From: Streptomyces tanashiensis
GTDB lineage: Bacteria > Actinomycetota > Actinomycetes > Streptomycetales > Streptomycetaceae
DNA length: 64,000 bases
Assembly: GCF_014648895.1 (NCBI RefSeq)
Contig: NZ_BMRZ01000002.1
Span: 186,001 to 250,000, forward strand
Reading direction: 5' to 3'
The notes under the pieces were generated by a model. The model was not told where the DNA came from. It worked only from the letters and a program-made list of their open reading frames with translations, and did not search any database. This document shows, one piece after another, positions 1 through 64,000 of this stretch (its first letter is position 1; each line of letters begins with the position of its first letter). Position numbers and translations under genes: made by a program.

Positions 1-708
1 GGCGTCCAGCACATCGGCCGCGACCACCTCGTGCCGGCGGGCCAGCGTCCGGAAGTCCGTACCGATCGCGGAGAAGAAGGCACCGCCGTGCTCGCAGCCG
101 TCCGCGCGCGGTGCGAACTCCACGTCCAACTGCCAGTCGAGGCCCGCTCGCAACCGCTCCAAGGTCCGGCCATGACGCTCCCGGACCGTCCTCGTCAGCT
201 CGTCCACGGCACCGCTCAGCACCTCGAACGAGACCGCGCCCGAACGGACCGTCCGCCCCACCGGCCGCAACCCGGCGGCGAGGTACATGTCCAGCAGCTC
301 CGTGCGCCCCATCGCCACCACCTGACGGCCGCCCCGCGCCGCGACCCAGCGCAGCGCCGCGTACATGAGGAGCGGCCCGGCCACGGTGGACCGCCAGCGC
401 TTCTCGACGGTCAGGACGCGGATCTCGAACGGCGCCTCTTCCGAGAGGAGCGGCAGCTCCTCGCGCGTCAGGTACTTGTCCAGCGAGTAGCGGCCGACCC
501 ACGGTGGGGTGAGGCTGACGAAACCGATCCGCGTCTCCCCACGCGCGGCCACGAGATACACGTTGTGGCCGTCGAGCCCGTCGCTCAACCGCCCGGACGG
601 ATGCACCTGGTGCTGGCCGAGTTCCTCCGCGTACACCCGATGCCGCAGCTCGTGGATCCAGTCGTGATCACTGGGTGTGGCTGCGCGCAGCTGGATGGCA
701 TGGTGCAT
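1..708 (-). CDS. GNAT acyltransferase domain, probably the N-terminus of an aminotransferase fusion (partial)
   Basis: The reading frame starts at ATG 708, with AGGGAGA about 6 nt upstream, and runs off the left window edge after 236 codons. Residues about 1-150 read as a GNAT fold (LRHRVYAEELGQHQ, then IRVLTVEKRWRSTVAGPLL), close to the FeeM/LuxI-like end of the family. The visible C-terminal part (GGAFFSAIGTDFRTLARRHE, then VVAADVLDA) resembles the linker that precedes a fold-type I PLP aminotransferase in actinobacterial GNAT-aminotransferase proteins; that link is recalled from family knowledge, not shown here. The substrate is unknown. A perfect palindrome at 773-788 lies 65 nt upstream and may regulate the gene. 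Confidence 0.75.
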   Translation of the reverse strand, partial: MHHAIQLRAATPSDHDWIHELRHRVYAEELGQHQVHPSGRLSDGLDGHNVYLVAARGETRIGFVSLTPPWVGRYSLDKYLTREELPLLSEEAPFEIRVLTVEKRWRSTVAGPLLMYAALRWVAARGGRQVVAMGRTELLDMYLAAGLRPVGRTVRSGAVSFEVLSGAVDELTRTVRERHGRTLERLRAGLDWQLDVEFAPRADGCEHGGAFFSAIGTDFRTLARRHEVVAADVLDA

Positions 709-772
709 GAGTGTCTCCCTGAGGCGTTCCGGCGTTCGCTCCTCAGGATGGAGAAATGCGGTGGACGACACC

Positions 773-788
773 TGAGTACGTGTACTCA
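773..788. promoter_or_regulatory. Palindrome upstream of the GNAT gene (candidate operator)
   Basis: TGAGTAC-GT-GTACTCA has perfect 7-bp arms around a 2-nt centre. It sits in the 258-bp space between the minus-strand genes starting at 708 and ending at 967, upstream of the gene starting at 708. Its size and symmetry fit a dimeric repressor site. No -10 box was confidently placed. Confidence 0.45.
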
Positions 789-966
789 CTTCGGTCACTG
801 CCGCCGGAGACGTGCGAGGGCGGTGCGGCCGCGTTCGACGTGAGTTCGCGGCGGTTTGCAGCTTCAGCACGCACCCCCGCGTCGAACCCCCGACTCCGTT
901 TCCCTGCGTGCGAGCGGTCCGGTCCTGCCCCGTCGGACCGGACCACTCGCCGCGTGCTACTCCTCG

Positions 967-1866
967 CTAGCCCGCGTGGCCCGCCGGGTGGAAGTTGATG
1001 CGTTCACGGACGACGGGGAAGCCGGCCTTGGCGAAGTTCGCGACCATGGGGAAGTTGCCCTGGTCCGTCGCTCCGCTGATGAACTCCGCGCCCTGCTCGG
1101 CAAGGAAGTGGGTGCACTCCGCGAGGAGGTCGTAGGCGTAGCCGCGGCCGCGCTGTTCCGGGACGACTCCGATGAAGCCGATGGTCGGGCCGGAGGGGTT
1201 GTGCGCCGGGATGTGGATGCCGGCCAGGTCTCCCTCCGGGGTGCGCGCGATCTGCCACCACTCCCGTGGGGAAGGGCACCAGTGGAAGAAGTCGAGTTCC
1301 TCCTGGGCGGCCTGGTCGAGTCCGCCCTCCTCGATGGCTCTGAGCGCGTGGACGTCCAGGGTGACGGAGTGGATGCGGCGCAACGCGTCGAAGAACACCG
1401 CGTCGTCGGGTTCGGCGCTGAAGCGCAGGCGCCCGGGCCGCTCGGGCAGACCTCGCTCCGGGGTCCACCGGTACAGGAAGCGTTCCACCAGGGGTTCGTA
1501 CCCTGCGGCTCGTGCGGCGCCGAAGCGGGCCTCGGCACCGGCGCGCAGGTCGGCCTTCTCCCGCCAGCCGCCGGGCAGGTTGATCTCGAGTTCGACCCGC
1601 CAGGGAGCGGAGCGCAGGAGTTCGGCCCCGGCCTCCTCCTCGCCCTCGGCCACGTCGAACCAGTTGATGTTGACGGGTTCCGAGTCGTCGGGGCCGCCCC
1701 ACCACGCGCCGCGTGCGACGACCTCGCCGTCACGCAGGGCGACGCGCTTCCAGTCGGGGCGGAACTGGGTACGCCGATGGCCCTCACGGGCGCCCAGGGG
1801 GTCGGGGTGTGCGTCGAAGAGATGTGCGTCGCTCGCGGTGAGCGTACGGATGACCGGATCGGTCAT
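967..1866 (-). CDS. GNAT family N-acetyltransferase
   Basis: This is a 299-aa protein with a C-terminal GNAT domain. The acetyl-CoA pyrophosphate-binding motif A (GVVPEQRGRGYAYDLL, residues about 232-247) follows a beta-strand IGFI, and the tail ATDQGNFPMVANFAKAGF is the usual GNAT motif B region. The N-terminal 150 residues are less conserved and may form a second, degenerate GNAT half, as in other proteins of about 300 residues. It probably transfers an acetyl group from acetyl-CoA to an unidentified amine. ATG 1866 is preceded by a GGAGGAATCC-type ribosome site. It is divergent from the SDR gene at 2211. Confidence 0.85.
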   Translation of the reverse strand: MTDPVIRTLTASDAHLFDAHPDPLGAREGHRRTQFRPDWKRVALRDGEVVARGAWWGGPDDSEPVNINWFDVAEGEEEAGAELLRSAPWRVELEINLPGGWREKADLRAGAEARFGAARAAGYEPLVERFLYRWTPERGLPERPGRLRFSAEPDDAVFFDALRRIHSVTLDVHALRAIEEGGLDQAAQEELDFFHWCPSPREWWQIARTPEGDLAGIHIPAHNPSGPTIGFIGVVPEQRGRGYAYDLLAECTHFLAEQGAEFISGATDQGNFPMVANFAKAGFPVVRERINFHPAGHAG

Positions 1867-2210
1867 GGATTCCTCCGGGATACAGGCTGCTTGGAGCGCT
1901 CCCGGTCAGAACTGACGAACCACGCCGGGACAGCGGAAGCGGGAGCGCTGGAAAGGTGTGACTCGCACGGCACTCGCCTCCTTCCGTTCGTCTCAGGGCG
2001 TGAAGCCACAGAGTATGTGGTCGTCCGCGGGTCCGTCCACGGATTTCCGCGCCCCTTGACGGGGCGGTTCGCGGGACGATGAGGAGCGCACCGGTCCCCC
2101 GACCGCTCCGCCCTGCCGTGTGGCTCGCCTGCCTTCCCGGCCCCGGAGCTTCGCGTGTCTAAGATCATCGGAACAGGGGCGGCGGACGAGACACGGGAGA
2201 GGCGGCGGAC
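1867..2210. other. Divergent intergenic region, 344 bp, no gene
   Basis: No convincing coding sequence is present. It must hold the promoters of the divergent GNAT (1866) and SDR (2211) genes. The only structure seen is a small hairpin, CGCCCC-TTGAC-GGGGCG at 2050-2066, too short to call a terminator with confidence. Confidence 0.5.
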
Positions 2211-3026
2211 ATGGCGGACGAGCGCGTGTACCTGGTGACCGGGGGCGGAACGGGGATCGGGGCGGCGACCGCGCAGTCCTTGGCCCGGGCGGGACACAAG
2301 GTGGCGGTGTCCGGGCGCCGCCCCGAGCCGCTGCGGCTGGTCGCCGAGGAGACCGGCGCCCTGGCCGTACCGTCGGACATCGGGGACCCCGCCGCGGTGG
2401 CCTCGCTCGTCGAGACGGTGGTCGGCACGTACGGTCGGCTCGACGGTCTGGTGCTCAACGCCGGCATCGGGCGGGGCGGCGGCGTGGGCGACGTGACCCT
2501 GGAGGACTGGGACGACGTCATGCGGACCAACCTCACCGGTCCGTTCCTGCTGCTGCGCGCCGCCCTCCCGCACCTGCTCGAAGCCCGTGGCGCGGTGGTC
2601 GCGGTGGCCTCGGTGTCCGCCCTGCGCAACGGCGTGGGGAACGCCGCCTATGCCACCTCCAAAGCGGCGCTCCTCCAGCTGTGCCGCTCGCTCGCGGTCG
2701 ACTACGGGGGCGCGGGATTGCGCGCCAACACCGTGTGCCCGAGCTGGGTGCGCACCGACATGGCGGACCGCCGGATGAACCGGTTCGCCGACGATGCGGA
2801 CCTGGAGGGCGGTCTGGAAGCGGCGTACGAGGAGGTGACCCGGGTCCTGCCCGCCGGGCGGCCCGGTGAGCCGCGAGAGGTCGCGGAGGCCATCGCCTGG
2901 CTGCTGTCGCCCGCCGCCTCGTTCGTGAACGGTGCGGTGCTCACCGTCGACGGCGGCGCGACCGCACTCGACCCGGGCACCCTCGGCTTCGAGTTCCGGA
3001 TGGAGCCACGCGCCCCGCGGGCCTGA
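2211..3026 (+). CDS. SDR family oxidoreductase
   Basis: A 271-aa classical short-chain dehydrogenase/reductase. The cofactor motif TGGGTGIG is at residues 10-17, NAG at 83-85, the structural Asn at 107, and the catalytic Ser134/Tyr147/Lys151 set (YATSK). The Arg pair SGRRPEP after beta-strand 2 suggests NADP(H). The C-terminus FVNGAVLTVDGGAT is the normal SDR ending. The substrate cannot be read from sequence. It is transcribed alone; the next gene is convergent. Confidence 0.9.
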   Translation: MADERVYLVTGGGTGIGAATAQSLARAGHKVAVSGRRPEPLRLVAEETGALAVPSDIGDPAAVASLVETVVGTYGRLDGLVLNAGIGRGGGVGDVTLEDWDDVMRTNLTGPFLLLRAALPHLLEARGAVVAVASVSALRNGVGNAAYATSKAALLQLCRSLAVDYGGAGLRANTVCPSWVRTDMADRRMNRFADDADLEGGLEAAYEEVTRVLPAGRPGEPREVAEAIAWLLSPAASFVNGAVLTVDGGATALDPGTLGFEFRMEPRAPRA

Positions 3027-3203
3027 CCGACCGTCACGGCCGACGACGGCCTGCGGCCGGACCCACCGGATGACGTCCTGACGTCAGGGCTGTTGCGTGA
3101 TCGGACGACATCCGACCCAGGAACGCGGATCGTCCTGGGTGGATCGCTGACATTCTCACGACCGGTGACGGTCATGGCTCTCATGCGGCTGGCACGTCCT
3201 GGC

Positions 3204-3551
3204 TCAGGGGCCGACGTACTCGTACACGCCGCCATGAGGGTGCCGCAGCACCGCTCGGTGGCCGTTGGGGGTGGGCTGCGCCGGCATGACGACCGTGGCG
3301 CCGGCGGCGACCGCTTCGTCCACGGCTTCGGTCAGATCTGCGACCGTCAGGGTGGCGCTCACCCCGGCGACCCTCTGCACTGCCTCGTCCGGACCGCTGA
3401 ACAGCAGGAAGGGCCCGACGCTCGCCAACTGCACACCGGCGAAGGCGAAACGGCCGGCTGTTCGGCCCGTCAGCCTCTCGTAGAAGGGGACGGCCGCGTC
3501 CAGGTCGTCGACGCGCTGTCGTGCGATCACCGAGTCGATCTCCGTCGGCAT
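3204..3551 (-). CDS. VOC family protein (glyoxalase/bleomycin-resistance fold)
   Basis: A 115-aa single VOC module starting MPTEIDSVIARQRVDDLDAA. I chose ATG 3551 because AAGGAG lies 8 nt upstream (minus strand); the frame stays open to 3665 but that extension has no VOC-like sequence. The pattern VDDLDAAVPFYERLTG, then FAFAGVQLASVGPFLLF, then HPHGGVYEYVGP fits the paired beta-alpha-beta-beta-beta repeat of metal-dependent lyases, dioxygenases and drug-sequestering proteins. No substrate can be assigned. Confidence 0.8.
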   Translation of the reverse strand: MPTEIDSVIARQRVDDLDAAVPFYERLTGRTAGRFAFAGVQLASVGPFLLFSGPDEAVQRVAGVSATLTVADLTEAVDEAVAAGATVVMPAQPTPNGHRAVLRHPHGGVYEYVGP

Positions 3552-3680
3552 GCTGGAACTCCTTCTCTGCGTTGGGGGCTTCGTTCGACCGTCACCTGCA
3601 TGAGGTCGGTCGGCATGGGGGTCCCACGTCTGCCAGTCTGCTTCATCTCCCTGACTACGTCGCATCTCCCCCTCGGACGT

Positions 3681-4292
3681 TCAGCCGTTGACTGTCGCCC
3701 AGGGGAAGAACACCTGGACCCTGGGGCGGGTTCGTAGCTCATAGTCAGCAGAAGGCGAACGCTCGACGAGGACGCTGCCGGAGCCGGGCCCCCAAAAGCT
3801 CCATGCCGGTCCTCGTAGGCCTTCCCCGCACAGTCCTTCCGGCAGGTCGCGGTCGTCGGCGCCCAAGCCGTATGCGTCACCGTGATTCCGATCGAGGACC
3901 GGCGGAGCGACGTCGGGGATGAGGTTCGCGCGCAGGAGATAGTCCGGAACCTGGCTACTGACGAAGGAGACAACGGCTTGCCCCTCGTGGGTGTAGTAGC
4001 GGACCTCAGAGGCATCGGAGGGCAGACTCACACCACCGGCGACGATGTCACGCGGCAGCGCGGCGTCGCTGCCGGCGCACGCACGAGGGTCACCGAGGGG
4101 GTACATCAAGTCGTCCCAGAACAGCCAGGTCAGTGAGCCGGCAACGAGGAGACAAGCTGCAGTCATCAGCCCGAGGAAGGGCAGCCATCTGTGATGCCGG
4201 CGTTCTCCTGTCTCCCCAAAGTGCTCGTCCAGGCTCTCGCGAACCACCTCAGAACCACCGAAGCCATCCGCATCACGCACCCGCTGACCCAT
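3681..4292 (-). CDS. Single-pass membrane protein of unknown function
   Basis: A 203-aa protein starting at ATG 4292, preceded by GGGGGAGG at good spacing. The frame is open to 4334, but the extra residues have no ribosome site. It has a charged N-terminus, one hydrophobic segment (WLPFLGLMTAACLLVAGSLT, residues about 37-56), then an extracytoplasmic domain of about 145 residues with two Cys (DPRACAGSD and LPEGLCGEG) that may pair. The family is not recognised. It is divergent from the NACHT gene with 150 bp between them, so co-regulation is possible but not shown. Confidence 0.65.
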   Translation of the reverse strand: MGQRVRDADGFGGSEVVRESLDEHFGETGERRHHRWLPFLGLMTAACLLVAGSLTWLFWDDLMYPLGDPRACAGSDAALPRDIVAGGVSLPSDASEVRYYTHEGQAVVSFVSSQVPDYLLRANLIPDVAPPVLDRNHGDAYGLGADDRDLPEGLCGEGLRGPAWSFWGPGSGSVLVERSPSADYELRTRPRVQVFFPWATVNG

Positions 4293-4443
4293 TGCCGACC
4301 TCCCCCGCCGCCGCTGACAAGATAGCGCCATCACCCTTCACCGGGCCGTCCCGCCCGAGCGACTTCCGGCGAAGAAGAGCCTCGCTCCGCTCTCCGCGGC
4401 TAGCCTGCGTAGATCGCTGTGCTCTGCGTCGTAGGGAGGCCCT

Positions 4444-7400
4444 TTGCCCGAGACCGAGGTCCCCGAGCCGACGCCCCGGCCCAAGTCGTGGAAGGTTCCC
4501 CGGCCGGGCCGGCCGGCTTCGCCCTCGGCGCGGGCGGACGGCGAACGGGCCGCGGCCGTGGCCGGGGACGCGCGCGACGTGATCACCGGTGACAACGTCA
4601 CGGTGATCGGAAGCGTCACCGTGCACCCGGGTCCCCCGCCGCCGGCCCTGCCCTCCGACCAGGCTGTGGCGCGGGCGGTGGCGGACTACGTGCGCCGTTT
4701 CACGGAGGTGTACGGGGGCGTGGACCTGGAGGTCCTGAGTCCCGATGCGGAACGGCATCTCGCGGTCTCGCTGTCCGAGGTGTTCGTCGCTCCCTCCGTG
4801 CGAGCGGATCCGCCTCCGCTGGAGCTGCCCCAGGAACTGCGCAGGCGGCTGGCGCTGTTCGGAGAGCTGCCCGATGAGGACCTGCTGCCACCGGGGGTGG
4901 GCAGGGACGATGTGGAGCGGCTCCGCAGTTCGTACCTGGAGCGGCCCGAAGAGGACGTGCTGGAGGTGCTGGCCGGGCCCTCGGGCAGGCGGACGGTGCT
5001 GCTGGGAGATCCCGGGGCCGGCAAGTCGACGCTGGTCCGCCACCTGGTCCTCGCTCCGGCGGCGGAAGTACCCGGCGAGGGGCCCGGTGGGCCGGTGGGG
5101 CGGGTTCCGCTCGTGGTGGAGCTTCGTCGGTACGCCGACGCCCCGGGTCTCCACGGCGACTTCGAGGACTACCTGGATCAGCAGCACGCGACCATGGGGC
5201 TCTCGGTCCCCGCCCTCGTGCGGGAGCGCCTGCTGTCCGAGGGGCGGGGCATGGTCGTCTTCGAGGGCCTCGACGAGGTCTTCGACCCCAAGGTGCGGGA
5301 GGAGGTCGTCCGCCGCATCGCCGCGTTCGCCGCGCGTCGGCCCACTGCCCAGATCGTGGTGACCTCACGGATCATCGGCTACCGCCGCGGGCTGCTGGCG
5401 CGCGCGGGGTTCTCGCACTTCACGTTGCAGGACCTGGACGAGGATCGGATCGACGCGTTCGTACGGCGTTGGTACCGGCACTCCCTTCCGGACGAGCCGA
5501 CGCGGGCCGAGCAGCTCGCCGTACGGGTGGCTGCGGAGGTGGAGGGGTCACGGTCGCTCCGTGAGATGGCGGGCAACCCTCTTCTGCTGACGATCCTCGT
5601 GATCATCGGAGCCGATGGTCCGCTGCCCCGCACCCGGCGCGGTGTGTACGAACGCGCTGTCACGTTTCTCGTCGAGCAGTGGGATCAGGCGGCCAAGTTC
5701 CTCAGGGCTCCTCTGTCACCACCTGTCGCAGAGGCGCTGGACGCTCTCGGGCCCGGCGAGCGCCTCGCTCTCCTGCGCCGGCTGGCCCGCACTCTGCAGG
5801 AAGGCCTCGACGGCGTCTCCGGCAACCACATCCACGCACGCGACCTCGAACGCGTCTTCCGCGAGCATCTCGCCGGATGTGGGCTGCCGTCCCTGCACGC
5901 CTCGTCTGCCGCCCGCGCCATGGTCACACAGTTGCATGAGCGCAACTTCATCCTGTCGCGCTACGGCGGCGACGTCTACGGGTTCGTCCACCGGGCCTTC
6001 CTGGAGCACTTCGCAGCGGCGGACATCGCGTACCGCTACCAGGAGGAAGGTGAATGGACGGCCGAGGAACTGATGGGGCAGGTCATCGCCGCCCGCTCCA
6101 CCGATTCCGCGTGGCACGAGGTCCTGGTCCTGCTCATCGGGCAGTTGGGGGTCGAGGACACGACGGCCGCGATCGACCGGCTGCTCGGCCTGCACGCCCG
6201 GCGCACCGATCCGGACGACGCGAGTCACGTGGTCCTGGCCCTCCGCGCGCTGGCCGAGACCGGTGGGAGCGGGGTGCCGGCGGACCGCAGCATCGCCGTC
6301 GTCGACGCCGTGACCGCGGCCTTGGACGTACGCGGCTCGAAGGGACCGTGGCTGCTCGCCGAAGCGGCTTCCGCGCTGGCCTCGTTCGGCCGGTACTGGC
6401 CGGGCCGGGAGCGCTACCTGCGCTGGTTCCGGCTGAGCGGCCAGTTCTCCGTGAGCGACGAGCCGGTCGGGCTCCTGGCCTTCCACCTGCACGTCGATGA
6501 CGACGAGCTGACCGCCCTCGGCCGCGGCAGCTACGACAGCAGCGACCGCGTCATCCTCCTCTACGAGCGCGGTCGCCGCCGCCCGGACGACGAGGTCCGC
6601 GAGCTGGTCGTCCGGGAAGCCCGGGGTGGCCCGAACGGCAGGCTGCGTGCCACGGCGCTCGAGGTGCTCGGCGAGTTGTGGGCGGACCACGACGACGTCC
6701 GCGCCCTACTGGCCGGGTGCGCGGTCCAGGACTCCGACCGCCGAGTCCGGTCGGCCTCGCTCGAGGCCCTCGCCGCGGGGCTGCCGGACGACGCGACCGT
6801 CCGGCAACTGGCCATGGACGCCGCCGCACACGACCCTCACCCGTTCGGCCGCAGCGACGCGCTGCGCCTCCTCGGCCGGCAGTGGGCCGCAGAGCCCGCC
6901 GTGCGCGCCCTGCTCGTCCGACGGGCACGCGAGGACGAGGACGAGGACACCCGGAACACGGCGCTGAAGACGCTCGGGCGGTACGCCTGCCGGTACCCGG
7001 AGGTCCTGGACTTCCTGTCCCGATGTGTGGAGGACGACGGCGTACCGGATCTGTCCCGCTCTGCGGTGTGGCATCTCCGTGATCAGGTCCCGGGCGACGC
7101 CGGCGTACGCGCACTCCTGGTCCGACGGGCGGCCGACTCGCCGCACGGCCAGGTGCGGTGCGCGGCCCTGGGTGTTCTGGGCACGCAAGGGACCGGGCAT
7201 CCCGCCGTCCGCGAGCTGCTGTTGCGCGCTGCGGCCGAGGACCCCTGGCCGGAAGCGCGCTCGACGGCGGTCCGAGAGCTGGGAGAGCACTGCCCCGGCC
7301 ACGAGGGCGCCCTGGAGGTCATCCTGCGCCGCGCCGCCGAGGACCCGGACCCGGGGGTGCGACGCGTCGCCCTGGAGACACTGGGCGACCGCTACCCGGG

Positions 7401-8349
7401 GCACGGCGAGGTCCGCGAGGTACTGATCCGCTGCACGGCTACCGCCGCCTCGCACGAGGACACGGGCCAGGAGGACGTCAGGCGGACCGCCGTGCGCATG
7501 CTCGCCCAGTACTGGGCGGGCACGCCGGCCGTTCGCGACCTGCTCCTCCGGCTCCGCACGGAGGGGTCCGACGCGTACACCCACGCGACCGTCCTCCGCG
7601 CACTGGCAGAGCACTGGCCCTCTCGGCGCGACGTGCGCGAGCTGCTCCTCGCCGCCGCCGCTCACCCGAAGCGCACCACCGTCTCGACCGTACTCGACGT
7701 CTTGGAGGACAAGTGGCCCGATGACGAGGACGTCCGGACCGCCCTCGTGAGGGTCGCGACCGAGTCCGGCGACTGGCTCGTCGGCAGTGCCGCTCTGAAG
7801 GTGCTGACGAAGAGGTGGGCCGACCGGCCGGATGTCGGGGAGTTCGTGATGAGCATCGCCCGCGACGCCACACACCCCCGGCAGAGCACCGTCCTGAACA
7901 GCCTGGGCCGCCACTGGGCGCAGCGGGACGGCGTCCGCGAGGTGCTGGTCCTCGCGGCCACGGACCACCCCGACGAGCACACCCGTTCCGATCTCGTCCG
8001 GACCTTGGCCCGGCGCTGGCCCGGCCATCCGGACGTACACGCATTGCTGCGCCGGTGCGCGGAGTCCGATCCGGCCCCCGGGATCAGGTTCTCGGCGCTG
8101 CGCTGGTGGGTGGTCCGGGCCGGTGACGAGGAGGGGGAGGCTCTGGTGAGCACGCGGGCTGTCACCGAGCCGGATCCGACGACGCGGCGCATGGTGCTCC
8201 ACATGCTGGCCCTGGGCTGGCCTTCGCGTGCGCGGACCGCCTCCGTACTGCGCGACCGCGCCCGGCTCGACGAGGACGACGCCACGAAGGCGGCCGCGCG
8301 AGAGCTCCTGAGCGCCGTCGTCTCCGACGGCCACCCGGGCGGGCGATGA
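4444..8349 (+). CDS. NACHT-domain STAND NTPase with a C-terminal 34-residue helical-repeat solenoid
   Basis: A 1301-aa protein. It opens with a short beta-rich stretch (ITGDNVTVIGSVTVH), then the NACHT module with Walker A GDPGAGKST (residues 188-196), Walker B MVVFEGLDEV (270-279), sensor-like VVTSRIIGYRRG and the NPLLLTILVIIG helix typical of the family. Residues about 716-1295 are roughly 17 tandem units near 34 residues (consensus xxVRxLLxxxAxxDxxxxVRxxALxxLGxxWPxx), HEAT-like. Many bacterial NACHT proteins are antiphage sensors in which the repeat part recognises a trigger; that role here is inference. No separate effector is fused, so the N-terminal 180 residues or a partner would have to act. 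The TTG start is preceded by AGGGAGG 4 nt away. Confidence 0.85.
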   Translation: MPETEVPEPTPRPKSWKVPRPGRPASPSARADGERAAAVAGDARDVITGDNVTVIGSVTVHPGPPPPALPSDQAVARAVADYVRRFTEVYGGVDLEVLSPDAERHLAVSLSEVFVAPSVRADPPPLELPQELRRRLALFGELPDEDLLPPGVGRDDVERLRSSYLERPEEDVLEVLAGPSGRRTVLLGDPGAGKSTLVRHLVLAPAAEVPGEGPGGPVGRVPLVVELRRYADAPGLHGDFEDYLDQQHATMGLSVPALVRERLLSEGRGMVVFEGLDEVFDPKVREEVVRRIAAFAARRPTAQIVVTSRIIGYRRGLLARAGFSHFTLQDLDEDRIDAFVRRWYRHSLPDEPTRAEQLAVRVAAEVEGSRSLREMAGNPLLLTILVIIGADGPLPRTRRGVYERAVTFLVEQWDQAAKFLRAPLSPPVAEALDALGPGERLALLRRLARTLQEGLDGVSGNHIHARDLERVFREHLAGCGLPSLHASSAARAMVTQLHERNFILSRYGGDVYGFVHRAFLEHFAAADIAYRYQEEGEWTAEELMGQVIAARSTDSAWHEVLVLLIGQLGVEDTTAAIDRLLGLHARRTDPDDASHVVLALRALAETGGSGVPADRSIAVVDAVTAALDVRGSKGPWLLAEAASALASFGRYWPGRERYLRWFRLSGQFSVSDEPVGLLAFHLHVDDDELTALGRGSYDSSDRVILLYERGRRRPDDEVRELVVREARGGPNGRLRATALEVLGELWADHDDVRALLAGCAVQDSDRRVRSASLEALAAGLPDDATVRQLAMDAAAHDPHPFGRSDALRLLGRQWAAEPAVRALLVRRAREDEDEDTRNTALKTLGRYACRYPEVLDFLSRCVEDDGVPDLSRSAVWHLRDQVPGDAGVRALLVRRAADSPHGQVRCAALGVLGTQGTGHPAVRELLLRAAAEDPWPEARSTAVRELGEHCPGHEGALEVILRRAAEDPDPGVRRVALETLGDRYPGHGEVREVLIRCTATAASHEDTGQEDVRRTAVRMLAQYWAGTPAVRDLLLRLRTEGSDAYTHATVLRALAEHWPSRRDVRELLLAAAAHPKRTTVSTVLDVLEDKWPDDEDVRTALVRVATESGDWLVGSAALKVLTKRWADRPDVGEFVMSIARDATHPRQSTVLNSLGRHWAQRDGVREVLVLAATDHPDEHTRSDLVRTLARRWPGHPDVHALLRRCAESDPAPGIRFSALRWWVVRAGDEEGEALVSTRAVTEPDPTTRRMVLHMLALGWPSRARTASVLRDRARLDEDDATKAAARELLSAVVSDGHPGGR

Positions 8350-8402
8350 CCGGCGACGCACCGAGGAGCAGCTTCCCTCCCTCATGGCCGGGCGCACAGG
8401 GT

Positions 8403-8663
8403 TCAGGGCAGTCGGAACTGTGCGACGTGGCCGAAGGCGACCGCGGGGACGACGTGGTGGGCGTCGAGGGTCCCGAACTCGGGGACGGTCTTCTCGTGAC
8501 CCGGTGCCTTGACGTCTCCCTCCAGGGCGGAGTCGGAGAAGTGCACCCAGGTCACCCGCCCGTCCGCGGTGTGGCCCTCCTCCGCGTGGACGCCCTTCAC
8601 GGGGACGCGCGGCAGTCGGGTGACCCTGCCCTGCGGGACCAGCGGTCGGCCCAGGACGCGCAC
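8403..8663 (-). CDS. Small conserved-looking protein of unknown function
   Basis: An 86-aa frame starting at GTG 8663 with strongly G/C-biased third positions, which supports coding. It reads VRVLGRPLVPQGRVTRLPRV, then VKGVHAEEGHTADGRVTWVH, and ends FGHVAQFRLP. No ribosome site is evident, so a leaderless or different start is possible. The frame is open much further upstream, but that overlaps the opposite gene at 8706 and looks non-coding. The family is not recognised. It lies convergent to the NACHT gene. Confidence 0.5.
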   Translation of the reverse strand: MRVLGRPLVPQGRVTRLPRVPVKGVHAEEGHTADGRVTWVHFSDSALEGDVKAPGHEKTVPEFGTLDAHHVVPAVAFGHVAQFRLP

Positions 8664-8705
8664 CCGGTGTAGGGGTGGCGTGTTCGCGCCCGTACGGTGG
8701 CCGTC

Positions 8706-9368
8706 ATGACGATCAACCGTCCGGGACTGCCGGAGGACCTTCCACCCGCCGAGCGACTGTGGGCCCGCTGGGCCCTGGTCGCCGCACTCGGGGCGACCAC
8801 CGCGGACGAACGCCGGCCCAGCGCGCACCGCAACGGTCGCTGGATCGACGACGACGGGCTCCACTGGGACGACGCCGGCTGCACCTGGTGGGTGATGTCC
8901 AGCATGGGCGAAGGCCGTTACGTGCTGTACGGCGAGGACGAGTCGAGCGAAGTGAAGTGGCACGAGCCGCCGGTCGACATGCTCGCGGGTGGCCCGGCGT
9001 GGCTGCCGTGGGACGAGCTGCGCGACCGGCTGTCCGGCAACGAGCTCGGCTGCGTCTACTGGTACGAGAACGGGATCTGGGCCCGCGCGCCGTACCCGGA
9101 CACTCTCGAAGACGACGGCCTGGACTGCGGAATGAGCGCGCTGGCCGACCGCGCGGAGGCGGTGGAGCTGCTGGCCCGGCGCATCGCGCCGGCGGACGGT
9201 GAGCCCGGCGCCGACGCAGTCCTCGCCCAGGCGGAGGCCGGCCGACTCCGGGACGTGGACACGCTGCTGGCGCGCGTACGCGACCCCGACGGCGACGGGC
9301 CGGACCCGGCCGCCGTGGCCCGCGCCCTCGCCCGCGGCGGCCTGGTGGGCGACGGCGCCACCGGCTGA
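8706..9368 (+). CDS. Protein of unknown function, Trp-rich
   Basis: A 220-aa soluble acidic protein (MTINRPGLPEDLPPAERLWA) with many Trp and Tyr (GCTWWVMSSMGEGRYVLYGE; CVYWYENGIWARAPYP), which suggests a folded ligand-binding or SMI1/KNR4-like domain. I do not recognise the family. ATG 8706 and GTG 8697 are both possible starts; neither has a strong ribosome site. A 7-bp hairpin (9386-9420) follows the stop. Confidence 0.65.
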   Translation: MTINRPGLPEDLPPAERLWARWALVAALGATTADERRPSAHRNGRWIDDDGLHWDDAGCTWWVMSSMGEGRYVLYGEDESSEVKWHEPPVDMLAGGPAWLPWDELRDRLSGNELGCVYWYENGIWARAPYPDTLEDDGLDCGMSALADRAEAVELLARRIAPADGEPGADAVLAQAEAGRLRDVDTLLARVRDPDGDGPDPAAVARALARGGLVGDGATG

Positions 9369-9385
9369 CGGAGAACGTCCGTCGG

Positions 9386-9420
9386 CACCGCCGGGGTCCG
9401 GGCGGCGGTGAGCCCTCGCC
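9386..9420 (+). terminator. Hairpin after the gene ending at 9368
   Basis: CACCGCC (9386-9392) pairs with GGCGGTG (9414-9420), starting 18 nt after the stop codon. There is no U-tract, as is usual for high-GC actinomycete terminators. Confidence 0.4.
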
Positions 9421-9505
9421 CGGTCCACCGGGCGGGAGACTCGGGTGTGCCCGGGACCGGGCGGGTCTGGCGTGGCGGTTTTGTACGTCGTGAAGGAGGG
9501 GTGCG

Positions 9506-10279
9506 GTGCTGGTCATGCCCGGTCGGCGGACGTCGACGATGGAACTGTTGGCCGGTGAGGCGACGGGGCGCGGGATGGCGGTCCTGGCGGCGGAGGAGAT
9601 CCGTGGGGAGGCGGGACCGGCGTACTGGTACGGCGGTCCGGTGGCGGGGGCGCGGTTGGCCGGACGGCTCGGGTTCGCGCTGCTCGAACCGGCGGATGAC
9701 TGGCTCGCCCGGCTGCCGGAGGAGTTCACCGGGCGAGAGGTCCGTGCGGCGACTCTCGCGGACGCGTGGGCGGTCGAGCGGCCGACGTTCGTCAAGCCGC
9801 CGCGGGACAAGTCCTTCCCTGCGGACGTCTACGCCGATGGTTCCCGGTTGCCCTCCGATCTGGCCCCGGCGACGCCGGTGCTGCTCTCCGAGGTGGTGAC
9901 GTTCGCTGCCGAGTACCGACTGTTCCTGCTGGACGGGCGGATCGCCACGGGCAGTCGGTACGCGGTGTTCGGTCGGCTGGACCCCCGCCCGCTCGACAGG
10001 GGCGGGGCGGTCGCCGGGGAGATCGCCGAGTTCGTCGACCGCCTGGTCGCCGGGGCCGGGCCCGCCCTGCCGAGCGCCGTCGTCGTGGACGTCGGACAGC
10101 TGCTCGACCCGTACCGTCCGGGCCACCGGTGGGCCGTGGTCGAGGCCAACATGGCGTGGTTCTCCCATGCGTACGCCGCCGACCCGGCGCGCGTGCTGGA
10201 CGTGGTGCTGCGGGCGGCGGGGCCGCGCGAGCAGGTGCAGCCGGGGGATCTGCCCTTCGTGCGGCACTGCGCCCCCTGA
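9506..10279 (+). CDS. ATP-grasp domain protein (DUF4343/R2K-like)
   Basis: A 257-aa protein starting at GTG 9506 with GAAGGAGG directly upstream. Conserved points are RPTFVKPPRDKSF (ATP-binding Lys in the small lobe), LSEVVTFAAEYRLFLLDGRI (adenine pocket and Arg) and WAVVEANMAWFSHAYA (the Glu-x-Asn metal-binding pair). Spacing and length match the small DUF4343/R2K clade of ATP-grasp enzymes, which are predicted peptide or amine ligases of unknown substrate. It stands alone on its strand, so the context gives no partner. Confidence 0.75.
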   Translation: MLVMPGRRTSTMELLAGEATGRGMAVLAAEEIRGEAGPAYWYGGPVAGARLAGRLGFALLEPADDWLARLPEEFTGREVRAATLADAWAVERPTFVKPPRDKSFPADVYADGSRLPSDLAPATPVLLSEVVTFAAEYRLFLLDGRIATGSRYAVFGRLDPRPLDRGGAVAGEIAEFVDRLVAGAGPALPSAVVVDVGQLLDPYRPGHRWAVVEANMAWFSHAYAADPARVLDVVLRAAGPREQVQPGDLPFVRHCAP

Positions 10280-10326
10280 AGGGCCCTCGGGGAAGGCGGG
10301 CGGAGAGCTCCTGGAGTCTGGTGGGT

Positions 10327-10551
10327 TCAGGAGTTGACGGCGTGTTCGGTGAACTGGCGGCAGGCACGGAACCCCAGGCGGCGGTGGTCGGGCTCGCCGT
10401 CGGCCGACGCCTGCAGGACCGCGATGCGGTGGTCTCGGGCGCGGGCCGTGCGGAGTGCCGCGAGCATGATGGCGCCGCCGTAGCCGCGTCGGCGATGAGC
10501 GGCCAGTGACTGCGGGGCGACCTGGGACCACCGCCCCCTGCACAGGTTCAT
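10327..10551 (-). pseudogene. Truncated GNAT acetyltransferase remnant
   Basis: Seventy-four codons that hold only the second half of a GNAT domain: [20 protein letters not shown] (acetyl-CoA motif A) and the ending [20 protein letters not shown]. The first half is missing, and the frame begins where the neighbouring gene (10548-11099) ends. A 74-aa GNAT lacks the N-terminal beta-sheet and should not fold normally, so a decayed copy is more likely than a working gene. Confidence 0.55.
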
Positions 10552-11099
10552 TCCTCGGAGGCGGCCAGCACCTCGTTGGCGCAGACGGCGAAGGCGTCGC
10601 AGGACCGTTCCACTGCCTCACCCCGGGCCAGCATGTCGGCCCTGTCGGCGGCGAAGAAGATCTCCCGTGTCCTCACCTGAATCTCGGCGGCCCGCTGGGC
10701 AAGCCGCTGTGCGGGAAGACCGACCGCGACGAGGCGGAGCCTGAAGACGCTGCTCCGGAGTGCGACGTAGAGCCTGTACGACTCCGCTCGGGCGTTCAGA
10801 GCCGCCTCGGACTCCGGTGCCGTGTGCTGGCTTGTCCAGCGGTCGTACTGTGCTCGCCTGTAGTCCTCCGCCAGGGCGATGAAGTCGGCACAGGCATCGA
10901 GCAGCCGCTGATGACTGCGCTCCCGGTCGGATCTGGCCGCGGACCTGGCCGCGATCTTCTCCTGGTACCGGTGGGCGACGACGGCACCCAGCAGCGTTCC
11001 CAGAACGGCGATGGCGGCCGCGACAATCCCTGACACAGCGACCAGGGCATCATCCGGGTACGGGTCGCCGGTAGGGCGCGAATCGGCCACAGCTTGCAC
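10548..11099 (-). CDS. Membrane-anchored coiled-coil protein of unknown function
   Basis: A 183-aa protein. I chose GTG 11099 because GGGAGG lies about 6 nt upstream; the frame is open to 11249, but that part is coded by a 9-bp microsatellite and gives an AAF repeat, probably non-coding. A membrane helix ([20 protein letters not shown]) is followed by a long charged helical region rich in Arg, Glu and Ala ([20 protein letters not shown]) that is likely cytoplasmic. Such proteins are common in Streptomyces; the function is unknown. Confidence 0.6.
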
Positions 11100-11149
11100 C
11101 CGCACCTCCCTGCTCCACGACGACCGCGAATCCGAGGCGGCCCGACAGA

Positions 11150-11192
<43 letters not shown>

Positions 11193-11257
11193 CAGGGCCT
11201 CTCCCCCGCCGAACCGATCACGCGTCACGCCCGCCGTTCCTCGCCGCATGACGCCGC

Positions 11258-12106
11258 TCAGTACGAGTGGTCCACCGTGACGTCGGCCGACAGGCGCAGC
11301 GCGGCTTCGGCGGGCGCCCCGCGCAGCCCCAGCAGGGTGAGGGTGAGGGCGTCGATCACGGTCAGGTGGGCCAGCCGGCTCGCGACGGTCTCGAGGCCGA
11401 AGACCAGGTCCTGCCCGCCCGCGACCAGCGTGCAGCCGCTGGATTCGCTGAGCGGCGAGCGGGCGTAGCTGGTGAGGGCGACGACCTGGGCCCCGGCCTG
11501 CCGTGCGCCTCGGGCGGCGTCGACCGTGCTGCGTGTCGCGCCCGTATGGCTGATGGCCAGGCAGACGTCTGCGGATGTCAGTTGCGAGGCGGCCAGCTGA
11601 GCCGTCAGCGGGTCGGCCGGCGCGTCGACCGCGCAGCCCAGGGCGCGCAGTCGGTAGGCGGTGTCCAGAGCGACCGCGCCGGACAGGCCCGCGCCCACCA
11701 CCAGCACCCGGGGGGCCGCGTCGAGCAGTTCAGCGGCCGTACGCAGCAGCTCGGGGGTCACCGTCACGGCCACCCCGTCCAGCGCCTCCCTGGCAGCGCG
11801 AATCGTGTCGGCCAGCGCGCGGGCGGCCGGGTCCTGATCCTGGGAGGGCTCCTGAGCCGGCGCCTGTCGCGCGGCGGCGATCTTGAGCTCCTGATAGCCC
11901 CGGAAGCCAAGTCGCTGGCAGGCCCGTACGACGGAGGACGGCGCCGTGCCGGCGAGCGCCGCGACATCGCTGACGCTGAGGTGCACCAGCTCCGCGCCCT
12001 TGTCCAGTACGACCTGTGCCACCCGCGCCTCGGTGTCACGCAGCTCGGACAGGTGGGCCCTGATGTGGGCGGCGAGCCCGCCCCCCACTGTGGAATGAAT
12101 TTCCAT
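11258..12106 (-). CDS. MurR/RpiR family transcriptional regulator
   Basis: A 282-aa regulator. The N-terminal RpiR helix-turn-helix (LSVSDVAALAGTAPSSVVRA, then QRLGFRGYQELK, residues about 43-75) is followed by a SIS sugar-phosphate-binding domain (VLVVGAGLSGAVALDTAYRL; VCLAISHTGATRSTVDAARG). RpiR proteins sense phosphosugars or related ligands. ATG 12106 has no ribosome site, but TAGACT ends exactly 6 nt before it, which suggests a leaderless transcript. Two matching palindromes cover the start and the promoter spacer, so autoregulation and control of the divergent exporter are likely. Confidence 0.85.
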   Translation of the reverse strand: MEIHSTVGGGLAAHIRAHLSELRDTEARVAQVVLDKGAELVHLSVSDVAALAGTAPSSVVRACQRLGFRGYQELKIAAARQAPAQEPSQDQDPAARALADTIRAAREALDGVAVTVTPELLRTAAELLDAAPRVLVVGAGLSGAVALDTAYRLRALGCAVDAPADPLTAQLAASQLTSADVCLAISHTGATRSTVDAARGARQAGAQVVALTSYARSPLSESSGCTLVAGGQDLVFGLETVASRLAHLTVIDALTLTLLGLRGAPAEAALRLSADVTVDHSY

Positions 12107-12135
12107 GCGGATAGTCTACCAAGGAACCAGATTCC
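12091..12135. promoter_or_regulatory. Twin palindromic operator between rpiR-type gene and EamA exporter
   Basis: Two copies of GGAA-N5-TTCCA: TGGAA-TGAAT-TTCCA at 12091-12105 and GGAA-CCAGA-TTCC at 12123-12135. Their centres are 31 bp apart, about three helical turns, so two dimers could bind the same face. The first overlaps the regulator start codon; the second lies between its -10 (TAGACT, 12113-12118 on the minus strand) and the likely -35. Confidence 0.6.
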
Positions 12136-12158
12136 ATCGCCCAGCAGTGGGAGCGACC

Positions 12159-13037
12159 GTGCCCGCACACCTGACATCCCTGACGGGCACGGCCGCCGTG
12201 CCCGCCGTCGTCCTCGCCTCGGCGGTGCTGCACGCCGTCTGGAACGGCCTCACGCACGGCCTGCGCGACAAACTGGCCGGCTTCACGCTCATCAGCCTGG
12301 CCTCCAGCGCGTGCGGAGCGGTCCTCGTCTGCCTCGCCCCCCTGCCCGAACCGGCGGCCTGGCCGTACATCGCCGCCTCCGCCGCCCTTCAGGTCGCGTA
12401 CCAGCTCCTGCTCCTCCGCGCCTACCAGCTCGGCGACTTCGGCCAGATGTACCCCACCGCCCGGGGCACCTCACCCGTCGTGGTGGCCCTGGTCTCCACG
12501 ACCCTCCTCGGCCACTCGCTGCCCGCGGGCCAGGCCCTCGGCATCGCGGTGGTCGCCTGCGGCCTGGCCGGCCTGGCCTTCGCCGACGGAATCCCCGGCT
12601 GGGCCCAACTTCCCGCGCTGGCCGCCGCGCTCGGCACCGGCGTGATGATCGCCTCGTACACGCTCGTCGACGGCAGTGGCGTCCGCGTCTCGGGCAGCGT
12701 CTTCGGCTACATCGCCTGGCTCTTCCTCTGCCAGGGTCTCGTCCTGCCCCTGGTCGCCTGGGCCCGCCGGGGCCCCGCCCTCCTCACCGCGCTGCGCCCC
12801 TTCTACGGTCGCGGCCTGGCCGGCGGCGTGCTCTCCCTCCTCGCGTACGGGCTCGTCGTATGGGCCCAGTCCCGCGGTGACCTCTCCACGATCGCCGCCC
12901 TGCGGGAGACCAGCATCGTCTTCGGCGCCCTGATCGGCGCCATCGTCTTCCGCGAACGCCTCGGCCACCGCCGTATCGCCGCCAGCATCGCCGTCCTGGC
13001 GGGCATAGCGGTGCTCCAGCTCACGAGCGCCTCCTGA
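12159..13037 (+). CDS. EamA/DMT family transporter
   Basis: A 292-aa integral membrane protein with about ten hydrophobic segments and the two EamA halves (first ending LAGLAFADGI, second ending SIAVLAGIAVLQLTSAS). The motif LRETSIVFGALIGAIVFRER is typical of the DMT superfamily. It probably exports a small metabolite. GTG 12159 is chosen because GGGAG precedes it by 5 nt; the frame is open to 12105, but that would cross the operator. Its partner regulator is the divergent RpiR gene. Confidence 0.85.
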   Translation: MPAHLTSLTGTAAVPAVVLASAVLHAVWNGLTHGLRDKLAGFTLISLASSACGAVLVCLAPLPEPAAWPYIAASAALQVAYQLLLLRAYQLGDFGQMYPTARGTSPVVVALVSTTLLGHSLPAGQALGIAVVACGLAGLAFADGIPGWAQLPALAAALGTGVMIASYTLVDGSGVRVSGSVFGYIAWLFLCQGLVLPLVAWARRGPALLTALRPFYGRGLAGGVLSLLAYGLVVWAQSRGDLSTIAALRETSIVFGALIGAIVFRERLGHRRIAASIAVLAGIAVLQLTSAS

Positions 13038-13260
13038 GCGCAGCACAGGGCCGCCCGCTCACCCCTCCCACCCCCGGCCTCCCGCCGGCTCCCCTGTCCG
13101 GAAGTCCGGCTCGCGTCGCAGCGCCCCGCGACACGTCGCGGCTCCCTCGACTCCTGTGGTTCACCCGGCCGCTACCAGGGCACCTCCGTTGCAACACCCG
13201 GGATCCTCGCGCACCCCCTACTTTTCGAATCGCTCCCGTTCCCGGAACGAAAGGTTTGGC

Positions 13261-14664
13261 ATGCCCATACCAAAGGCCCTCACGGCGGCCCTCGCCGCCG
13301 GCGCGGCAGCGGCCACCGTCGCCACCGCCCTGACCGTGCTCGCCCCCACCGCGTCCGCTGCGGGCACCACCTTCGTCGCGACGGCGGACACCTACGTCGA
13401 CGCCCAGAACAGCACCACCAACTACGGCACCGCCCAGCAGCTCGGTGTCGACAACAGCCCCGTCAAGCAGATGCTGCTGCGCTTCCAGGTCTCCGGGCTG
13501 TCGCAGCCCGCGACGCGCGCGATCCTCCGGATCCATGTCGACGACGTCGCCGGAGCGGAGACCGGCAACGGCGGCACGTTCCGCGCGATGTCCAACACCA
13601 CGTGGGCCGAGACATCCGTCACCTACGCCAACAAGCCCGCCATCGACGGGTCCACGCTCGGCACCCTCGGCGCGGTCGCCCGCAACACCTGGTACGAGGT
13701 GGACGTCACCTCGTACGTGAAGGGCAACGGCACCTTCTCCATCGGCGTCACCTCGTCCAGCAGCGACGGCGCCGACTACGACTCGCGCGAGACCGGCGCC
13801 ACCGCCCCGCAACTGGTCGTCGAGACGGGCAGCACGCCGACGCCGACCCCCTCGACCTCCACCTCGACCCCGCCGTCCGGGGATCCGGTCCTCGTGGGCG
13901 CGGGCGACATCGCCACGTCGGGCTCCGGGGACAGCGCCACCGCCAATCTCCTCGACAACATCCCCGGCACGGTCTTCACCCTCGGCGACAACGCCTACCC
14001 CAACGGCACCGCGTCCGACTTCTCCACGTACTACGAGCCGACCTGGGGCCGGCACAAGGCACGGACCAAGCCCGCACCCGGCAACCACGACTATCTGACC
14101 TCCGGCGCCTCCGCCTACTACAGCTACTTCGGAGCCAACGCGGGACCGTCCAACCGGGGCTACTACTCCTACGACCTCGGTGACTGGCACGTGGTCTCCC
14201 TCAACTCGGAGATCTCCATGGCGGCCGGCTCGGCGCAGGAACAGTGGCTGCGTGCCGACCTCGCCGCCAGCGGCAAGCAGTGCACGGTGGCCTACTGGCA
14301 CAAGCCGCGCTGGACGTCGAGCTCCAGCCACGGCCCCGCCACGGCGACCGGTCCGCTGGTCCAGGCGCTCTACGACTACAACGCCGAGGTCATCCTGACC
14401 GGGCACAACCACCAGTACGAGCGCTTCGCCCCGCAGAACCCGAGCGGACAGCTCGACACCGCGCGCGGCCTGCGGCAGTTCGTCGCCGGCATGGGCGGTG
14501 CCGACAGCTACGGCTTCGGCACCATCCAGCCCAACAGCGAGGCCCGGAACAACAACACCTTCGGCGTCCTCAAGCTGACCCTGCACGCCGGCAGCTACGA
14601 CTGGCAGTTCGTCCCCGAGGCGGGCAAGTCGTACAACGACAGCGGCACCGGTACCTGCCACTGA
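13261..14664 (+). CDS. Secreted metallophosphoesterase with an N-terminal DNRLRE/CBM96-like domain
   Basis: A 467-aa exported protein. A signal peptide (ALAAGAAAATVATALTVLAP, cleavage near TASA) precedes a beta-sandwich of about 155 residues (ATADTYVDAQNSTTNYGTAQ; LLRFQVSGL; WYEVDVTSYV) of the DNRLRE/CBM96 type. A Pro/Ser/Thr linker follows, then a calcineurin-like phosphoesterase with all metal motifs: GAGDIATS, LGDNAYPNGT, GNHDY and LTGHNHQYERF. It is likely to hydrolyse phosphate esters outside the cell; the exact substrate is not evident. ATG 13261 has GAAAGG upstream. A strong hairpin at 14680-14713 ends the transcript. Confidence 0.9.
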   Translation: MPIPKALTAALAAGAAAATVATALTVLAPTASAAGTTFVATADTYVDAQNSTTNYGTAQQLGVDNSPVKQMLLRFQVSGLSQPATRAILRIHVDDVAGAETGNGGTFRAMSNTTWAETSVTYANKPAIDGSTLGTLGAVARNTWYEVDVTSYVKGNGTFSIGVTSSSSDGADYDSRETGATAPQLVVETGSTPTPTPSTSTSTPPSGDPVLVGAGDIATSGSGDSATANLLDNIPGTVFTLGDNAYPNGTASDFSTYYEPTWGRHKARTKPAPGNHDYLTSGASAYYSYFGANAGPSNRGYYSYDLGDWHVVSLNSEISMAAGSAQEQWLRADLAASGKQCTVAYWHKPRWTSSSSHGPATATGPLVQALYDYNAEVILTGHNHQYERFAPQNPSGQLDTARGLRQFVAGMGGADSYGFGTIQPNSEARNNNTFGVLKLTLHAGSYDWQFVPEAGKSYNDSGTGTCH

Positions 14665-14679
14665 CCCCGCCCGGCCCGC

Positions 14680-14713
14680 CCGCCGGTCGATCCCCCACGG
14701 GGTCGGCCGGCGG
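14680..14713 (+). terminator. Stem-loop terminator after the phosphoesterase gene
   Basis: CCGCCGGTCG (14680-14689) pairs with CGGCCGGCGG (14704-14713), one G-U pair, and an inner CCCC/GGGG stem continues to a tight loop. It begins 16 nt after the stop codon. Confidence 0.6.
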
Positions 14714-14754
14714 CTCGGCGGGTCTCCATCAGCGCCCCGGAGGTCGCAACTCCC

Positions 14755-16032
14755 GTGTATCTCTCCACGATCGGCAGTCCCCTGCCCTCGTCCGACGGCA
14801 CCACAGGGCCCCAAGGGTCACGCCGCCGGTGGAAGTTCGTCGGAGGCAACGTCCTGGCCCTCGGCACCGTCAGCCTCATCACCGACATCTCCGCCGAGAT
14901 GGTCACCGCCGTGCTGCCTCTCTATCTGGTCGTGGGTCTGCAGCTCAGCCCGGCCGCCTACGGCGTCCTCGACGGGCTCAACACCGGCGCCACGGCTCTG
15001 CTCAGGGTGGTGGGTGGCTACGTCGCCGACCGGGTCGACCGTCGCAAGGCGGTCGCGGGAGCGGGTTACGGCCTCTCCGCCCTGGCCAAGCTGGGCCTGG
15101 TGGCGGTGGGGAACTCGGTGACGTCCATCGGGCTCGTCCTGGCCGCCGACCGGACCGGCAAGGGACTGCGCACCGCACCCCGCGACGCCCTCATCACCCT
15201 CTCCACCCCCGAGCACTCCCTGGGCCGGGCGTTCGGCGTGCACCGGGCGATGGACAGCTTCGGCGCGTTCACCGGTCCGCTCGTGGCTCTGGCCGTCCTC
15301 ACCGCCGCCGGCCAGTCCTTCGACGCCGTCTTCGTCACCAGCTTCTCCCTCGCGGCCCTGGGCGTGCTGGTCCTGCTGCTCTTCGTACGGGACCACCGAC
15401 AGCCCCGGCCACCCGCCGGCACCGTCTCCCCGCGCGCCGTGGCCATGCTGCTGCGCCAGGTACCGGTACGACGCCTGATCGGCGCGGCCTGCCTCCTGGG
15501 CCTCGCCACCGTCGGCGACGGCTTCGTCTACCTCCTGCTCCAGCGGCGCGAGTCCCTGTCCATCGGCTGGTTCCCCCTTCTCGCCGTCGGCACCAGCCTC
15601 TCCTACCTCCTGCTGGCGGCTCCGCTCGGCGCGCTGGCCGACAGAATCGGCCGCGTGCCCGTCCTGCTGGGCGGCTACGGCGTTCTTGCGCTGGTGTACG
15701 TGCTCCTCACCGGCCCCCTCGAAGGGCCGGCGCTCCTCGTCGTGGTCCTCTTCCTGTACGGGCTCTTCTACGCCGCCACCGAGGGGACCTTGATGGCGCT
15801 CGCGGGACCGGTCCTGCCGGAACGGCTGCGGACCACCGGCATCGCGCTGATCCAGAGCGGACAGGCCCTCGCCTACCTCGGTTCGTCGGTGCTCTTCGGT
15901 CTGGCCTGGCAGACATGGGGCACGAGGACGGCGAGCTTCGGAGCCTCGATCGCCGTGATCATCGCCGGCCTGGCCACCGCACTCCTCCTGACTGTCCGCC
16001 GCCCGGGAGAAAGGACCTCCTCCCCCTCATGA
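14755..16032 (+). CDS. MFS transporter
   Basis: A 425-aa major facilitator protein with about 12 membrane segments. It shows the loop 2-3 signature (GGYVADRVDRRKAVAGAGY) and the repeated one in the second half (GALADRIGRVPVLLGGYG). LITDISAEMVTAVLPLYLVV at the first helix is a pattern seen in fosmidomycin-resistance-like and related exporters, but the substrate is not predictable. The GTG start has GGAGG 11 nt upstream. Its stop overlaps the next start (ATGA), so the downstream TolB-like protein is translationally coupled. Confidence 0.85.
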   Translation: MYLSTIGSPLPSSDGTTGPQGSRRRWKFVGGNVLALGTVSLITDISAEMVTAVLPLYLVVGLQLSPAAYGVLDGLNTGATALLRVVGGYVADRVDRRKAVAGAGYGLSALAKLGLVAVGNSVTSIGLVLAADRTGKGLRTAPRDALITLSTPEHSLGRAFGVHRAMDSFGAFTGPLVALAVLTAAGQSFDAVFVTSFSLAALGVLVLLLFVRDHRQPRPPAGTVSPRAVAMLLRQVPVRRLIGAACLLGLATVGDGFVYLLLQRRESLSIGWFPLLAVGTSLSYLLLAAPLGALADRIGRVPVLLGGYGVLALVYVLLTGPLEGPALLVVVLFLYGLFYAATEGTLMALAGPVLPERLRTTGIALIQSGQALAYLGSSVLFGLAWQTWGTRTASFGASIAVIIAGLATALLLTVRRPGERTSSPS

Positions 16033-17042
16033 AGACCCCCACCCAGCGCACGAAGATCCTCATCACGGCGGTGGTCGCAGCCCTCCTGGCCGCCCTCGCG
16101 GCCACCACCATCGTCAACGCCCGCCGCGACGCACGGGCCGACACCACCGCCTCCGCCGCGGCTCCGGCCGGCGCCGACGCCGCCCCGTCCGCGGTCGGCC
16201 CGCCAGGCGGCCGACTCCGGGTCCTGAGCAACGGACTCCTCTCCACCGTCCCGCTCGCCGACCCCCACGGACCTCGTACCGTCACCACCCGACGTTGCGA
16301 CCGCTCGTACACCGCCGGTGGCACCACCGCCTGCCTGACTCCGGCGACAGCCCTCGCCGGCCCCAGACTGCTGGTCCTCTCCGAAGATCAGCGCATCCGT
16401 CGCACCGTCCCCCTGACCGGTCTGCCCAACCGCACCCGCGTCAGCGCCGACGGACGCATGGTGGCCTGGACACTGTTCGTGGGCGGCGACTCCTACGCCG
16501 GTGGTGGTTTCTCCACGCGAACCGGCATCCTCGACACGCGCACCGGCCGGCTCACCGGCTCCCTCGAGGAATTCACCGTCTACCGGCAGGGCCGCCGCTA
16601 CCAGGCCGCCGACATCAACGTCTGGGGCGTCACCTTCGCCGACGACAACCGCTTCTACGCCACCGTCTCCAGCGCCGGCACCCGCTCCCTCGCCGTGGGG
16701 GACCTCACGGCGCGCACCCTGCGCACCCTGGCCGACAACGTGGAGTGCCCCTCCCTCTCCCCCGACCACACCCGCATCGCCTTCAAGCAGGCCGTCGACG
16801 CAGACCCCACCAAGGGCTGGCGCCTCACGGTCCTCGACCTCGCCACCCTGCGCCGCACCGAACTCGCGGAGAGCCGCAGCGTCGACGACCAGGCAGCCTG
16901 GCTCGACGACGACAGCGTCGCGTACGCCCTCCAGCGCGACGACGGAACCAACGACATCTGGACCCTCCCGGCCGACGGCACAGGCACTCCCCGCGTCCTC
17001 GTACCGGGAGCCAACTCCCCCGCGGTCCTCCCGAAGGCCTGA
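16029..17042 (+). CDS. TolB-like beta-propeller protein with N-terminal membrane anchor
   Basis: A 337-aa protein whose ATG overlaps the MFS stop by 4 nt. It has one N-terminal hydrophobic segment (ILITAVVAALLAALAATTIV), an Ala/Pro-rich spacer, and WD40/PD40-type blades (VSADGRMVAWTLFVGGD; SLSPDHTRIAFKQAVD; AAWLDDDSVAYALQRDDGTN; DIWTLPADGTGTPRVL) as in TolB propellers. It is probably anchored on the outer face of the membrane. Coupling to the transporter suggests a shared job, perhaps sensing or assisting transport, but this is inference. Confidence 0.75.
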   Translation: MKTPTQRTKILITAVVAALLAALAATTIVNARRDARADTTASAAAPAGADAAPSAVGPPGGRLRVLSNGLLSTVPLADPHGPRTVTTRRCDRSYTAGGTTACLTPATALAGPRLLVLSEDQRIRRTVPLTGLPNRTRVSADGRMVAWTLFVGGDSYAGGGFSTRTGILDTRTGRLTGSLEEFTVYRQGRRYQAADINVWGVTFADDNRFYATVSSAGTRSLAVGDLTARTLRTLADNVECPSLSPDHTRIAFKQAVDADPTKGWRLTVLDLATLRRTELAESRSVDDQAAWLDDDSVAYALQRDDGTNDIWTLPADGTGTPRVLVPGANSPAVLPKA

Positions 17043-17047
17043 GACCA

Positions 17048-17082
17048 CGCGGCCGCCCGTTCTGGTCCGCCGGGCGGCCGCG
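17048..17082. terminator. Bidirectional terminator between convergent genes
   Basis: CGCGGCCGCCCG (17048-17059) pairs perfectly with CGGGCGGCCGCG (17071-17082), a 12-bp stem with an 11-nt loop. It sits between the TolB-like gene (stop 17042, plus) and the permease gene (stop 17094, minus), so it can serve both. Confidence 0.8.
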
Positions 17083-17093
17083 GGGCCGGGGCC

Positions 17094-18335
17094 TTACGCT
17101 GCGGCCAGGGCCAGGGTCGGTGACTGGCGGGCGGCGCGGACCGCCGGGTACAGGCCCGCCACCGAGCCGATCGCGAGGGTCGCGACGAAGCCCGCCCCGG
17201 CTGCCCAGGGCGGGACCACCCAGGGCAGTCCGCCGGTGGACGCGTACACGGCCGTCGCCGCCGCCCCCATAGCCACGCCCGCGATGCCGCCGAGGCCCGA
17301 CAGCATCAGGGACTCCGTCACGAACTGGATCCTGATCTGGCCTCGCGTCGCGCCGAGCGAGCGGCGGAGGCCGATCTCGTGACGCCGCTCCAGGACCGAG
17401 ATGATCATGGTGTTGGCGACGCCGACACCGCCCACGAGCAGGGCGATCCCGCCGAGCCCGAGAAGCAGCGTGGAGAAGGCGCCCTCGGTCGCCGCCTTCG
17501 CCTTGAGCACCTCGGAAGGGTCGCTCACCGACACGTTCTGCGGGTTCTGCGGATCGATCGTCGGAGCGAGGAGCCGCTGGACCTGCCGGACGGAGGCGTC
17601 CGTGGACCGCTCGTACACCGCGGTCGGATGCCCGTCGAAGCCGAGGAGCCGTTGGGCACTCTCCCAGCCGACCAGCGCCGAGCGCTCGATCTCGGGGGCG
17701 AGCGGCAGGGGGTCGAGGATGCCGACGACGGTGAAGTACCGGTCGTCGATCCAGACCTGCCTGCCAGGCCGGTCGATGCCGAGCCGTTCCGCGGCGACGT
17801 GCCCGAGCACCACGGAGGGGTAACGGCCGTTGGCCGCGTTCAGCCAGGTGCCGGACGCCGTCGTGCCGCGCAGTACGCCGAGCAGTCCCAGGGACGCCGC
17901 CTTCACGGAGATGCCGCCGGTCTCCGCCTCCGGGATCATCTGCGAGCGGCGCACCGTGTGCTGGAGGTCCCCGCTCGCGCCGGCCTTCTCCACGCCCTCG
18001 ATGCGCCCGACCATGCCGACGGCGTCCTTGGGCAGCTTCACCTCCTGCCCGCTGAACATCCCCTCTCCGGGTTTGGCGACCAGCATGTTCGTGCCGAGGG
18101 CGTCGAGCCGCTGGAGCAGCTGCGCCTGGCTGGACGCCGAGATGCCCACCACCGCGATCATCGTCGCGATGCCGATGGCGATCCCGAGCGCCGACAGCAC
18201 CACCCGCACGGGCCGGCTTCGCAGCCCGGCCGAGCCGACGTGCAGGACGTCGCGCGGGCCGAGCCGGCGTGCTGTGAGCGCGACGGCCTGCCGTTCGGTC
18301 GCCTGGGACGCCGTCCGCTTGCGCCTGCCGGGCAT
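17094..18335 (-). CDS. ABC transporter permease, MacB/FtsX type
   Basis: A 413-aa permease: an N-terminal membrane helix (VRVVLSALGIAIGIATMIAV), a large periplasmic-type MacB core domain (residues about 70-280), then three C-terminal helices of the FtsX domain (LLGLGGIALLVGGVGVANTM; SVLERRHEIGLRRSLGATRG; LGGIAGVAMGAAATAVYAST). Such permeases do not form a normal channel but transmit motion to exported peptides or lipids. ATG 18335 overlaps the ATPase stop by one base. It is the last gene of a four-gene export operon (lipoprotein, adaptor, ATPase, permease). Confidence 0.9.
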   Translation of the reverse strand: MPGRRKRTASQATERQAVALTARRLGPRDVLHVGSAGLRSRPVRVVLSALGIAIGIATMIAVVGISASSQAQLLQRLDALGTNMLVAKPGEGMFSGQEVKLPKDAVGMVGRIEGVEKAGASGDLQHTVRRSQMIPEAETGGISVKAASLGLLGVLRGTTASGTWLNAANGRYPSVVLGHVAAERLGIDRPGRQVWIDDRYFTVVGILDPLPLAPEIERSALVGWESAQRLLGFDGHPTAVYERSTDASVRQVQRLLAPTIDPQNPQNVSVSDPSEVLKAKAATEGAFSTLLLGLGGIALLVGGVGVANTMIISVLERRHEIGLRRSLGATRGQIRIQFVTESLMLSGLGGIAGVAMGAAATAVYASTGGLPWVVPPWAAGAGFVATLAIGSVAGLYPAVRAARQSPTLALAAA

Positions 18336-19120
18336 CAGACCACGACCTTTCCCCGGGCCGAGTCCGCGACGACCTTGCCGTCGCGGATCCGGACCGTTCT
18401 CGGCAGGCGCTGCGCGATCTCGGTGTCGTGGGTGATGACCGCGATCGTGGCGCCCTCCTGGTTCAGGGCGTGCAGCAGTTCCATGACCGCCTCGCCCGAG
18501 GCCGTGTCCAGAGCGCCCGTCGGTTCGTCGGCGAGCAGCAGGTCGGGCTGCCCCACGACCGCGCGGGCGATGGCGACGCGCTGTTTCTGGCCGCCGGACA
18601 GCTCGTGCGGCCGGTGCCTCGCACGGTCGGCGAGGCCGACGCGGGCCAGCGCCTCGGTGGCCAGCCTGCGGCGGCGGGCCCGGGGCAGGCCGGAGTAGAG
18701 CAGTCCCTCGGCGACGTTGTCCACGGCGCTGACGCCGGGGGCCAGATGAAAGGCCTGGAAGACGAAGCCGATGTGGCGGGCGCGCAGGGCTGAGAGCCGA
18801 CGGTCGGTGAGGGATGCGACGTGGTGACCCGCGATCGCGACCGTGCCGGCGGTCGGCCGGTCGAGGGTGCCGATGATGTGGAGCAGGGTCGACTTGCCGG
18901 AGCCCGAGGGGCCGACGATGCCGACGAGTTCGCCCTCGCCGATGGTGAGGTCGACGCCGTCGAGCGCGCGGACGCCCCCGGCGTACTCCTTGACGACGCC
19001 TCTGAGCTCGACGACCGGGACGGCGGCGGCAACGAGGGCAGGGCCGGCGATCGGGGGCGGGGTGGGGCCCGGGATCGGGGCAAGGCCGGGGTTCTCGGCG
19101 GATCGCATGGTGTCGGTCAT
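18335..19120 (-). CDS. ABC transporter ATP-binding protein, MacB/LolD type
   Basis: A 261-aa ATPase with Walker A GPSGSGKST (residues 70-78), the Q-loop FVFQAFHLAPGVSAVDNV, signature LSGGQKQRVAIARA, Walker B LLLADEPTGALD and the switch His in AVITHDTEIA. The GALD rather than GNLD variant and the order beside a MacB permease place it in the MacB/LolD export class. An Ala/Pro-rich N-terminal extension of about 35 residues is unusual for the family; a later start near VVELRGVVKEY is possible but has no clear ribosome site. Its stop overlaps the permease start. Confidence 0.92.
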   Translation of the reverse strand: MTDTMRSAENPGLAPIPGPTPPPIAGPALVAAAVPVVELRGVVKEYAGGVRALDGVDLTIGEGELVGIVGPSGSGKSTLLHIIGTLDRPTAGTVAIAGHHVASLTDRRLSALRARHIGFVFQAFHLAPGVSAVDNVAEGLLYSGLPRARRRRLATEALARVGLADRARHRPHELSGGQKQRVAIARAVVGQPDLLLADEPTGALDTASGEAVMELLHALNQEGATIAVITHDTEIAQRLPRTVRIRDGKVVADSARGKVVV

Positions 19121-20265
19121 CAGGACGGCACCCCGACCTTCATGCCTTCGCGCAGTCCGCCGCCGCTGATCTCGACCCTGCCCTGTGCGAACATGCCGAG
19201 CTCGACCTTGACGTCCCTCGCCGCGCCGTTCTCGACGACCTGGACGCCGAAGCCTCCGTCGGGGAGGGCGAGCAGGGCGTTGACGGGTACCGAGAGGACG
19301 TCCCTGCGGGTGTCGCCGGTGAGCTCGACGGTGACCGGGGACTGATCGACGCCCTTGGCCTCGGCCGGGTCGTCGAAGGAGACCGTGATGTCGATCTTCG
19401 GGGTCCTGTCCTGCGGGTCGTCCCCGGCCGACGCGGTCTTGCCGACGGCGGACACCTTTCCCGGCAGCCGGGTTCCGTCCGGCAGCGTGACCTGGACCCG
19501 TGTCCCGGTCTTCGCCGATCCGGCCTGCGAGGCCGGCACCTTGAAGCTCACGACCCGCTCGGATCCGGTCACCGTCAGCACCGGCGAGCCGGGGGTGACC
19601 CGGTCGCCGGGAGCGATCCGGTCGCCGCCGCCGGTGCCCGTGCCGGAGTCGGAGCCGGCGTCCTTGACCCGTACGGCACTGCCCGCGAAGGCGATCCGCT
19701 CCGGGCCGAGGGTGCCGGTCTGCTTCAGGCCGTGGGACTTCTGCCAGCGTTTGACCGCCGCGGCGGTCTTCGCCGTGTACTCCTCGTCGACGTCGAAGCC
19801 GGTGTACCCGAGGGCGGCGAGGTTCTCTTCCAGCTGCCGTACGTCCCTGCCCTTGTCGCCGGTCTTCAGGGGCCGGTACATGGGCTCGTCCCCGTACATC
19901 AGGCGGACGGCCTCGCCGTCGACCTCGTAGAGCCGCTCGTCCCTCTTCACGACGGAGCCGGGCGGGGCGAGCCAGGTGAGGGTGCCGCCCGGTCCTCCGG
20001 CGTTGATCTTTCGTTCCCCGAGGTGACCGAGGGTGCCGTCCTGCTGGGAGCTGTCGGCGAGGTCGCCCCGGGTGACGGGAGCCGTGGCGTGCGGCAGCCC
20101 CTTGGTGCCGGCACGGTCGGCCGCGGGTTTCTCCGGGGTGGCCAGAGCGGTGACGGCGACGCCGCCGCCGGCGATGGCGACGACGGTGAGGAGGGCCATC
20201 CCGAGTCGGCGCCGTCCCAGCGGCCGCCGCTCGCCCGCTTGCGGGTCGGTCGCGTCGCCGCTCAT
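19120..20265 (-). CDS. Peptidoglycan-binding / membrane-fusion adaptor protein of a MacB-type exporter
   Basis: A 381-aa protein with a single N-terminal membrane anchor (LGMALLTVVAIAGGGVAVTA), a HlyD/MacA-like barrel region (LTWLAPPGSVVKRDERLYEV), a PG_binding_1 domain (VRQLEENLAALGYTGFDVDE, then AAAVKRWQKSHGL), and a C-terminal adaptor segment (DVLSVPVNALLALPDGGFGV; ISGGGLREGMKVGVPS). It likely links the exporter to the cell wall. ATG 20265 overlaps the stop of the upstream lipoprotein gene (ATGA), so the two are coupled. The frame is open further upstream, but that is the lipoprotein gene in another frame. Confidence 0.85.
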   Translation of the reverse strand: MSGDATDPQAGERRPLGRRRLGMALLTVVAIAGGGVAVTALATPEKPAADRAGTKGLPHATAPVTRGDLADSSQQDGTLGHLGERKINAGGPGGTLTWLAPPGSVVKRDERLYEVDGEAVRLMYGDEPMYRPLKTGDKGRDVRQLEENLAALGYTGFDVDEEYTAKTAAAVKRWQKSHGLKQTGTLGPERIAFAGSAVRVKDAGSDSGTGTGGGDRIAPGDRVTPGSPVLTVTGSERVVSFKVPASQAGSAKTGTRVQVTLPDGTRLPGKVSAVGKTASAGDDPQDRTPKIDITVSFDDPAEAKGVDQSPVTVELTGDTRRDVLSVPVNALLALPDGGFGVQVVENGAARDVKVELGMFAQGRVEISGGGLREGMKVGVPS

Positions 20266-20759
20266 CGGGCCGCGCCTTCGCACGCCTTGGCCGCCTTGTC
20301 GAACTTCTCCTTCTGCGCGCCCTGCGGTATCGGCATGGCCTGCTGTGCTCCGCCGTCGAACCTCGGGTCGGGCATGTTGAAGCCGCTCTCGCGCATGCAC
20401 TTCGCGTAGGCGAGTGCCTTGTCCTTGTCGGCCTGCGTCGGCTCCTTGCCGAAGCCTGCGCCGCCGGCCTTGCTCGCGCACGCCTTGAACGCCTTCTCCA
20501 TCTTCTCCTTCGACATGCCGTCGCCGCCGATGGTGAGGCCGACTCCGCTCTCGCCCGGCTTGGGCTCGGGCACGTCGAGTCCCTGCTCGCGCAGGCACTT
20601 GCGGTGTTCGAAGGCCTGGTCGGCCTTCTTCCCCTCCTCGTTCACGCTCCCGTCGTCCTTCGCGCCCGGGGCGGTGCCCGAGCAGGCGGTGGCGAACAGG
20701 GCGAGGGCAGCGGCCAGCGAGGGGGCGGCGGCTGTCCGGATGATCCGTCGAATCGTCAT
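20262..20759 (-). CDS. Lipoprotein with duplicated Cys motif, exporter-associated
   Basis: A 165-aa predicted lipoprotein with lipobox LFATAC after a Sec-type signal. The mature part holds a repeated module: KCLREQGLDVPEPKPGESG and KCMRESGFNMPDPRFDGG, each followed by a basic helix and a second Cys (AFKACASKAG; KAAKACEGAAR), so two Cys pairs are likely. Proteins with this KCMRxxGxxxPDP pattern are often found beside MacB-type ABC genes in actinobacteria (from memory). It is the first gene of the four-gene operon and may capture the exported molecule. It is divergent from the two-component system. Confidence 0.75.
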   Translation of the reverse strand: MTIRRIIRTAAAPSLAAALALFATACSGTAPGAKDDGSVNEEGKKADQAFEHRKCLREQGLDVPEPKPGESGVGLTIGGDGMSKEKMEKAFKACASKAGGAGFGKEPTQADKDKALAYAKCMRESGFNMPDPRFDGGAQQAMPIPQGAQKEKFDKAAKACEGAAR

Positions 20760-20848
20760 GCCGCCGAGGCTGCCCCGCGGGCATGTTTCGCTTCTCTCAA
20801 CGGTTCCGTTTACATCGGCGAAAGGTCCCCTTCGGATAGACAGGGGCC

Positions 20849-21504
<656 letters not shown>

Positions 21505-21508
<4 letters not shown>

Positions 21509-22812
21509 ACGGCGTACGGAGGCTCCGCACGTCACTGCACCCGCGCCCCCGCCGGTCCCGGACGCCGGACCTCGACGCACAGCCCGGCCGCATGCTGCCG
21601 TTCCGGAGCGAACGGGCCCGGCTGACGGCCCTCTACACCGGCCTCCTCGTGCTCGCCGGGGCGCTTCTCACCGGAGTCGTGTACGTGCTCGTGGAGGAGG
21701 GCATGTACTCCTCGATCAGCATGGCCGTCACCACGGCCGTGCCGGCGCAGCGGCTGGAACGACTGCCGTCCTCCTGGCAGACCGCCGTCCCCACCGGGGT
21801 GCCGAGCGCCGCGCCCGCGAGCCCCGCACCGAGCAACGCCACCGTCGTCCCGGGCGAGGCGCTGGCGATCACGCGGACGCTCAGCGACGCGGCCGAGTCC
21901 GCGGCCCTCGACCGTCTTCTCACCGTCTCGGTGACCGTCTTCGTCTGCTACGCGATTCTGTCGCTCGCGCTCGCGTGGTGGACTGCGGGCCGGGTGCTCC
22001 GGCCGATCGCCGTCATCACCGAGACCGCCCGCCGCCTCTCCGGTGAGAACCTGCACGAAAGGATCGCCCTCGACGCACCGCCCGGCGAACTCAAGCGGCT
22101 CGCCGACACCTTCGACGGCATGCTCGGCCGCATGGAACGGCTCGTCTCCGCCCAGCAGCGGTTCGCCGCGAACGCCGCCCACGAGCTGCGCACCCCGCTG
22201 GCCGTGCAGAGGGCGGCCGCCGAGATCGGACTCGGCGGAGATCCCTCCCCCGAGCGGGTGGCCCGCATGCGGTCGAAGCTGATCGAGGTCGCGGACACCA
22301 GCGAGCGGATCATCGAGGGGCTCCTGCTCCTCGCAGCCTCCGAGCAGGGTCTCAAGGAACGTCGCCGGGTGGCCGTGGACGCGCTCGCCCGGCAGGTGGT
22401 GGCGGCGCTCGACGACGAGGCGGCGGAGCGGGGTGTGCACATCACCGTCCGGGCCCTGCCGCTGACCATCGACGGGGATCCTGTACTCCTGGAGCGCCTC
22501 CTGCACAATCTGGTCGCGAACGCGGTGCGGCACAACGTCCCCGAGGGTCGGGTCGAGGTGCGCACCGGCCCGGACATCGGCATCGAAGTCGCCAACACCG
22601 GGCCGGTCGTGCCGTCCGCCACGGTCCCTCTGCTCTTCGAGCCCTTCCGGCGCCTCAACGAACGCACCCACGCGCCCGGCGAGGGCGCGGGCCTCGGCCT
22701 GTCGATCGTCGACGCCGTCGCCCGGGCGCACGGGGCCGGGGCAACAGCATCGGCCAACCCGGAGGGGGGCGGCCTGACGGTTCGTGTGGTGTTCCCGCCG
22801 ACCGCGCCGTGA
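21505..22812 (+). CDS. Sensor histidine kinase
   Basis: A 435-aa kinase coupled by a GTGA overlap to the response regulator. Two membrane helices (LTALYTGLLVLAGALLTGVV and LLTVSVTVFVCYAILSLALA) flank an extracytoplasmic loop of about 80 residues rich in Ala and Pro. HAMP follows, then the H-box with His226 (FAANAAHELRTPLAVQ), N-box (LLHNLVANAVRHNV) and G-box (GEGAGLGLSIVDAVARAHGA). It has the complete catalytic set of HisKA/HATPase_c kinases. The sensed signal is unknown; envelope stress would fit the neighbouring exporter. Confidence 0.92.
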
Positions 22813-22876
22813 TGGACAGGGCCGCCCACGTCGCGGACCCTGGACGGCCGAGGTGTGGCCGGTGTGGACGAATGGG

Positions 22877-23680
22877 TCAGCGGGCGAGGAACGGCTCGGT
22901 CAGGTGCGGTGTCGCAAGGTAGAGGGTGTCACCGTTCCGCCGGCGAAGCACCCGTTCCCTTGAGGCCCTGGCCTGCGCCGCATCCTTCTCGTGGGCGTAG
23001 GCGAGTTCCGGGTGGAGCAGCTGGATGGCGTGCACGAGCAGGTCACCGGTGACGGCGACCAGTTCGCGCCGGGACGCGACGAGCACGCTCTGGTGCCCGG
23101 GTGTGTGACCGGGCGTGGCGAGCACGCGTTCGCCGCGGCGCAGAGAGGTCTCGCCATCGAGGAGACGGAGCTGGCCGGTCTTGCGGAGCGGGTCGACCAC
23201 GCGGGATCGCAGGTGCGGGTTGACCTCGTCGATCGCGTCGAGTTCGGCCCGCTGCAGCAGGTACTCGGCGTTCGGGAAGAACGGCCGCGCCTGCGCGCCG
23301 CCGACGACGGCCCAGCCCACGTGATCGGTGTGGAGGTGGGTGAGCACCACGGTGTCCACTTCGGCGGGTTCGATGCCCGCGGCGGCCAGCGAGGCCGGCA
23401 GTTCCCCGGGGACGGGCGCCCAGGAGGCCGCCGGGCTGTCGGCCGGGCCGATTCCCGCGTCGACCAAGGTGACGCCCTGGCTGCTGCGGATCGCGAACGC
23501 GCGGAACTGGAGCCACCACCGCCCGTCGGGGTCGCGCGCCCCGGGATCGAGCCGGTCGGCCGCCGCCCACTGCTCGGTGGTGGCGTCGGGGAACGCCTCC
23601 GACCTGGAGGAGAAGAAGGGGCCCGCGCCGTCGGCGAGCGCCGTGACGGTGTAGGGGCCGACCTGGAGGGAAGGGGGCAT
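22877..23680 (-). CDS. Metallo-beta-lactamase fold hydrolase
   Basis: A 267-aa enzyme with the MBL metal motif VVLTHLHTDHVGW (HxHxDH) at residues about 113-126, a further ligand in LATPGHTPGHQSVLV, and an Asp ligand in VAVTGDLLVHAIQ. It resembles the AHL-lactonase/quorum-quenching-like branch of the superfamily, but branch alone does not fix the substrate. It lies convergent to the histidine kinase gene, 64 bp apart. Confidence 0.85.
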   Translation of the reverse strand: MPPSLQVGPYTVTALADGAGPFFSSRSEAFPDATTEQWAAADRLDPGARDPDGRWWLQFRAFAIRSSQGVTLVDAGIGPADSPAASWAPVPGELPASLAAAGIEPAEVDTVVLTHLHTDHVGWAVVGGAQARPFFPNAEYLLQRAELDAIDEVNPHLRSRVVDPLRKTGQLRLLDGETSLRRGERVLATPGHTPGHQSVLVASRRELVAVTGDLLVHAIQLLHPELAYAHEKDAAQARASRERVLRRRNGDTLYLATPHLTEPFLAR

Positions 23681-23797
23681 CCCGCAGATCGTGCCACCGA
23701 CGGGCGGCCCCGGCCAGACGCGGGATGGTCCCGTTTCCGAGCGGGATGGGAGTCCCGTGACAGCCGGGGACGGTCGCGAGGCGTCCTCGATCGGGGT

Positions 23798-24532
23798 CTA
23801 GCCGGCGGCGAGGGTACGGCCGAGCAGGGGCAGCAGGCGGTCCCAGTGGAGCCTCAGCGCGGCAGGGTTGAAGGCGTCGGTGTCCGACATGGTGAAGCCG
23901 TGGACGGTGCCGGGGTAGATCTCGGAGGTGTAGTCGACACCCCTGGCGTCCAGGGCCCGGTTGAGCTCGCCGAGGGCCTCGGGCGTCAGGTCGGTCTCGG
24001 CATGGCCGAAGTGGACCTGGGCGGTGAGGCCGGAGAGGAGGGAGGGCCCGTCCGCGCCCACAGGGCCGTGGAATCCGGCGAGGGCGGCCACCTGGTCGGG
24101 GTGGGCCGCGGCGGTGCGCGTGGCCAGGAGTCCGCCGATGCAGTAGCCGGTCACCGCGACCGGCCCGGCGCTGACCTCGGGCTGGGCGCTGAGAAACCTG
24201 AGGTAGGCGTCGGCGTCTCGGAGGACGCGGTCGGCGGTGTGCGCCTCGATCAGGGGCATCAGTTGGGCGAAGATCGCGGACCGGGCCTCTTCACCGATGT
24301 ACCGGGGAAGTGCGATCAGCGGTGCGGGACCGTGCCGGTAGAAGATGTGGGGGACGAGCACGTAGTACCCGTGCCCGGCCAGTTCGCGGGCCATCTCCCG
24401 CAGCGCGGGCCGGACACCGAAGCCGTCCGGGTACATCAGCACCCCTGGGTGCCGCACACCGTGGTCGGGGAAGGCGGCGAACGCATCGGCCTGACCGTCG
24501 GCGGTGGGAATCAGCAGCGTGTTGACGGGCAT
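23798..24532 (-). CDS. Dienelactone hydrolase family protein
   Basis: A 244-aa alpha/beta hydrolase starting MPVNTLLIPTADGQADAFAA. The nucleophile elbow is GYCIGG (Cys, as in dienelactone hydrolase), the acid is likely in VHFGHAETDLTPEAL and the His in YPGTVHGFTMSD. The sequence GVLMYPDGFGVRPALREMAR is the usual DLH N-terminal strand and oxyanion region. It is a single gene; the substrate, lactone or ester, is unknown. Confidence 0.88.
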   Translation of the reverse strand: MPVNTLLIPTADGQADAFAAFPDHGVRHPGVLMYPDGFGVRPALREMARELAGHGYYVLVPHIFYRHGPAPLIALPRYIGEEARSAIFAQLMPLIEAHTADRVLRDADAYLRFLSAQPEVSAGPVAVTGYCIGGLLATRTAAAHPDQVAALAGFHGPVGADGPSLLSGLTAQVHFGHAETDLTPEALGELNRALDARGVDYTSEIYPGTVHGFTMSDTDAFNPAALRLHWDRLLPLLGRTLAAG

Positions 24533-24899
24533 GGAACGGATTCTCCTGTCGTGGTTGATGAGGGGAGCCTGTGATCAACACGACGAGGCGGAGCCCGCGA
24601 AGCAGCGCAGGATCCTCGTTCGGACATCGGGCACGCACCGGCCCGTGCGGTGCTCAGGAGAGCACCGGGTCACCCATCCGTGTGTGGCGCGATGCCGTCC
24701 CGGTAGTCATGCCCGCAACTTAGCCCACCGTCTGAAGCCGGCGCCAACCACTTCTGCTCTGCGTGCGGTTGGCGGGATGGGACTCGGCGGGCTCATGGAT
24801 GCCCCCTTCCGGACGCGAGGGGGCATCCACGTCCCTGCCGACGCGCGGTCTCCTCACCGCCGTCCCGGGTCCGGCGATGGCACCCGTTCACTCACGCTG
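24533..24899. other. Intergenic region, 367 bp, no gene
   Basis: It holds the promoter side of the hydrolase gene (start 24532) and, at 24797-24828, the terminator of the GH16 gene. No supported coding sequence was found between these. Confidence 0.55.
24797..24828 (-). terminator. Terminator after the GH16 gene
   Basis: GGATGCCCCCT (24797-24807) pairs perfectly with AGGGGGCATCC (24818-24828), an 11-bp stem with a 10-nt loop, about 70 bp beyond the GH16 stop at 24900 (minus strand). Confidence 0.75.
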
Positions 24900-26348
24900 T
24901 CAGGAGGCGGGGACCTCGTCGACGAAGGTCGTTCCGGCGCCGCGCAGGGAGGCGATCTCCGTGGCGACCTGGGCCGGGGTGAGGGCCTGGTCCTTGACGT
25001 GCAGGACGTAGTCGACCTGCTGGTCGTAGGCCCGCGGGGTGGTCGACGTCTGGCCGTTGAGGTCGATCAGCCACTGGTTGAAGTTGATGGACATGGGCCG
25101 TTCGGGCAGATAGGCGGCGTCATGCGTACCGAAGAGCGCGCCGTCGATGTAGTAGGTGATCCTGCTGTGGTCGATGGTCACGACGAGGTCGTGCCAGCCG
25201 GCGAAGCTCTGTCGGCTCTCGCTGTGCTGGTTGACCGCCTGCCAGGGGTCGGGGTTGTAGGTCTCCCACGAGGTCGTGTAGAGGATGTTGGCCGGCTCGC
25301 CCCAGCCGCCGTTGGGCAGGTACTCGAAGTCGTACTCGGCGTAGTCGTCCGCCATGGGGGCCTTGAGGTCGTTGATGGTGAAGAAGGTCTGCACGATGCG
25401 GTCGCCGTCGGGCCCGTACTTGGGGGCGTCGGAGAACTTCACACGGGCCGCGTACGTCCCGTTCTTGAACTTGCTCGCCTTGGTGAGGACTTCGGTGTGG
25501 GTGGTGCTGGAACCGGTGCCGGCACTGGACGTCTCCAGGTTCATCACCGTGTTGCCGCTCTGGTTGACGAAGGTGACCTTGGAGGGGTCCCAGGTGGCGC
25601 CGGGGACCCCGGGGCCGCCGGAGTTGGAGCGGACGTTCCATCCGTGGGATGCCAGGGCCGGGTCGGTGTGCGAGGTGTAGGAGAAGTCGTCGAAGAGCGT
25701 CTCACCGCCGCCGGTCGGCGGGTCGGTGGGCGGGTCGGTCGGGGTCGGCGGGTCCGTCGGCTCGTTCCCGGCGGGGGCGGTGCCCCACACGATGGTGCCG
25801 CCTGCCTGCGCGGTGACCTTGGGCCAGTCGGCGTAGGTGGTCTGGGTGCCGCCGAAGGAGTAGTCGTCGCTCTGGTTCAGGGGCTGCCAGGTCGACTGGT
25901 AGAAGCGCAGCTGCATGTCGCCGGTGTCGGCGCCGGGAGCGAGGGAGCCGGCAGCGGGGGTGAAGCCGATCTCCAGGTAGCGGTCGGCCGTCGCCGTGGG
26001 GTGGGCGAGCGTACCGAAGGTTCCGGTGATCACCGAGCAGCCCTTCACCGCCCAGGAGCAGGCGAAGCGGTACGAGGCGTTCGGCGAGTCGGCCTTGAAG
26101 TAGTAGCGGACCTTCACCTGACTCAGCTGTACGGCGCTGGTTCCGGTGTTGCGCACCTTGAGCCACGGCTCGGTCTGGTCGGCGGTGGCACCGCCGGCGC
26201 CGGTGCGGTACTGGACGACCAGGCCGTCGCCCGCGGAGGCTGAGGCGGACGCGGTGGTGAGGGGAAGGGTCGCGAGGGCAGCGCTGCCGACGAGGGCGGT
26301 CAGGGCGAGGGCGGCGCGCGTGGTGCGGGAGGTCGTACGGCTACTCAT
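24900..26348 (-). CDS. Secreted glycoside hydrolase family 16 enzyme with CBM3-like domain
   Basis: A 482-aa secreted protein. Signal peptide about 1-40; residues about 41-190 look like a family 3 carbohydrate-binding module (VQYRTGAGGATADQTEPWLK; VRYYFKADSPNASYRF); a Pro/Thr linker (NEPTDPPTPTDPPTDPPTGG) follows; then a GH16 jelly-roll with the catalytic E338-Y-D340-F-E342 motif (AEYDFEYLPNGGWG). GH16 enzymes cut beta-1,3/1,4-glucans, galactans or related polymers; the exact bond is not predictable. I chose ATG 26348 because AAGGAA precedes it. It lies 85 nt behind the GH20 gene and probably belongs to the sugar-uptake operon. Confidence 0.88.
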   Translation of the reverse strand: MSSRTTSRTTRAALALTALVGSAALATLPLTTASASASAGDGLVVQYRTGAGGATADQTEPWLKVRNTGTSAVQLSQVKVRYYFKADSPNASYRFACSWAVKGCSVITGTFGTLAHPTATADRYLEIGFTPAAGSLAPGADTGDMQLRFYQSTWQPLNQSDDYSFGGTQTTYADWPKVTAQAGGTIVWGTAPAGNEPTDPPTPTDPPTDPPTGGGETLFDDFSYTSHTDPALASHGWNVRSNSGGPGVPGATWDPSKVTFVNQSGNTVMNLETSSAGTGSSTTHTEVLTKASKFKNGTYAARVKFSDAPKYGPDGDRIVQTFFTINDLKAPMADDYAEYDFEYLPNGGWGEPANILYTTSWETYNPDPWQAVNQHSESRQSFAGWHDLVVTIDHSRITYYIDGALFGTHDAAYLPERPMSINFNQWLIDLNGQTSTTPRAYDQQVDYVLHVKDQALTPAQVATEIASLRGAGTTFVDEVPAS

Positions 26349-26369
26349 CCGACAGATTCCTTTCCTTCG

Positions 26370-26389
26370 CTCCCGCCGGCCGGCGGGAG
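26370..26389. other. 20-bp perfect palindrome between GH20 and GH16 genes
   Basis: CTCCCGCCGG followed directly by CCGGCGGGAG, 22 nt upstream of the GH16 start. It can form a hairpin or bind a dimer. Within a likely operon it may be a partial terminator or an mRNA-stabilising hairpin rather than an operator. Confidence 0.5.
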
Positions 26390-26433
26390 AGATCGGGGGG
26401 TGGGGCGGGGGGTGCGGCGGGGGTGCGAGCACT

Positions 26434-28002
26434 TCACACAGGGGCGTGTGCGGTCCGGTCCCGGAGGATGTCGTGCGGGACGCCGAGCGCGGTCAGCCGC
26501 GCCCGGTGCCCGTCCAGACGGGTCCGGAAGTCCCGCCAGTCCTCGGTGGAGTCCCACGCCCGTTCGGCGAGGGCGCACAACCGGGGGTAGGTGAGGTACT
26601 CGATGTGCTCGGGCGTCGGGACGAACTCGGTCCACAGCTGCCCCTGGACGCCCAGGACCTTTCCGGCGAGCAGCGGCTCGTCGGGGGGCGGCTGGAGGTC
26701 GACGCCGTAGACGGTCCGCAGGTCGAGGGCGTGGCCGGGCTGCGCGGGAGGTTCCGTGGAGCCGGGGCCGCGTGCGTAGTCGAAGTAGGTCGAGCGGTGG
26801 TCGGCGTGGATGACGTCGTGGCCCCGGCGTGCGGCCGCCCAGGCGTGCTGCGGTGTGCGCCAGCTCATCACCGTGCAGGTCTGGGGAAGTGTGGCGCCGT
26901 TCTCGGCCCAGGCGACCGGGCGGCGGCCCGCCTGTACGACGTGGTCGACCATCGTGGACATGAACCAGCCGTGCAGCTCCCGTGGGCCTGCCAGCCCTTC
27001 CCGTGAGGCCCGGGCGATCGCCGCCGGGCTCGCCTCCCATTCGTCCGTGGGGACTTCGTCGCCTCCTATGTGGAGGTAACGGGAGGGGAAGAGGTCCATC
27101 ACCTCGTCCAGGACCGTACGGAAGAAGTCGAGGACGTGGTCGCCGACGCCGAGGACGTTCGAGCAGACGCCCCAGTGGGTCCACACGTCGAGCGGCCGCT
27201 CGGGGCGGTTGCCCAGTTCGGGATAGGCGGCGAGCGCGGATCGTACGTGTCCCGGCACGCCCACCTCCGGCACGACCGTCACACCGCGCGCGGCCGCGTA
27301 CGCGACGAGCTCGGCGAGTTCGGCGCGGGTGTACGAGCCGGCATGCGGGCGGCCGTCGAACCGCCCGCTGCCGGCGGGGCCGACCATCGACTGTTCCCGT
27401 CGGCCGCCTATGTCGGTGAGCCTGGGATGGGCGGCGACCGGCATCCGCCAGCCCTGGTCGTCGGTGAGGTGCAGCTGGAGCGTGTTCAGCTTGTGCAGGG
27501 CCAGGAGGTCGACGAAACGGCGCAGGTAGGACACGGGCTGGAAGTGGCGGGCGACGTCCAGCAGCATGCCGCGCCAGGGATGCGCGGGGACGTCCGTGAT
27601 CTCCACTCCGGGCAGCTCGATCCCCTCCGAGGGCGCCGACAGCGCTTCGTGGGGCAGGAGCTGGCGGACCGTCTGCACGCCGCACAGCAGACCGGCCGGG
27701 CGGGCGGCGCGCAGCAGCACGCCCTGGGCGGAGACGGTCAGCCCGTATCCCTCCTCGCCCAGGCCCGTGAGTGCGGAGTCGAGGGCAAGGACGAAGGCGC
27801 CGTCCTCGGCGTGCTCCAGCCGCAGTCCCGTTGCGGGCTCGAGATACGTACGCAGGAGGTCGGCGGCTCCTTCGGCGCCGGGGGCGACGCGCAGCCGTGT
27901 GGTGTCGTCGAGGCGGAATCGGCCGGGGCGCGGGGACAGCCGGGTGGGGCGGGGAACGAGTGCGAGTTCAGGACGCGGGAGTCGGGGGTGCAGGGGGTCC
28001 AC
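26434..28002 (-). CDS. Beta-N-acetylhexosaminidase (GH20)
   Basis: A 522-aa enzyme starting at GTG 28002 (CGGAGA upstream). An N-terminal alpha/beta domain precedes the GH20 barrel (VPAHPWRGMLLDVARHFQPV; LHLTDDQGWRMPV; catalytic HIGGDEVPTDEW with D315-E316, then VLGVQGQLWTEFVP). Such enzymes release N-acetylglucosamine or N-acetylgalactosamine from chitobiose and related sugars. No signal peptide is visible, so it is likely cytoplasmic and acts on imported disaccharide. Position behind the two permeases matches the dasD gene of the dasABCD type of locus. Confidence 0.92.
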   Translation of the reverse strand: MDPLHPRLPRPELALVPRPTRLSPRPGRFRLDDTTRLRVAPGAEGAADLLRTYLEPATGLRLEHAEDGAFVLALDSALTGLGEEGYGLTVSAQGVLLRAARPAGLLCGVQTVRQLLPHEALSAPSEGIELPGVEITDVPAHPWRGMLLDVARHFQPVSYLRRFVDLLALHKLNTLQLHLTDDQGWRMPVAAHPRLTDIGGRREQSMVGPAGSGRFDGRPHAGSYTRAELAELVAYAAARGVTVVPEVGVPGHVRSALAAYPELGNRPERPLDVWTHWGVCSNVLGVGDHVLDFFRTVLDEVMDLFPSRYLHIGGDEVPTDEWEASPAAIARASREGLAGPRELHGWFMSTMVDHVVQAGRRPVAWAENGATLPQTCTVMSWRTPQHAWAAARRGHDVIHADHRSTYFDYARGPGSTEPPAQPGHALDLRTVYGVDLQPPPDEPLLAGKVLGVQGQLWTEFVPTPEHIEYLTYPRLCALAERAWDSTEDWRDFRTRLDGHRARLTALGVPHDILRDRTAHAPV

Positions 28003-28055
28003 GGGGCTTTGTCTCCGGTGTTCGGCGGGACACGGAAGGGGGAAGGATGTGCCGG

Positions 28056-28910
28056 CTAGCCCTTGACTCCCCCGGCGGTGAGGCCTGAGGTCACGTGGCG
28101 CTGCAGGGCGAGGAAGACGATCAGCGCGGGCAGGGCGAAGAGGGTGGAGGCCGCCATGGTGGCGCCCCAGTCCGTGCCGAAGGTCGTCTGGAAGGAGGAG
28201 AGCCAGACGGGCAGCGTGCGGCTGTCCTGCTGCTTGATGATCAGGAAGTTGGCGTAGGTGAACTCGTTCCAGGCGGTGATGAAGCCGAAGAGCGAGGTGG
28301 CCATCAGTCCCGGGGCGAGCAGCGGGAACGCGACGCGGCGGAAGGCTCCCACGCGGGTGCAGCCGTCGACCTGCGCCGCCTCTTCCAGTTCGGGTGGGAT
28401 GCCGGCGATGAAGCCCCGCAGCACCACCACGGTGAACGGCAGGGTGATCATGAAGTAGACCAGGGTGAGCGTGGGCAGCCGGTCGAGCATGTCGGTGTCG
28501 CGGGCGATGATGTAGATCGGGATGATCAGTGATTCCCAGGGCGCCATCTGGGCGATGAAGACCGCCAGCATGAACTGCCTGCGCCCGCGCCATCGCAGCC
28601 TCGCCACGGCGTACGCGGCGCCGAGTGCGACGAGCAGCGCCAGGAGTACGGCGCTGAGGGTGACCAGGATGCTGTTGCGCCAGAACAGGGTGAAGCCGTC
28701 GGCCTGGACCGCTGCCCGGAAGTGGTCGAGGGTCCATGCGCGTGGGACCAGACGGGGTTCGTAGGACTGGATGTCCCGGGACGGCTTGAGGGCGGTCGTG
28801 ACCATCCAGTACACGGGAAAGAGGCAGATCACCACCGTCAGGCCGGCCGCGGCGTTGAGCGGGAGGCGGCGCAGGGCGCGCCGCGGGGTGGGCCTGCGGT
28901 TCGTGGTCAC
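28056..28910 (-). CDS. Carbohydrate ABC transporter permease (MalG type)
   Basis: A 284-aa permease with six membrane segments and the EAA loop EEAAQVDGCTRVGAFRRVAF that docks the ATPase. The ending HVTSGLTAGGVKG is characteristic of MalG-like subunits. GTG 28910 overlaps the stop of the previous permease (GTGA). The importer has no ATPase gene nearby; such systems in Streptomyces usually share the MsiK ATPase encoded elsewhere. Confidence 0.92.
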   Translation of the reverse strand: MTTNRRPTPRRALRRLPLNAAAGLTVVICLFPVYWMVTTALKPSRDIQSYEPRLVPRAWTLDHFRAAVQADGFTLFWRNSILVTLSAVLLALLVALGAAYAVARLRWRGRRQFMLAVFIAQMAPWESLIIPIYIIARDTDMLDRLPTLTLVYFMITLPFTVVVLRGFIAGIPPELEEAAQVDGCTRVGAFRRVAFPLLAPGLMATSLFGFITAWNEFTYANFLIIKQQDSRTLPVWLSSFQTTFGTDWGATMAASTLFALPALIVFLALQRHVTSGLTAGGVKG

Positions 28911-29833
28911 GTGTGCTCCCCTTCCTGGCGGAACAGTTGGCGGAAGTAGAGGACGAGGACGCCGCTCATGAGGAGGACGGTGACCATGGAGGCGGCCGCG
29001 CCGAGGTCGTAGCGCTGGTTCGCGAGGGCGGTCTGCACGGCGTACACCGGCAGGATCGTGGTCGCGTCGCCCGGTCCGCCCCGGGTCATCACCCAGATCT
29101 GGACGAATGCCTTGAAGGTCCAGATGACCTCGAGGGAGAGCACCAGCATGAAGATCGGTCTCACGAGGGGGAAGGTCACGGAGCGGAAGATCCTCGTGGC
29201 GCCGGCGCCGTCGATGCGCGCGGATTCGTAGAGCTCCTCGGGGACGGTGGTGAGGGCCGAGTAGAGGGTGATGGCGGCGAAGGGCACGGACTGCCACACG
29301 ATGAGGACGACGAGGATCGTGAAGGCGGCGCTGCCGTCGGCGAACCAGGTGTAGCCCTCGAAGGAGGTGAACCCGAGGCGGGTGAGGGTTTCGTTGACGA
29401 TGCCGAACTCGGAGTGGAACAGCCACTGGAAGACGGTGGTGGCGGCCACGACGGGTACCGCCCACACCAGGACCAGCGAGCTGAGGACGACGGCTCTGGC
29501 GGGTCTGCCCAGCCGTTCGATCATCAGGGCGACCAGGGTGGAGAGGATCATGATGGCGACGACGTTGACGGCCATGAACAGGAACGTGCGGCGGACGACG
29601 TCCCAGAACCTCGGGTCGGTCAGCAGGGTCCGGTAGTTGCGCAGACCCACGAACTCGGCGTCGCCTCTGATCAGTTCGCGCAGCCGGAAGTCCTGCAGGG
29701 AGATGAGCAGAGCCCGGCCGAACGGATAGAGCAGGAGGTAGAGCATGCCCAGGACGGCCGGTGCGATCAGCAGGTAGGGGCCGAGGGTGGGAGGGCGTCT
29801 GCGGGGCAGTCGTCGGGAGGGTGTGGCCGGCAT
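28907..29833 (-). CDS. Carbohydrate ABC transporter permease (MalF type)
   Basis: A 308-aa permease with six hydrophobic segments (PYLLIAPAVLGMLYLLLYPF; FMAVNVVAIMILSTLVALMI and others) and the EAA loop YESARIDGAGATRIFRSVTF. Its start lies 3 nt after the solute-binding protein stop, and its own stop overlaps the next permease start, so the three transporter genes form one tightly coupled operon. Confidence 0.92.
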   Translation of the reverse strand: MPATPSRRLPRRRPPTLGPYLLIAPAVLGMLYLLLYPFGRALLISLQDFRLRELIRGDAEFVGLRNYRTLLTDPRFWDVVRRTFLFMAVNVVAIMILSTLVALMIERLGRPARAVVLSSLVLVWAVPVVAATTVFQWLFHSEFGIVNETLTRLGFTSFEGYTWFADGSAAFTILVVLIVWQSVPFAAITLYSALTTVPEELYESARIDGAGATRIFRSVTFPLVRPIFMLVLSLEVIWTFKAFVQIWVMTRGGPGDATTILPVYAVQTALANQRYDLGAAASMVTVLLMSGVLVLYFRQLFRQEGEHT

Positions 29834-29836
29834 CTG

Positions 29837-31105
29837 TCAGGAACCGCTGTTCAGCGTGGTGGTGATGGACCGGGACGCCTTGCCGGCCTCGGACGTCGCG
29901 TCGCGGCCGATCAGCACCGCCGTCATGTAGTCCTTGATCGGGTTCTTGGCCTCGACCGCTGCCCACTGCGGGGTGTTGGGCGTGGCGTGCCCGTTGGCGG
30001 CGCCGACCGCCATGGCTGCGGCACCGGGATCGGAGGCGACGGCGGCAGCCAGGTTGGTCTTGTTCGGGACGTAGCTCATGGCGAGGGCGAGCTTCTTCTG
30101 CCAGGCCTCGCCGGTGAGCTCCTTGATGAAGGTGTACGCCTCCTCCTGGTGCGCGGCGGCGGAGGGGACGACCAGGTCGGAACCGCCGGTGAAGACGGCG
30201 CCCGGGGTGTCGGGGGTCTTGCCGGGGATCGGGAAGAATCCCAGCTTGCCCTTGAGGTCGGGGTTGCTCTGCGCGATGAGGTTGGCTCCGCCGGGGGCGG
30301 CGATGACCTGGGCTATCCGCCCCTTGGCCACGACTTCGGCCTGCAGGGGGCGGGACTCGTCGGAGTCCTTGGGGCCCTTGCCGAGGGCCTGGAGCCGCTG
30401 GTAGAACTCCATGGCTCTCAACGCTTCGGGGCTGTCGAGGCCTCCCTTCCATGTCGCGCCTTCCCGCGCGGCGAGGTCGCCGCCCTCGTCCCAGACGAAG
30501 CCCGCGAGGGCGAACCAGTTCTGGCCGGGGAGGTAGATGCCCTGGGTGCCGTTCCTGTTGAGCTTCTCGGTGGCGGCGAGCCACTGGTCGCGCGTCTTGA
30601 TCTTCGTGGCGTCGATGCCCGCCTCCTGGAAGAGGTCGGTGCGGTAGATGACGACGCGATTGGCGGCGTAGTACGGGATGCCGTACTGCTTGCCCTCCCA
30701 GGCTCCCGGTTCGGCGAGGCCCTTGAGCCAGGAGTCGCCGCCGAGCTCGGCGACCTTGTCGCTGAAGTCGGTGAGGCCGCCGCTCTGGGCGTACTGGGCG
30801 ACCTGGGTGTTGCCGACCTCGATGACGTCGGGGGCGTCGTTGCTGGCCAGGGCCGCGGTGACCTTCTCTCCGATGCCCTCCCATTCCTGGATCTGGATCT
30901 TGAGGTCGATGTCCGGGTGAGCCTTCTCGAAGCCGGCCTCGAACTCCTTCTGGAAGGTCTCGGAGACGCTGTCGCGCATGAGCCAGACATCAAGGACGGT
31001 CGGGCCGTCGGCGCGCTGCTCGGAGTCACCGCCGGAGGTGGAGCAGGCGACGAGTCCGGAACTCAGCAGCATGGCACCGAGCAGGGCAAGGGGGCGGTGC
31101 TTCAC
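29837..31105 (-). CDS. Extracellular sugar-binding lipoprotein of an ABC importer
   Basis: A 422-aa family 1 solute-binding protein starting at GTG 31105 (AGAGGTG upstream). The lipobox is LVACS near residue 21. Typical points are VLDVWLMRDSVSETFQKEFE at the N-terminus, NDAPDVIEVGNTQVAQYAQS, and PYYAANRVVIYRTDLFQEAG. The GH20 and GH16 neighbours suggest an amino-sugar or glycan-derived oligosaccharide as ligand. It is not close in sequence to S. coelicolor DasA as I remember it, so it is probably a paralogue. Confidence 0.9.
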   Translation of the reverse strand: MKHRPLALLGAMLLSSGLVACSTSGGDSEQRADGPTVLDVWLMRDSVSETFQKEFEAGFEKAHPDIDLKIQIQEWEGIGEKVTAALASNDAPDVIEVGNTQVAQYAQSGGLTDFSDKVAELGGDSWLKGLAEPGAWEGKQYGIPYYAANRVVIYRTDLFQEAGIDATKIKTRDQWLAATEKLNRNGTQGIYLPGQNWFALAGFVWDEGGDLAAREGATWKGGLDSPEALRAMEFYQRLQALGKGPKDSDESRPLQAEVVAKGRIAQVIAAPGGANLIAQSNPDLKGKLGFFPIPGKTPDTPGAVFTGGSDLVVPSAAAHQEEAYTFIKELTGEAWQKKLALAMSYVPNKTNLAAAVASDPGAAAMAVGAANGHATPNTPQWAAVEAKNPIKDYMTAVLIGRDATSEAGKASRSITTTLNSGS

Positions 31106-31143
31106 GGTTCACCTCTGGGGAGCATGAGAAGGGCAGGTACACC

Positions 31144-31331
31144 TGGACCTGACCAATCGCCGATCGAGTGTTTACCAGTTGGCGCGGAGATGAAGGTGGC
31201 ATAGACCAATATCAGCGTCAACCCCTGCGGCAGAGCGGGGTTTTGACTAGCAGGCACTCAGAAAGAGCCGGATAGCCCCGGACCTGCACACCCACCCCAA
31301 CCTGACCACTTGACCAGTTATAGTTGACCAG
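31144..31331. promoter_or_regulatory. Cluster of GACCA half-sites between the importer operon and its GntR regulator
   Basis: TGGACCTGACCA at 31144-31155 is a degenerate palindrome, TAGACCAAT is at 31202-31210, and TGACCA recurs at 31303, 31311 and 31325 (the last two as TTGACCAG). DasR-type GntR/HutC sites have TGGTC/GACCA halves, so these are likely binding sites of the adjacent regulator. No single copy is a full consensus dre palindrome. Confidence 0.5.
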
Positions 31332-31364
31332 AGAACGTACCCGACGAACGAACGAGAGCCCCGT

Positions 31365-32213
31365 ATGGAGATCGACGCGGCAGCCTCCGGCGCGATGCTC
31401 AAGCGTGAGCGCGTCCGTGACGCGATCCTCGAGCTCATCGAGGCACGGCACCCCGGTGACGCGATCCCGTCCGAGCGCACCCTCTGTTCCGAGTTGGGAG
31501 TGTCACGCCCCACGCTGAGGGCGGCCGTCGACGAACTGGTCGTCGCCGGGCTGCTCGTCCGGGAGCACGGCCGGGGCATGTTCGTGGCCGCGGAGAAGAT
31601 CACCCAGGAACTGGTCGCCGACCAGAACACGTTCAGCCTGCCGCGGGCCGGCGGGGTGTGGACCAGCCGGCTGCTGGAGTTCAGCACGCTGCCGGCCGGC
31701 GCCCGAGTCAGCCGCAAGCTGCGCATCTCCCCCGCCGCCGAGATCCTGTACGTCGCCCGCCTCCGCCTCGTGGACGGCTCCCCCGTGGCGATCGAGCACC
31801 TGCACGTGCGGACCGACCTCGCCCCGGGCCTGACCAGGGGCGAGCTGGAGCAGGGCGACCTCTACGAGCACCTTCGCGACCGGCACGGCGTCCAGGTCCA
31901 CGAGGCGGTCCAGTCGATCGAACCCACCGTCGTCACCCGCGCCGAAGCCGATCTGCTCGACGTGCCCGAGCTGTCCCCCGCACTGCTCTTCGAACGACTC
32001 ACCACCGACACCCGCGGCCGCGCGGTGGAGTACGTCCACTCGCTCTACCGCGGCGACCGCTACCGGATCGTGTCCCGCCTCACCCTCAGCGGCGGCGAGG
32101 CGCAGCCCACGCCGAAGGAGGGGCACCACCACCCGGGCATCCCTCCAGGCGACTTCACCGGGGGCGACCCCGTCACCCTCTCCACGCGCGGTGTCGTCCA
32201 GCACGACGTCTGA
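31365..32213 (+). CDS. GntR family regulator with UTRA ligand domain (HutC subfamily)
   Basis: A 282-aa regulator. The winged helix (AILELIEARHPGDAIPSERT, then LGVSRPTLRAAVDELV, residues about 20-72) is followed by a UTRA domain (LYVARLRLVDGSPVAIEHLH; LFERLTTDTRGRAVEYVHSL; YRGDRYRIVSRLTL). The tail of about 40 residues after RLTL is longer than usual for the family and rich in Pro, Gly and His. It is divergent from the importer operon and probably represses it until a sugar phosphate binds. Sequence differs clearly from DasR as I know it. Confidence 0.88.
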   Translation: MEIDAAASGAMLKRERVRDAILELIEARHPGDAIPSERTLCSELGVSRPTLRAAVDELVVAGLLVREHGRGMFVAAEKITQELVADQNTFSLPRAGGVWTSRLLEFSTLPAGARVSRKLRISPAAEILYVARLRLVDGSPVAIEHLHVRTDLAPGLTRGELEQGDLYEHLRDRHGVQVHEAVQSIEPTVVTRAEADLLDVPELSPALLFERLTTDTRGRAVEYVHSLYRGDRYRIVSRLTLSGGEAQPTPKEGHHHPGIPPGDFTGGDPVTLSTRGVVQHDV

Positions 32214-32478
32214 GACCGTCGCGGAACGTCGATTCGTTCAGGCCGAGTTCGTCGAGCGCCCACCCGGCGGAGCCGGCCGACTCTGGCCAAGAGACGGCGG
32301 CGGTGCACTCCAGCGTCCAGGTCGCGCTCGCCGCGTCTCTGGGCTGCGGGTCCAGGAGCTCGGCCGGGCGGTCTCGGCGTTGGACCGCCACATGGACGTT
32401 CCGGTAGGCAGCACCTGAGGGGTCCCCTGGCCGACAGGTGAGGCCGGGCAGCTCGACGGTGTCGATACGGATGCGCAT
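32173..32478 (-). pseudogene. DUF5990-like protein, probably C-terminally truncated
   Basis: A 101-aa frame whose first 55 residues (MRIRIDTVELPGLTC; YRNVHVAVQRRDRPAELL; ASATWTLECTA) look like DUF5990. The family normally continues with a GPYVQGRPG...FLYLSWG-like segment; here the sequence changes after ECTAAV and the frame ends inside the 3' end of the GntR gene (41-bp tail-to-tail overlap). I therefore favour a truncated gene. The family assignment is from memory. Confidence 0.4.
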
Positions 32479-32508
32479 CCCACCAGCATCCCGGAACTCC
32501 CGGCGACC

Positions 32509-33426
32509 TCATGGCCTTCCGGTCGCTCGACCAGGCAGCAGCGCCTCGGCGGCGACCTCCGCGACCGCCTCGGCGACGGCGGACAGAGCGGGCGAGTCCA
32601 GCTTCCACTGCTGCCAGTACAGCGGGACGTCCATGGGTCGGCCCGGGGCAAGCTCGACCAGTCGGCCGGCCCGCAACAGCGACGTGGCCTGCGGTTCGGG
32701 CACCAGGCCCCAGCCGAGGCCGGCGGCCACGGCGTCCCGGAACCCGTCCGAGGCCGGCACCATGTGCCGGATCTTCCCGGCCCCCGACCGGCCGCGCGTC
32801 AGAGCCCGGACGAAGGTGTCCTGCAGCTCGTCACGCCGGTCGAACACCACGGTGGGCGCCTCGCACAGGTCCTGGGCCAAGGCGCCCGTCAGGTGCCGGG
32901 CCGCGAATTCCGGAGTCGCCACAGCCAGATAGCGGGCCAGTCCCAGCAGACGTACGGTGCACCCTGCCACCGCGTCGGGCGAGGAGGTGACGGCCGCCAT
33001 CACCTGTCCTTCGCGCAGCAGGGCGGTGGTGTGGGACTCGTCCTCCCGGTGGAGCTCGAAGCAGACCGGAGGGTCCTGCGGCACCCGGGTGAGTGCGGGC
33101 AGGAACCAGGTGGCGAGGGAGTCCGCGTTGACCGCCACCGGAACCCGCGCGGGGCCCTGCTCCGCAGCCAGCCCGAGTTCGGCGCGGGCATCCCGCTCCA
33201 GCCGGGCCAGCTGCCGGGCGAACCTGACCACCACGTCGCCGGACTCGGTGGCCCGTACCGGCTTGGTGCGCAGCAGCAGGACCCGCCCGGTGCGCTGTTC
33301 CAGGGCCTTGACGCGCTGGCTGACGGCGGAGGGTGTCACGTGCAGGGCGGCGGCCGCGGCGTCGAAGGTGCCTTCGTCGACCACCGCCAGCAGGGTTCTG
33401 ACCTGATCCAGGGGAAGCTCATCCAT
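32509..33426 (-). CDS. LysR-type regulator, ArgP/LysG group
   Basis: A 305-aa LysR-type regulator starting at ATG 33426. The helix-turn-helix (VRTLLAVVDEGTFDAAAAAL, then HVTPSAVSQRVKALEQRTG) is very close to ArgP/LysG/IciA, followed by the type 2 periplasmic-binding-like effector domain. It is divergent from a LysE-type exporter gene, the usual arrangement for LysG/LysE, where the regulator activates export of basic amino acids. An inverted repeat (33434-33459) lies between them. Confidence 0.88.
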   Translation of the reverse strand: MDELPLDQVRTLLAVVDEGTFDAAAAALHVTPSAVSQRVKALEQRTGRVLLLRTKPVRATESGDVVVRFARQLARLERDARAELGLAAEQGPARVPVAVNADSLATWFLPALTRVPQDPPVCFELHREDESHTTALLREGQVMAAVTSSPDAVAGCTVRLLGLARYLAVATPEFAARHLTGALAQDLCEAPTVVFDRRDELQDTFVRALTRGRSGAGKIRHMVPASDGFRDAVAAGLGWGLVPEPQATSLLRAGRLVELAPGRPMDVPLYWQQWKLDSPALSAVAEAVAEVAAEALLPGRATGRP

Positions 33427-33433
33427 AAGTACC

Positions 33434-33459
33434 GCTAAGGGTACGTAAGAATCCTTAGC
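33434..33459. promoter_or_regulatory. LysR-type inverted repeat between lysG- and lysE-like genes
   Basis: GCTAAGG (33434-33440) and CCTTAGC (33453-33459) are perfect 7-bp arms with 12 nt between. LysR-type regulators bind T-N11-A type sites in the space between divergent genes, so this is a good candidate. The exporter's likely -10 (TACGGT, 33483-33488) lies 24 bp further on. Confidence 0.55.
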
Positions 33460-33495
33460 TGTACTCATTCCCCGCTGATTCGTACGGTCGACGTC

Positions 33496-34116
33496 ATGAC
33501 CAGCACTGTCGCCGCCCTGCTCGCCGGATTCGGTACGGGCCTCTCCCTCATCGTGGCCATCGGAGCCCAGAACGCCTTCGTCCTGCGCCAGGGCGTCCGC
33601 CGCCACGCCGTCCTCGCGGTCGTGGTCATCTGTGCCGTCTCCGACGCGGTACTGATCGCGCTCGGAGTCGCCGGGGTGGGGGCGGTGGTCACGGCCTGGC
33701 CGGCGATGCTGACCGCGGTCGGCCTGGCGGGCGGGGCGTTCCTGCTCTGCTACGGGTTCCTGGCCGCCCGGAGGGTGCTGCGCCCGGATCCGGCGGCCAC
33801 GCTCTCCGCCGGCGGCCCGGACGCGGGTTCCGCCCGGCGGGCGGTCCTGACCTGCCTGGCCATGACGTGGCTGAACCCTCACGTGTACCTGGACACCGTT
33901 CTTCTGGTGGGCTCGCTCGCCTCCGACCGGGGCGACCTGCGCTGGGCCTTCGGCGCCGGCGCGGCCCTGGCCAGCCTGGGCTGGTTCTTCGCCCTCGGCT
34001 TCGGCGCCCGCCTGCTCTCGGGTGTCCTCTCCCGCCCCAAGGCATGGCGGGTGCTGGACGGTCTGGTCGCGGTGACCATGCTGGCGATGGGCGCGCTGTT
34101 GGTCGCGGGGGCGTAG
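33496..34116 (+). CDS. LysE/ArgO family amino acid exporter
   Basis: A 206-aa membrane protein with about five to six hydrophobic segments. The family signature is present at the N-terminus (FGTGLSLIVAIGAQNAFVLR, then QGVRRHA) and again in TWLNPHVYLDTVLLVGSLAS. The family exports lysine, arginine or related amino acids; the divergent LysG-type regulator supports basic amino acid export. TACGGT ends 7 nt before ATG 33496 and no ribosome site is seen, so the mRNA may be leaderless. Confidence 0.92.
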   Translation: MTSTVAALLAGFGTGLSLIVAIGAQNAFVLRQGVRRHAVLAVVVICAVSDAVLIALGVAGVGAVVTAWPAMLTAVGLAGGAFLLCYGFLAARRVLRPDPAATLSAGGPDAGSARRAVLTCLAMTWLNPHVYLDTVLLVGSLASDRGDLRWAFGAGAALASLGWFFALGFGARLLSGVLSRPKAWRVLDGLVAVTMLAMGALLVAGA

Positions 34117-34151
34117 ACCGCCCCCGGCCTTGGTCAGGAGCGGCGCACGGG

Positions 34152-35483
34152 CTACCGGCGAGGGACGGGAACGAGGCGCAGGAGTGAGTGCAGGACGGCA
34201 TCGATCGTGTCCTGCGCGGGCTCGTCGCTCACATGGGTCAACAGGCGGGCCAGGACCCTCAACAGGTGCGGCGAGGCCATCACCCGGGGGTGCAGGAGGG
34301 GACGGTAGCCGAACCGGGAGAAGAGCAGATCGCCCGCGACGTTGCCCAGCCGGTAGTAGCGGGCCCACCGACGCTGGATCTCGGCCGGGTAGTGGTGCAG
34401 CGCGTGTTCCCGGCGTGGTCCGGCCGGCCTGGCCAGCGCGAGGGCGATGATCTCCGCCGCCACCTCGGCGGCCTCCATCGCCTGGGCGATGCCCTCGCCG
34501 CTCCACGGGCTGACCATGCCGGCGCTGTCACCCACGAGCAGCAGGCCACGGCGGTACTGCGGACGCCGGTTCAGTCCCATCGGCAGCGGCGCGCTGCGCA
34601 GCGGGGAATCGGCGCTCCCTTCGTTCACGTCCCACTCCTCGGGCAGGCGGGGCAGCCAGTGGTCCAGCGCGGCCCGCAGGTCCACGGGTCGGCGCCGGCG
34701 CTGCTGCGGCAGCGCGCCGAGGCCCACGTTGACGCGGCCGTCCCCCATGGGAAACACCCATCCGTATCCGGGCAGGTCGAGTCCGGTGCGGGGACAGCGC
34801 AGGTCGGCCCAGAGCTCCAGGTAGGGGTCGTGGGTGCGGGCCGCGCTGCGGTAGTACCGGCGGGCGGCCGCCGCGACGGGGCGTTTCGCGTCCCGTTCGA
34901 GCCCGAGGCCGAGAGCCGTACGTGCCGAGGCGCCATCGGCCGCGACCACCAAGGGGGCCAGGTACCGCACCGGTTCCGCCCCCGGCCCGTGGGAGGCGGT
35001 CACGCCGATGACCTGCCCTGCCCTGTCGGTCAGTGGGCCGGTGACTTTGACGTTGGTGCGCAAGCGCGCTCCGGTCGCGGTCGCGTGCGTGGCGAGCAGG
35101 TCGTCGAAGTCGTGCCGGCTCCGCGTGAGTCCGAAGTCGGGGAACGCGCCCAGGCGCGGCCAGTCCAACTCCGCTCGGTGTCCGCCGCAGACCCAGCGCA
35201 TGCCCTTGTTCCGCATCCAGCCCGGCGCGTCGATGTCGATGCCCAGCCGCACCAACTGGTGCACGGCGCGCGGGGTCAGGCCGTCACCGCACACCTTCTC
35301 CCGGGGGAAGCCGCTCTTCTCCAGGAGCATGACGTCCACACCGGCTCGTGCCAGGTGCACCGCGGCGGCGGAGCCCGCCGGCCCCGCCCCCACCACGATG
35401 ACCTGGGCCTGCTCGTCACCTACGCCGTCAGATGCCCCACGGCCGCCGTCACTGCCGCCACCCTCGTCACTTTTGGTGATCAC
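34152..35483 (-). CDS. Geranylgeranyl reductase family FAD-dependent oxidoreductase
   Basis: A 443-aa flavoprotein starting at GTG 35483. It has the Rossmann GxGxxG (VIVVGAGPAGSAAAVHLARA), the DG motif (LVVAADGASARTALG) and the second FAD motif (GLLLVGDSAGMVSPWSGEGI). CGDGLTPRAV and the C-terminal YYRLGNVAGDLLFSRFG fit the geranylgeranyl reductase/digeranylgeranylglycerophospholipid reductase-like family, which hydrogenates polyprenyl chains such as menaquinone tails. Its start overlaps the stop of the 119-aa gene upstream (GTGA), so it is probably translated by coupling. Confidence 0.85.
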   Translation of the reverse strand: MITKSDEGGGSDGGRGASDGVGDEQAQVIVVGAGPAGSAAAVHLARAGVDVMLLEKSGFPREKVCGDGLTPRAVHQLVRLGIDIDAPGWMRNKGMRWVCGGHRAELDWPRLGAFPDFGLTRSRHDFDDLLATHATATGARLRTNVKVTGPLTDRAGQVIGVTASHGPGAEPVRYLAPLVVAADGASARTALGLGLERDAKRPVAAAARRYYRSAARTHDPYLELWADLRCPRTGLDLPGYGWVFPMGDGRVNVGLGALPQQRRRRPVDLRAALDHWLPRLPEEWDVNEGSADSPLRSAPLPMGLNRRPQYRRGLLLVGDSAGMVSPWSGEGIAQAMEAAEVAAEIIALALARPAGPRREHALHHYPAEIQRRWARYYRLGNVAGDLLFSRFGYRPLLHPRVMASPHLLRVLARLLTHVSDEPAQDTIDAVLHSLLRLVPVPRR

Positions 35484-35839
35484 TCCCCTACTATGCCCCT
35501 CGACGGGCGGTCGCAGTCCGCGCGGCGCGACCGAGACACCAGCTCGTTCACGTCCCGGAAGCGGGCCTCGCGGTGGGTCGGCAGGGTGAGCCGGAGCAGC
35601 TCGGTGTCGGGACCGGGTCCGTCCGGATCGCCGTTCTCCTGCCGGCCTGCCCGCCTGCCCGCGCCCCGGCTGCCTCGTATGGAGGCGATGAGCTGCAGCG
35701 CTCCCGCCGCACGTACGGCTGCCGCTGGCGCCGCCTCCGCACTCGCAGTTGTCGCCGTACCCCGGACCGCGGCCGGCGTCCGGTCTGTCCGTCGTGTCCC
35801 GTCCGCGCGGCGCGACGGGGGTAGGGAGAGAGCCATCAT
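35480..35839 (-). CDS. Small basic protein of unknown function, coupled to the flavoprotein
   Basis: A 119-aa frame starting at ATG 35839 with GGGAG about 5 nt upstream, ending in a TGA that overlaps the GTG of the flavoprotein gene. The sequence is Arg- and Ala-rich at first (PSRRADGTRRTDRTPAAVRG) with a more structured end (LRLTLPTHREARFRDVNELV). No family is recognised. The overlap and ribosome site argue that it is real; the low-complexity start argues for caution. Confidence 0.45.
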   Translation of the reverse strand: MMALSLPPSRRADGTRRTDRTPAAVRGTATTASAEAAPAAAVRAAGALQLIASIRGSRGAGRRAGRQENGDPDGPGPDTELLRLTLPTHREARFRDVNELVSRSRRADCDRPSRGIVGE

Positions 35840-36093
35840 GCGGCTCCCACCGCTCCGGCCCGTGGCACTGGGGTCGTCGGACGGGACGGCGGCCGGCGGC
35901 TCGGTCGGACGGTGCCGTGGGATGGCCGGTTCGTGGGACGGGCACGGTCACGGACGTACCGCCATGCCCAACAGGCGCACGGCCGTCGGTGGCTCATCCG
36001 TGCCGGGGACGTCGGGGGTTCGGGCCGGCCCTTCGCGGATCGCCGCTCTCGCCCGCTGTCTCCTGGACTCGCCGTCGCCGCCGCCGGACCCGG

Positions 36094-36381
36094 CTACGCC
36101 GCGGCGGCGTCAGTCGCCCCGGACGGCTGACGCTCGCTCACCGTACGACCGCCCCAGACCCCGTACGGCTCGGCCGCACTGACGGCGTGTTGGAGACACC
36201 GGGCTTGCACGGGGCACCGGTCGCACACTGCCTTGGCGGCCTTCTCCCGCATCACCCGACTCTTTCCGCGCTCGCCGTCCGGAGGGAAGAACATCTCGGT
36301 ACCCAGGCCGCGGCACGCGGCCGCCCTCTGCCAGGCCCACTGATGCTCCGCCCGTCCGGGCAGATGCGAAACCTTCGACAT
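36094..36381 (-). CDS. WhiB-like iron-sulfur transcription factor
   Basis: A 95-aa Wbl protein starting at ATG 36381 with a perfect GGGAGG. The four cluster ligands are C23, C53, C56 and C62 (AACRGL; VCDRCPVQARC), followed by the GVWGG turn at 74-78 and a basic Arg-containing end. Wbl proteins bind a [4Fe-4S] cluster and act with the primary sigma factor. It is divergent from the PI-PLC-like gene. The subclass, such as WhiB1 or WblC, cannot be named safely. Confidence 0.92.
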   Translation of the reverse strand: MSKVSHLPGRAEHQWAWQRAAACRGLGTEMFFPPDGERGKSRVMREKAAKAVCDRCPVQARCLQHAVSAAEPYGVWGGRTVSERQPSGATDAAAA

Positions 36382-36677
36382 GTCAGTCCTCCCTTTCGCT
36401 CCGGTCGCCGAACGACTCCACTCACTCGTCTGGCCGCGAAGCCCGGCACGAAACGTGCCGAGGGCGCGCGCTGCGGGCCGACGTATCCGCACAGGAAGGC
36501 AAGCGGGGGCGAACCGCTCACCAGGGGCCCAAGGTCCGTGCCACCGTTCGGCCGGGCCACGAAGCCCAGCAGTCACAACACGAGCACGATCACGGGCCTG
36601 CGGATCCAGGCGGTGTGCCGGGCGCCAGTCCCTCCGAACAGGGTCGAATCGACTCTGGGGGCGCTACGCTCCCCCGC

Positions 36678-37799
36678 ATGCCAACCATGGACATGTCACC
36701 TCGGGACGCCCACCTCGGCGTGGGCCCACGGTTCGGACCGCGCCCGGTCGGGGCCGCTTCGTCACGGAGAGCCGGACGACTTTCCGTGGTCCTGCTGCTT
36801 CTGGTGAGCCTTCTCGGGATACCGGCCCTGGCCAGTGCCGCGCCACCCCGCGCACCCGCCCACGCGTTCGCGGTGGCGTCGGACGCGAACAGCACGGCCG
36901 TGGCCCAAGCCCGGGCCCGCTGGGGCGACCGGCGACTCGACGAGGTCTCCTTCCTCGGCACCCACAACGCGTTCACCAACTACGAGGACGCCCGTTGGAG
37001 TTCAGTGTCCCAGTCCGAGTCCCTACGCCACCAGCTCGACAACGGGGTGCGCGGCCTCAGCCTGGACACCCATTGGTACGAGCGCAGCACGTGGCTCTGC
37101 GTCATCAGCTTCGGCAGCGACTGCTACCCCAGCGACGTCTACCTGTGCCACGGCGACTGCAAGACCTTCGCCGGCGCCACGTACGCACTGCCCCGGCAGT
37201 CCTTCCAGAGCAGCATGCAGACCGTGGTGGATTTCCTCGCGGCGAACCCCCAAGAGGTCGTGACCATCTTCCTGGAGGACTACGTCAGCGCCCAGCAGCT
37301 CGGCAGCTCGCTCGGCCGGGTACGCGGCCTCGAGCAGCTGCTCTTCCGGCCCGACGCGTGGAACGTGCGCCAGCAGGGGTGGCCGAGGATGACGGACCTC
37401 GTCGGCTCCGGAAAGCGCCTGCTGATCTTCAGCGACGCGCCCGACCGTGAATACCTGGGGGTCATGTACGACAAGGCCTGGACCGTCAGCAACTTCTGGA
37501 GCCTCGGCGACCTCGGCAACGACCTCTCCTGCGTCAGCCGGTGGTCCGACGTACCGCTCGACCGTCAGGAGCCGGGCTTCCGGAGGCTCTTCACCATGAG
37601 CCACCATCGCAACGTACCCACGGTCATCAACGCCGCCCTCGACAACGGAAGCAAGCTGCGCGACCGCATCGGCCAGCAATGCCGGCCGGCAGCCGGCGGT
37701 CGCGACCCGAACTTCGTCTCGGTCGACTTCCACCGGGTGTCCGACAGCAGCGGCCACACCCCGGCTTCGATCGTCGCGGAGCTGAACGCGCGGAACTGA
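36678..37799 (+). CDS. Secreted PI-PLC X-domain-like protein
   Basis: A 373-aa protein with a twin-Arg N-terminus (SRRAGRLSVVLLLLVSLLGI) and signal cleavage near ALASA. The phospholipase C X-type barrel shows SFLGTHNAF with His96, VRGLSLDTHWY, and LLIFSDAPDREYLG. It differs from eukaryotic PLC by lacking a Y domain, as usual for bacterial secreted forms; GPI or phosphatidylinositol cleavage is possible, but the substrate is unproven. TACGCT ends 7 nt before ATG 36678, suggesting a leaderless transcript. Confidence 0.8.
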   Translation: MPTMDMSPRDAHLGVGPRFGPRPVGAASSRRAGRLSVVLLLLVSLLGIPALASAAPPRAPAHAFAVASDANSTAVAQARARWGDRRLDEVSFLGTHNAFTNYEDARWSSVSQSESLRHQLDNGVRGLSLDTHWYERSTWLCVISFGSDCYPSDVYLCHGDCKTFAGATYALPRQSFQSSMQTVVDFLAANPQEVVTIFLEDYVSAQQLGSSLGRVRGLEQLLFRPDAWNVRQQGWPRMTDLVGSGKRLLIFSDAPDREYLGVMYDKAWTVSNFWSLGDLGNDLSCVSRWSDVPLDRQEPGFRRLFTMSHHRNVPTVINAALDNGSKLRDRIGQQCRPAAGGRDPNFVSVDFHRVSDSSGHTPASIVAELNARN

Positions 37800-37903
37800 A
37801 ACCCTCCCGACACCCCCGCGCGGCCCGCCCGTCCCAGCCTGCGGCGGGTGGGCTGCCGTTTCCTGAGGAGGGGGTGGCCGGGACGAGCTCCTGCTGACAG
37901 AAC

Positions 37904-38434
37904 CTAGCAACTCGCCTCGGCGCCGCTGTACACGTACGAGTCGATGCCGACCGAGTAGCCGGCCCCGGTGGTGAGGTCGGGGCGGCTTCCGTGACCGTCC
38001 TCCGCGAGGCGCTCGGCGGTGAGGAAGACGATCGACAGGGCCATGTCGTCTCTGGTGAAGCACAGGTCGCCGGGCAAGGCTTCGGGGTCCGGATTCCATC
38101 CGTCCCGTACCGCCGCCGTTCGGTAATGCGAGGTCACCTCGGCCTGTGTGCCGGGGAAGGTGTACGTCCGGCCGGCGTACACCACGACATCGCCGCTGTC
38201 CGCCCAGCAGCCGGCGTCCACCTCCTCGAAGCCCCGGGCGACGGCGGCCCTGTCGGGCCGGGAGTCGAGAATGTCGAGCGCCGCCATCTCCTTCACCCGG
38301 CCGTCGGTTCCCTCGCAGTCCCTGGCGAGTTCCAGCAGCGCGCAGCCGGTGAGCGTCGCGGCCGCGAGCGCGGCCGCCAGAAGCAGGGATATCGGTCGGG
38401 TGGTGCCTGTCCGCAGGGGCAAAGCGGGCTCCAT
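37904..38434 (-). CDS. Lipoprotein of unknown function
   Basis: A 176-aa predicted lipoprotein with lipobox LTGC (ISLLLAAALAAATLTGCALL) preceded by Arg. The mature domain has four Cys (ARDCEGTD, DAGCWADS, GDLCFTRD and the C-terminal GAEASC), probably two disulfides. The family is not recognised. It is convergent to the PI-PLC-like gene and divergent from the LtrA-like gene. Confidence 0.7.
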   Translation of the reverse strand: MEPALPLRTGTTRPISLLLAAALAAATLTGCALLELARDCEGTDGRVKEMAALDILDSRPDRAAVARGFEEVDAGCWADSGDVVVYAGRTYTFPGTQAEVTSHYRTAAVRDGWNPDPEALPGDLCFTRDDMALSIVFLTAERLAEDGHGSRPDLTTGAGYSVGIDSYVYSGAEASC

Positions 38435-38609
38435 GGTGGGGGCAGGGGCGGAGTGAGGGTGGGGCCGCCGGGCAAGGGAGTCTTCCGTGCCGGCTCCGGA
38501 GCGGGCACCGCCCAGTTCTACCAGCCGCCGTGACCCTCACTCGTCGCGCGCCGTGCGGACCAGGTCATGCGCGTTGAAGTGCGGGTGGGGTCCGGCCGAT
38601 CTCTCGGGT

Positions 38610-39821
38610 ATGGCTTCCGAGAACACGTCCCCCGGCACACAGCCCGCCCTTCCTCCGGCCGAGTCCGAACGGCATGCCTCCTGGCTGGAGCTGTTCTTCG
38701 ATCTGATCGCCGTCGCGGGTGTCGCCCAGCTGGCGCACCTGCTGCACGGCACCCCGGGCGCAGGTGATCTCGGCTTCTACTGCCTCCTCTACCTGGCGTT
38801 CTGGACGGCGTGGATGTGCTTCACGACGTACGGAAACGTCGCCGCGGACAAGGTGCACACCCGAACCGTCCTGATCGGCATGTTCGGGCTCGCCGTCATG
38901 GCCGCCGCCGTTCCCGGTGTCCGCACGGACCACGCACGGGCCTTCGCCCTCGCCTATGTGCTCGTGCGGGTCCTGGCGTCGAGGGTCTGGCAGCACCGCG
39001 GAGAGGTCGTCGCGGACTGGCCGATCGCGCAGCTGTCGGTGGGGGTCGTCCCGTGGCTCGTGTCCCTGTGGGCCGAGGCGCCGACCCGCTACTGGCTGTG
39101 GACGGCCGGACTCGCTGTCGACCTGGGGCTCACGTTCGCCCTGTCCCGCAACCGGATCCTGGCCCGGGCCCAGGAGGAATGGGAGGAGCGCGCTGCCGTC
39201 CACGAGCGGGAGACCGGCCCGAGGCCGGCGGCCGCCCGCTTCGACGCCCGGCATCTCGACGAGCGGCTCGGGCTGTTCACCCTGATCGTGATCGGCGAAA
39301 GCGTCGCGCTGACAGTGGAGGCTTCCTCGGAAACCGAGTGGACGTCACGCCTCGGTTCGATGGCGGCGGGCTCCTTCGTCCTGCTGCTCGCGCTGTGGGC
39401 GCTCGCGGTGCGCCGCTCGTGCGGGGTGCCCCTGCTCGGCTTCGGCGTGCTCGCTCCGCGTTTCGCGCTGCCGCTGCACTGCGTGTCGACGGGTGCACTC
39501 GGCGCACTCGCCGCCTCCCTGGGCGGGGCCGTGGAGCACGTCGAGGAGCGCCTGCCGGCGGGGATGCGTTGGCTCATGTGCGGCAGCGTCGCCGTGTTCC
39601 TGGCCGTCGGCCTCGTTGCGGGAGTGATCTCGGGCCGAGGCGCCCGCTGGGCCCTGGGGGCCGGCGGGCCCATGGTGGTCGTGCCGATCCTCCTGGGCGC
39701 CTTCGCGGGCCGTGGGTCCCCGTCCGTCCTCGTGTGGGCGCTTGTGGCGGTGGCCCGCTGGCCCTGGCTGTACGAGAAGCTGGACACGCGTCGTACCAAG
39801 CAAGGCACTGCGCCGGCGTGA
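38610..39821 (+). CDS. Low-temperature-requirement A (LtrA) family membrane protein
   Basis: A 403-aa membrane protein with about 10-12 segments. SWLELFFDLIAVAGVAQLAH at residues about 23-42 and LGLFTLIVIGESVALTVEAS in the middle are the LtrA signatures. The family's biochemical role is not known. ATG 38610 was chosen because the first conserved helix follows it closely; the extra upstream codons look non-coding. Confidence 0.85.
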   Translation: MASENTSPGTQPALPPAESERHASWLELFFDLIAVAGVAQLAHLLHGTPGAGDLGFYCLLYLAFWTAWMCFTTYGNVAADKVHTRTVLIGMFGLAVMAAAVPGVRTDHARAFALAYVLVRVLASRVWQHRGEVVADWPIAQLSVGVVPWLVSLWAEAPTRYWLWTAGLAVDLGLTFALSRNRILARAQEEWEERAAVHERETGPRPAAARFDARHLDERLGLFTLIVIGESVALTVEASSETEWTSRLGSMAAGSFVLLLALWALAVRRSCGVPLLGFGVLAPRFALPLHCVSTGALGALAASLGGAVEHVEERLPAGMRWLMCGSVAVFLAVGLVAGVISGRGARWALGAGGPMVVVPILLGAFAGRGSPSVLVWALVAVARWPWLYEKLDTRRTKQGTAPA

Positions 39822-40075
39822 ACTCGGCGCGGGTTCTGCAGGGCGCGCGTCCGGGGGACGGCACCGGGACGGTGCGGGTGACCGTACGCTCCGCCGCACC
39901 CCCGTGCGGATGCCCACGGAGCGCGATGCGGTTAGTGTCGATGAGCGCGCCGCGGCCGAGGAGGTGTTCCGTGTGCGACGCGGCGGCGGCAGTGCTCGAT
40001 CCCCCATGGATCAGCTCCAACGCCCATGACTCGCTGTGCTTCCACATCCTCACCTGGTCAAGGAGCGTGGTCGAT

Positions 40076-40549
40076 GTGGCCCGCAATCGCCGTCTGATCC
40101 TCAGCTCGCCGTCCGAGGTCTGGAGCCTGCTGTCCGACGGCCATCGCTACGGAGAATGGGTGACGGGCACCCAACAGGTCCTCGCGGCGGACGCACACTG
40201 GCCACAGGTAGGCGCGCGCCTGCAGGTCCGGGTCGGCGCAGGTCCTTTCACCCTCGACGACACGTGCGTCGTCCGCATCTGCGATCCGGGACACCGTCTG
40301 GAACTGGAGGCCCAGGCCCGTCCATTCGGCGCGGCGCGCATCGCCATGAAGCTGATCCCTTGGGGCGACAACACACTGTTCATCCTGGATTGGCATCCAC
40401 TGCGCGGTCCTGGTACCCGGATGCATGGACTCCCCGTGGACTACATCGTCGCGGTCCGCAACGGCATGATGCTGACGAAGCTGTCACGGATCGCGGTGCG
40501 CGAACACGGCAGAGACGGTGATCGCCTCACAGAGAACACGCGCGGCTGA
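40076..40549 (+). CDS. SRPBCC family protein
   Basis: A 157-aa START/Bet v 1-like protein, VARNRRLILSSPSEVWSLLS followed by SDGHRYGEWVTG, ending in a C-terminal helix (YIVAVRNGMMLTKLSRIAV). AAGGAG at 40060-40065 gives about 10-nt spacing to GTG 40076, which I chose over GTG 40067. These proteins bind hydrophobic ligands or act as polyketide cyclases or lipid carriers; this one has no clear partner. Confidence 0.8.
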   Translation: MARNRRLILSSPSEVWSLLSDGHRYGEWVTGTQQVLAADAHWPQVGARLQVRVGAGPFTLDDTCVVRICDPGHRLELEAQARPFGAARIAMKLIPWGDNTLFILDWHPLRGPGTRMHGLPVDYIVAVRNGMMLTKLSRIAVREHGRDGDRLTENTRG

Positions 40550-40861
40550 GAGCGCGGGAGCGGATCACGGGAGTCCCGGCCGGCCGTCGGCCCGGGCGGG
40601 CGGGTCGTGGTCGCCGCCTCCTGCGCCGCCGGCACCCCGGCCCGTGGCTGCCGGCCACCCTCGACATGCGGGTGAGGTCGCCGCCTTCCTCTGCGTGGCC
40701 GAACCGGATCCCGCAGAAAGCACCGGATCGCCCGCTGCGACCCGCTCGAATGCGCCCCGGGCGCCTCGCCCATCCCACGGGGCTCGGCACCGAACACGCG
40801 ACGCGCCCGCGGCGACGGCGCCCTCTCCCACCACGGCCCGCCCCGCTCTAGGCTGCCCGTC
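40550..40861. other. Intergenic region, 312 bp, no gene
   Basis: No supported coding sequence. Its right end carries the candidate leaderless promoter of the hydrolase at 40862 (TAGGCT at 40849-40854). Nothing else stands out. Confidence 0.5.
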
Positions 40862-41755
40862 ATGGGACACCCTGTGCGCACCGACGACGGTCGGCTCCTG
40901 GTGGCCGAGGAGTGGGGCGATCCTTCGGGGACTCCGGTGGTTCTCTTCCACGGGACGCCCGGTACCCGTCTGGGCACCCTGCTGCCCGGGCTCACCTCGC
41001 AGCACCCCGGCTTCCGGTTCCTCGCCTACGACCGTCCCGGCTACGGAGAGTCCCAGCGCGCCCCCGGCCGCCGGGTCGCCGACGCTGCCCGGGATACGGC
41101 GGCCGTCGCCGACGCCTTCGGCATCGAGCGGTTCGCGGTGGTCGGCCGGTCGGGCGGAGGCCCGCACGCGCTCGCGTGCGCGGCGCTGCTGCCGGAGCGG
41201 GTCCGGGCGGCCGCCGTGCTGGTGGGGCTCGCCCCGCCGGACGCGACCGGTCTGGACTGGCAGGCGGGAATGACCCCGTTCAACGTGCGCGAGTACGGCC
41301 TGGCCCGCGCCCGTCTGGACGGGCGGGACCCCGACGGGCTCGAACAGGACCTGGCCGCCCGGGCCGCCGTCCTCCGGCGTGACCCGGTGCGCCTCCTCGA
41401 CGACCTGCGTGCCGAACTCTCCCCCCATGACCTGCCGGTCGTCGAGGATCCCCGGGTACGCACGGTGCTGCTGCGCACCTACCAGGAGGCTCTGCGGGTC
41501 TCCCACCACGGCTGGCTCGACGACTGCCTGGCCTTCGTCAGCCCGTGGGGCTTCGACCTCACCTCCATCACCGCACCCGTGTTGCTGTGGCACGGCCTCG
41601 ACGACGCCTTCTCCCCCGTGGCGCACACCCGTTGGCTGGCCGGCCGGATCCCCGGCGCCGAGCCCGTACTCGTACCGGACGCCGGTCACTTCGCCGCTCA
41701 GCTGGCGCTGCCCGACGTACTGGGCTGGCTGGAATCTCAGGGCGACGGGCGCTGA
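40862..41755 (+). CDS. Alpha/beta hydrolase
   Basis: A 297-aa alpha/beta hydrolase. The oxyanion strand is VVLFHGTPGTRLG, the nucleophile elbow GRSGGGPHAL (Ser), and the C-terminal Asp/His lie in LLWHGLDDAFSPVAH and VPDAGHFAAQL. It may be an esterase, lipase or epoxide-hydrolase-like enzyme. TAGGCT lies 7 nt before ATG 40862, with no ribosome site, so a leaderless mRNA is likely. Its last 19 bp overlap the opposite membrane-protein gene. Confidence 0.88.
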   Translation: MGHPVRTDDGRLLVAEEWGDPSGTPVVLFHGTPGTRLGTLLPGLTSQHPGFRFLAYDRPGYGESQRAPGRRVADAARDTAAVADAFGIERFAVVGRSGGGPHALACAALLPERVRAAAVLVGLAPPDATGLDWQAGMTPFNVREYGLARARLDGRDPDGLEQDLAARAAVLRRDPVRLLDDLRAELSPHDLPVVEDPRVRTVLLRTYQEALRVSHHGWLDDCLAFVSPWGFDLTSITAPVLLWHGLDDAFSPVAHTRWLAGRIPGAEPVLVPDAGHFAAQLALPDVLGWLESQGDGR

Positions 41756-42453
41756 TACGAGGCCGAACGGGCGCCCTTCAAAGCGTCGAGGATCCGCTCG
41801 TGGCTGTCCCCGACGACATCACCGACACGAACCCTGAAGTGGAGCGCCTCGACCTCGTCGACGAAGCGCTGGGAGAAGGCGCCGAGCATCGTCGTCTCGT
41901 AGGAACCGGTGCCCACCAGCGGGAAGTTCCCCATGGTGACCAGCTGGAAGTCCTCCCCGACGACAAGCCCGGCCCCGGTCAGCACCTCCGCCACACTCTC
42001 GACGTCGGTCCATCCGGCGGTGTGCTCCGCGTCCTGGCCACGCAGGACGGCCCGGCACTCGTAGGCCTCGACCACCACCGTGTGCGAGCCGCCGTTGAGC
42101 AGCCCGACGCGCCACTCCGGCACACCACCCCGCAGGTTCCCGGTCATCCAGTCAGCGCGCCAACCCAACAACGGCCGTACGGTACGGGCGTACTGGGCCC
42201 TGGCAAGGACCGCACCGGCCGCGACCGCAAGCAGACTGCCCAGCGGCTCCATGTCGAGCAACTCCAACCGCCACGGCCAATCGGCCCGCGCCGCCTCCGT
42301 CACATTGGCCCGAGCGATCTCCCAACCCAGCACCACCGTCAACAGGACCAACAGCACCACCGGCACCGTGAAGAGCAACGGGCTACGCCGCACCCGCCGT
42401 TGTGCGTCTCTCTCGACTGTCGGCCCACCCCGCCTGAACCAGCCCACGGCCAC
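41737..42453 (-). CDS. Membrane protein of unknown function
   Basis: A 238-aa protein with one clear N-terminal helix (LLFTVPVVLLVLLTVVLGWE), a second weaker one (GSLLAVAAGAVLARAQYART), and a soluble C-terminal domain of about 150 residues (WRVGLLNGGSHTVVVEAYEC; VTMGNFPLVGTGSYETTMLG). The family is not recognised. GTG 42453 has GGGGGA directly upstream. It overlaps the hydrolase gene tail to tail. Confidence 0.7.
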   Translation of the reverse strand: MAVGWFRRGGPTVERDAQRRVRRSPLLFTVPVVLLVLLTVVLGWEIARANVTEAARADWPWRLELLDMEPLGSLLAVAAGAVLARAQYARTVRPLLGWRADWMTGNLRGGVPEWRVGLLNGGSHTVVVEAYECRAVLRGQDAEHTAGWTDVESVAEVLTGAGLVVGEDFQLVTMGNFPLVGTGSYETTMLGAFSQRFVDEVEALHFRVRVGDVVGDSHERILDALKGARSASYQRPSP

Positions 42454-42819
42454 TCCCCCGGTCCTCGAACAACGGTCCCCCGACCACGCGCACGGCCCTG
42501 GGGGGCCTCACCGGCTCATCGTGCCCCACCCCCGGCACGACCCACCAGGGCCTGTTGTGAACGTCCTGGTCGCACACGACACTCCTCGGCCGTCCCTGCC
42601 AGGTCGCCTGCCTCCGCCCGGCAGTCGAGCCGGCCTGCGCGCAGGCCGGCGCGCAGGCCGAGCGTGCTGCGGGTCGTGGAGGCCGGCGCCCGCCTCGGAA
42701 TGGTCGTCCGCCTCGCCGCGCCAGTCGAACAGTTGCGTGCGGGTCGCGAGGGTGAGGGGGTAGGAAAGTACCGACGGGCCGGACGAGGTGATGCCCAGGT
42801 CCGGCCCGTCCGTTCGTCT
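42454..42819. other. Intergenic region, 366 bp, no gene
   Basis: It holds a 20-bp perfect palindrome at 42630-42649, a nearby direct repeat of GCGCGCAGGCCG, and the terminator of the double-GNAT gene at 42773-42810. No coding sequence is supported. Confidence 0.5.
42773..42810 (-). terminator. Terminator after the double-GNAT gene
   Basis: GACGGGCCGGAC (42773-42784) pairs perfectly with GTCCGGCCCGTC (42799-42810), a 12-bp stem with a 14-nt loop, 10 bp beyond the minus-strand stop at 42820. Confidence 0.75.
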
Positions 42820-43698
42820 CTACAGGTCGCGCTGATACTGCAGTGTCGTGTGCGTGGGCAGGTACCCGAGACTCTCGCTGATGTGCCTCATGTGCGTGTT
42901 GCTGTCGGCGGTGTCGGTCAGGAGGCCGCCGAGGTCCGGGTAGTCCCCGTGGGCTTGCCGGATCGACTCGGCCTTCATCCAGCGGCCGAGGCCGTGTCCG
43001 CGGTGCTCGGGCAGCACGCCGGTGCCGTAGTGCTGGGCATCACCTGTGCCGCCGCCGGGCACGACGAGTTCGGTGAACCCGGCGATCGAGCCGTTGGAGG
43101 TGTCGATGGCGACGACAGTGTGCAGGTGGTCGCCGCGCTGTTCGACGGCCTTCGCCGCAGCCCGGACCCGGTCCACGTCCCAGATCGTGGTGCCGTGGTC
43201 GGTGTCCTCCATGGGCATGTCGTCCATGGCGCGACGTGAGTCGGCGAAGGTCTGGGCGAGATCGTCGGGGACGGTTCCCTGCCAGGACGCCAGCCGGTAG
43301 CCGGAATGCGGACGCTCAATGATCTCTGCCAGGCAGGGGATGTCCACATCGGCCAGGGGCAGGCGGGAGTACCTCAGGGTGAGGACCCTGCGGAAGCCGC
43401 GGACCGGCAGGAAGTGGTCGCCAGGCGATCCGGCCCCGGCCTGCGCGACGACACAGTGCCGGGCGTTGTCCCGGGCGGCGGCCACGGCAGTGGCGAGGAG
43501 CCGGGAACCGACGCCCTTGCGGCGCTCCACGGGATGCACATGGAGGGTCAGTTCGGCCAGGTGCGCTTGTCCGCCGTCGAACAGGCGCAGAAACGCCGTC
43601 CCGACAGGGTTGGCATCGGCGTCGGACGCCAGCCAGGCAAGGCGTCGGCTGTGCGCCCCGTGAGCGGGGTCGGTCAGTGGGGTGATGCGGAGGGACAA
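42820..43698 (-). CDS. Tandem GNAT-domain acetyltransferase
   Basis: A 292-aa protein with two GNAT folds. The first half has motif A HVHPVERRKGVGSRLLATAV; the second has TGVLPEHRGHGLGRWMKAES with the NTHMRHISESLGYLP ending. Such double GNATs include MshD and aminoglycoside-type enzymes; the acceptor is unknown. TTG 43698 is preferred because GGAG precedes it by about 5 nt; the frame is open to 43725 without a ribosome site. Confidence 0.82.
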   Translation of the reverse strand: MSLRITPLTDPAHGAHSRRLAWLASDADANPVGTAFLRLFDGGQAHLAELTLHVHPVERRKGVGSRLLATAVAAARDNARHCVVAQAGAGSPGDHFLPVRGFRRVLTLRYSRLPLADVDIPCLAEIIERPHSGYRLASWQGTVPDDLAQTFADSRRAMDDMPMEDTDHGTTIWDVDRVRAAAKAVEQRGDHLHTVVAIDTSNGSIAGFTELVVPGGGTGDAQHYGTGVLPEHRGHGLGRWMKAESIRQAHGDYPDLGGLLTDTADSNTHMRHISESLGYLPTHTTLQYQRDL

Positions 43699-43885
43699 GG
43701 TGTCTCCGTCGTGAGGAAGTGGCAAAGGGCAGTACGCGGACTCAACTGCTGGGCGCTCCTGCGCATGTGCTCCACACCTCCTCGTCGACAGTGCCGGTCC
43801 GGATCAACACGGACGGCTGGGAGAACGTAGCTGGCCCATCGGCTCCTCGGCAAAGGGTTAATAGGAGGCTGTTGCGGCCGCGGGG

Positions 43886-44060
43886 TCACAGCCACTCATT
43901 GATGACCGCGACCAGCACGGTTGCTTCGTAGCGGACGTCTGACGATTCCCCATTTGACGGCTCCGGCGGCGTACTGGTGGGCGCGGCAGATCGTCGAGTG
44001 GACACGGACGTCCCAGGTGATCAGGTCCGACTGATCAAGCGCAACGGCCGGGGAGCCCCA
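43886..44060 (-). pseudogene. IS5-type transposase remnant (left copy)
   Basis: On the minus strand two pieces of a DDE transposase are readable in different frames: LITWDVRVHSTICRAHQYAA followed by GAVKWG, and, after a deletion or frameshift, DVRYEATVLVAVINEWL ending at a stop (43886-43888). The first matches the VDSTICRAHQHAAGA block of IS5-family transposases; the catalytic Asp is His here. The second is the usual C-terminus. Nothing functional can be made. It faces away from the copy at 46648. Confidence 0.7.
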
Positions 44061-44092
44061 TCGCCTTCCATGTCGTCGACGGCTACGACAGG

Positions 44093-44671
44093 TCACGCCA
44101 CAGAGGCTCGCTTCGGGTCGGCCGGGTCGATCTCGTGCTCTTCGAATCGCGCCTCAAGGGCCTCCAACCCGTTCTCACGGCGGAAGTCCTTCTCGGCTTC
44201 GGTGATCGGCAGCAGCCACAGGATCCGGGCATGGGATCCTCCGTTCCACTCGCAGATCTCGAACTCCGGCCCAAGGGGGTAGGGCAGGCTCACCAAGTAG
44301 TGGTCGCATGCCGAGTCGTCGAGCCATGGCCTGCCGATCGGGACGGTGTGCCCGACATCGAGTCGTTGGCGGGCCGGCCCGCAGTGGTAGTACGCGTTCA
44401 TGGTGAGGCTCTCCAGGTTGAGCCGCTCGTCGCGTGGCGCCGCGAGGAAGAACTCGACCCCGTGACCGTCGTGCTGAGCCGCCTCCCAGCAGCCTGACGT
44501 CACGTACAGCCACCAATCGCCGGGGTAGGCGGGGTGAACCCGGAACACCCGAAATCCGGGCACGCGCTCCTCGATGGGCCCGTCGGCACCCGAGACCTCA
44601 TCGATGACACGGCCTGGCAGCGTCGTGCGAAGGTGATCGAGAAGGGCGGATCGTGCTGCGGTGTTCGGCAT
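44093..44671 (-). CDS. Suppressor-of-fused (SUFU) domain protein
   Basis: A 192-aa protein starting MPNTAARSALLDHLRTTLPG with the SUFU pattern PGFRVFRVHPAYPGDWWLYV, GVEFFLAAPRDERLNLESLT, GHTVPIGRPWLDDSACDHYL and ILWLLPITEAEKDF. Bacterial SUFU proteins are thought to be immunity or interaction modules of polymorphic toxin systems, but no toxin is present here. The frame stays open in-phase to 44950 with protein-like sequence (MKEPVVIASFVDGDVEIVEA), so a longer product cannot be excluded; I chose 44671 as the usual family start. Confidence 0.78.
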   Translation of the reverse strand: MPNTAARSALLDHLRTTLPGRVIDEVSGADGPIEERVPGFRVFRVHPAYPGDWWLYVTSGCWEAAQHDGHGVEFFLAAPRDERLNLESLTMNAYYHCGPARQRLDVGHTVPIGRPWLDDSACDHYLVSLPYPLGPEFEICEWNGGSHARILWLLPITEAEKDFRRENGLEALEARFEEHEIDPADPKRASVA

Positions 44672-45000
44672 TCGATCATGATGCCGGAGACCATCGGCGG
44701 CTCCAGGGGCGGGCCCGGCGCCGCCCCTGGCCGATTCGTCGGGAAAGTACTCCAGAGGTGTCTCGTCACCCCTCGCCATCTCCCGGTCTAGCCGACCCTC
44801 CCCGGTGTCGCCGTCCGGCGTGTGCGCCTCGACGATCTCCACATCGCCGTCGACGAAGGACGCGATCACGACCGGTTCCTTCATGCGCAGGACGCAGGAG
44901 GACGTAAACAAGGCTGTGTCGTCCGGCGTCGACAAAGTCCGCATCCGCACCCTCTACGTCTCCGTGTCGACGACACCCAGAACCCGCTGCCGCCAAGTCG

Positions 45001-45018
45001 CGTCGGAATATCCCGACG
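45001..45018. promoter_or_regulatory. Inverted repeat and leaderless promoter of the ArsR operon
   Basis: CGTCGG-AATATC-CCGACG is a perfect 6-bp-arm repeat lying just before the likely -10 TATTCT (45019-45024), which ends 6 nt before ATG 45031. The regulator bound here would block its own promoter. Confidence 0.6.
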
Positions 45019-45030
45019 TATTCTCGTGGC

Positions 45031-45351
45031 ATGCCGACCGACGTGTTCAGCGTGCTGGCCAACCCAGTGCGCCGCAAACTGCTCGAAACGCTGCGCGACG
45101 GCCCCCGCTCGACGGGCGAACTCGCCGGACTCTTCGAGCTGGGCAGGCCCGCGGTCTCCGAGCACCTGGCCGTGCTCCGCAACGCCGGACTGGTGCGCGA
45201 GGAGCCCCGCGGCCGGAACCGCTTCTACCACCTCCAAGCCGCCCGGCTGGCCGAGGTCGGCGCATGGCTGCATCCCTTCGAGCACTACTGGAACCAACGC
45301 CTCGACGCGCTGGCCGATCTCCTGGACGAGGAAGAGGAAGACAAGTCATGA
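45031..45351 (+). CDS. ArsR family transcriptional regulator
   Basis: A 106-aa winged-helix repressor: MPTDVFSVLANPVRRKLLET, then TGELAGLFELGRPAVSEHLA and VLRNAGLVREEPRGRNRFYH. It has no Cys, so it is not a classical metal sensor. It belongs to the group that pairs with AHSA1/SRPBCC genes. Its stop overlaps the next start (ATGA). The promoter carries a palindrome that is probably its own operator. Confidence 0.9.
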   Translation: MPTDVFSVLANPVRRKLLETLRDGPRSTGELAGLFELGRPAVSEHLAVLRNAGLVREEPRGRNRFYHLQAARLAEVGAWLHPFEHYWNQRLDALADLLDEEEEDKS

Positions 45352-45758
45352 CCGACAACGACACGATCACCTGCGAGAGGTTCCTTCCCCACCCGCCTGC
45401 GGCGGTCTGGAAGGCACTGACCGACCCCGACCTGCACGCCCGCTGGTGGGCCGCGGGCGACATCAAGCCCGTCGTCGGGCACCACTTCACCCTCGACATG
45501 GGCGGCTTCGGCCGACAGCCCTGCCAGGTGACCGACGTCGACCACGAGCGCCTGCTCGCCTACCGCTTCGCCGAAGGCTCCCTGGACACCACCATCACCT
45601 GGACACTCCAGCCGGAGAACGACGGCACCCGCCTGACCCTCGTCCACGCCGGCTTCGACCTCGATTCCCCGATGGGCCGTCAAGCCCGCGAAGGCATGGG
45701 CAAGGGCTGGCCCCACGTCCTGGACAACCTTGCCACCCTCCTCGGACAGGCCGCCTGA
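45348..45758 (+). CDS. AHSA1/SRPBCC domain protein
   Basis: A 136-aa protein (FLPHPPAAVWKALTDPDLHA, then RWWAAGDIKPVVG; WTLQPENDGTRLTLVHAGFD; ending GMGKGWPHVLDNLATLL). It is the standard activator-of-Hsp90-ATPase-like fold, which binds a hydrophobic ligand. Translational coupling to the ArsR gene suggests that ligand and repressor act in one response. The ligand is unknown. Confidence 0.9.
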   Translation: MTDNDTITCERFLPHPPAAVWKALTDPDLHARWWAAGDIKPVVGHHFTLDMGGFGRQPCQVTDVDHERLLAYRFAEGSLDTTITWTLQPENDGTRLTLVHAGFDLDSPMGRQAREGMGKGWPHVLDNLATLLGQAA

Positions 45759-45790
45759 CCCCGGCACTCCGACGACAGCGCGCCGGTTCA

Positions 45791-46618
45791 CTACGGGCAG
45801 TCGTAGCGGTGGGTGAACGGACGCCCCGGGCAGGTGCGGCACTCGAAGAGATAGACACCTCCCAGGTCACCCAGTACCAAGCCCGGCCCCTCGTAGGGCA
45901 TGTGGGTGTCTTCGGTCGGGACCCAGGCACGCCGCGACAGGGCGTCGGCTTCGGTGCTCTGCACTGTCAGCAGGTGTTCCATGCGATTCCCGCAGCCGCT
46001 GCAGTCCGGCCACTTCGGGTCCTGGCACCAACCGGGGTATCCGACCAGCTTTGTGCCGGGCGCGGTGGAGAGGTGGCTCTGATAGTCCCAACCCGTTTCC
46101 TCGTCCACTTCCAGGAATCGGAACTCCAACTCATCCCACATGTCGTCATGCAGGTCCCAGTAGGGGTACTCCGTCACCGGCTCCGGATGTACTACGCAGG
46201 GGCGGGGGACGTAGTTCTTCCACACCTCAGCCGGGCTCGGCGGCGCCGCCAACGCATTCCGAACCGCGCCGGCCTCCCGCCATTGCACGTGCGGGACGAC
46301 CCAGCGGTAGCCGCTGTGCTTCCGTGGGCACCACAGGACCTGGAGGAGATCACATTCGTCTGGAAACGGGACGATGTCAGGAACACTGCTGCGGTAGATC
46401 TGTACGACCGGCACCATCGGCGCCTCTTCATGCTCGGGACACTGCGGCCAGGCCTCCTCGGCCGGCCACAGCAGCGGGCCTCCGACCGAGCTGTCCCGGC
46501 ACGTCGGCGCACCCGCACGCGGATGAAGCCTCACCGTCTCCTTACGGAGGGGCACCACCTCGGGAAACAACTGCTCTACATCCACTGGGCGTGGCGGTGT
46601 CTGACGGGTCATGTCCAC
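45791..46618 (-). CDS. DUF1963 (YwqG-like) protein
   Basis: A 275-aa protein with the DUF1963 features GGPLLWPAEEAWPQCPEHEE, PMVPVVQIYRSSVPDIVPFP, DLLQVLWCP, and the C-terminal GYPGWCQDPKWPDCSGCGNR followed by MEHLLTVQS. Cys pairs (DCSGC; ECRTC) suggest a zinc site. GTG 46618 or ATG 46612 may be the start. The function of the family is unknown. It ends the cargo between the two IS5-type remnants. Confidence 0.8.
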   Translation of the reverse strand: MDMTRQTPPRPVDVEQLFPEVVPLRKETVRLHPRAGAPTCRDSSVGGPLLWPAEEAWPQCPEHEEAPMVPVVQIYRSSVPDIVPFPDECDLLQVLWCPRKHSGYRWVVPHVQWREAGAVRNALAAPPSPAEVWKNYVPRPCVVHPEPVTEYPYWDLHDDMWDELEFRFLEVDEETGWDYQSHLSTAPGTKLVGYPGWCQDPKWPDCSGCGNRMEHLLTVQSTEADALSRRAWVPTEDTHMPYEGPGLVLGDLGGVYLFECRTCPGRPFTHRYDCP

Positions 46619-46647
46619 AGGCTACGGAAACTGCACCATCCCGGAAG

Positions 46648-46856
46648 GTCGACCAGGCGCGTCACCGCAAACAGCACGACTCTCGCGGCGGCCGGCCGCC
46701 GCAGTTCGACCCCGTCGACTACCGTGAGCGCCACGTGGTCGAGTATGGGATCGACCACCTCAAGAGGTACCGCGCCGTCGCCGCGCGATACGACAAGCCG
46801 GCGGTCCGCCATGAGGCGACCGTCCTCATAGCGCGCCCATCGGCGAATGGCTGTGA
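46648..46856 (+). pseudogene. IS5-type transposase remnant (right copy)
   Basis: The plus strand encodes the C-terminal part of the same transposase family: PPQFDPVDYRERHVVEYGID, then HLKRYRAVAARYDKPAVRHE and ATVLIA. The catalytic Glu region (VVEYGIDHLK) is present. A frameshift near 46830 leads to APIGEWL and a stop at 46854-46856. The first two catalytic Asp blocks are missing. With the left copy it faces outward. Confidence 0.7.
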
Positions 46857-46904
46857 CCAGCACACAAGCGCGTCCAAACCAAGCCCGCAGGCAGGGAGGT
46901 GCTC

Positions 46905-47618
46905 TCACTCCACGGCAGCATCGAGGAGAATCTGCGCCAGCTCGCGCGGCTGGGAGAACATCGGCCAATGGCCGGTGTCCATCTTGACCAGCCGCCAGCA
47001 TTTGCTGTCCAGCAGCTCGGCCACATCTTCGTCGGGCTCGGCGTCATCGGGTTCGGCCCCCGGCATCACGCACAGGATGTAGGTCGCCGGAAGTTCACCG
47101 AGCGGCCCCGCCAGCACAGCGGGTTCGGTCAGCGTGGCACCTGGGTGAGGCGTCGAGCCACGCACGAGGCGTGCGATCTGCTCATCGGTGAGACCTTCGC
47201 CGTCGTAATGAGCAGCTGGCGCGAGCGGCCAGAACCCTCCGTTGTCGGCGATCGAGGCCTCCACTACAGCCCCACCGTCCGGCCAGGCGGAGACAAACGA
47301 CTCGCCGTCAGTTGGAACACTTGAGTCGACGAATACCACGCGGGCCAGTCGGTCACCGATCCGCTCCGCGGCCTGACCGACCGGGATGCCCGAGTAGCTG
47401 TGACCCACCAGGACTACGTCACGCAGACCCTGGCGTTCTACCTCGGCAACGATGTCCTGGACGTGAGTCGCTTGCCCCGCCGGTACACCCCGCTTGTCAG
47501 CAAGACCGGACAGCGTCAACGGATAGACGCCGTGGCCAGCCGCACGCAGATACGGCACCACATCGCCCCACGCCCACGCCCCGAGCCGTGCACCTGCAAC
47601 CAACACGAAATTCACCAT
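46905..47618 (-). CDS. Alpha/beta hydrolase
   Basis: A 237-aa enzyme (MVNFVLVAGARLGAWAWGDV) with nucleophile elbow GHSYSG, an acid in a VFVDSSVP-type strand and a C-terminal His (VKMDTGHWPMFSQPRE). It resembles the methyl-ketone/hydroxynitrile-lyase-like esterases of the family (EstC, salicylate esterase type). TACGGT ends 6 nt before ATG 47618, so the transcript may be leaderless. The substrate is unknown. Confidence 0.85.
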   Translation of the reverse strand: MVNFVLVAGARLGAWAWGDVVPYLRAAGHGVYPLTLSGLADKRGVPAGQATHVQDIVAEVERQGLRDVVLVGHSYSGIPVGQAAERIGDRLARVVFVDSSVPTDGESFVSAWPDGGAVVEASIADNGGFWPLAPAAHYDGEGLTDEQIARLVRGSTPHPGATLTEPAVLAGPLGELPATYILCVMPGAEPDDAEPDEDVAELLDSKCWRLVKMDTGHWPMFSQPRELAQILLDAAVE

Positions 47619-47675
47619 GCCCGAACCGTAGCCGGGCAGCCTGACAACCCCCTAGAAAATGCTTTCTTACACGCC

Positions 47676-48116
47676 CTAGCCGATCTGTTCGGCCAGGGCG
47701 AGGATGATTCCCGAGGGGCCGCGGAGGTAACAGAGGCGATAAATGTCCTTGTACTGCGCCACCTCGCCGATCAGTTCGGCACCATGCGGGCGCAGACGGG
47801 CGATGGTGTCGTCGATGTCGTCGACGGCGAACATGACCCGGTGCATGCCCATCGTGTTCGGCGGCGGGTTGTGCGATCCGTCGCCGATCGCCGCGGGGTT
47901 GTGGTACTGCGCGAGCTCCAGCTTGCCGTGGCCGTCCGGGGATCGCAGCATCGCGATGTCGCTACGGACGCCTTCGAGCCCGACGGACTGATCAGCAAAA
48001 TGGCCCTCGATCCGAGCCAGGCCTTCGACCTCCATACCGAGCTCGGTGAAGAAGGCAACGGCGGCGTCCAGGTCTTCGACAACAATGCCGACGTTGTCCA
48101 TCCGCTGAAGCGTCAC
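47676..48116 (-). CDS. VOC family protein
   Basis: A 146-aa glyoxalase-fold protein starting VTLQRMDNVGIVVEDLDAAV at GTG 48116 with GAGGGAGA upstream. LRSPDGHGKLELAQYHNPAA and HRVMFAVDDIDDTIARLRPH are the two beta-alpha-beta modules, ending LRGPSGIILALAEQIG. The His/Glu metal ligands look present. A 10-bp perfect hairpin stands just before its ribosome site (48134-48156). Confidence 0.88.
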   Translation of the reverse strand: MTLQRMDNVGIVVEDLDAAVAFFTELGMEVEGLARIEGHFADQSVGLEGVRSDIAMLRSPDGHGKLELAQYHNPAAIGDGSHNPPPNTMGMHRVMFAVDDIDDTIARLRPHGAELIGEVAQYKDIYRLCYLRGPSGIILALAEQIG

Positions 48117-48428
48117 GATGGTTCTCCCTCTGTGTGGCGCAGACCCTCTGCGCCACCGGTATACCAAGGACGAAGCCAGCCGTACCTCCCCGACACCCGT
48201 AAACGGGCTCGGCCCCAAAGGCCCGCCTCGGGCCCCACCCTGGGATGGCCGTCTTCTCAGAGTGGGGGGAGCGGCTCTCGCCTCCTTGCCGAGATGGTCC
48301 GAGACCAGGAGCGGTTCGGACTACTGGTGCGGGCCGAGAAGGTGGATGACCTCCACGCAAGGTTCCGCAGGCCGCGCCGACCTTGAGCCGGCCGGAGCGG
48401 AGCAGCTCACGCTGCGCCGACGTGTGGG
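48117..48428. other. Intergenic region, 312 bp, no gene
   Basis: Apart from the inverted repeat at 48134-48156, nothing recognisable is seen. The promoter of the VOC gene should lie here. The neighbouring gene ends at 48429. Confidence 0.5.
48134..48156. promoter_or_regulatory. 10-bp inverted repeat directly before the VOC ribosome site
   Basis: GTGGCGCAGA (48134-48143) and TCTGCGCCAC (48147-48156) are perfect arms around CCC. The structure sits about 5 nt upstream of the GAGGGAGA ribosome site, so it could be an operator, or an mRNA hairpin that affects translation. Confidence 0.5.
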
Positions 48429-48698
48429 CTATCCGCAGTCGGGGCACCAGGCCGCGCGGCCCTGCCGGCGCAGAGGGCGTACGGCGATCATGTGCCGGAC
48501 GACGGTATGGGTGTGGTGGGTCGGGCAGGAGATCGCGTTGATGGTGGCTGCCCCCTCTCCCTGCCTGACCATGAAGTACGGGTCGCGCTGGGTGGAGTGG
48601 TCGTGCGTGATCTCCCAGCCCGGGAGCCACGGGCACGGGCCGAGGGGTACGACGCGCTTTCTGCCGTCGCTCTCGACACGGGTCGGCCTTCGGGTCAC
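48429..48698 (-). CDS. Small protein of unknown function (Cys/His-containing)
   Basis: An 89-aa protein starting at GTG 48698, which overlaps the stop of the previous gene (GTGA). It reads VTRRPTRVESDGRKRVVPLG, then PYFMVRQGEGAATINAISCP and THHTHTVVRHMIAVRPLRRQ, ending AAWCPDCG. The SCPTHHTH and WCPDCG blocks could form a small zinc site. Similar small proteins occur in other Streptomyces, but I know no function. Confidence 0.65.
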   Translation of the reverse strand: MTRRPTRVESDGRKRVVPLGPCPWLPGWEITHDHSTQRDPYFMVRQGEGAATINAISCPTHHTHTVVRHMIAVRPLRRQGRAAWCPDCG

Positions 48699-49015
48699 GA
48701 GGTCGTTCCCTTCACCCGGCGACCGTCGCCGGTGAACTCCACTGGCGTGGCCGTGACGACCTGGAGGCCGAGAGCGTGAAGGGCTTCCAGCATTCCGTCG
48801 GTGTCTCGGATGTCGGTGCCGGTGGCGCGCTGGAGGAGGTAGGTGCAGGGCCACAGGAGTCCGGCTATGGCAACGAAGTGCGAGTACCAGAGGGCGCCCG
48901 TGGCGGTGCTGGGGGGCTCCCCGTGGGCTGCGGCGAGGATGTCGACGCGGGTGAGGGTGTGGGAACGACCTTGAGTATCGGTGATGGTGGCGGTCCCCGT
49001 GGGTGCCGTGGTCAT
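48695..49015 (-). CDS. Small protein of unknown function
   Basis: A 106-aa protein (MTTAPTGTATITDTQGRSHT; THGEPPS-like VDILAAAHGEPPSTATGALW; LLWPCTYLLQRATGTDIRDT) starting at ATG 49015 with GGAAGGG 8 nt upstream. Its stop overlaps the next start, so it forms a two-gene unit with the 89-aa protein. No family is recognised. Confidence 0.65.
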   Translation of the reverse strand: MTTAPTGTATITDTQGRSHTLTRVDILAAAHGEPPSTATGALWYSHFVAIAGLLWPCTYLLQRATGTDIRDTDGMLEALHALGLQVVTATPVEFTGDGRRVKGTTS

Positions 49016-49154
49016 GGCGCGCGCCCTTCCGCTGTCAACATCTCGTTGAATTCGCGTGATCCTAGCGTGCGGTGCGCGGGCCATACGAGGTTGCCGGCCT
49101 GAGTGCCGGGTGCCGTACATGCCGGCGGTGCGGCCGACGCCCATTTCGGGGTCC

Positions 49155-49221
49155 TGACCCTCTCGAACACCTCCGGAAGGACCGAGCCGGCGATGCCGGC
49201 ACCGGAGACGAGGATCCGCAC
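49155..49221 (-). pseudogene. Truncated FAD-dependent monooxygenase (5' end only)
   Basis: GTG 49221, preceded by GGGGAG, opens VRILVSGAGIAGSVL, the typical N-terminus of a PHBH-type FAD monooxygenase with the GxGxxG fingerprint, then changes to unrelated sequence (PEVFERVRTPKW). The rest of the enzyme is absent. It looks like a leftover after deletion next to the hydrolase gene. Confidence 0.4.
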
Positions 49222-49244
49222 AGCTCCCCTGCTGGTCCCTCGGT

Positions 49245-50108
49245 TCACCTCGCGGCCTGGGTCGCAGCGAAGGCCAGCAGGGCGGCGGCAGTGCGCGGCG
49301 GGTCCTCGAGCAGGGGCGAGTGCCCGAGGCCGGGCAACAGCTCGACCACCGCACCCGCAACAGCGAGGTAGTCGGAGGCGGACGAGGACCGCCATCGGCG
49401 GTCGTCCTCGCCGAAGAGCACCAGGAGCGGCTTGCCCAGGACCGCCAGCCGATCCGGGAGCGCCTGCTGCTCCAGATAGGCACGGGTGGCCAGCATCGTC
49501 GAGGTGAACGAGTGGTACGTCATCCCGCGTACGTCGTCCAGGAGTTCCTCCAGGAGCTCCTCCGGGATCCGTTGGCCCGCAGGGCCGAAACCGGTGCTCG
49601 CCCTGTGGTGGAGCTGCTCGTCGGTGGGCGGCCACTGCGCCGGGGCGGGGGCGGCGGACTCCGGTGTGATCAGGGCGTCCAGGCCGGGGCCGGTGTTGAT
49701 GAGCGCGAGTGCGGTCACGAGGTCGGGCCGTGCTTCGGCGAGGGCGGTGGCGACCGCGCCGCCGCTGGAATGTCCGACGATCACGGCGCGCCGGACGCCG
49801 ATCAGGTCCAGTGCCGTGCCGGTCCGACGAGCCTGGTCGGAGACCGCGTAACTGCTCCCTGTCGGTTTGGCCGACCGGCCGTGCCCGAGCAGGTCGATCC
49901 GGATGACACGGTGGGTGGGGGTGAGCAGCGGGACCATCGGGGTCCATGAGCGGGTCGACGACGCCGACCCGTGGATGAGCAGGAGTGCGGGGGCGTCGCG
50001 GGGGCCGTCCTGGCAGAAGTGGATGTCGTCGCCGTCCAGCGTCAGGACCCGGCTCTCAGTGGGAGCGGCGCCGGCGCCTGCGTATGAGCGGTCGTCAGAA
50101 TCAGTCAT
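49245..50108 (-). CDS. Alpha/beta hydrolase
   Basis: A 287-aa hydrolase: LLLIHGSASSTRSWTPMVPL (oxyanion), VIVGHSSGGAVATALAEARP (Ser nucleophile), LLVLFGEDDRRWRS (Asp) and LLPGLGHSPLLEDP (His), all four family points intact. ATG 50108 is chosen where the MTDSDDRSYAG sequence begins; the frame is open further upstream. It is divergent from an AraC regulator, which may control it. Confidence 0.88.
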   Translation of the reverse strand: MTDSDDRSYAGAGAAPTESRVLTLDGDDIHFCQDGPRDAPALLLIHGSASSTRSWTPMVPLLTPTHRVIRIDLLGHGRSAKPTGSSYAVSDQARRTGTALDLIGVRRAVIVGHSSGGAVATALAEARPDLVTALALINTGPGLDALITPESAAPAPAQWPPTDEQLHHRASTGFGPAGQRIPEELLEELLDDVRGMTYHSFTSTMLATRAYLEQQALPDRLAVLGKPLLVLFGEDDRRWRSSSASDYLAVAGAVVELLPGLGHSPLLEDPPRTAAALLAFAATQAAR

Positions 50109-50186
50109 GGGTCGAGTGTCCGTGCCGATCGGTGCCGGTGGATTGGACGAATGTTCCCGTCGTCGGGCCCGGCTTAGCATGGGGCG

Positions 50187-51047
50187 ATGCAGACGTTCAC
50201 GCATGGCGCATCCCTGTGGGACGTCGCGTGTCCGCAGCGGCGCAGCCGGGTGCCTGGTGTCACCATGGCCGGGTTCCCGGTCCCGGACTTGGATGCGCTC
50301 CGGATCGTCCCGCATCCGGCCGTGACCCTGCTCGTGGAGTTCGGCGACGGCGTGCCGGTCATCAGTTGCGCCCCTGGGCGTCAGGAGCGGGGAAGCCTCG
50401 TCGCCGGACCCGGTCTCGGTTCCGGCGGGGCGGTCCGGGCCTGGGGAGCGAACGTCGAGTGCGTACAGGTGCGGCTGTCCCCGGTGGTCGCACGCTCGGT
50501 TCTGGGTGCTTCTCCCGCCGAGCTGGACGGCGCCGTGGTGCCGCTGGACGATCTGTGGGGCCGGGAGGTGTCACGGATACGGGAGCGCCTGGCCGACGTC
50601 GCATCGTGGCAGGATCGCTTCGCGTTGACGGACGCACTGCTCGCGCGCCGGTACGAGACGGGGGCGCCGGTGGACCCGGAGGTGGCCCGGGCCTGGCACC
50701 GGATCGTAGGGAGCCACGGCCTGACGCGGGTCGACGACCTCGCCGCGGACGTCGGGTGGAGCCGCAAGCGGCTGTGGTCCCGGTTCCGGTCGCAGCTCGG
50801 CCTGCCGCCCAAACGGGCCGCGAAACTGGTCCGCTTCGACCACGCCGCCCACCGTCTCGTCGCGGGCGAGGGCACCGCTCATGTCGCGGCCGACACCGGC
50901 TATGCCGACCAATCCCATCTCCACCGGGACGTCATGGCATTCACCGGTACAACGCCCGCGGTGATCGCCGGCGAGAAGTTCCTCGCCGTTGACGACATGG
51001 CATGGCCCGGCCGCGGCACCACCGACGCGTCGCACACGTCACCCTGA
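50187..51047 (+). CDS. AraC family transcriptional regulator
   Basis: A 286-aa regulator with an unspecific N-terminal sensor and two C-terminal helix-turn-helix units (LTRVDDLAADVGWSRKRLWS, then RFRSQLGLPPKRAAKLVRFD; GTAHVAADTGYADQSHLHRD). TAGCAT ends 6 nt before ATG 50187, so the mRNA may be leaderless. It faces the hydrolase at 50108 with 78 bp between, a normal regulator/enzyme pair. Confidence 0.9.
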   Translation: MQTFTHGASLWDVACPQRRSRVPGVTMAGFPVPDLDALRIVPHPAVTLLVEFGDGVPVISCAPGRQERGSLVAGPGLGSGGAVRAWGANVECVQVRLSPVVARSVLGASPAELDGAVVPLDDLWGREVSRIRERLADVASWQDRFALTDALLARRYETGAPVDPEVARAWHRIVGSHGLTRVDDLAADVGWSRKRLWSRFRSQLGLPPKRAAKLVRFDHAAHRLVAGEGTAHVAADTGYADQSHLHRDVMAFTGTTPAVIAGEKFLAVDDMAWPGRGTTDASHTSP

Positions 51048-51155
51048 GGCGCACGCCCGGCGTGGAGGCCTGAACGGGACGGCCTCGCGAGCGGATGGGT
51101 GGCGTGGAGGTCCTGGTGACCGCAGCAAGGCGCGGCAGGACGGCTCGCTCCGCGT

Positions 51156-51734
51156 TCAGCCGACTGCTGCGTTCGCCATACCGCTCTCACCCGCCCGTAC
51201 GAGCAGAGAGGGAACGCCGACTGATGCGGCATCGGACAGGGGTGAGAGATGGCTGGTCTCGTCATAGATCCTGCCATGCCACCACTCTCCTCCTTGATGC
51301 CATGGCTGACGGTAAGCGAAAGGGTCGGGCAGGGTTCTACGCCGCAACTCCTCGTCCAACCCGCAAACCAGGGAGGCCAGTTCACCACGCGCACGGGCCG
51401 GGAGTCTGGACAGAACCAGGGCGAGAAGGTCCCGGGCCGCAGCCACGTTCTCCCCCAGTTCGCAGTCGTCACAACCGCAGGTGGTCCTGAGCAGGTACAG
51501 GTACCGGCCCGGACGGGCCAGGAATGTCCGGTACGCGCACAAGGCTGTGCGGGTGTCGCCGGGCCCGAGGCCTTCGTCAGGAGGGCGTCGGCACTCCTCC
51601 CGGTGGATGACGGAAGCCGTCCGGCCGGAAGGCTTGTCGATACGGGTCGGCCACGGCAGGGGGACGGCTGACCGGTATGTCCGAGGGGGTATCACGTTCT
51701 GGGCGCGGAGCGCGCCGGGCCGATTACGCGGCAT
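51156..51734 (-). CDS. Protein of unknown function with a TTCGCDDCELGEN motif
   Basis: A 192-aa protein from ATG 51734 (GAAAGG upstream). The C-terminal half is well structured: LCAYRTFLARPGRYLYLLRT, TCGCDDCELGENVAAARDLL, ALVLSRLPARARGELASLVC, GLDEELRRRTLPDPFAYRQP and WHQGGEWWHGRIYDE. Relatives with this Cys motif seem common in Streptomyces (from memory). The first 60 residues are low complexity, so a later start is possible. The frame is open to 51845. Confidence 0.55.
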   Translation of the reverse strand: MPRNRPGALRAQNVIPPRTYRSAVPLPWPTRIDKPSGRTASVIHREECRRPPDEGLGPGDTRTALCAYRTFLARPGRYLYLLRTTCGCDDCELGENVAAARDLLALVLSRLPARARGELASLVCGLDEELRRRTLPDPFAYRQPWHQGGEWWHGRIYDETSHLSPLSDAASVGVPSLLVRAGESGMANAAVG

Positions 51735-51993
51735 GAGCCTTTCGGGTGGCAGCCATGCCGGGATCGTGGCACGCGCTCCTGAAGTTGTCGAGGTGTCAGC
51801 AGTACGGGAATTCCGGCCCGTAGCCGCCGTCAGCGTCGCAGGCACGGACCGTCGACGCGAGGCACGTGACGGCCTCCCGCTGCGCCGTTACGCATCATGC
51901 CGAGGACCATGCCGCCGGTCCGTCGCTCGCGTCCTCCCGGACGCTCGCTCCCAGACCGGCGACATGGTCCGCCGAACGGGTCCTGACGAAGTC

Positions 51994-53307
51994 CTAGCCG
52001 TTGACGACCTTGTCGTAGCGCAGGGCGACGTAGCCGGAGGCGGCGTGGCCCGCGATGCGGCCGTCGGTGCCGCCGTTGAGATAGTCCTGGCCGCGCATCA
52101 TGTCGTCGTTCGGGTTGGACTCGTGGATGTACGAGAACTTTCCGGCGGCCTTGTCGACCCAGCGCTCGAAGAGCACCACGTGGCCGTCCTGGGTGTTCAG
52201 CGCGTCGCCGGGCTGGAGATCGGACTTGGAGATGGTGGCGCTGACGCCCGGAAGGCTGGCGGTGGTGTAGCTGCTGTTGGCGTGCCAGGCCATGGAGATG
52301 AAGCCGGAGCAGTCGGTGCGGTAGGTGTGGTCGCCGTCGGGGTCGCCGGCGTACGCGCTCTGGCTGTAGGGGATGTCGCGGTTCAGCCAGTTCACGGCAC
52401 GGCTCAGGACCTCGCTGCGGGCGATCTGCCCGCCCCGGGTGGAGGGGGTGGGCGTGGGAGGCGTCGGCGGCTGGTACGTGCAGTCGTTGGCGAAGGCGGA
52501 CAGGAGGGTCTGGGTCCAGCCGCTCGCGTCGACCGGGTCGTCGGAGTGGTAGGCGATGTCGTCGCCCTTGCCGTCGGTGGGGTCCGCGTCGTGGTACCAG
52601 TACAGACCGCCGTTCGTGCGGCCGTAGTAGAGGCCGCCGCCGGGCGAGACCAGACTGTCGACCGCCGACCAGCCGGAGCTCTTGAGGTCCGAACGCTCCC
52701 AGTCGCCGACGCCGTTGATCTGGTAGGAGAGCAGCCTGCCGTCGCTCGTGGTGGCCACGAGGACGTCGTCGCCCGCCGCCGCGAGGGTCTTGAGGACGAA
52801 GCCCTCGTCGATCACGACGTGCTTGGCGATGTGTGCCGGTCCGGAGGGCTTGGCCTGGGAGACGTTGTAGCGGTGGAGCTGGCCGGCGACCGTGCCGTAG
52901 AGGTGGCCGGCGCCGTCGTAGGTCATCTTGTCGAAGGTCCAGCCGCTGTCCCAGATCTTGGTGACTCCGGCCAGGGCGAGGGCGTTGTCGTTGGTCTGGA
53001 CGTCGACGCGGTACAGCTCGCCGGCCGTCGACGTCACGAGGACCGTGTTGAAGTTGAGGGTGGCCATCGCCTTGGGTGTGAACCCGAGGTCAGGGCCGAT
53101 CAGCGTCTTGACCCGGTCGCCGGTGTTGGGGGATATCGCCGTGTAGGTGAGGCGTCCGTCGGCGAGGGTGCCGTAGACGGAGACGTTGCCGCCGCAGATG
53201 GCCGCGGCCTGGGCCGGCGTCGCCGAGCCGAGGGTGGCCAGGCCCAGGGACGAGGCGGCCAGGGCGAAGCCGGCGGCGAGACGGAGTGCGCGGGACGACG
53301 AGAGCAT
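51994..53307 (-). CDS. Secreted lectin-like protein with NlpC/P60-type C-terminal hydrolase
   Basis: A 437-aa secreted protein. Signal peptide about 1-35 (AxA cleavage near AQAAA). Residues about 38-280 form a tachylectin-2-like beta-propeller (AICGGNVSVYGTLADGRLTY; GWTFDKMTYDGAGHLYGTVA; GWSAVDSLVSPGGGLYYGRT). After a Pro/Thr linker, residues 291-437 look NlpC/P60- or amidase-like: catalytic C333 (YRTDCSGFISMAWH) and His376 (QPGDALNTQDGHVVLFERW). It likely binds glycans and cuts wall peptide. It shares its N-terminal module with the next gene. Confidence 0.8.
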   Translation of the reverse strand: MLSSSRALRLAAGFALAASSLGLATLGSATPAQAAAICGGNVSVYGTLADGRLTYTAISPNTGDRVKTLIGPDLGFTPKAMATLNFNTVLVTSTAGELYRVDVQTNDNALALAGVTKIWDSGWTFDKMTYDGAGHLYGTVAGQLHRYNVSQAKPSGPAHIAKHVVIDEGFVLKTLAAAGDDVLVATTSDGRLLSYQINGVGDWERSDLKSSGWSAVDSLVSPGGGLYYGRTNGGLYWYHDADPTDGKGDDIAYHSDDPVDASGWTQTLLSAFANDCTYQPPTPPTPTPSTRGGQIARSEVLSRAVNWLNRDIPYSQSAYAGDPDGDHTYRTDCSGFISMAWHANSSYTTASLPGVSATISKSDLQPGDALNTQDGHVVLFERWVDKAAGKFSYIHESNPNDDMMRGQDYLNGGTDGRIAGHAASGYVALRYDKVVNG

Positions 53308-53416
53308 GGGTCCTCCGGATGCGGGCAGCCCTGACGTACGCGTGTCGGGCTGAGGAAATGAGGGGAAGGAGCAGAGAGCGGAAGGGGCTCGGGCACGCGG
53401 GTGCGCGGCCGGCGGC

Positions 53417-54622
53417 TCAGTACCAGTTGTTGTTCAGGAAGTGGTTCCAGGCGGCGCAGGGCGTGCCGTACCGGCCGTCGATGTAGGAGAGTCCCCACTT
53501 GATCTGTGTGAGGGGGTTGGTGCGCCAGTCGTCGCCGAAGGCGTCCATCTTCGAGCCGGGCAGGGCCTGGGGGATGCCGTAGGCGGAGGAACTCGGGTTG
53601 TCGGCCCAGTAGCGCCAGCCGCTCTCCCTGGTCCACAGCTGGTCCAGGCAGTTCCACTGAGTGGTGCTGTTCCAGACTCCGCCGTCGTACGTGTTCATCA
53701 GATCGCGTCCGGCCGCCTTCACCGCGGGGATTTCGGTGCCGTCGAGCGGGTCGGAGCTGGTGGTGCAGCTGAACGTCCCCGGCTGGGCGGAGAGCAGCCC
53801 TTGCGTCCAGCCGCCGGTGTTGACAGGCGTGTCGTTGTGGTACGCGATGTCGGTGCCGGATCCGTCGGCCGGGTCGGCGTCCTTGTACCAGTACATGGCG
53901 CCCGTGGTGGCGATCCGACCGTAGTAGAGGCCACCGCCCGGCGACACGACCTGATCGAAGGCGGACCAGCCCGAGGTCTTGAGGTCGTCCCGCTTCCAGC
54001 CGCCGTCGCTGTCGATCTTGTAGGAGTAGAGCGCACCGGCCGCGGTGGTGGCGAGCAGGCGGTCGTCTCCGGCGGCGGTGAGGGTCTTCAGGACGAAGCC
54101 GCCGCCGATCTCCTTGCGCTGGCCGATGTGCGCCGAGCCGGTCGGCTTGGGCTGGGAGACCAGGTACTGGATGAGGAGGCCCCCGGCCGTGCCGTAGAGA
54201 TGGCCGTGTCCGTCGTACGTGAGCTTGTCGTGGGTCCAGCCGCTGTCGAAGAGCTTGACGGGCGGGCGCTCCAGGACGAGGGACGTGTTGTTGGTGAGCA
54301 CGTCGAGGCGGTACAGCGCGCCGGTGGTCGACGTGACGAGGATGGTGTTGAAGTTGAGGGTGGCCATCGCCTTGGGCTCGAAGCCCAGGTCCGCCCCGAT
54401 CACCACCTTCTTCAACTCGCCGGTGGCGGGCGTGATCGTGCTGAAGGTGAGGCGGCCGTCGGGGAGGATGCCGTAGATCGAGGCGGTTCCGTTGCAGGTG
54501 GTCGCGGCCTGTGCCACGGGAGCGGCGCCCACGGTCGCGGCGGTGAGGAGTCCGGCCCCGAGGGCACCGGACAGGGCCGCGATCGTGGTCTTGCGGGCAG
54601 CCTGGCGGAGGGTCGTCGTCAC
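53417..54622 (-). CDS. Secreted lectin-like protein with lysozyme/transglycosylase-type C-terminus
   Basis: A 401-aa secreted paralogue. Signal peptide about 1-40. Residues 41-280 match the neighbour's beta-propeller blade for blade (ATTCNGTASIYGILPDGRLT; GWTHDKLTYDGHGHLYGTAG; GWSAFDQVVSPGGGLYYGRI). Residues 305-401 differ: LDQLWTRESGWRYWADNPSS, AYGIPQALPGSKM and YGTPCAAWNHFLNNNWY are the signature of resuscitation/transglycosylase-like lysozyme folds, with likely catalytic E333. It is probably a wall-lytic enzyme targeted by the lectin part. Confidence 0.85.
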   Translation of the reverse strand: MTTTLRQAARKTTIAALSGALGAGLLTAATVGAAPVAQAATTCNGTASIYGILPDGRLTFSTITPATGELKKVVIGADLGFEPKAMATLNFNTILVTSTTGALYRLDVLTNNTSLVLERPPVKLFDSGWTHDKLTYDGHGHLYGTAGGLLIQYLVSQPKPTGSAHIGQRKEIGGGFVLKTLTAAGDDRLLATTAAGALYSYKIDSDGGWKRDDLKTSGWSAFDQVVSPGGGLYYGRIATTGAMYWYKDADPADGSGTDIAYHNDTPVNTGGWTQGLLSAQPGTFSCTTSSDPLDGTEIPAVKAAGRDLMNTYDGGVWNSTTQWNCLDQLWTRESGWRYWADNPSSSAYGIPQALPGSKMDAFGDDWRTNPLTQIKWGLSYIDGRYGTPCAAWNHFLNNNWY

Positions 54623-54660
54623 TGTGTTCCTTCTGGAGATGTCCGCGTGCGGAGGCGGGA

Positions 54661-54739
54661 ACAGGTACGGGCACGGGCACGGGCACGGGAGCAGGTATGG
54701 GCACGGGCACGGGTGCGGGAGCAGGTACGGGTACGGAAG
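54661..54739. repeat. GGGCAC-type short tandem repeat
   Basis: Runs of GGGCAC/GGGTAC and a longer repeat containing GGGAGCAGGTA recur through this stretch, between the lectin/lysozyme gene start (54622) and the 91-aa gene stop (54782). It lies in the presumed upstream region of the lectin gene. Confidence 0.75.
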
Positions 54740-54781
54740 GGCGTCCCGGCGTCGTCGGGGCGCGCGCGTGCCGGGCCGCCG

Positions 54782-55057
54782 TCAGCGGCGGGGTGCGGCT
54801 GCGCTGTAGCCGTGGACTCGTAGAGCGGCGCGGGCGCCGTCGAGAATGGCGCGGGCCTGGTCGAGGGCTGCCGCTTCCGAGGCGGCGCGCAGGAAGAGAT
54901 AGATGTCCACGCCGTCGTCAGAGGCTGTGGCGCGGACGTGCTCGAGTCCGTTTCCCGTGTCCGAGTGGGCCCAGATGAGGTCGGAGAGGAGTGCGAGCAC
55001 GGTGGGGAAGCCGGGGCCGTGGCGCGGCCCTTCAAGGGACGCCTGGATGACGCGCAC
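54782..55057 (-). CDS. Small acidic protein coupled to the repeat peptide
   Basis: A 91-aa protein from GTG 55057 (VRVIQASLEGPRHGPGFPTV, LALLSDLIWAHSDTGNGLEH, VRATASDDGVDIYLFLRAAS, AILDGARAALRVHGYSAAAP). GTG lies 5 nt after the peptide gene's stop and is preceded by GAGGAGG, so re-initiation is likely. The second half has an amphipathic helix. No family is recognised. It may act on, or belong with, the peptide upstream. Confidence 0.6.
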   Translation of the reverse strand: MRVIQASLEGPRHGPGFPTVLALLSDLIWAHSDTGNGLEHVRATASDDGVDIYLFLRAASEAAALDQARAILDGARAALRVHGYSAAAPRR

Positions 55058-55062
55058 CCTCC

Positions 55063-55329
55063 TCAGTCCCAGTTGATGCTGCCGTCGGAGGACTTCGGTG
55101 CCGTGTCCCAACTGATGCTGCCGTCCGAGGACTTCGGCGCCGTGTCCCAACTGATGCTGCCGTCAGAGGCGCTGACGCGGTGTCGGGCGTGGTCTCCCGC
55201 GGAGGCGCCGGCCAGCGTGGAGGCGGAGACGGCGCCGATGCCGGCAACGGCGCAGAGGACGGCGGTCGCGGCGAGGGCGGCCGAACGGGCGGTGCGGGCC
55301 GAGTGGGCGGTGCGGACGGTGCGGAACAT
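55063..55329 (-). CDS. Secreted peptide precursor with three SDGSISWD repeats
   Basis: An 88-aa protein starting at ATG 55329 (AGGGGGA upstream). Basic N-terminus and hydrophobic core (SAALAATAVLCAVAGIGAVS) give a signal peptide of about 37-45 residues. The rest is three tandem units: SDGSISWDTAPKS, SDGSISWDTAPKS, SDGSINWD. No Cys, no known modification motif and no lantibiotic or graspetide enzyme nearby. The product may be a processed small peptide, a signal or a wall-binding peptide; this is inference. Downstream is the 91-aa gene, upstream a divergent LuxR-type regulator. Confidence 0.75.
   Translation of the reverse strand: MFRTVRTAHSARTARSAALAATAVLCAVAGIGAVSASTLAGASAGDHARHRVSASDGSISWDTAPKSSDGSISWDTAPKSSDGSINWD
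55067..55168. repeat. 39-bp tandem repeat inside the peptide gene
   Basis: Units begin at 55067, 55106 and 55145, a period of exactly 39 bp (13 codons), and differ by a few synonymous-type changes. The third is partial. They code for the SDGSISWDTAPKS repeats. There are no spacers between units. Confidence 0.85.
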
Positions 55330-55498
55330 GGGAATCCCCCTGGTCGATGGTCGGGAAGCGCTGCGTTCGGTGCGGTGTACCGCGCTACGTGCTGTTCCGG
55401 GCCGTCCTCGCGGCTCTGGCCCGGATCGGGGACTACCGCCCCGCCGTTCCGGTGTTCACAATGCTGCTGTCCCCGTCACACGTGGGGAAGGAGTTGCG

Positions 55499-55536
55499 TC
55501 TGTCACCAAGTGGTCTGGCACCTTGGTGACAGACCA
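55499..55536. promoter_or_regulatory. Nested palindrome upstream of the LuxR-type regulator
   Basis: TCTGTCACCAAG (55499-55510) pairs perfectly with CTTGGTGACAGA (55522-55533), 11 nt between. A second pair, TGGTCTG (55511-55517) and CAGACCA (55530-55536), overlaps it. This is a dense operator-like element in the 269-bp space between the peptide gene and the regulator gene. Confidence 0.65.
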
Positions 55537-55598
55537 CGTCTACGATCGCGGGCAGGCACGCTCGTGGGGCGGCCGGAGCACAGCTGGGGGGCTGGGGC

Positions 55599-56585
55599 AT
55601 GCTGCAGGCAATGGGACTCGGGGCCGCTGTGGAAGCCGTCTACCGGGGGATGCTGGCCGACCCCTCGGAGGGGATCGCCGAACTCAGCACGCGCCTCGGT
55701 CTCGCACAGACGCAGGTCCGCGAGAGCCTGGACCAGCTCGTCGACCTCGGTCTGCTCAGGCCGTCACGGGACAGTCCCGGTGCGCTCCGGGCGGTACGGC
55801 CGGAACTGGGCCTGGAGGTGCTCCTGCGCCGCCAGGAGACAGAAGTGGCCCGACAGCAGAAGGAGTTGGCGCAGAGCAGGGCCGCCGCGGCACAGGTCGT
55901 CTCCGAGTTCGCCGAGCTGCGTCCGAACACCGAGGTCGACGGCGCCGAGCGGCTCGTGGGCATGGACGCCATCCAGAACCGGCTGGAAGAGCTCGCCCAC
56001 GGACTGGCCCGGGAGTGCCTGGCGATCCTGCCGGGCGGCGCGCTGTCGGAAGCCAGCATGGAGGCGTCGCGCCCGCTGGACCGGAGGGCGCTCGCCCGCG
56101 GCATCGAGATGTGCTCGGTGTACCAGGACAGTGCCCGCAACGATCCGGCGACGCTGGCCTACGCCCGGTGGCTGACCGAGCAGGGCGGCCAGGTGCGCAC
56201 CAGCCCGCTGCTTCCTCCGCGTCTGCTGGTGTTCGACCGCACGGTCGCGGTCGTGCCCATCGACCCCGACAACTCCCGTACGGGCGCCCTGTGCACGAGC
56301 GCGCCCGGCATCGTCGCCTCCTTGGTCACCTTGTTCGAGCAGACGTGGGAGGCCGCCGTCCCCCTCGGAGCGGACCGCCCCCGCGCCACCGACACGGGGC
56401 CCACCGGGCCCGAACTCGAACTGTTGAGACTCCTGGCCTCGGGCATGACCGACGAGGCGGCGAGCAAACGCCTCGGGGTGTCGCTACGCACCGTGAGACG
56501 GCAGATGGCCGCGCTGATGGAACGCCTCCACGCCACCAGCCGCTTCGAGGCGGGCCTCAAGGCGGCACGCGAAGGTTGGCTCTGA
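55599..56585 (+). CDS. TrmB-like/LuxR-type transcriptional regulator
   Basis: A 328-aa regulator. The N-terminus is a TrmB-like winged helix (MLADPSEGIAELSTRLGLAQ, then QVRESLDQLVDLGLLRP) and a coiled-coil stretch (EVARQQKELAQSRAAAAQVV). The middle resembles a TrmB sensor/PLD-like fold. The C-terminus is a LuxR/GerE helix-turn-helix (ELELLRLLASGMTDEAASKR, then LGVSLRTVRRQMAALMERLH). No receiver domain, so it is not a normal response regulator. It sits opposite the repeat-peptide gene behind a palindromic site. ATG 55599 or 55611 may be used. Confidence 0.8.
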   Translation: MLQAMGLGAAVEAVYRGMLADPSEGIAELSTRLGLAQTQVRESLDQLVDLGLLRPSRDSPGALRAVRPELGLEVLLRRQETEVARQQKELAQSRAAAAQVVSEFAELRPNTEVDGAERLVGMDAIQNRLEELAHGLARECLAILPGGALSEASMEASRPLDRRALARGIEMCSVYQDSARNDPATLAYARWLTEQGGQVRTSPLLPPRLLVFDRTVAVVPIDPDNSRTGALCTSAPGIVASLVTLFEQTWEAAVPLGADRPRATDTGPTGPELELLRLLASGMTDEAASKRLGVSLRTVRRQMAALMERLHATSRFEAGLKAAREGWL

Positions 56586-56601
56586 GACGCTGTGCCGCGG
56601 T

Positions 56602-57003
56602 TCACACGGACGTCGATGCGGCCCCTTCCGCCGCCTCGGCAGAGCCCGGCAGGTAGGGAGTGGGCCAGGCCTCATTCCACCGCCAGGTCGCCCACCGGTC
56701 GGCATCCGCGAAGACGCCGGTGCGGGAGGCCAACATCCCGAGGGTCTCCTCACGTGCGGCGTCGACGGCCCGGTGCTCGGTGTCGGTGATGATGCCCAGC
56801 CGCCGTACGTGCGCGTACTCGTCCTCGTCCTTCCACTCGTAGTGGTCGAGGCCGGCGTCGACGACTCCCCCACCTCGAAGCCCCGCATCCCCTGCCTCCT
56901 CGGCGTGGGCCCGGCCGACCTGGCGCAGCCACCCTCTCAGCCTGCCCCGGCCAGACCGGGCAAACCGCCCGATCGACGCCTTGGTCGTCGCGCGCTGACC
57001 CAC
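56602..57003 (-). CDS. Small protein of unknown function
   Basis: A 133-aa protein from GTG 57003. The second half is well conserved-looking: DHYEWKDEDEYAHVRRLGII, TDTEHRAVDAAREETLGMLA and DRWATWRWNEAWPTPYLPGS. The first half is basic and low complexity, so a later start is possible. It is convergent to the LuxR-type gene, 16 bp apart. No family is known to me. Confidence 0.6.
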   Translation of the reverse strand: MGQRATTKASIGRFARSGRGRLRGWLRQVGRAHAEEAGDAGLRGGGVVDAGLDHYEWKDEDEYAHVRRLGIITDTEHRAVDAAREETLGMLASRTGVFADADRWATWRWNEAWPTPYLPGSAEAAEGAASTSV

Positions 57004-57051
57004 CGTGCCCCGTCGTACCCCGCCGTACGCCGCCGTGCCCCGCAGGCCGGC

Positions 57052-59244
57052 CTACCGTACGGGCTCCACGGGTGGCCGACGGCCCACGTGGGCCAGGACG
57101 AGCACGGTGTCGTCGGTCGGCGCGTCCGGCAGAAGTCCGGACAGGACGGTGTCCGCTGCCTCCTCCAGCGCCTCGGGCTCCCCCGAGGTCTCCGTCAGGG
57201 CGGCCAGTCGGTCACAGAGCGCCCGCACACCCTCGTCGATGTCCTGATCGCGGGTCTCGACGAGCCCGTCGGTGTAGAGGGCGAGCAGATCCCCCTCGTG
57301 GAGTGCGATCTCGGTCGTGCCGAAGGGGAGGCCGCCGACGCCGAGGGGCACACCAAGCACGTCGTCGACCACCAGCACGGTGCCGTCGGGACGGCGGACG
57401 AGCGGCGGCGGATGCCCCGCGTTGGCGACGAGTGCGCGGCCGGTCCCGGGGTCGTACCGGATGTAGAGGCAGGTCGCGAGCTCGATGCCCGCCTCCTGGG
57501 CGCAGGCGTCGAGTTCGGCCATGAGGTCGCCGGGGTCGAGATTCTGTCGGGCCAGCGCCTTGGCGGTGATGCGCAGCCGGCCCATCGCCGCGGCGGCCGG
57601 TACGCCGTGCCCCATGACGTCGCCGACGACCAGGGCGATCCGGCCGCCGGGCAGTTCGGTCACGTCGTACCAGTCGCCGCCGACCTCCGTGACATGGCTG
57701 CCGGGAAGGTAGCGGTGGGCGATGCGCAGGGTGGGTCCGGTGGCGAGAGCGGTGGGGAGCAGGGCGCGCTGAAGGGTGAGCGCGATGTCCTGGACGCGGC
57801 TGTAGAGGCGGGCGTTGTCGAGGCAGAGGGCGGCTCGGGAGGCGAGTTCGGCGGCCAGGCTGAGGTCCTGATCGGAGAAGGCGGGGCGGGCGGCCGAGCG
57901 CCCGAACATGACGATCCCCTGGACCGTGCCGCGGGCGATGAGCGGGGCGATGAGGAGACAGGTCAGTCCGCTGTCGATGAGCAGCCGGGCGCGGGCCTGG
58001 TGGATGACGGTCCGGGTCACGAAGTCGTCGTCGACCGGGACGCAGATGGGCCGGCCCGTGCGCAGGGTCGCGTGGATGGTGGAGTCCGGCGGGTACGTCA
58101 CGTGTGTGAGACCGCTGACGAGTTCGGGCGCGGGCGGGGGCAGCGTGGTGCCGGAGGCGATCCGGCGGGTCCTGAGCGGGCTCTCGGGTACAAAGACCTC
58201 CGGCTCGTCCATCCAGTCGACCACCTCCACGGCTGCGGCGTCACAGAACTCGGGGACGACCGTGTCGACCAGTTCGCGCGCGGTGACCTCGACGTCGAGG
58301 GTGGTGCCGATGCGGGAGGCCGCGCGGTGCAGCAGATCGAGCCGTTGCCGGCCGGCGGCGGCCTCGACCAGGGCCTGCTCACGGTCGGTGACGTCCACGA
58401 GCAGCCCGCCGACACCGGGTCGTGTGCCGACGGCCCGGCTGAGCGGGAAGAGGCTCACGGAACGGATCTGGTCCCGGTCGGGGTGGCCCGGGGTGCGCAG
58501 GCCGACGAGCGCGCTGATGACGGGCCGCCCCTCGTCGGCGACGGCCCGCAGCAGGCCGGAGTAGGCGCCGCCGTCCGACGTGATCATGATGTCTTCCATA
58601 CGGCGCCCGATGTGGTCCTCGATGGGGACGCCGTCCATGTCGGCGAGGGCCTGGTTGAGGTGGACGTACCGCAGGTCCTCGTCCAGCATGACGAGTCCGA
58701 TCGGACACGTCTCGAACAGCGCGTCCAGGAAGGCGAGGTTGCTCTTGACCCGGTCGAGCTCTTCGCTCCTGCTGGCCAGGCCGACGACGACGGACCGCCC
58801 GGCGGCCCCCGTCACCGGGAAGACCCGGAGGCCGCAGTCGAACACGGCGCCGTCCCGGTGCCTCGCCGTCATTCTTACCCGCCAGTAGCCGAGAGTCAGG
58901 CCCCGCTCGACGAGCAGCTCAGCGGAATCGACCCCGTCGGCTCCTGCTCGGGGGAACAGAACGGCCGCCGACCGGCCGATCGCGTCCGCCGCCTCGTACC
59001 CGAAGAGGTCCTGCGCACCGGGCCCCCAGTAATGGATCCGGCCCTTCTCGTCCAGGCCGAGCACGGCCACGGGCACATGCTCCAGCAGGGTCCCCGGCTC
59101 CGACCACACCGGCCCGGGAGCCGCCTCCTCCCCCGACCGCCTGGATGGCACGTAGCCCCCTTCGCGCGTGCCCGCCGGCACGCCAGGTGACTCGGAAGTG
59201 ACTTTCAGGGCAATTCTGCCCGCAGTCGCCGGATCGGACATCAC
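57052..59244 (-). CDS. PAS-PAS-GAF-SpoIIE (PP2C-type) serine phosphatase
   Basis: A 730-aa protein. Two PAS domains (HVPVAVLGLDEKGRIHYWGP; LFETCPIGLVMLDEDLRYVH), a GAF domain (residues about 320-470, LVDTVVPEFCDAAAVEVVDW), then a SpoIIE phosphatase (LTLQRALLPTALATGPTLRI; GGDWYDV; VVGDVMGHGVPAAAAMGRLR; LALYTDGLVETRDQDIDEGV). The metal-binding Asp residues are present. Such proteins dephosphorylate anti-sigma factor antagonists in Streptomyces signalling. GTG 59244 or ATG 59241 is the start. No kinase domain was seen. Confidence 0.92.
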   Translation of the reverse strand: MMSDPATAGRIALKVTSESPGVPAGTREGGYVPSRRSGEEAAPGPVWSEPGTLLEHVPVAVLGLDEKGRIHYWGPGAQDLFGYEAADAIGRSAAVLFPRAGADGVDSAELLVERGLTLGYWRVRMTARHRDGAVFDCGLRVFPVTGAAGRSVVVGLASRSEELDRVKSNLAFLDALFETCPIGLVMLDEDLRYVHLNQALADMDGVPIEDHIGRRMEDIMITSDGGAYSGLLRAVADEGRPVISALVGLRTPGHPDRDQIRSVSLFPLSRAVGTRPGVGGLLVDVTDREQALVEAAAGRQRLDLLHRAASRIGTTLDVEVTARELVDTVVPEFCDAAAVEVVDWMDEPEVFVPESPLRTRRIASGTTLPPPAPELVSGLTHVTYPPDSTIHATLRTGRPICVPVDDDFVTRTVIHQARARLLIDSGLTCLLIAPLIARGTVQGIVMFGRSAARPAFSDQDLSLAAELASRAALCLDNARLYSRVQDIALTLQRALLPTALATGPTLRIAHRYLPGSHVTEVGGDWYDVTELPGGRIALVVGDVMGHGVPAAAAMGRLRITAKALARQNLDPGDLMAELDACAQEAGIELATCLYIRYDPGTGRALVANAGHPPPLVRRPDGTVLVVDDVLGVPLGVGGLPFGTTEIALHEGDLLALYTDGLVETRDQDIDEGVRALCDRLAALTETSGEPEALEEAADTVLSGLLPDAPTDDTVLVLAHVGRRPPVEPVR

Positions 59245-59316
59245 GAAGCGGGTATCCGGCCCCGCTCCGCCGGTCGAGACTCCCGGCGAGGTGCCCGTGG
59301 CCCCGACCGACGCCCG

Positions 59317-60621
59317 TCAGGAGTGGGGTCCGGTGTCGAGCCCCAGGTGTCGTCGGTCCCGCTCCGGGCGGATGGCCGTGAGGGCGGCGGTCCCGGCCAT
59401 GAGCATCACGCCGCCGGCGACGAGGAAGGCGGTGGTGTATCCGGCGGCCGGAGTGGCAGCCGTGTCGATGAGGTGCCCGGTCAGGAAGGGGGCCACGAGG
59501 CCCGGCAGGGTGCCGATTCCGGCGACGATGCCGAAGACGGCGCCGCGCTGGGCGGGCGGGACGACCTCCGCGGTCGTCATGTAGTGGAGGGGTACGGCGA
59601 TCGCGGTGCCACCGAAGGCCAGGGCGATCAGTACGAGCCGAGGACCGGGCTCGTCGACGAACGGGAACGCCGCCATCGCGCACCCCGCCACGCACACGGC
59701 TGTGCTCTGCGCCGCCCCGCTGGACCAACGGCTGCTCACGCCACGGGATTTCAGGGCGTCCACGAACGGGGAGACCGCCAGGAGCAGCACCAGTCCGAGG
59801 CCGGAGATGACGCTGATGGCGGTCGCGGAGGCCGCCGCCGACATGTCCAGCTGCGTCCTGAGGTAGGCGGGCAGCCAGGCATGGCTGAGGGACAGCGCCC
59901 ATGCCGCTCCGAAGGCGCTGGCGATGCTGCCGAGGACGGTGCCTGTCAGCAGAATCCTGCGGTAGGGCAGCCGGAGCCCGTTGGATCCGTGGGCCGTGTG
60001 CTTCTCGTCGTACGGGCCGTCATGGCCCACACGCCACCACAGCAGCGCCCAGCAGGCGCTGACGACCGCGAGGACGGCGTAGGCGGATCGCCAGCCGAAG
60101 CCGTCGATCAGCCAGGTGACCAGGGGTGCCGCGATCAGCGTGCCCAGGGCCGCGCCGCCGATCTGGAGGGCCGAGGGCAGGGCGCGCCTCTCCGGCGGGA
60201 ACCACTTGTACAGGGCGTGCATCGACATGGAGGCCGCCGGCCCCTCGGCGGCACCGAGGAGGATGCGGCCGGCCATCAAGGTCGGCACGGAGGCGACCAC
60301 GAGGACCGGGAGCTGGGCGACGGCCCACGCCACGGTCATGACGAACAGCAGGACCCGGCTGGAGATCCGGGTGGAGAGAAATCCGACGAGGAGTCCGGAG
60401 ACGCTGAACAGGAAGGAGAAGGAGCTGGAGATCAGGCCGTAGGTGCTGTTGCTGAGGCCGAGTTCCGCCATGATCGGAACGGCGGCGAGACCGAGGACCG
60501 ACTTGTCGGCGAAGTTGATGACCATGAAGGCCACGATCATCGCCGTGATCAGCCAGGTTCTGCGACCGTCGGGTGCCGGGACGGAAAGGGGCCGGGAGTG
60601 CGTGACGGTTCGGGGTGCCAT
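59317..60621 (-). CDS. MFS transporter, anion:cation symporter type
   Basis: A 434-aa protein with about 12 membrane segments and ACS-family features: FMVINFADKSVLGLAAVPIM, the loop 2-3 region GFLSTRISSRVL, and ALYKWFPPERRALPSALQIG (the WFP-ER motif of organic-anion transporters). CAGGAG precedes ATG 60621 by 8 nt. It lies 124 bp after the acyl-CoA dehydrogenase gene and probably imports the acid used by the ligase and dehydrogenase. Confidence 0.88.
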   Translation of the reverse strand: MAPRTVTHSRPLSVPAPDGRRTWLITAMIVAFMVINFADKSVLGLAAVPIMAELGLSNSTYGLISSSFSFLFSVSGLLVGFLSTRISSRVLLFVMTVAWAVAQLPVLVVASVPTLMAGRILLGAAEGPAASMSMHALYKWFPPERRALPSALQIGGAALGTLIAAPLVTWLIDGFGWRSAYAVLAVVSACWALLWWRVGHDGPYDEKHTAHGSNGLRLPYRRILLTGTVLGSIASAFGAAWALSLSHAWLPAYLRTQLDMSAAASATAISVISGLGLVLLLAVSPFVDALKSRGVSSRWSSGAAQSTAVCVAGCAMAAFPFVDEPGPRLVLIALAFGGTAIAVPLHYMTTAEVVPPAQRGAVFGIVAGIGTLPGLVAPFLTGHLIDTAATPAAGYTTAFLVAGGVMLMAGTAALTAIRPERDRRHLGLDTGPHS

Positions 60622-60745
60622 GGGGAGACTCCTGCGGATGCGAGTGGGGCAGGGGGCCGTGCGGTGGGCGGTGGGTCCCCCGTGGCCGCGGGCCCGTCTG
60701 CCGAAGCGGGGGCCCGCGGCACCGCCCTGGGCACCAAGGGGTCGG

Positions 60746-61915
60746 TCAGATCAGGCCCTTGGCGATGGCGTTCTTGTGGATCTCGGTGGTTCCGGTGACG
60801 ATCCGGAACATCCGCAGGCTGCGGAAGATCTGCTCGACCTCGTGGCCGCGGGTCAGCCCGGCCTTGCCGTGGATCTGGACCGCCTGGTCGGCGACGCGGA
60901 AGGACGCCTCCGAGGTGAAGAGCTTGCACATGTTGGCCTCGACGGAGACGTTGTCTCCGCGGTCGGCCTTGGCGGCGGTGGTCATCACCATCGCGCGGGC
61001 GGCGTAGATCTCGGTGGCCATCTCGGCGATCTTGTGGTGGATGGCCTGATGGGCGAGGAGCGGCTGACCGAAGACGACACGGTTCGTGGCGTACTCCAGC
61101 GAGAGGTCCCAGGCGCGGCGGGCGGCGCCGATGAGGGACGGGCAGTGGAGCAGGCGGTTGAGGGTGATGCGGCCGATGCCGATGCGCAGGCCCTGGCCGA
61201 CCTCGCCGAGGAGGTTCGCGGCGGGGATCCGGCAGTCCTCGAAGACGAGGTCGCCCTCCATCTGCTGGCCGGACATGGGTACTTCGCCGTCGAGGACGCG
61301 GCAGCCTGGGGTGTCGAGGTCGACGAGGAACGCGCTGTACACCTCCTCGGTGCCGTTCATGCGGGCGACGACGATCGCGAAGTCCGCGAAGGGGGCGGCG
61401 GAGCTGAACACCTTCTTGCCGTTGAGGACGAAGGCGTCCCCGTCCGGGGTGGCGGTGGTCGTCATGCGGCGCACGTCGGAGCCGGCGTCCTCCTCCGTGA
61501 TGGAGAAGCAGCACGCCCGCTCGCCCCGGACGACGGGCATCAGGTAGCGCTCCCGCTGTTCCTCGGTGGCGTGCTTCACGATCGCGCCGACGCGCAGCGG
61601 ACCGCCCATGTCACCGAGTACGGAGTGGGAGAGGGCGGCACCGGATGCGGTCAACTCCTCTTTGAGGGCGCACAGTTCGTAGAAGCTCAGGCCCTTTCCG
61701 CCCAGCTCCCGCGGCAGACTGATGCCGTAGAAGCCGAGTTCAGCGCTGCGCTTCCAGACGTGTTCGAGGGTGGCACGGTCGAGCTTGGTCTCCGCGGTGA
61801 TGCCGTGCTCGCGCTCGTACGGGATGAGCTCGTCGGCCAGGTAGGCGCGCAGGCGGACGACGAGGTCCTGGAGGCGCGGACGGTCGTCGTAGGAGGGCTG
61901 GAGGGTGAAGGGCAT
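60746..61915 (-). CDS. Acyl-CoA dehydrogenase
   Basis: A 389-aa FAD enzyme starting at ATG 61915 (AGGAA 8 nt upstream). The two signatures are CCFSITEEDAGSDVRRMTTT and the C-terminal QIHGKAGLTRGHEVEQIFRS, with RMFRIVTGTTEIHKNAIAKG. Length and domain order match the family. The substrate acyl-CoA is not evident, perhaps an aromatic or branched acid given the neighbours. It lies 14 nt after the ligase gene. Confidence 0.92.
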   Translation of the reverse strand: MPFTLQPSYDDRPRLQDLVVRLRAYLADELIPYEREHGITAETKLDRATLEHVWKRSAELGFYGISLPRELGGKGLSFYELCALKEELTASGAALSHSVLGDMGGPLRVGAIVKHATEEQRERYLMPVVRGERACCFSITEEDAGSDVRRMTTTATPDGDAFVLNGKKVFSSAAPFADFAIVVARMNGTEEVYSAFLVDLDTPGCRVLDGEVPMSGQQMEGDLVFEDCRIPAANLLGEVGQGLRIGIGRITLNRLLHCPSLIGAARRAWDLSLEYATNRVVFGQPLLAHQAIHHKIAEMATEIYAARAMVMTTAAKADRGDNVSVEANMCKLFTSEASFRVADQAVQIHGKAGLTRGHEVEQIFRSLRMFRIVTGTTEIHKNAIAKGLI

Positions 61916-61929
61916 GCCAGGGTTCCTGT

Positions 61930-63486
61930 TCAGTTGACGCGGCGCTCGGCGCCCGCCCAGTAGCGGTCGCGGACGGCGCGGCGGTCGATCTTGCCGTTGG
62001 GGTTGTGGGGCAGGGCGGCGACGAAGTCGACCGAGCGGGGCTTCTTCATACGGGCCAGGTGCTGGGCGCAGAAGTCGATGAGGGCCGTCTCCGTGAGGGT
62101 GGCGCCCCGGCGCGTCACGACGACCGCCTTGACCGCTTCGCCCCACTGCTCGTCGGGAACGCCGACGACGGCCGCCTCGTACACGTCCGGGTGCTGATGC
62201 AGGACGGACTCGACCTCGACGGCGTAGATGTTGAAGCCGCCGGAGACGATCATGTCCTTCTTGCGGTCGACGATGAAGACGTACCCGTCCGCGCGCCGGC
62301 GGGCGAGGTCGCCGGTGAGGAACCAGCCGTCCCGGAAGGTCTCCGCCGTGAGCCCGGGCTCGTTGTGGTAGCCGGGGACGACATCGGGGCCGCGGACGGC
62401 GATCTCTCCGATCTCTCCGTCGGCGACGGGCTGTCCGCTGTCGTCGACGACGGCGACCTCGGCCTCGGCGAGCGGCCGGCCGCAGGACAGCAGCAGTTCC
62501 TCGTCCTCGCCCTCGATCCCCCGCCGGTGGTCCTCGGTGGAGAGGAAGAGCACTCCGGAGGTGGTCTCTCCGCATCCGTATCCCTGGGAGAGGACGGGGC
62601 CGAAGAGGTCCCAGGCTGCCCTGATCCGGGCCGGTGACATCGGCGCGGCACCATAGATCAGCTGGCGCAGGGTGGAGAGGTCGTAGTCGCGCGCGTGAGG
62701 CAGAGCGAGGACGCTGTTGACCATCGTGGGCACGACGAAGGCGTGGGTGGCCCGCTCGCGCTGGACGGTGGTGAGGAACTCCTCGGCGTCCCAGCGGGGC
62801 AGCACGATCGCGCAGCCGCCGGCGAAGAAGATGCCCATCAGCGGCATGCCCGAGGCGTGGGTGACCGGCCCGGCCAGGATCTGCCGGTCACCGGGGCCCA
62901 CTCGGGTGCCGGCGCTCATCACGGACTTGCGCATGAGGGCGAGCCGGTTGCCGTAGGTCTGGACTGCCGCCTTGAGCTTGCCGGTGGAGCCCGAGGTGAA
63001 GTGGAGTACGGCGATGTCGCTCTCGTCGCACTCCGCCTCGACGGGTTCCGGCTCGGTACGCGCGAGGGTCTCCGCGTAGTCCGGGCCGAGGTCGCTCGGC
63101 CCGTCGTAGCCGAGGACGGTCTTCACACCCGTACCGGGCACCGCCGCACGGGCGATGTCCAGGTGGGCGGCGTCCGTCAGCAGCACCCGCGCGTCCGACT
63201 CGGCGAGCAGGTGGGCCACCTCGGCGGTGCCGAGCCTGGCGTTGATCGGCGCCCGGGCCAGTCCGGCCTTGTAGAGGGCCACTTCCGTGACCACGAGTTC
63301 CGCACGGTTGCCGGCGAGGGTCGCCACGCGGTCTCCCCGGTCCAGGCCGAGGGCGCGCAGCGCCGTCGCGAGCCGGTCGCTGTGGTCGTCGAGTTCCGCG
63401 TACGTCAGCCGGGCGGGTCCGCAGACCACCGCCTCGGCATCGGGTTGCTGGCCGGCAGTCCGGCGTACGTACCGCCCGAGATTCAT
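61930..63486 (-). CDS. Acyl-CoA synthetase (AMP-forming)
   Basis: A 518-aa ANL-superfamily ligase starting at ATG 63486 with GGAGGGG. Motifs: P-loop FTSGSTGK (residues 163-170), YGCGETTSG, DGWFLTGDLARRRADGYVFI, KDMIVSGGFNIYAVEVES, and the C-terminal Lys in PHNPNGKIDRRAVR. It activates a carboxylic acid to its CoA thioester. It heads an operon with the dehydrogenase and MFS genes and faces a TetR gene. Confidence 0.92.
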   Translation of the reverse strand: MNLGRYVRRTAGQQPDAEAVVCGPARLTYAELDDHSDRLATALRALGLDRGDRVATLAGNRAELVVTEVALYKAGLARAPINARLGTAEVAHLLAESDARVLLTDAAHLDIARAAVPGTGVKTVLGYDGPSDLGPDYAETLARTEPEPVEAECDESDIAVLHFTSGSTGKLKAAVQTYGNRLALMRKSVMSAGTRVGPGDRQILAGPVTHASGMPLMGIFFAGGCAIVLPRWDAEEFLTTVQRERATHAFVVPTMVNSVLALPHARDYDLSTLRQLIYGAAPMSPARIRAAWDLFGPVLSQGYGCGETTSGVLFLSTEDHRRGIEGEDEELLLSCGRPLAEAEVAVVDDSGQPVADGEIGEIAVRGPDVVPGYHNEPGLTAETFRDGWFLTGDLARRRADGYVFIVDRKKDMIVSGGFNIYAVEVESVLHQHPDVYEAAVVGVPDEQWGEAVKAVVVTRRGATLTETALIDFCAQHLARMKKPRSVDFVAALPHNPNGKIDRRAVRDRYWAGAERRVN

Positions 63487-63593
63487 CGCCCCTCCAGAGT
63501 TTTCGAACACAATGTCTCGTAACAAGCTTTGCGTGCGGCAACGTAAAGGCAGCGTTAGGGTCAGGTCAACAGTCCGGACGAGAAGGAAGCCGA

Positions 63594-64000
63594 GTGGACA
63601 TGAAGCCCGCGGGAGACCGCCGCGTCCGCAGGACGCGGGCCGCACTGCGCCAGGCCCTGGTCGAACTGGTTCTGGAGAGGGGGTTCCACGCGATCACCGT
63701 CGAGGAGATCACCGAGCGCGCGGACGTCGGCCGAGCCACCTTCTACGCGCACTACCGCGACAAGGAGGACCTCCTGGTCGGCATCGTCCGCGACCTCGCC
63801 GAGGACCGGGACCGCCTCCTGCCGGCGGTCCGCCAGGCGCATGCCGAGGGGTTCACCGGACTTCCGGTGAAGTACATCTTCGAACACGCCGAGCAGGAGA
63901 AGCCCGTCTACCAGGTCGTCCTGCGGGGGGAGGGCGACGGCCGGGCCCTGCGGGAGTTCACGGACCTCATCCGCACCCACGCCGAGGCCGCCTTCCGCGC
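63594..64000 (+). CDS. TetR family transcriptional regulator (partial, cut by window end)
   Basis: GTG 63594 (AAGGAA upstream) opens VDMKPAGDRRVRRTRAALRQ followed by a TetR N-terminus (ITVEEITERADVGRATFYAH, YRDKEDLLVG). Another 60 residues are seen before the edge (VKYIFEHAEQEKPVYQVVLR). It faces the acyl-CoA ligase operon with a 107-bp shared promoter region and probably represses it. Confidence 0.88.
   Translation, partial: MDMKPAGDRRVRRTRAALRQALVELVLERGFHAITVEEITERADVGRATFYAHYRDKEDLLVGIVRDLAEDRDRLLPAVRQAHAEGFTGLPVKYIFEHAEQEKPVYQVVLRGEGDGRALREFTDLIRTHAEAAFR

Follow-up and report, generated by a model that had tools for sequence, protein, structure and literature searches.

In a 64,000-nucleotide stretch of the Streptomyces tanashiensis genome (the window, i.e. 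the whole stretch analysed), a gene for a small export-type precursor with repeated tryptophan cores, a gene for a 91-aa protein and a divergent gene for a TrmB/LuxR-type regulator were found side by side, and on the sequence evidence they belong to a real, widespread and, as far as searched, apparently undescribed gene family. No such system was found in titles or abstract openings of the open-licence papers that the literature searches listed. A sequence-only reading of this DNA had proposed a secreted peptide family, so far undescribed, that has its own regulator, and this proposal is supported as far as sequence allows, with no family match above cut-off for the peptide or the small protein. 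Of the two layouts considered in that reading, a peptide signal is better supported than a multi-core modified precursor, since no maturation enzyme recurs among the neighbours, while we infer the signal role itself. It appears fairly probable that these cassettes encode autoregulated peptide pheromones in multiple channels, which would be read inside the cell by the TrmB/LuxR protein as a one-component regulator.

The peptide gene, its small partner and the facing regulator

The 88-aa Trp-peptide precursor is encoded on the minus strand at 55063–55329 by an ORF that is present as claimed before, with a third-codon GC of 0.90, and the end of an upstream GGGGGA stretch lies five bases from its ATG. 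Its N terminus is basic and then hydrophobic, the signal peptide being judged by hydropathy only. A tandem repeat at 55066–55169 (period 39, 2.7 copies, 92% matches, score 173) is translated on the minus strand into an array (55066–55167) that reads SDGSISWDTAPKS, SDGSISWDTAPKS and SDGSINWD, and three S-I-S/N-W-D cores were counted from the translation at 55144–55158, 55105–55119 and 55066–55080, the protein ending one residue past the last Trp. Three 13-residue units had been described; the two full units stand, but the third consists of only eight residues (SDGSINWD), so the description was overstated by five residues.

The 88-aa peptide matched no Pfam or NCBIfam family above cut-off; it is single-copy in its own genome (next match at E 0.6), and a plasmid search with it gave four matches only at E 2–7. 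At E 0.01, 32 of 199 genomes matched, own genome counted. Three near relatives detected with the peptide share the trio of genes and its arrangement, with four, two and two SINWD copies, respectively, which argues for an arrangement beyond chance; all three homologues, when inspected, adjoin the regulator, and a repeat gene standing without it was not seen. The motif was found in three of five matches inspected (L009–L013), and another match, L014, is identical with locus L128; the remaining 26, assessed only collectively, were taken for chance matches to signal-like sequence rich in Ala and set aside. In a relative from S. hydrogenans (L213), SISWD occurs at least five times, and the array contains undetermined bases.

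The 91-aa protein is encoded behind the peptide gene on the minus strand (54782–55057) and begins with a GTG at 55057. The stop codon of the peptide and this start are spaced by exactly five nucleotides, namely GGAGG (TGA-GGAGG-GTG), so translational coupling of the 91-aa protein to the 88-aa peptide is plausible. A ferredoxin-like fold was confidently predicted for it (pLDDT 91.2), and the fold search against the PDB yielded nothing at E 0.001. The protein matched no Pfam or NCBIfam family above cut-off, and none was recurrent among the members; an identity as Tail_completion_gp17 was rejected, this family scoring 17.3 bits versus a cut-off of 24.5 and matching one of 69 members. In an alignment of 69 rows (A3, the window protein plus 68 of 70 small proteins), His 40 is invariant and Glu 39 nearly invariant. 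The small protein was found at 126 of the 148 distinct regulator loci surveyed below, and among the 83 loci with both peptide and small protein its gene follows that of the peptide in 57, whereas in 26 it is placed between those of the peptide and the regulator. At L149–L151, no signal-like peptide is present and the small protein has a long in-frame N-terminal extension; L152, L157 and L160–L162 resemble these loci, as judged on shorter views.

The 328-aa regulator (55599–56585, plus strand) faces the peptide and the small protein, and the intervening 269 bases contain nested inverted repeats. Its domain borders, placed by us from a predicted model (pLDDT 84.4, pTM 0.60), comprise a TrmB winged HTH at about 1–66, a PLD-like domain at about 110–256 and a LuxR-type HTH at about 268–328. 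In Pfam, GerE at the C end (27.8 bits, cut-off 23.5) and HTH_24 scored above their cut-offs, and TrmB was just below its own (25.4 versus 25.6 bits). A receiver-less LuxR-type regulator had been reported here and this is borne out, with GerE at the C end and no receiver domain among the 25 families listed; neither was a TPR domain among the family and fold matches listed. In the fold search, TrmBL2 or TrmB took the first nine places, ahead of phospholipase-D folds, with TrmBL2 5bpd at the top (E 3.9e-12, TM-scores 0.34/0.42), and the 35 solved relatives found by sequence all match the C-terminal part through their LuxR-type HTHs. As for the catalytic HKD of phospholipase D, visual inspection of the conserved block LPPRML.FDR (27 rows) showed no HxK. 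The protein resembles TrmB and TrmBL2 in a winged HTH joined to a PLD-like domain that by eye lacks the catalytic HKD, but differs from them in the added C-terminal LuxR-type HTH and the linked secreted-type peptide. Beyond the regulator lie a FomD-like gene, at 36.9 bits versus a cut-off of 320, and a large gene (57052–59244, minus strand) whose product may, from its look, be a phosphatase of PAS/GAF/SpoIIE type.

Between the peptide and regulator genes, a putative operator region of nested inverted repeats spans 55498–55537. The nested palindrome noted earlier is there, with perfect 13+13 arms (55498–55510/55522–55534) and a second pair (55510–55522/55525–55537) at 92%, and it is kept in near relatives. 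Its core palindrome TGGCACCTTGGTGACA (55516–55531) has, in degenerate form, two exact sites in the genome. A single occurrence of the narrow pattern TGKCACCWWGGTGMCA with at most one mismatch was found in the 9.0-Mb genome, the same number as for its reversed control, and the wider 16-bp pattern TGNCASCWWGSTGNCA occurred at two exact sites versus none for the reversed control. Both exact sites lie in cassettes, i.e. before the window regulator and before its closest paralogue, whose site carries a symmetric swap of C and G (TGACAGCTTGCTGCCA). With at most one mismatch, TGNCASCWWGSTGNCA was found at 9 places genome-wide versus 18 for the reversed control, so inexact sites are background. As the operator pattern was derived from these loci, its presence there is no test, but its absence elsewhere is. 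With at most one mismatch it occurred in 52 of 148 intergenic stretches versus 5 of 294 control stretches, in 40 of 135 outside the SINWD clade of the window, and by clade in 37 of 51 for WD, 2 of 16 for WG, 0 of 16 for WQ and 0 of 5 for WE. This distribution fits a putative local autoregulation with clade-specific operators.

A regulator-guided family survey and the tryptophan core

Within the own genome, the paralogue nearest to the regulator (52%) likewise faces a 55-aa secreted-type peptide ending NDLSWG and a small-protein homologue, and because this paralogue has the same cassette, the regulator was taken as search bait. At E 1e-85, 63 of 392 genus genomes matched, own genome counted; stretches around 93 regulators were examined, 14 of them belonging to own-genome paralogues, and from a genome-collection search the best 80 of 402 regulator relatives were taken. 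Together with the window, 174 loci yielded 158 distinct regulators, and 148 after ten distant own-genome paralogues were removed. The query (A1) had 27 rows from 52 carriers, and the regulator alignment (A2) consisted of the window regulator and 75 of the 80 named ones.

A strict, divergently encoded Trp peptide was found at 92 of the 148 distinct regulators, a set that leans to peptide carriers because the 27-row query was picked from carriers. Inspection by eye added three divergent peptides missed by the rule, six whose motif precedes the C end and, as the loosest class, 13 elsewhere in the locus, which brings the count to 114 of 148 when these 22 looser cases are included; at the other 34, no Trp peptide was found by rule or by eye. 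Three Trp-ended ORFs were removed as spurious (L143, the first candidate at L158, and L185). In the set retrieved with the window regulator and own-genome paralogues, a peptide was present at 49 of 83 after removal of two spurious ones. The 1-kb divergent stretches of these 83 regulators contained 57 signal-like ORFs by a simple rule, of which 51, the spurious L143 and L185 included, end in Trp plus 0–2 residues. In the comparison stretches, Trp-ended ORFs made up 2/12, 4/22, 4/42, 3/10, 0/14, 2/14 and 6/31 of the signal-like ones, or 21/145 in total, the value 2/14 of the window probably counting the peptide itself.

The layout recurs across genera, and the peptide, the small protein and the regulator stay together. 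Strict peptides were present in 55 of the 80 named loci, namely in Streptomyces (44/60), Kitasatospora (6/9), Streptacidiphilus (2/3), Catenulispora (2/2) and Actinospica (1/2), and in none of the single loci of Streptantibioticus, Kineosporia, Actinomadura and Actinocrinis; the Streptantibioticus locus (L260) has a GIGWD peptide elsewhere in the locus. A regulator profile at E 1e-60 matched 163 of 245 genomes of the order, with or without a peptide, at up to 8 matches per genome. In the phylum, 11 of 296 genomes matched at E 1e-50, eight being of the same genus (own counted), and one of the three from other genera has a peptide ending YDTGWD (L344). Among plasmids, 83 records matched the regulator at E 1e-20; in one plasmid record it is annotated as 'helix-turn-helix transcriptional regulator'.

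Further Trp peptides occur beside distant paralogues in the own genome, i.e. DTGWG in three copies (L203), DPGWH/S/N in four copies (L205) and LDTSWG, which is not C-terminal (L202). With the distant regulator of L203 as query, 10 of 150 genomes matched, and two look-alike peptides were found, one of them its own. Three other distant TrmB/LuxR paralogues (L206, L208 and L211) face, by eye, large genes for what are presumably secreted-type subtilisin-like (S8) proteases, and no Trp peptide faces these paralogues, as judged by eye from the translations. Peptides ending CAGCWS or CGACWE were seen at L264 (Actinospica), L275 (Catenulispora), L303, L309 and L310, in which the CxxC beside Trp is possibly a disulphide variant. 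At L287, two Trp-peptide genes, with one and two copies of TTAWE, lie at one regulator.

The core of the family is commonly x-I/M/L-G/N/S-W-D/G/Q/E and is often repeated two to five times; the 92 strict precursors have one copy in 35, two in 33, three in 18, four in 3 and five in 3. VIGWD (13) and SINWD (12) are the most frequent types, followed by GIGWD (8), TIGWD (5), DAGWQ (4) and numerous less frequent ones. In S. lavendulae CCM 3239, a relative whose genome is complete, VIGWD is present in five copies (L237). Directly behind Trp stands Asp in 51, Gly in 16, Gln in 16, Glu in 5 and another residue in 4, and two positions before Trp are Ile (46), Met (13), Thr (8), Ala (8), Leu (7), Phe (5) and others (5). 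As 87 of the 92 peptides stop one residue past Trp, the C end of the precursor mostly coincides with the ends of internal cores. At the third position behind the core, Pro was found in 57 of 90 internal copies, versus at most 16 of 90 at seven other positions. The mature peptide would accordingly be expected, from these alignments, to end at W-D/G/Q/E, with a putative [T/S]-A-P-like cut signal behind it.

A repeat number running from 1 to 5, as in wall proteins, together with the six loci where the motif stands before the C end, would suit a Trp segment that stays attached to a small surface protein as its structural or adhesive tail. Such a tail is quite improbable in our view, for the endings at Trp+1 (87/92) and the single-copy precursors (35/92) speak against it, and one would hardly expect it to have a regulator of its own whose operator is almost unique.

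Across 135 within-precursor copy pairs, the core had 55 synonymous versus 8 non-synonymous codon differences, the latter count being lowered by the picking of copies with at most two core mismatches, and the linker, i.e. the five codons behind the core, had 39 synonymous versus 97 non-synonymous ones. A conserved core with variable linkers, multiple cores and a short leader-like region are also features of a multi-core RiPP, in which the Trp cores would be modified by an unlinked or unrecognised enzyme to give an antibiotic or toxin, with the small protein, whose conserved Glu-His could suit such a part, as immunity factor or modification aid. The Sec-like N terminus argues against this product, which we judge very unlikely, and so do the neighbours: no maturation enzyme recurs among those listed, as stated for this locus before, and the linked modification enzyme by which RiPP loci are recognised was not found among them, radical-SAM, YcaO and lanthionine enzymes being absent from the neighbour families listed. 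The neighbour cluster that ranks second occurs in only 11 of 148 loci; the first one (cluster 0, 97 of 148 loci) was rejected as a count, small and secreted proteins having been mixed in it by chaining.

Pairing of the core with the regulator and with secreted neighbours

On the tree of the 92 regulators, the core residues other than Trp require 21, 16, 21 and 9 changes, compared with minima of 52, 37, 37 and 31 in 200 shuffles, which indicates that the peptide core follows the regulator clade, much of it by common descent. A sister-pair test was read on 45 independent pairs, 27 with the same core and 18 with different cores. In the core-different pairs, the sensor is more divergent relative to the HTHs (+0.024 versus −0.037, p 0.033, pairs less than 5% apart excluded), and three overlapping matched-distance bands gave p 0.007, 0.008 and 0.034 in what is a small test with bands chosen afterwards. 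Sensor positions 136, 169, 193 and 212 were the four top-ranking columns, with ranks uncorrected for column number.

On the peptide side, the 91-aa gene is followed by two secreted-type genes on the minus strand. The first (53417–54622) encodes a 401-aa protein with an aggregation-promoting-factor C-terminal domain (NCBIfam NF052397, 3.3e-36); its body is propeller/lectin-like by eye only, without a Pfam match, and the corresponding neighbours are 85–91% identical in ten relatives. The second (51994–53307) encodes a 437-aa Tachylectin protein (5.9e-13; NLPC_P60 at 0.031, below cut-off). Both are possible output genes of the cassette. The two form a tandem pair with differing C-terminal domains, and several close relatives likewise have a pair of 401 and 436 aa. 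A tandem array of CGGGCA-like units (54656–54736; period 30, also read as 6) lies between the small-protein and 401-aa genes.

Among 70 large genes that come next behind the peptide, FG-GAP_3 was matched by 17, CHAP by 8, RHS repeat by 6, Tachylectin by 4 and Transglycosylas by 2, and AggPromo_Cterm was found in 12 of the 70 neighbour genes. In the control set (A5), 69 of 74 genes on the other side, those surface and wall families were absent among the 25 of 90 families listed. No transporter, protease or permease was found in the conserved part of the cassette. The recurrence of secreted propeller, lectin, CHAP and transglycosylase genes on the peptide side, and their absence among the control families listed, would agree with a peptide acting as the secreted partner (inhibitor, anchor or bridging ligand) of a propeller/lectin or wall hydrolase, with the regulator sensing the envelope or a sugar, and TrmB relatives do sense sugars. 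Among 105 same-core pairs of regulators at least 70% identical, however, the secreted-side neighbour is non-homologous in 40, although these pairs are non-independent, no fewer than ten of the 40 have locus L223 in common and the gene calls are rough; and of 77 pairs at this regulator identity whose neighbours are homologous, 12 differ in core. The core thus tracks the regulator at least as well as it tracks the neighbour. With the sensor domain also shifting together with the core, we consider a partner role of this kind unlikely.

Proposed signalling route and known peptide systems

For the preferred reading, that of a peptide pheromone, we infer the following route, the direction of regulation and the output genes included. 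The 88-aa precursor would be exported from the cell, and extracellular proteases would cut after W-D, freeing several short peptides that end ...S-I-S/N-W-D. A freed peptide would then re-enter the cell, probably by an oligopeptide permease, and bind the PLD-like domain of the TrmB/LuxR regulator; to our knowledge, no peptide-receptor role is known for PLD-like domains. The regulator would bind the palindrome in the shared promoter and control the peptide operon, which would comprise the precursor, the 91-aa protein, perhaps as an intracellular modulator, and possibly the downstream secreted gene or genes. Several cassettes per genome, with differing cores and operators, would provide separate channels.

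Such a route is closest in outline to the RRNPP systems of Bacillota (Rap-Phr, PlcR-PapR, NprR-NprX and Rgg-SHP), which likewise have a small export-type precursor gene with the signal at its C end, an adjoining gene for a cytoplasmic regulator and many diversified peptide/regulator pairs. The adjoining small export-type propeptide gene by which RRNPP systems are recognised is present here, with export judged by hydropathy. The receptor is a TPR protein there, whereas it has a TrmB/PLD-like/LuxR build here, and the present precursors differ as well in their Trp core, which is often repeated within one precursor, and in their host phylum, Actinomycetota. The XIP and SHP peptides of streptococci are similar in being short C-terminal peptides sensed inside the cell, and XIP carries two Trp; their receptors are of Rgg type, and their precursors are unrelated to the Trp-peptide ones.

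Reviews on streptomycete and actinobacterial signals chiefly name gamma-butyrolactones, alongside cyclic or modified peptides (PMC10075063, PMC4748050, PMC13220807); signals of Actinomycetota are described there as typically enzyme-made small molecules (PMC10075063), and those of actinobacteria as cyclic or modified peptides plus gamma-butyrolactones (PMC4748050). For S. coelicolor, it is stated that BldK, an oligopeptide transporter, imports an extracellular peptide of 655 Da, and that its binding protein is poorly conserved between strains, which may use different peptides (PMC9640686). Uptake of a streptomycete extracellular peptide by an oligopeptide transporter, as described for BldK, is the feature that the proposed route shares with it. 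None of 15 computed core masses is 655, however, the nearest being 648 and 663, and a link of the Trp peptides to BldK is only a suggestion.

A broader claim, put forward tentatively and with less confidence than the pheromone reading itself, is that Actinomycetota, chiefly the Streptomyces order, may possess a new ribosomal peptide language, with Trp-ended peptides, PLD-fold TrmB/LuxR receptors, several insulated channels, and secreted lectins and wall hydrolases as output. The system bears on which signal peptides the oligopeptide transporters of Streptomyces import, a matter raised in PMC9640686, and if the claim is true, this family could include streptomycete peptide signals of open identity, for example the one that BldK takes up. 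Linear, encoded and diversified peptides, together with a receptor fold so far unlinked to peptides, would then offer predictable and synthesisable signals for many species.
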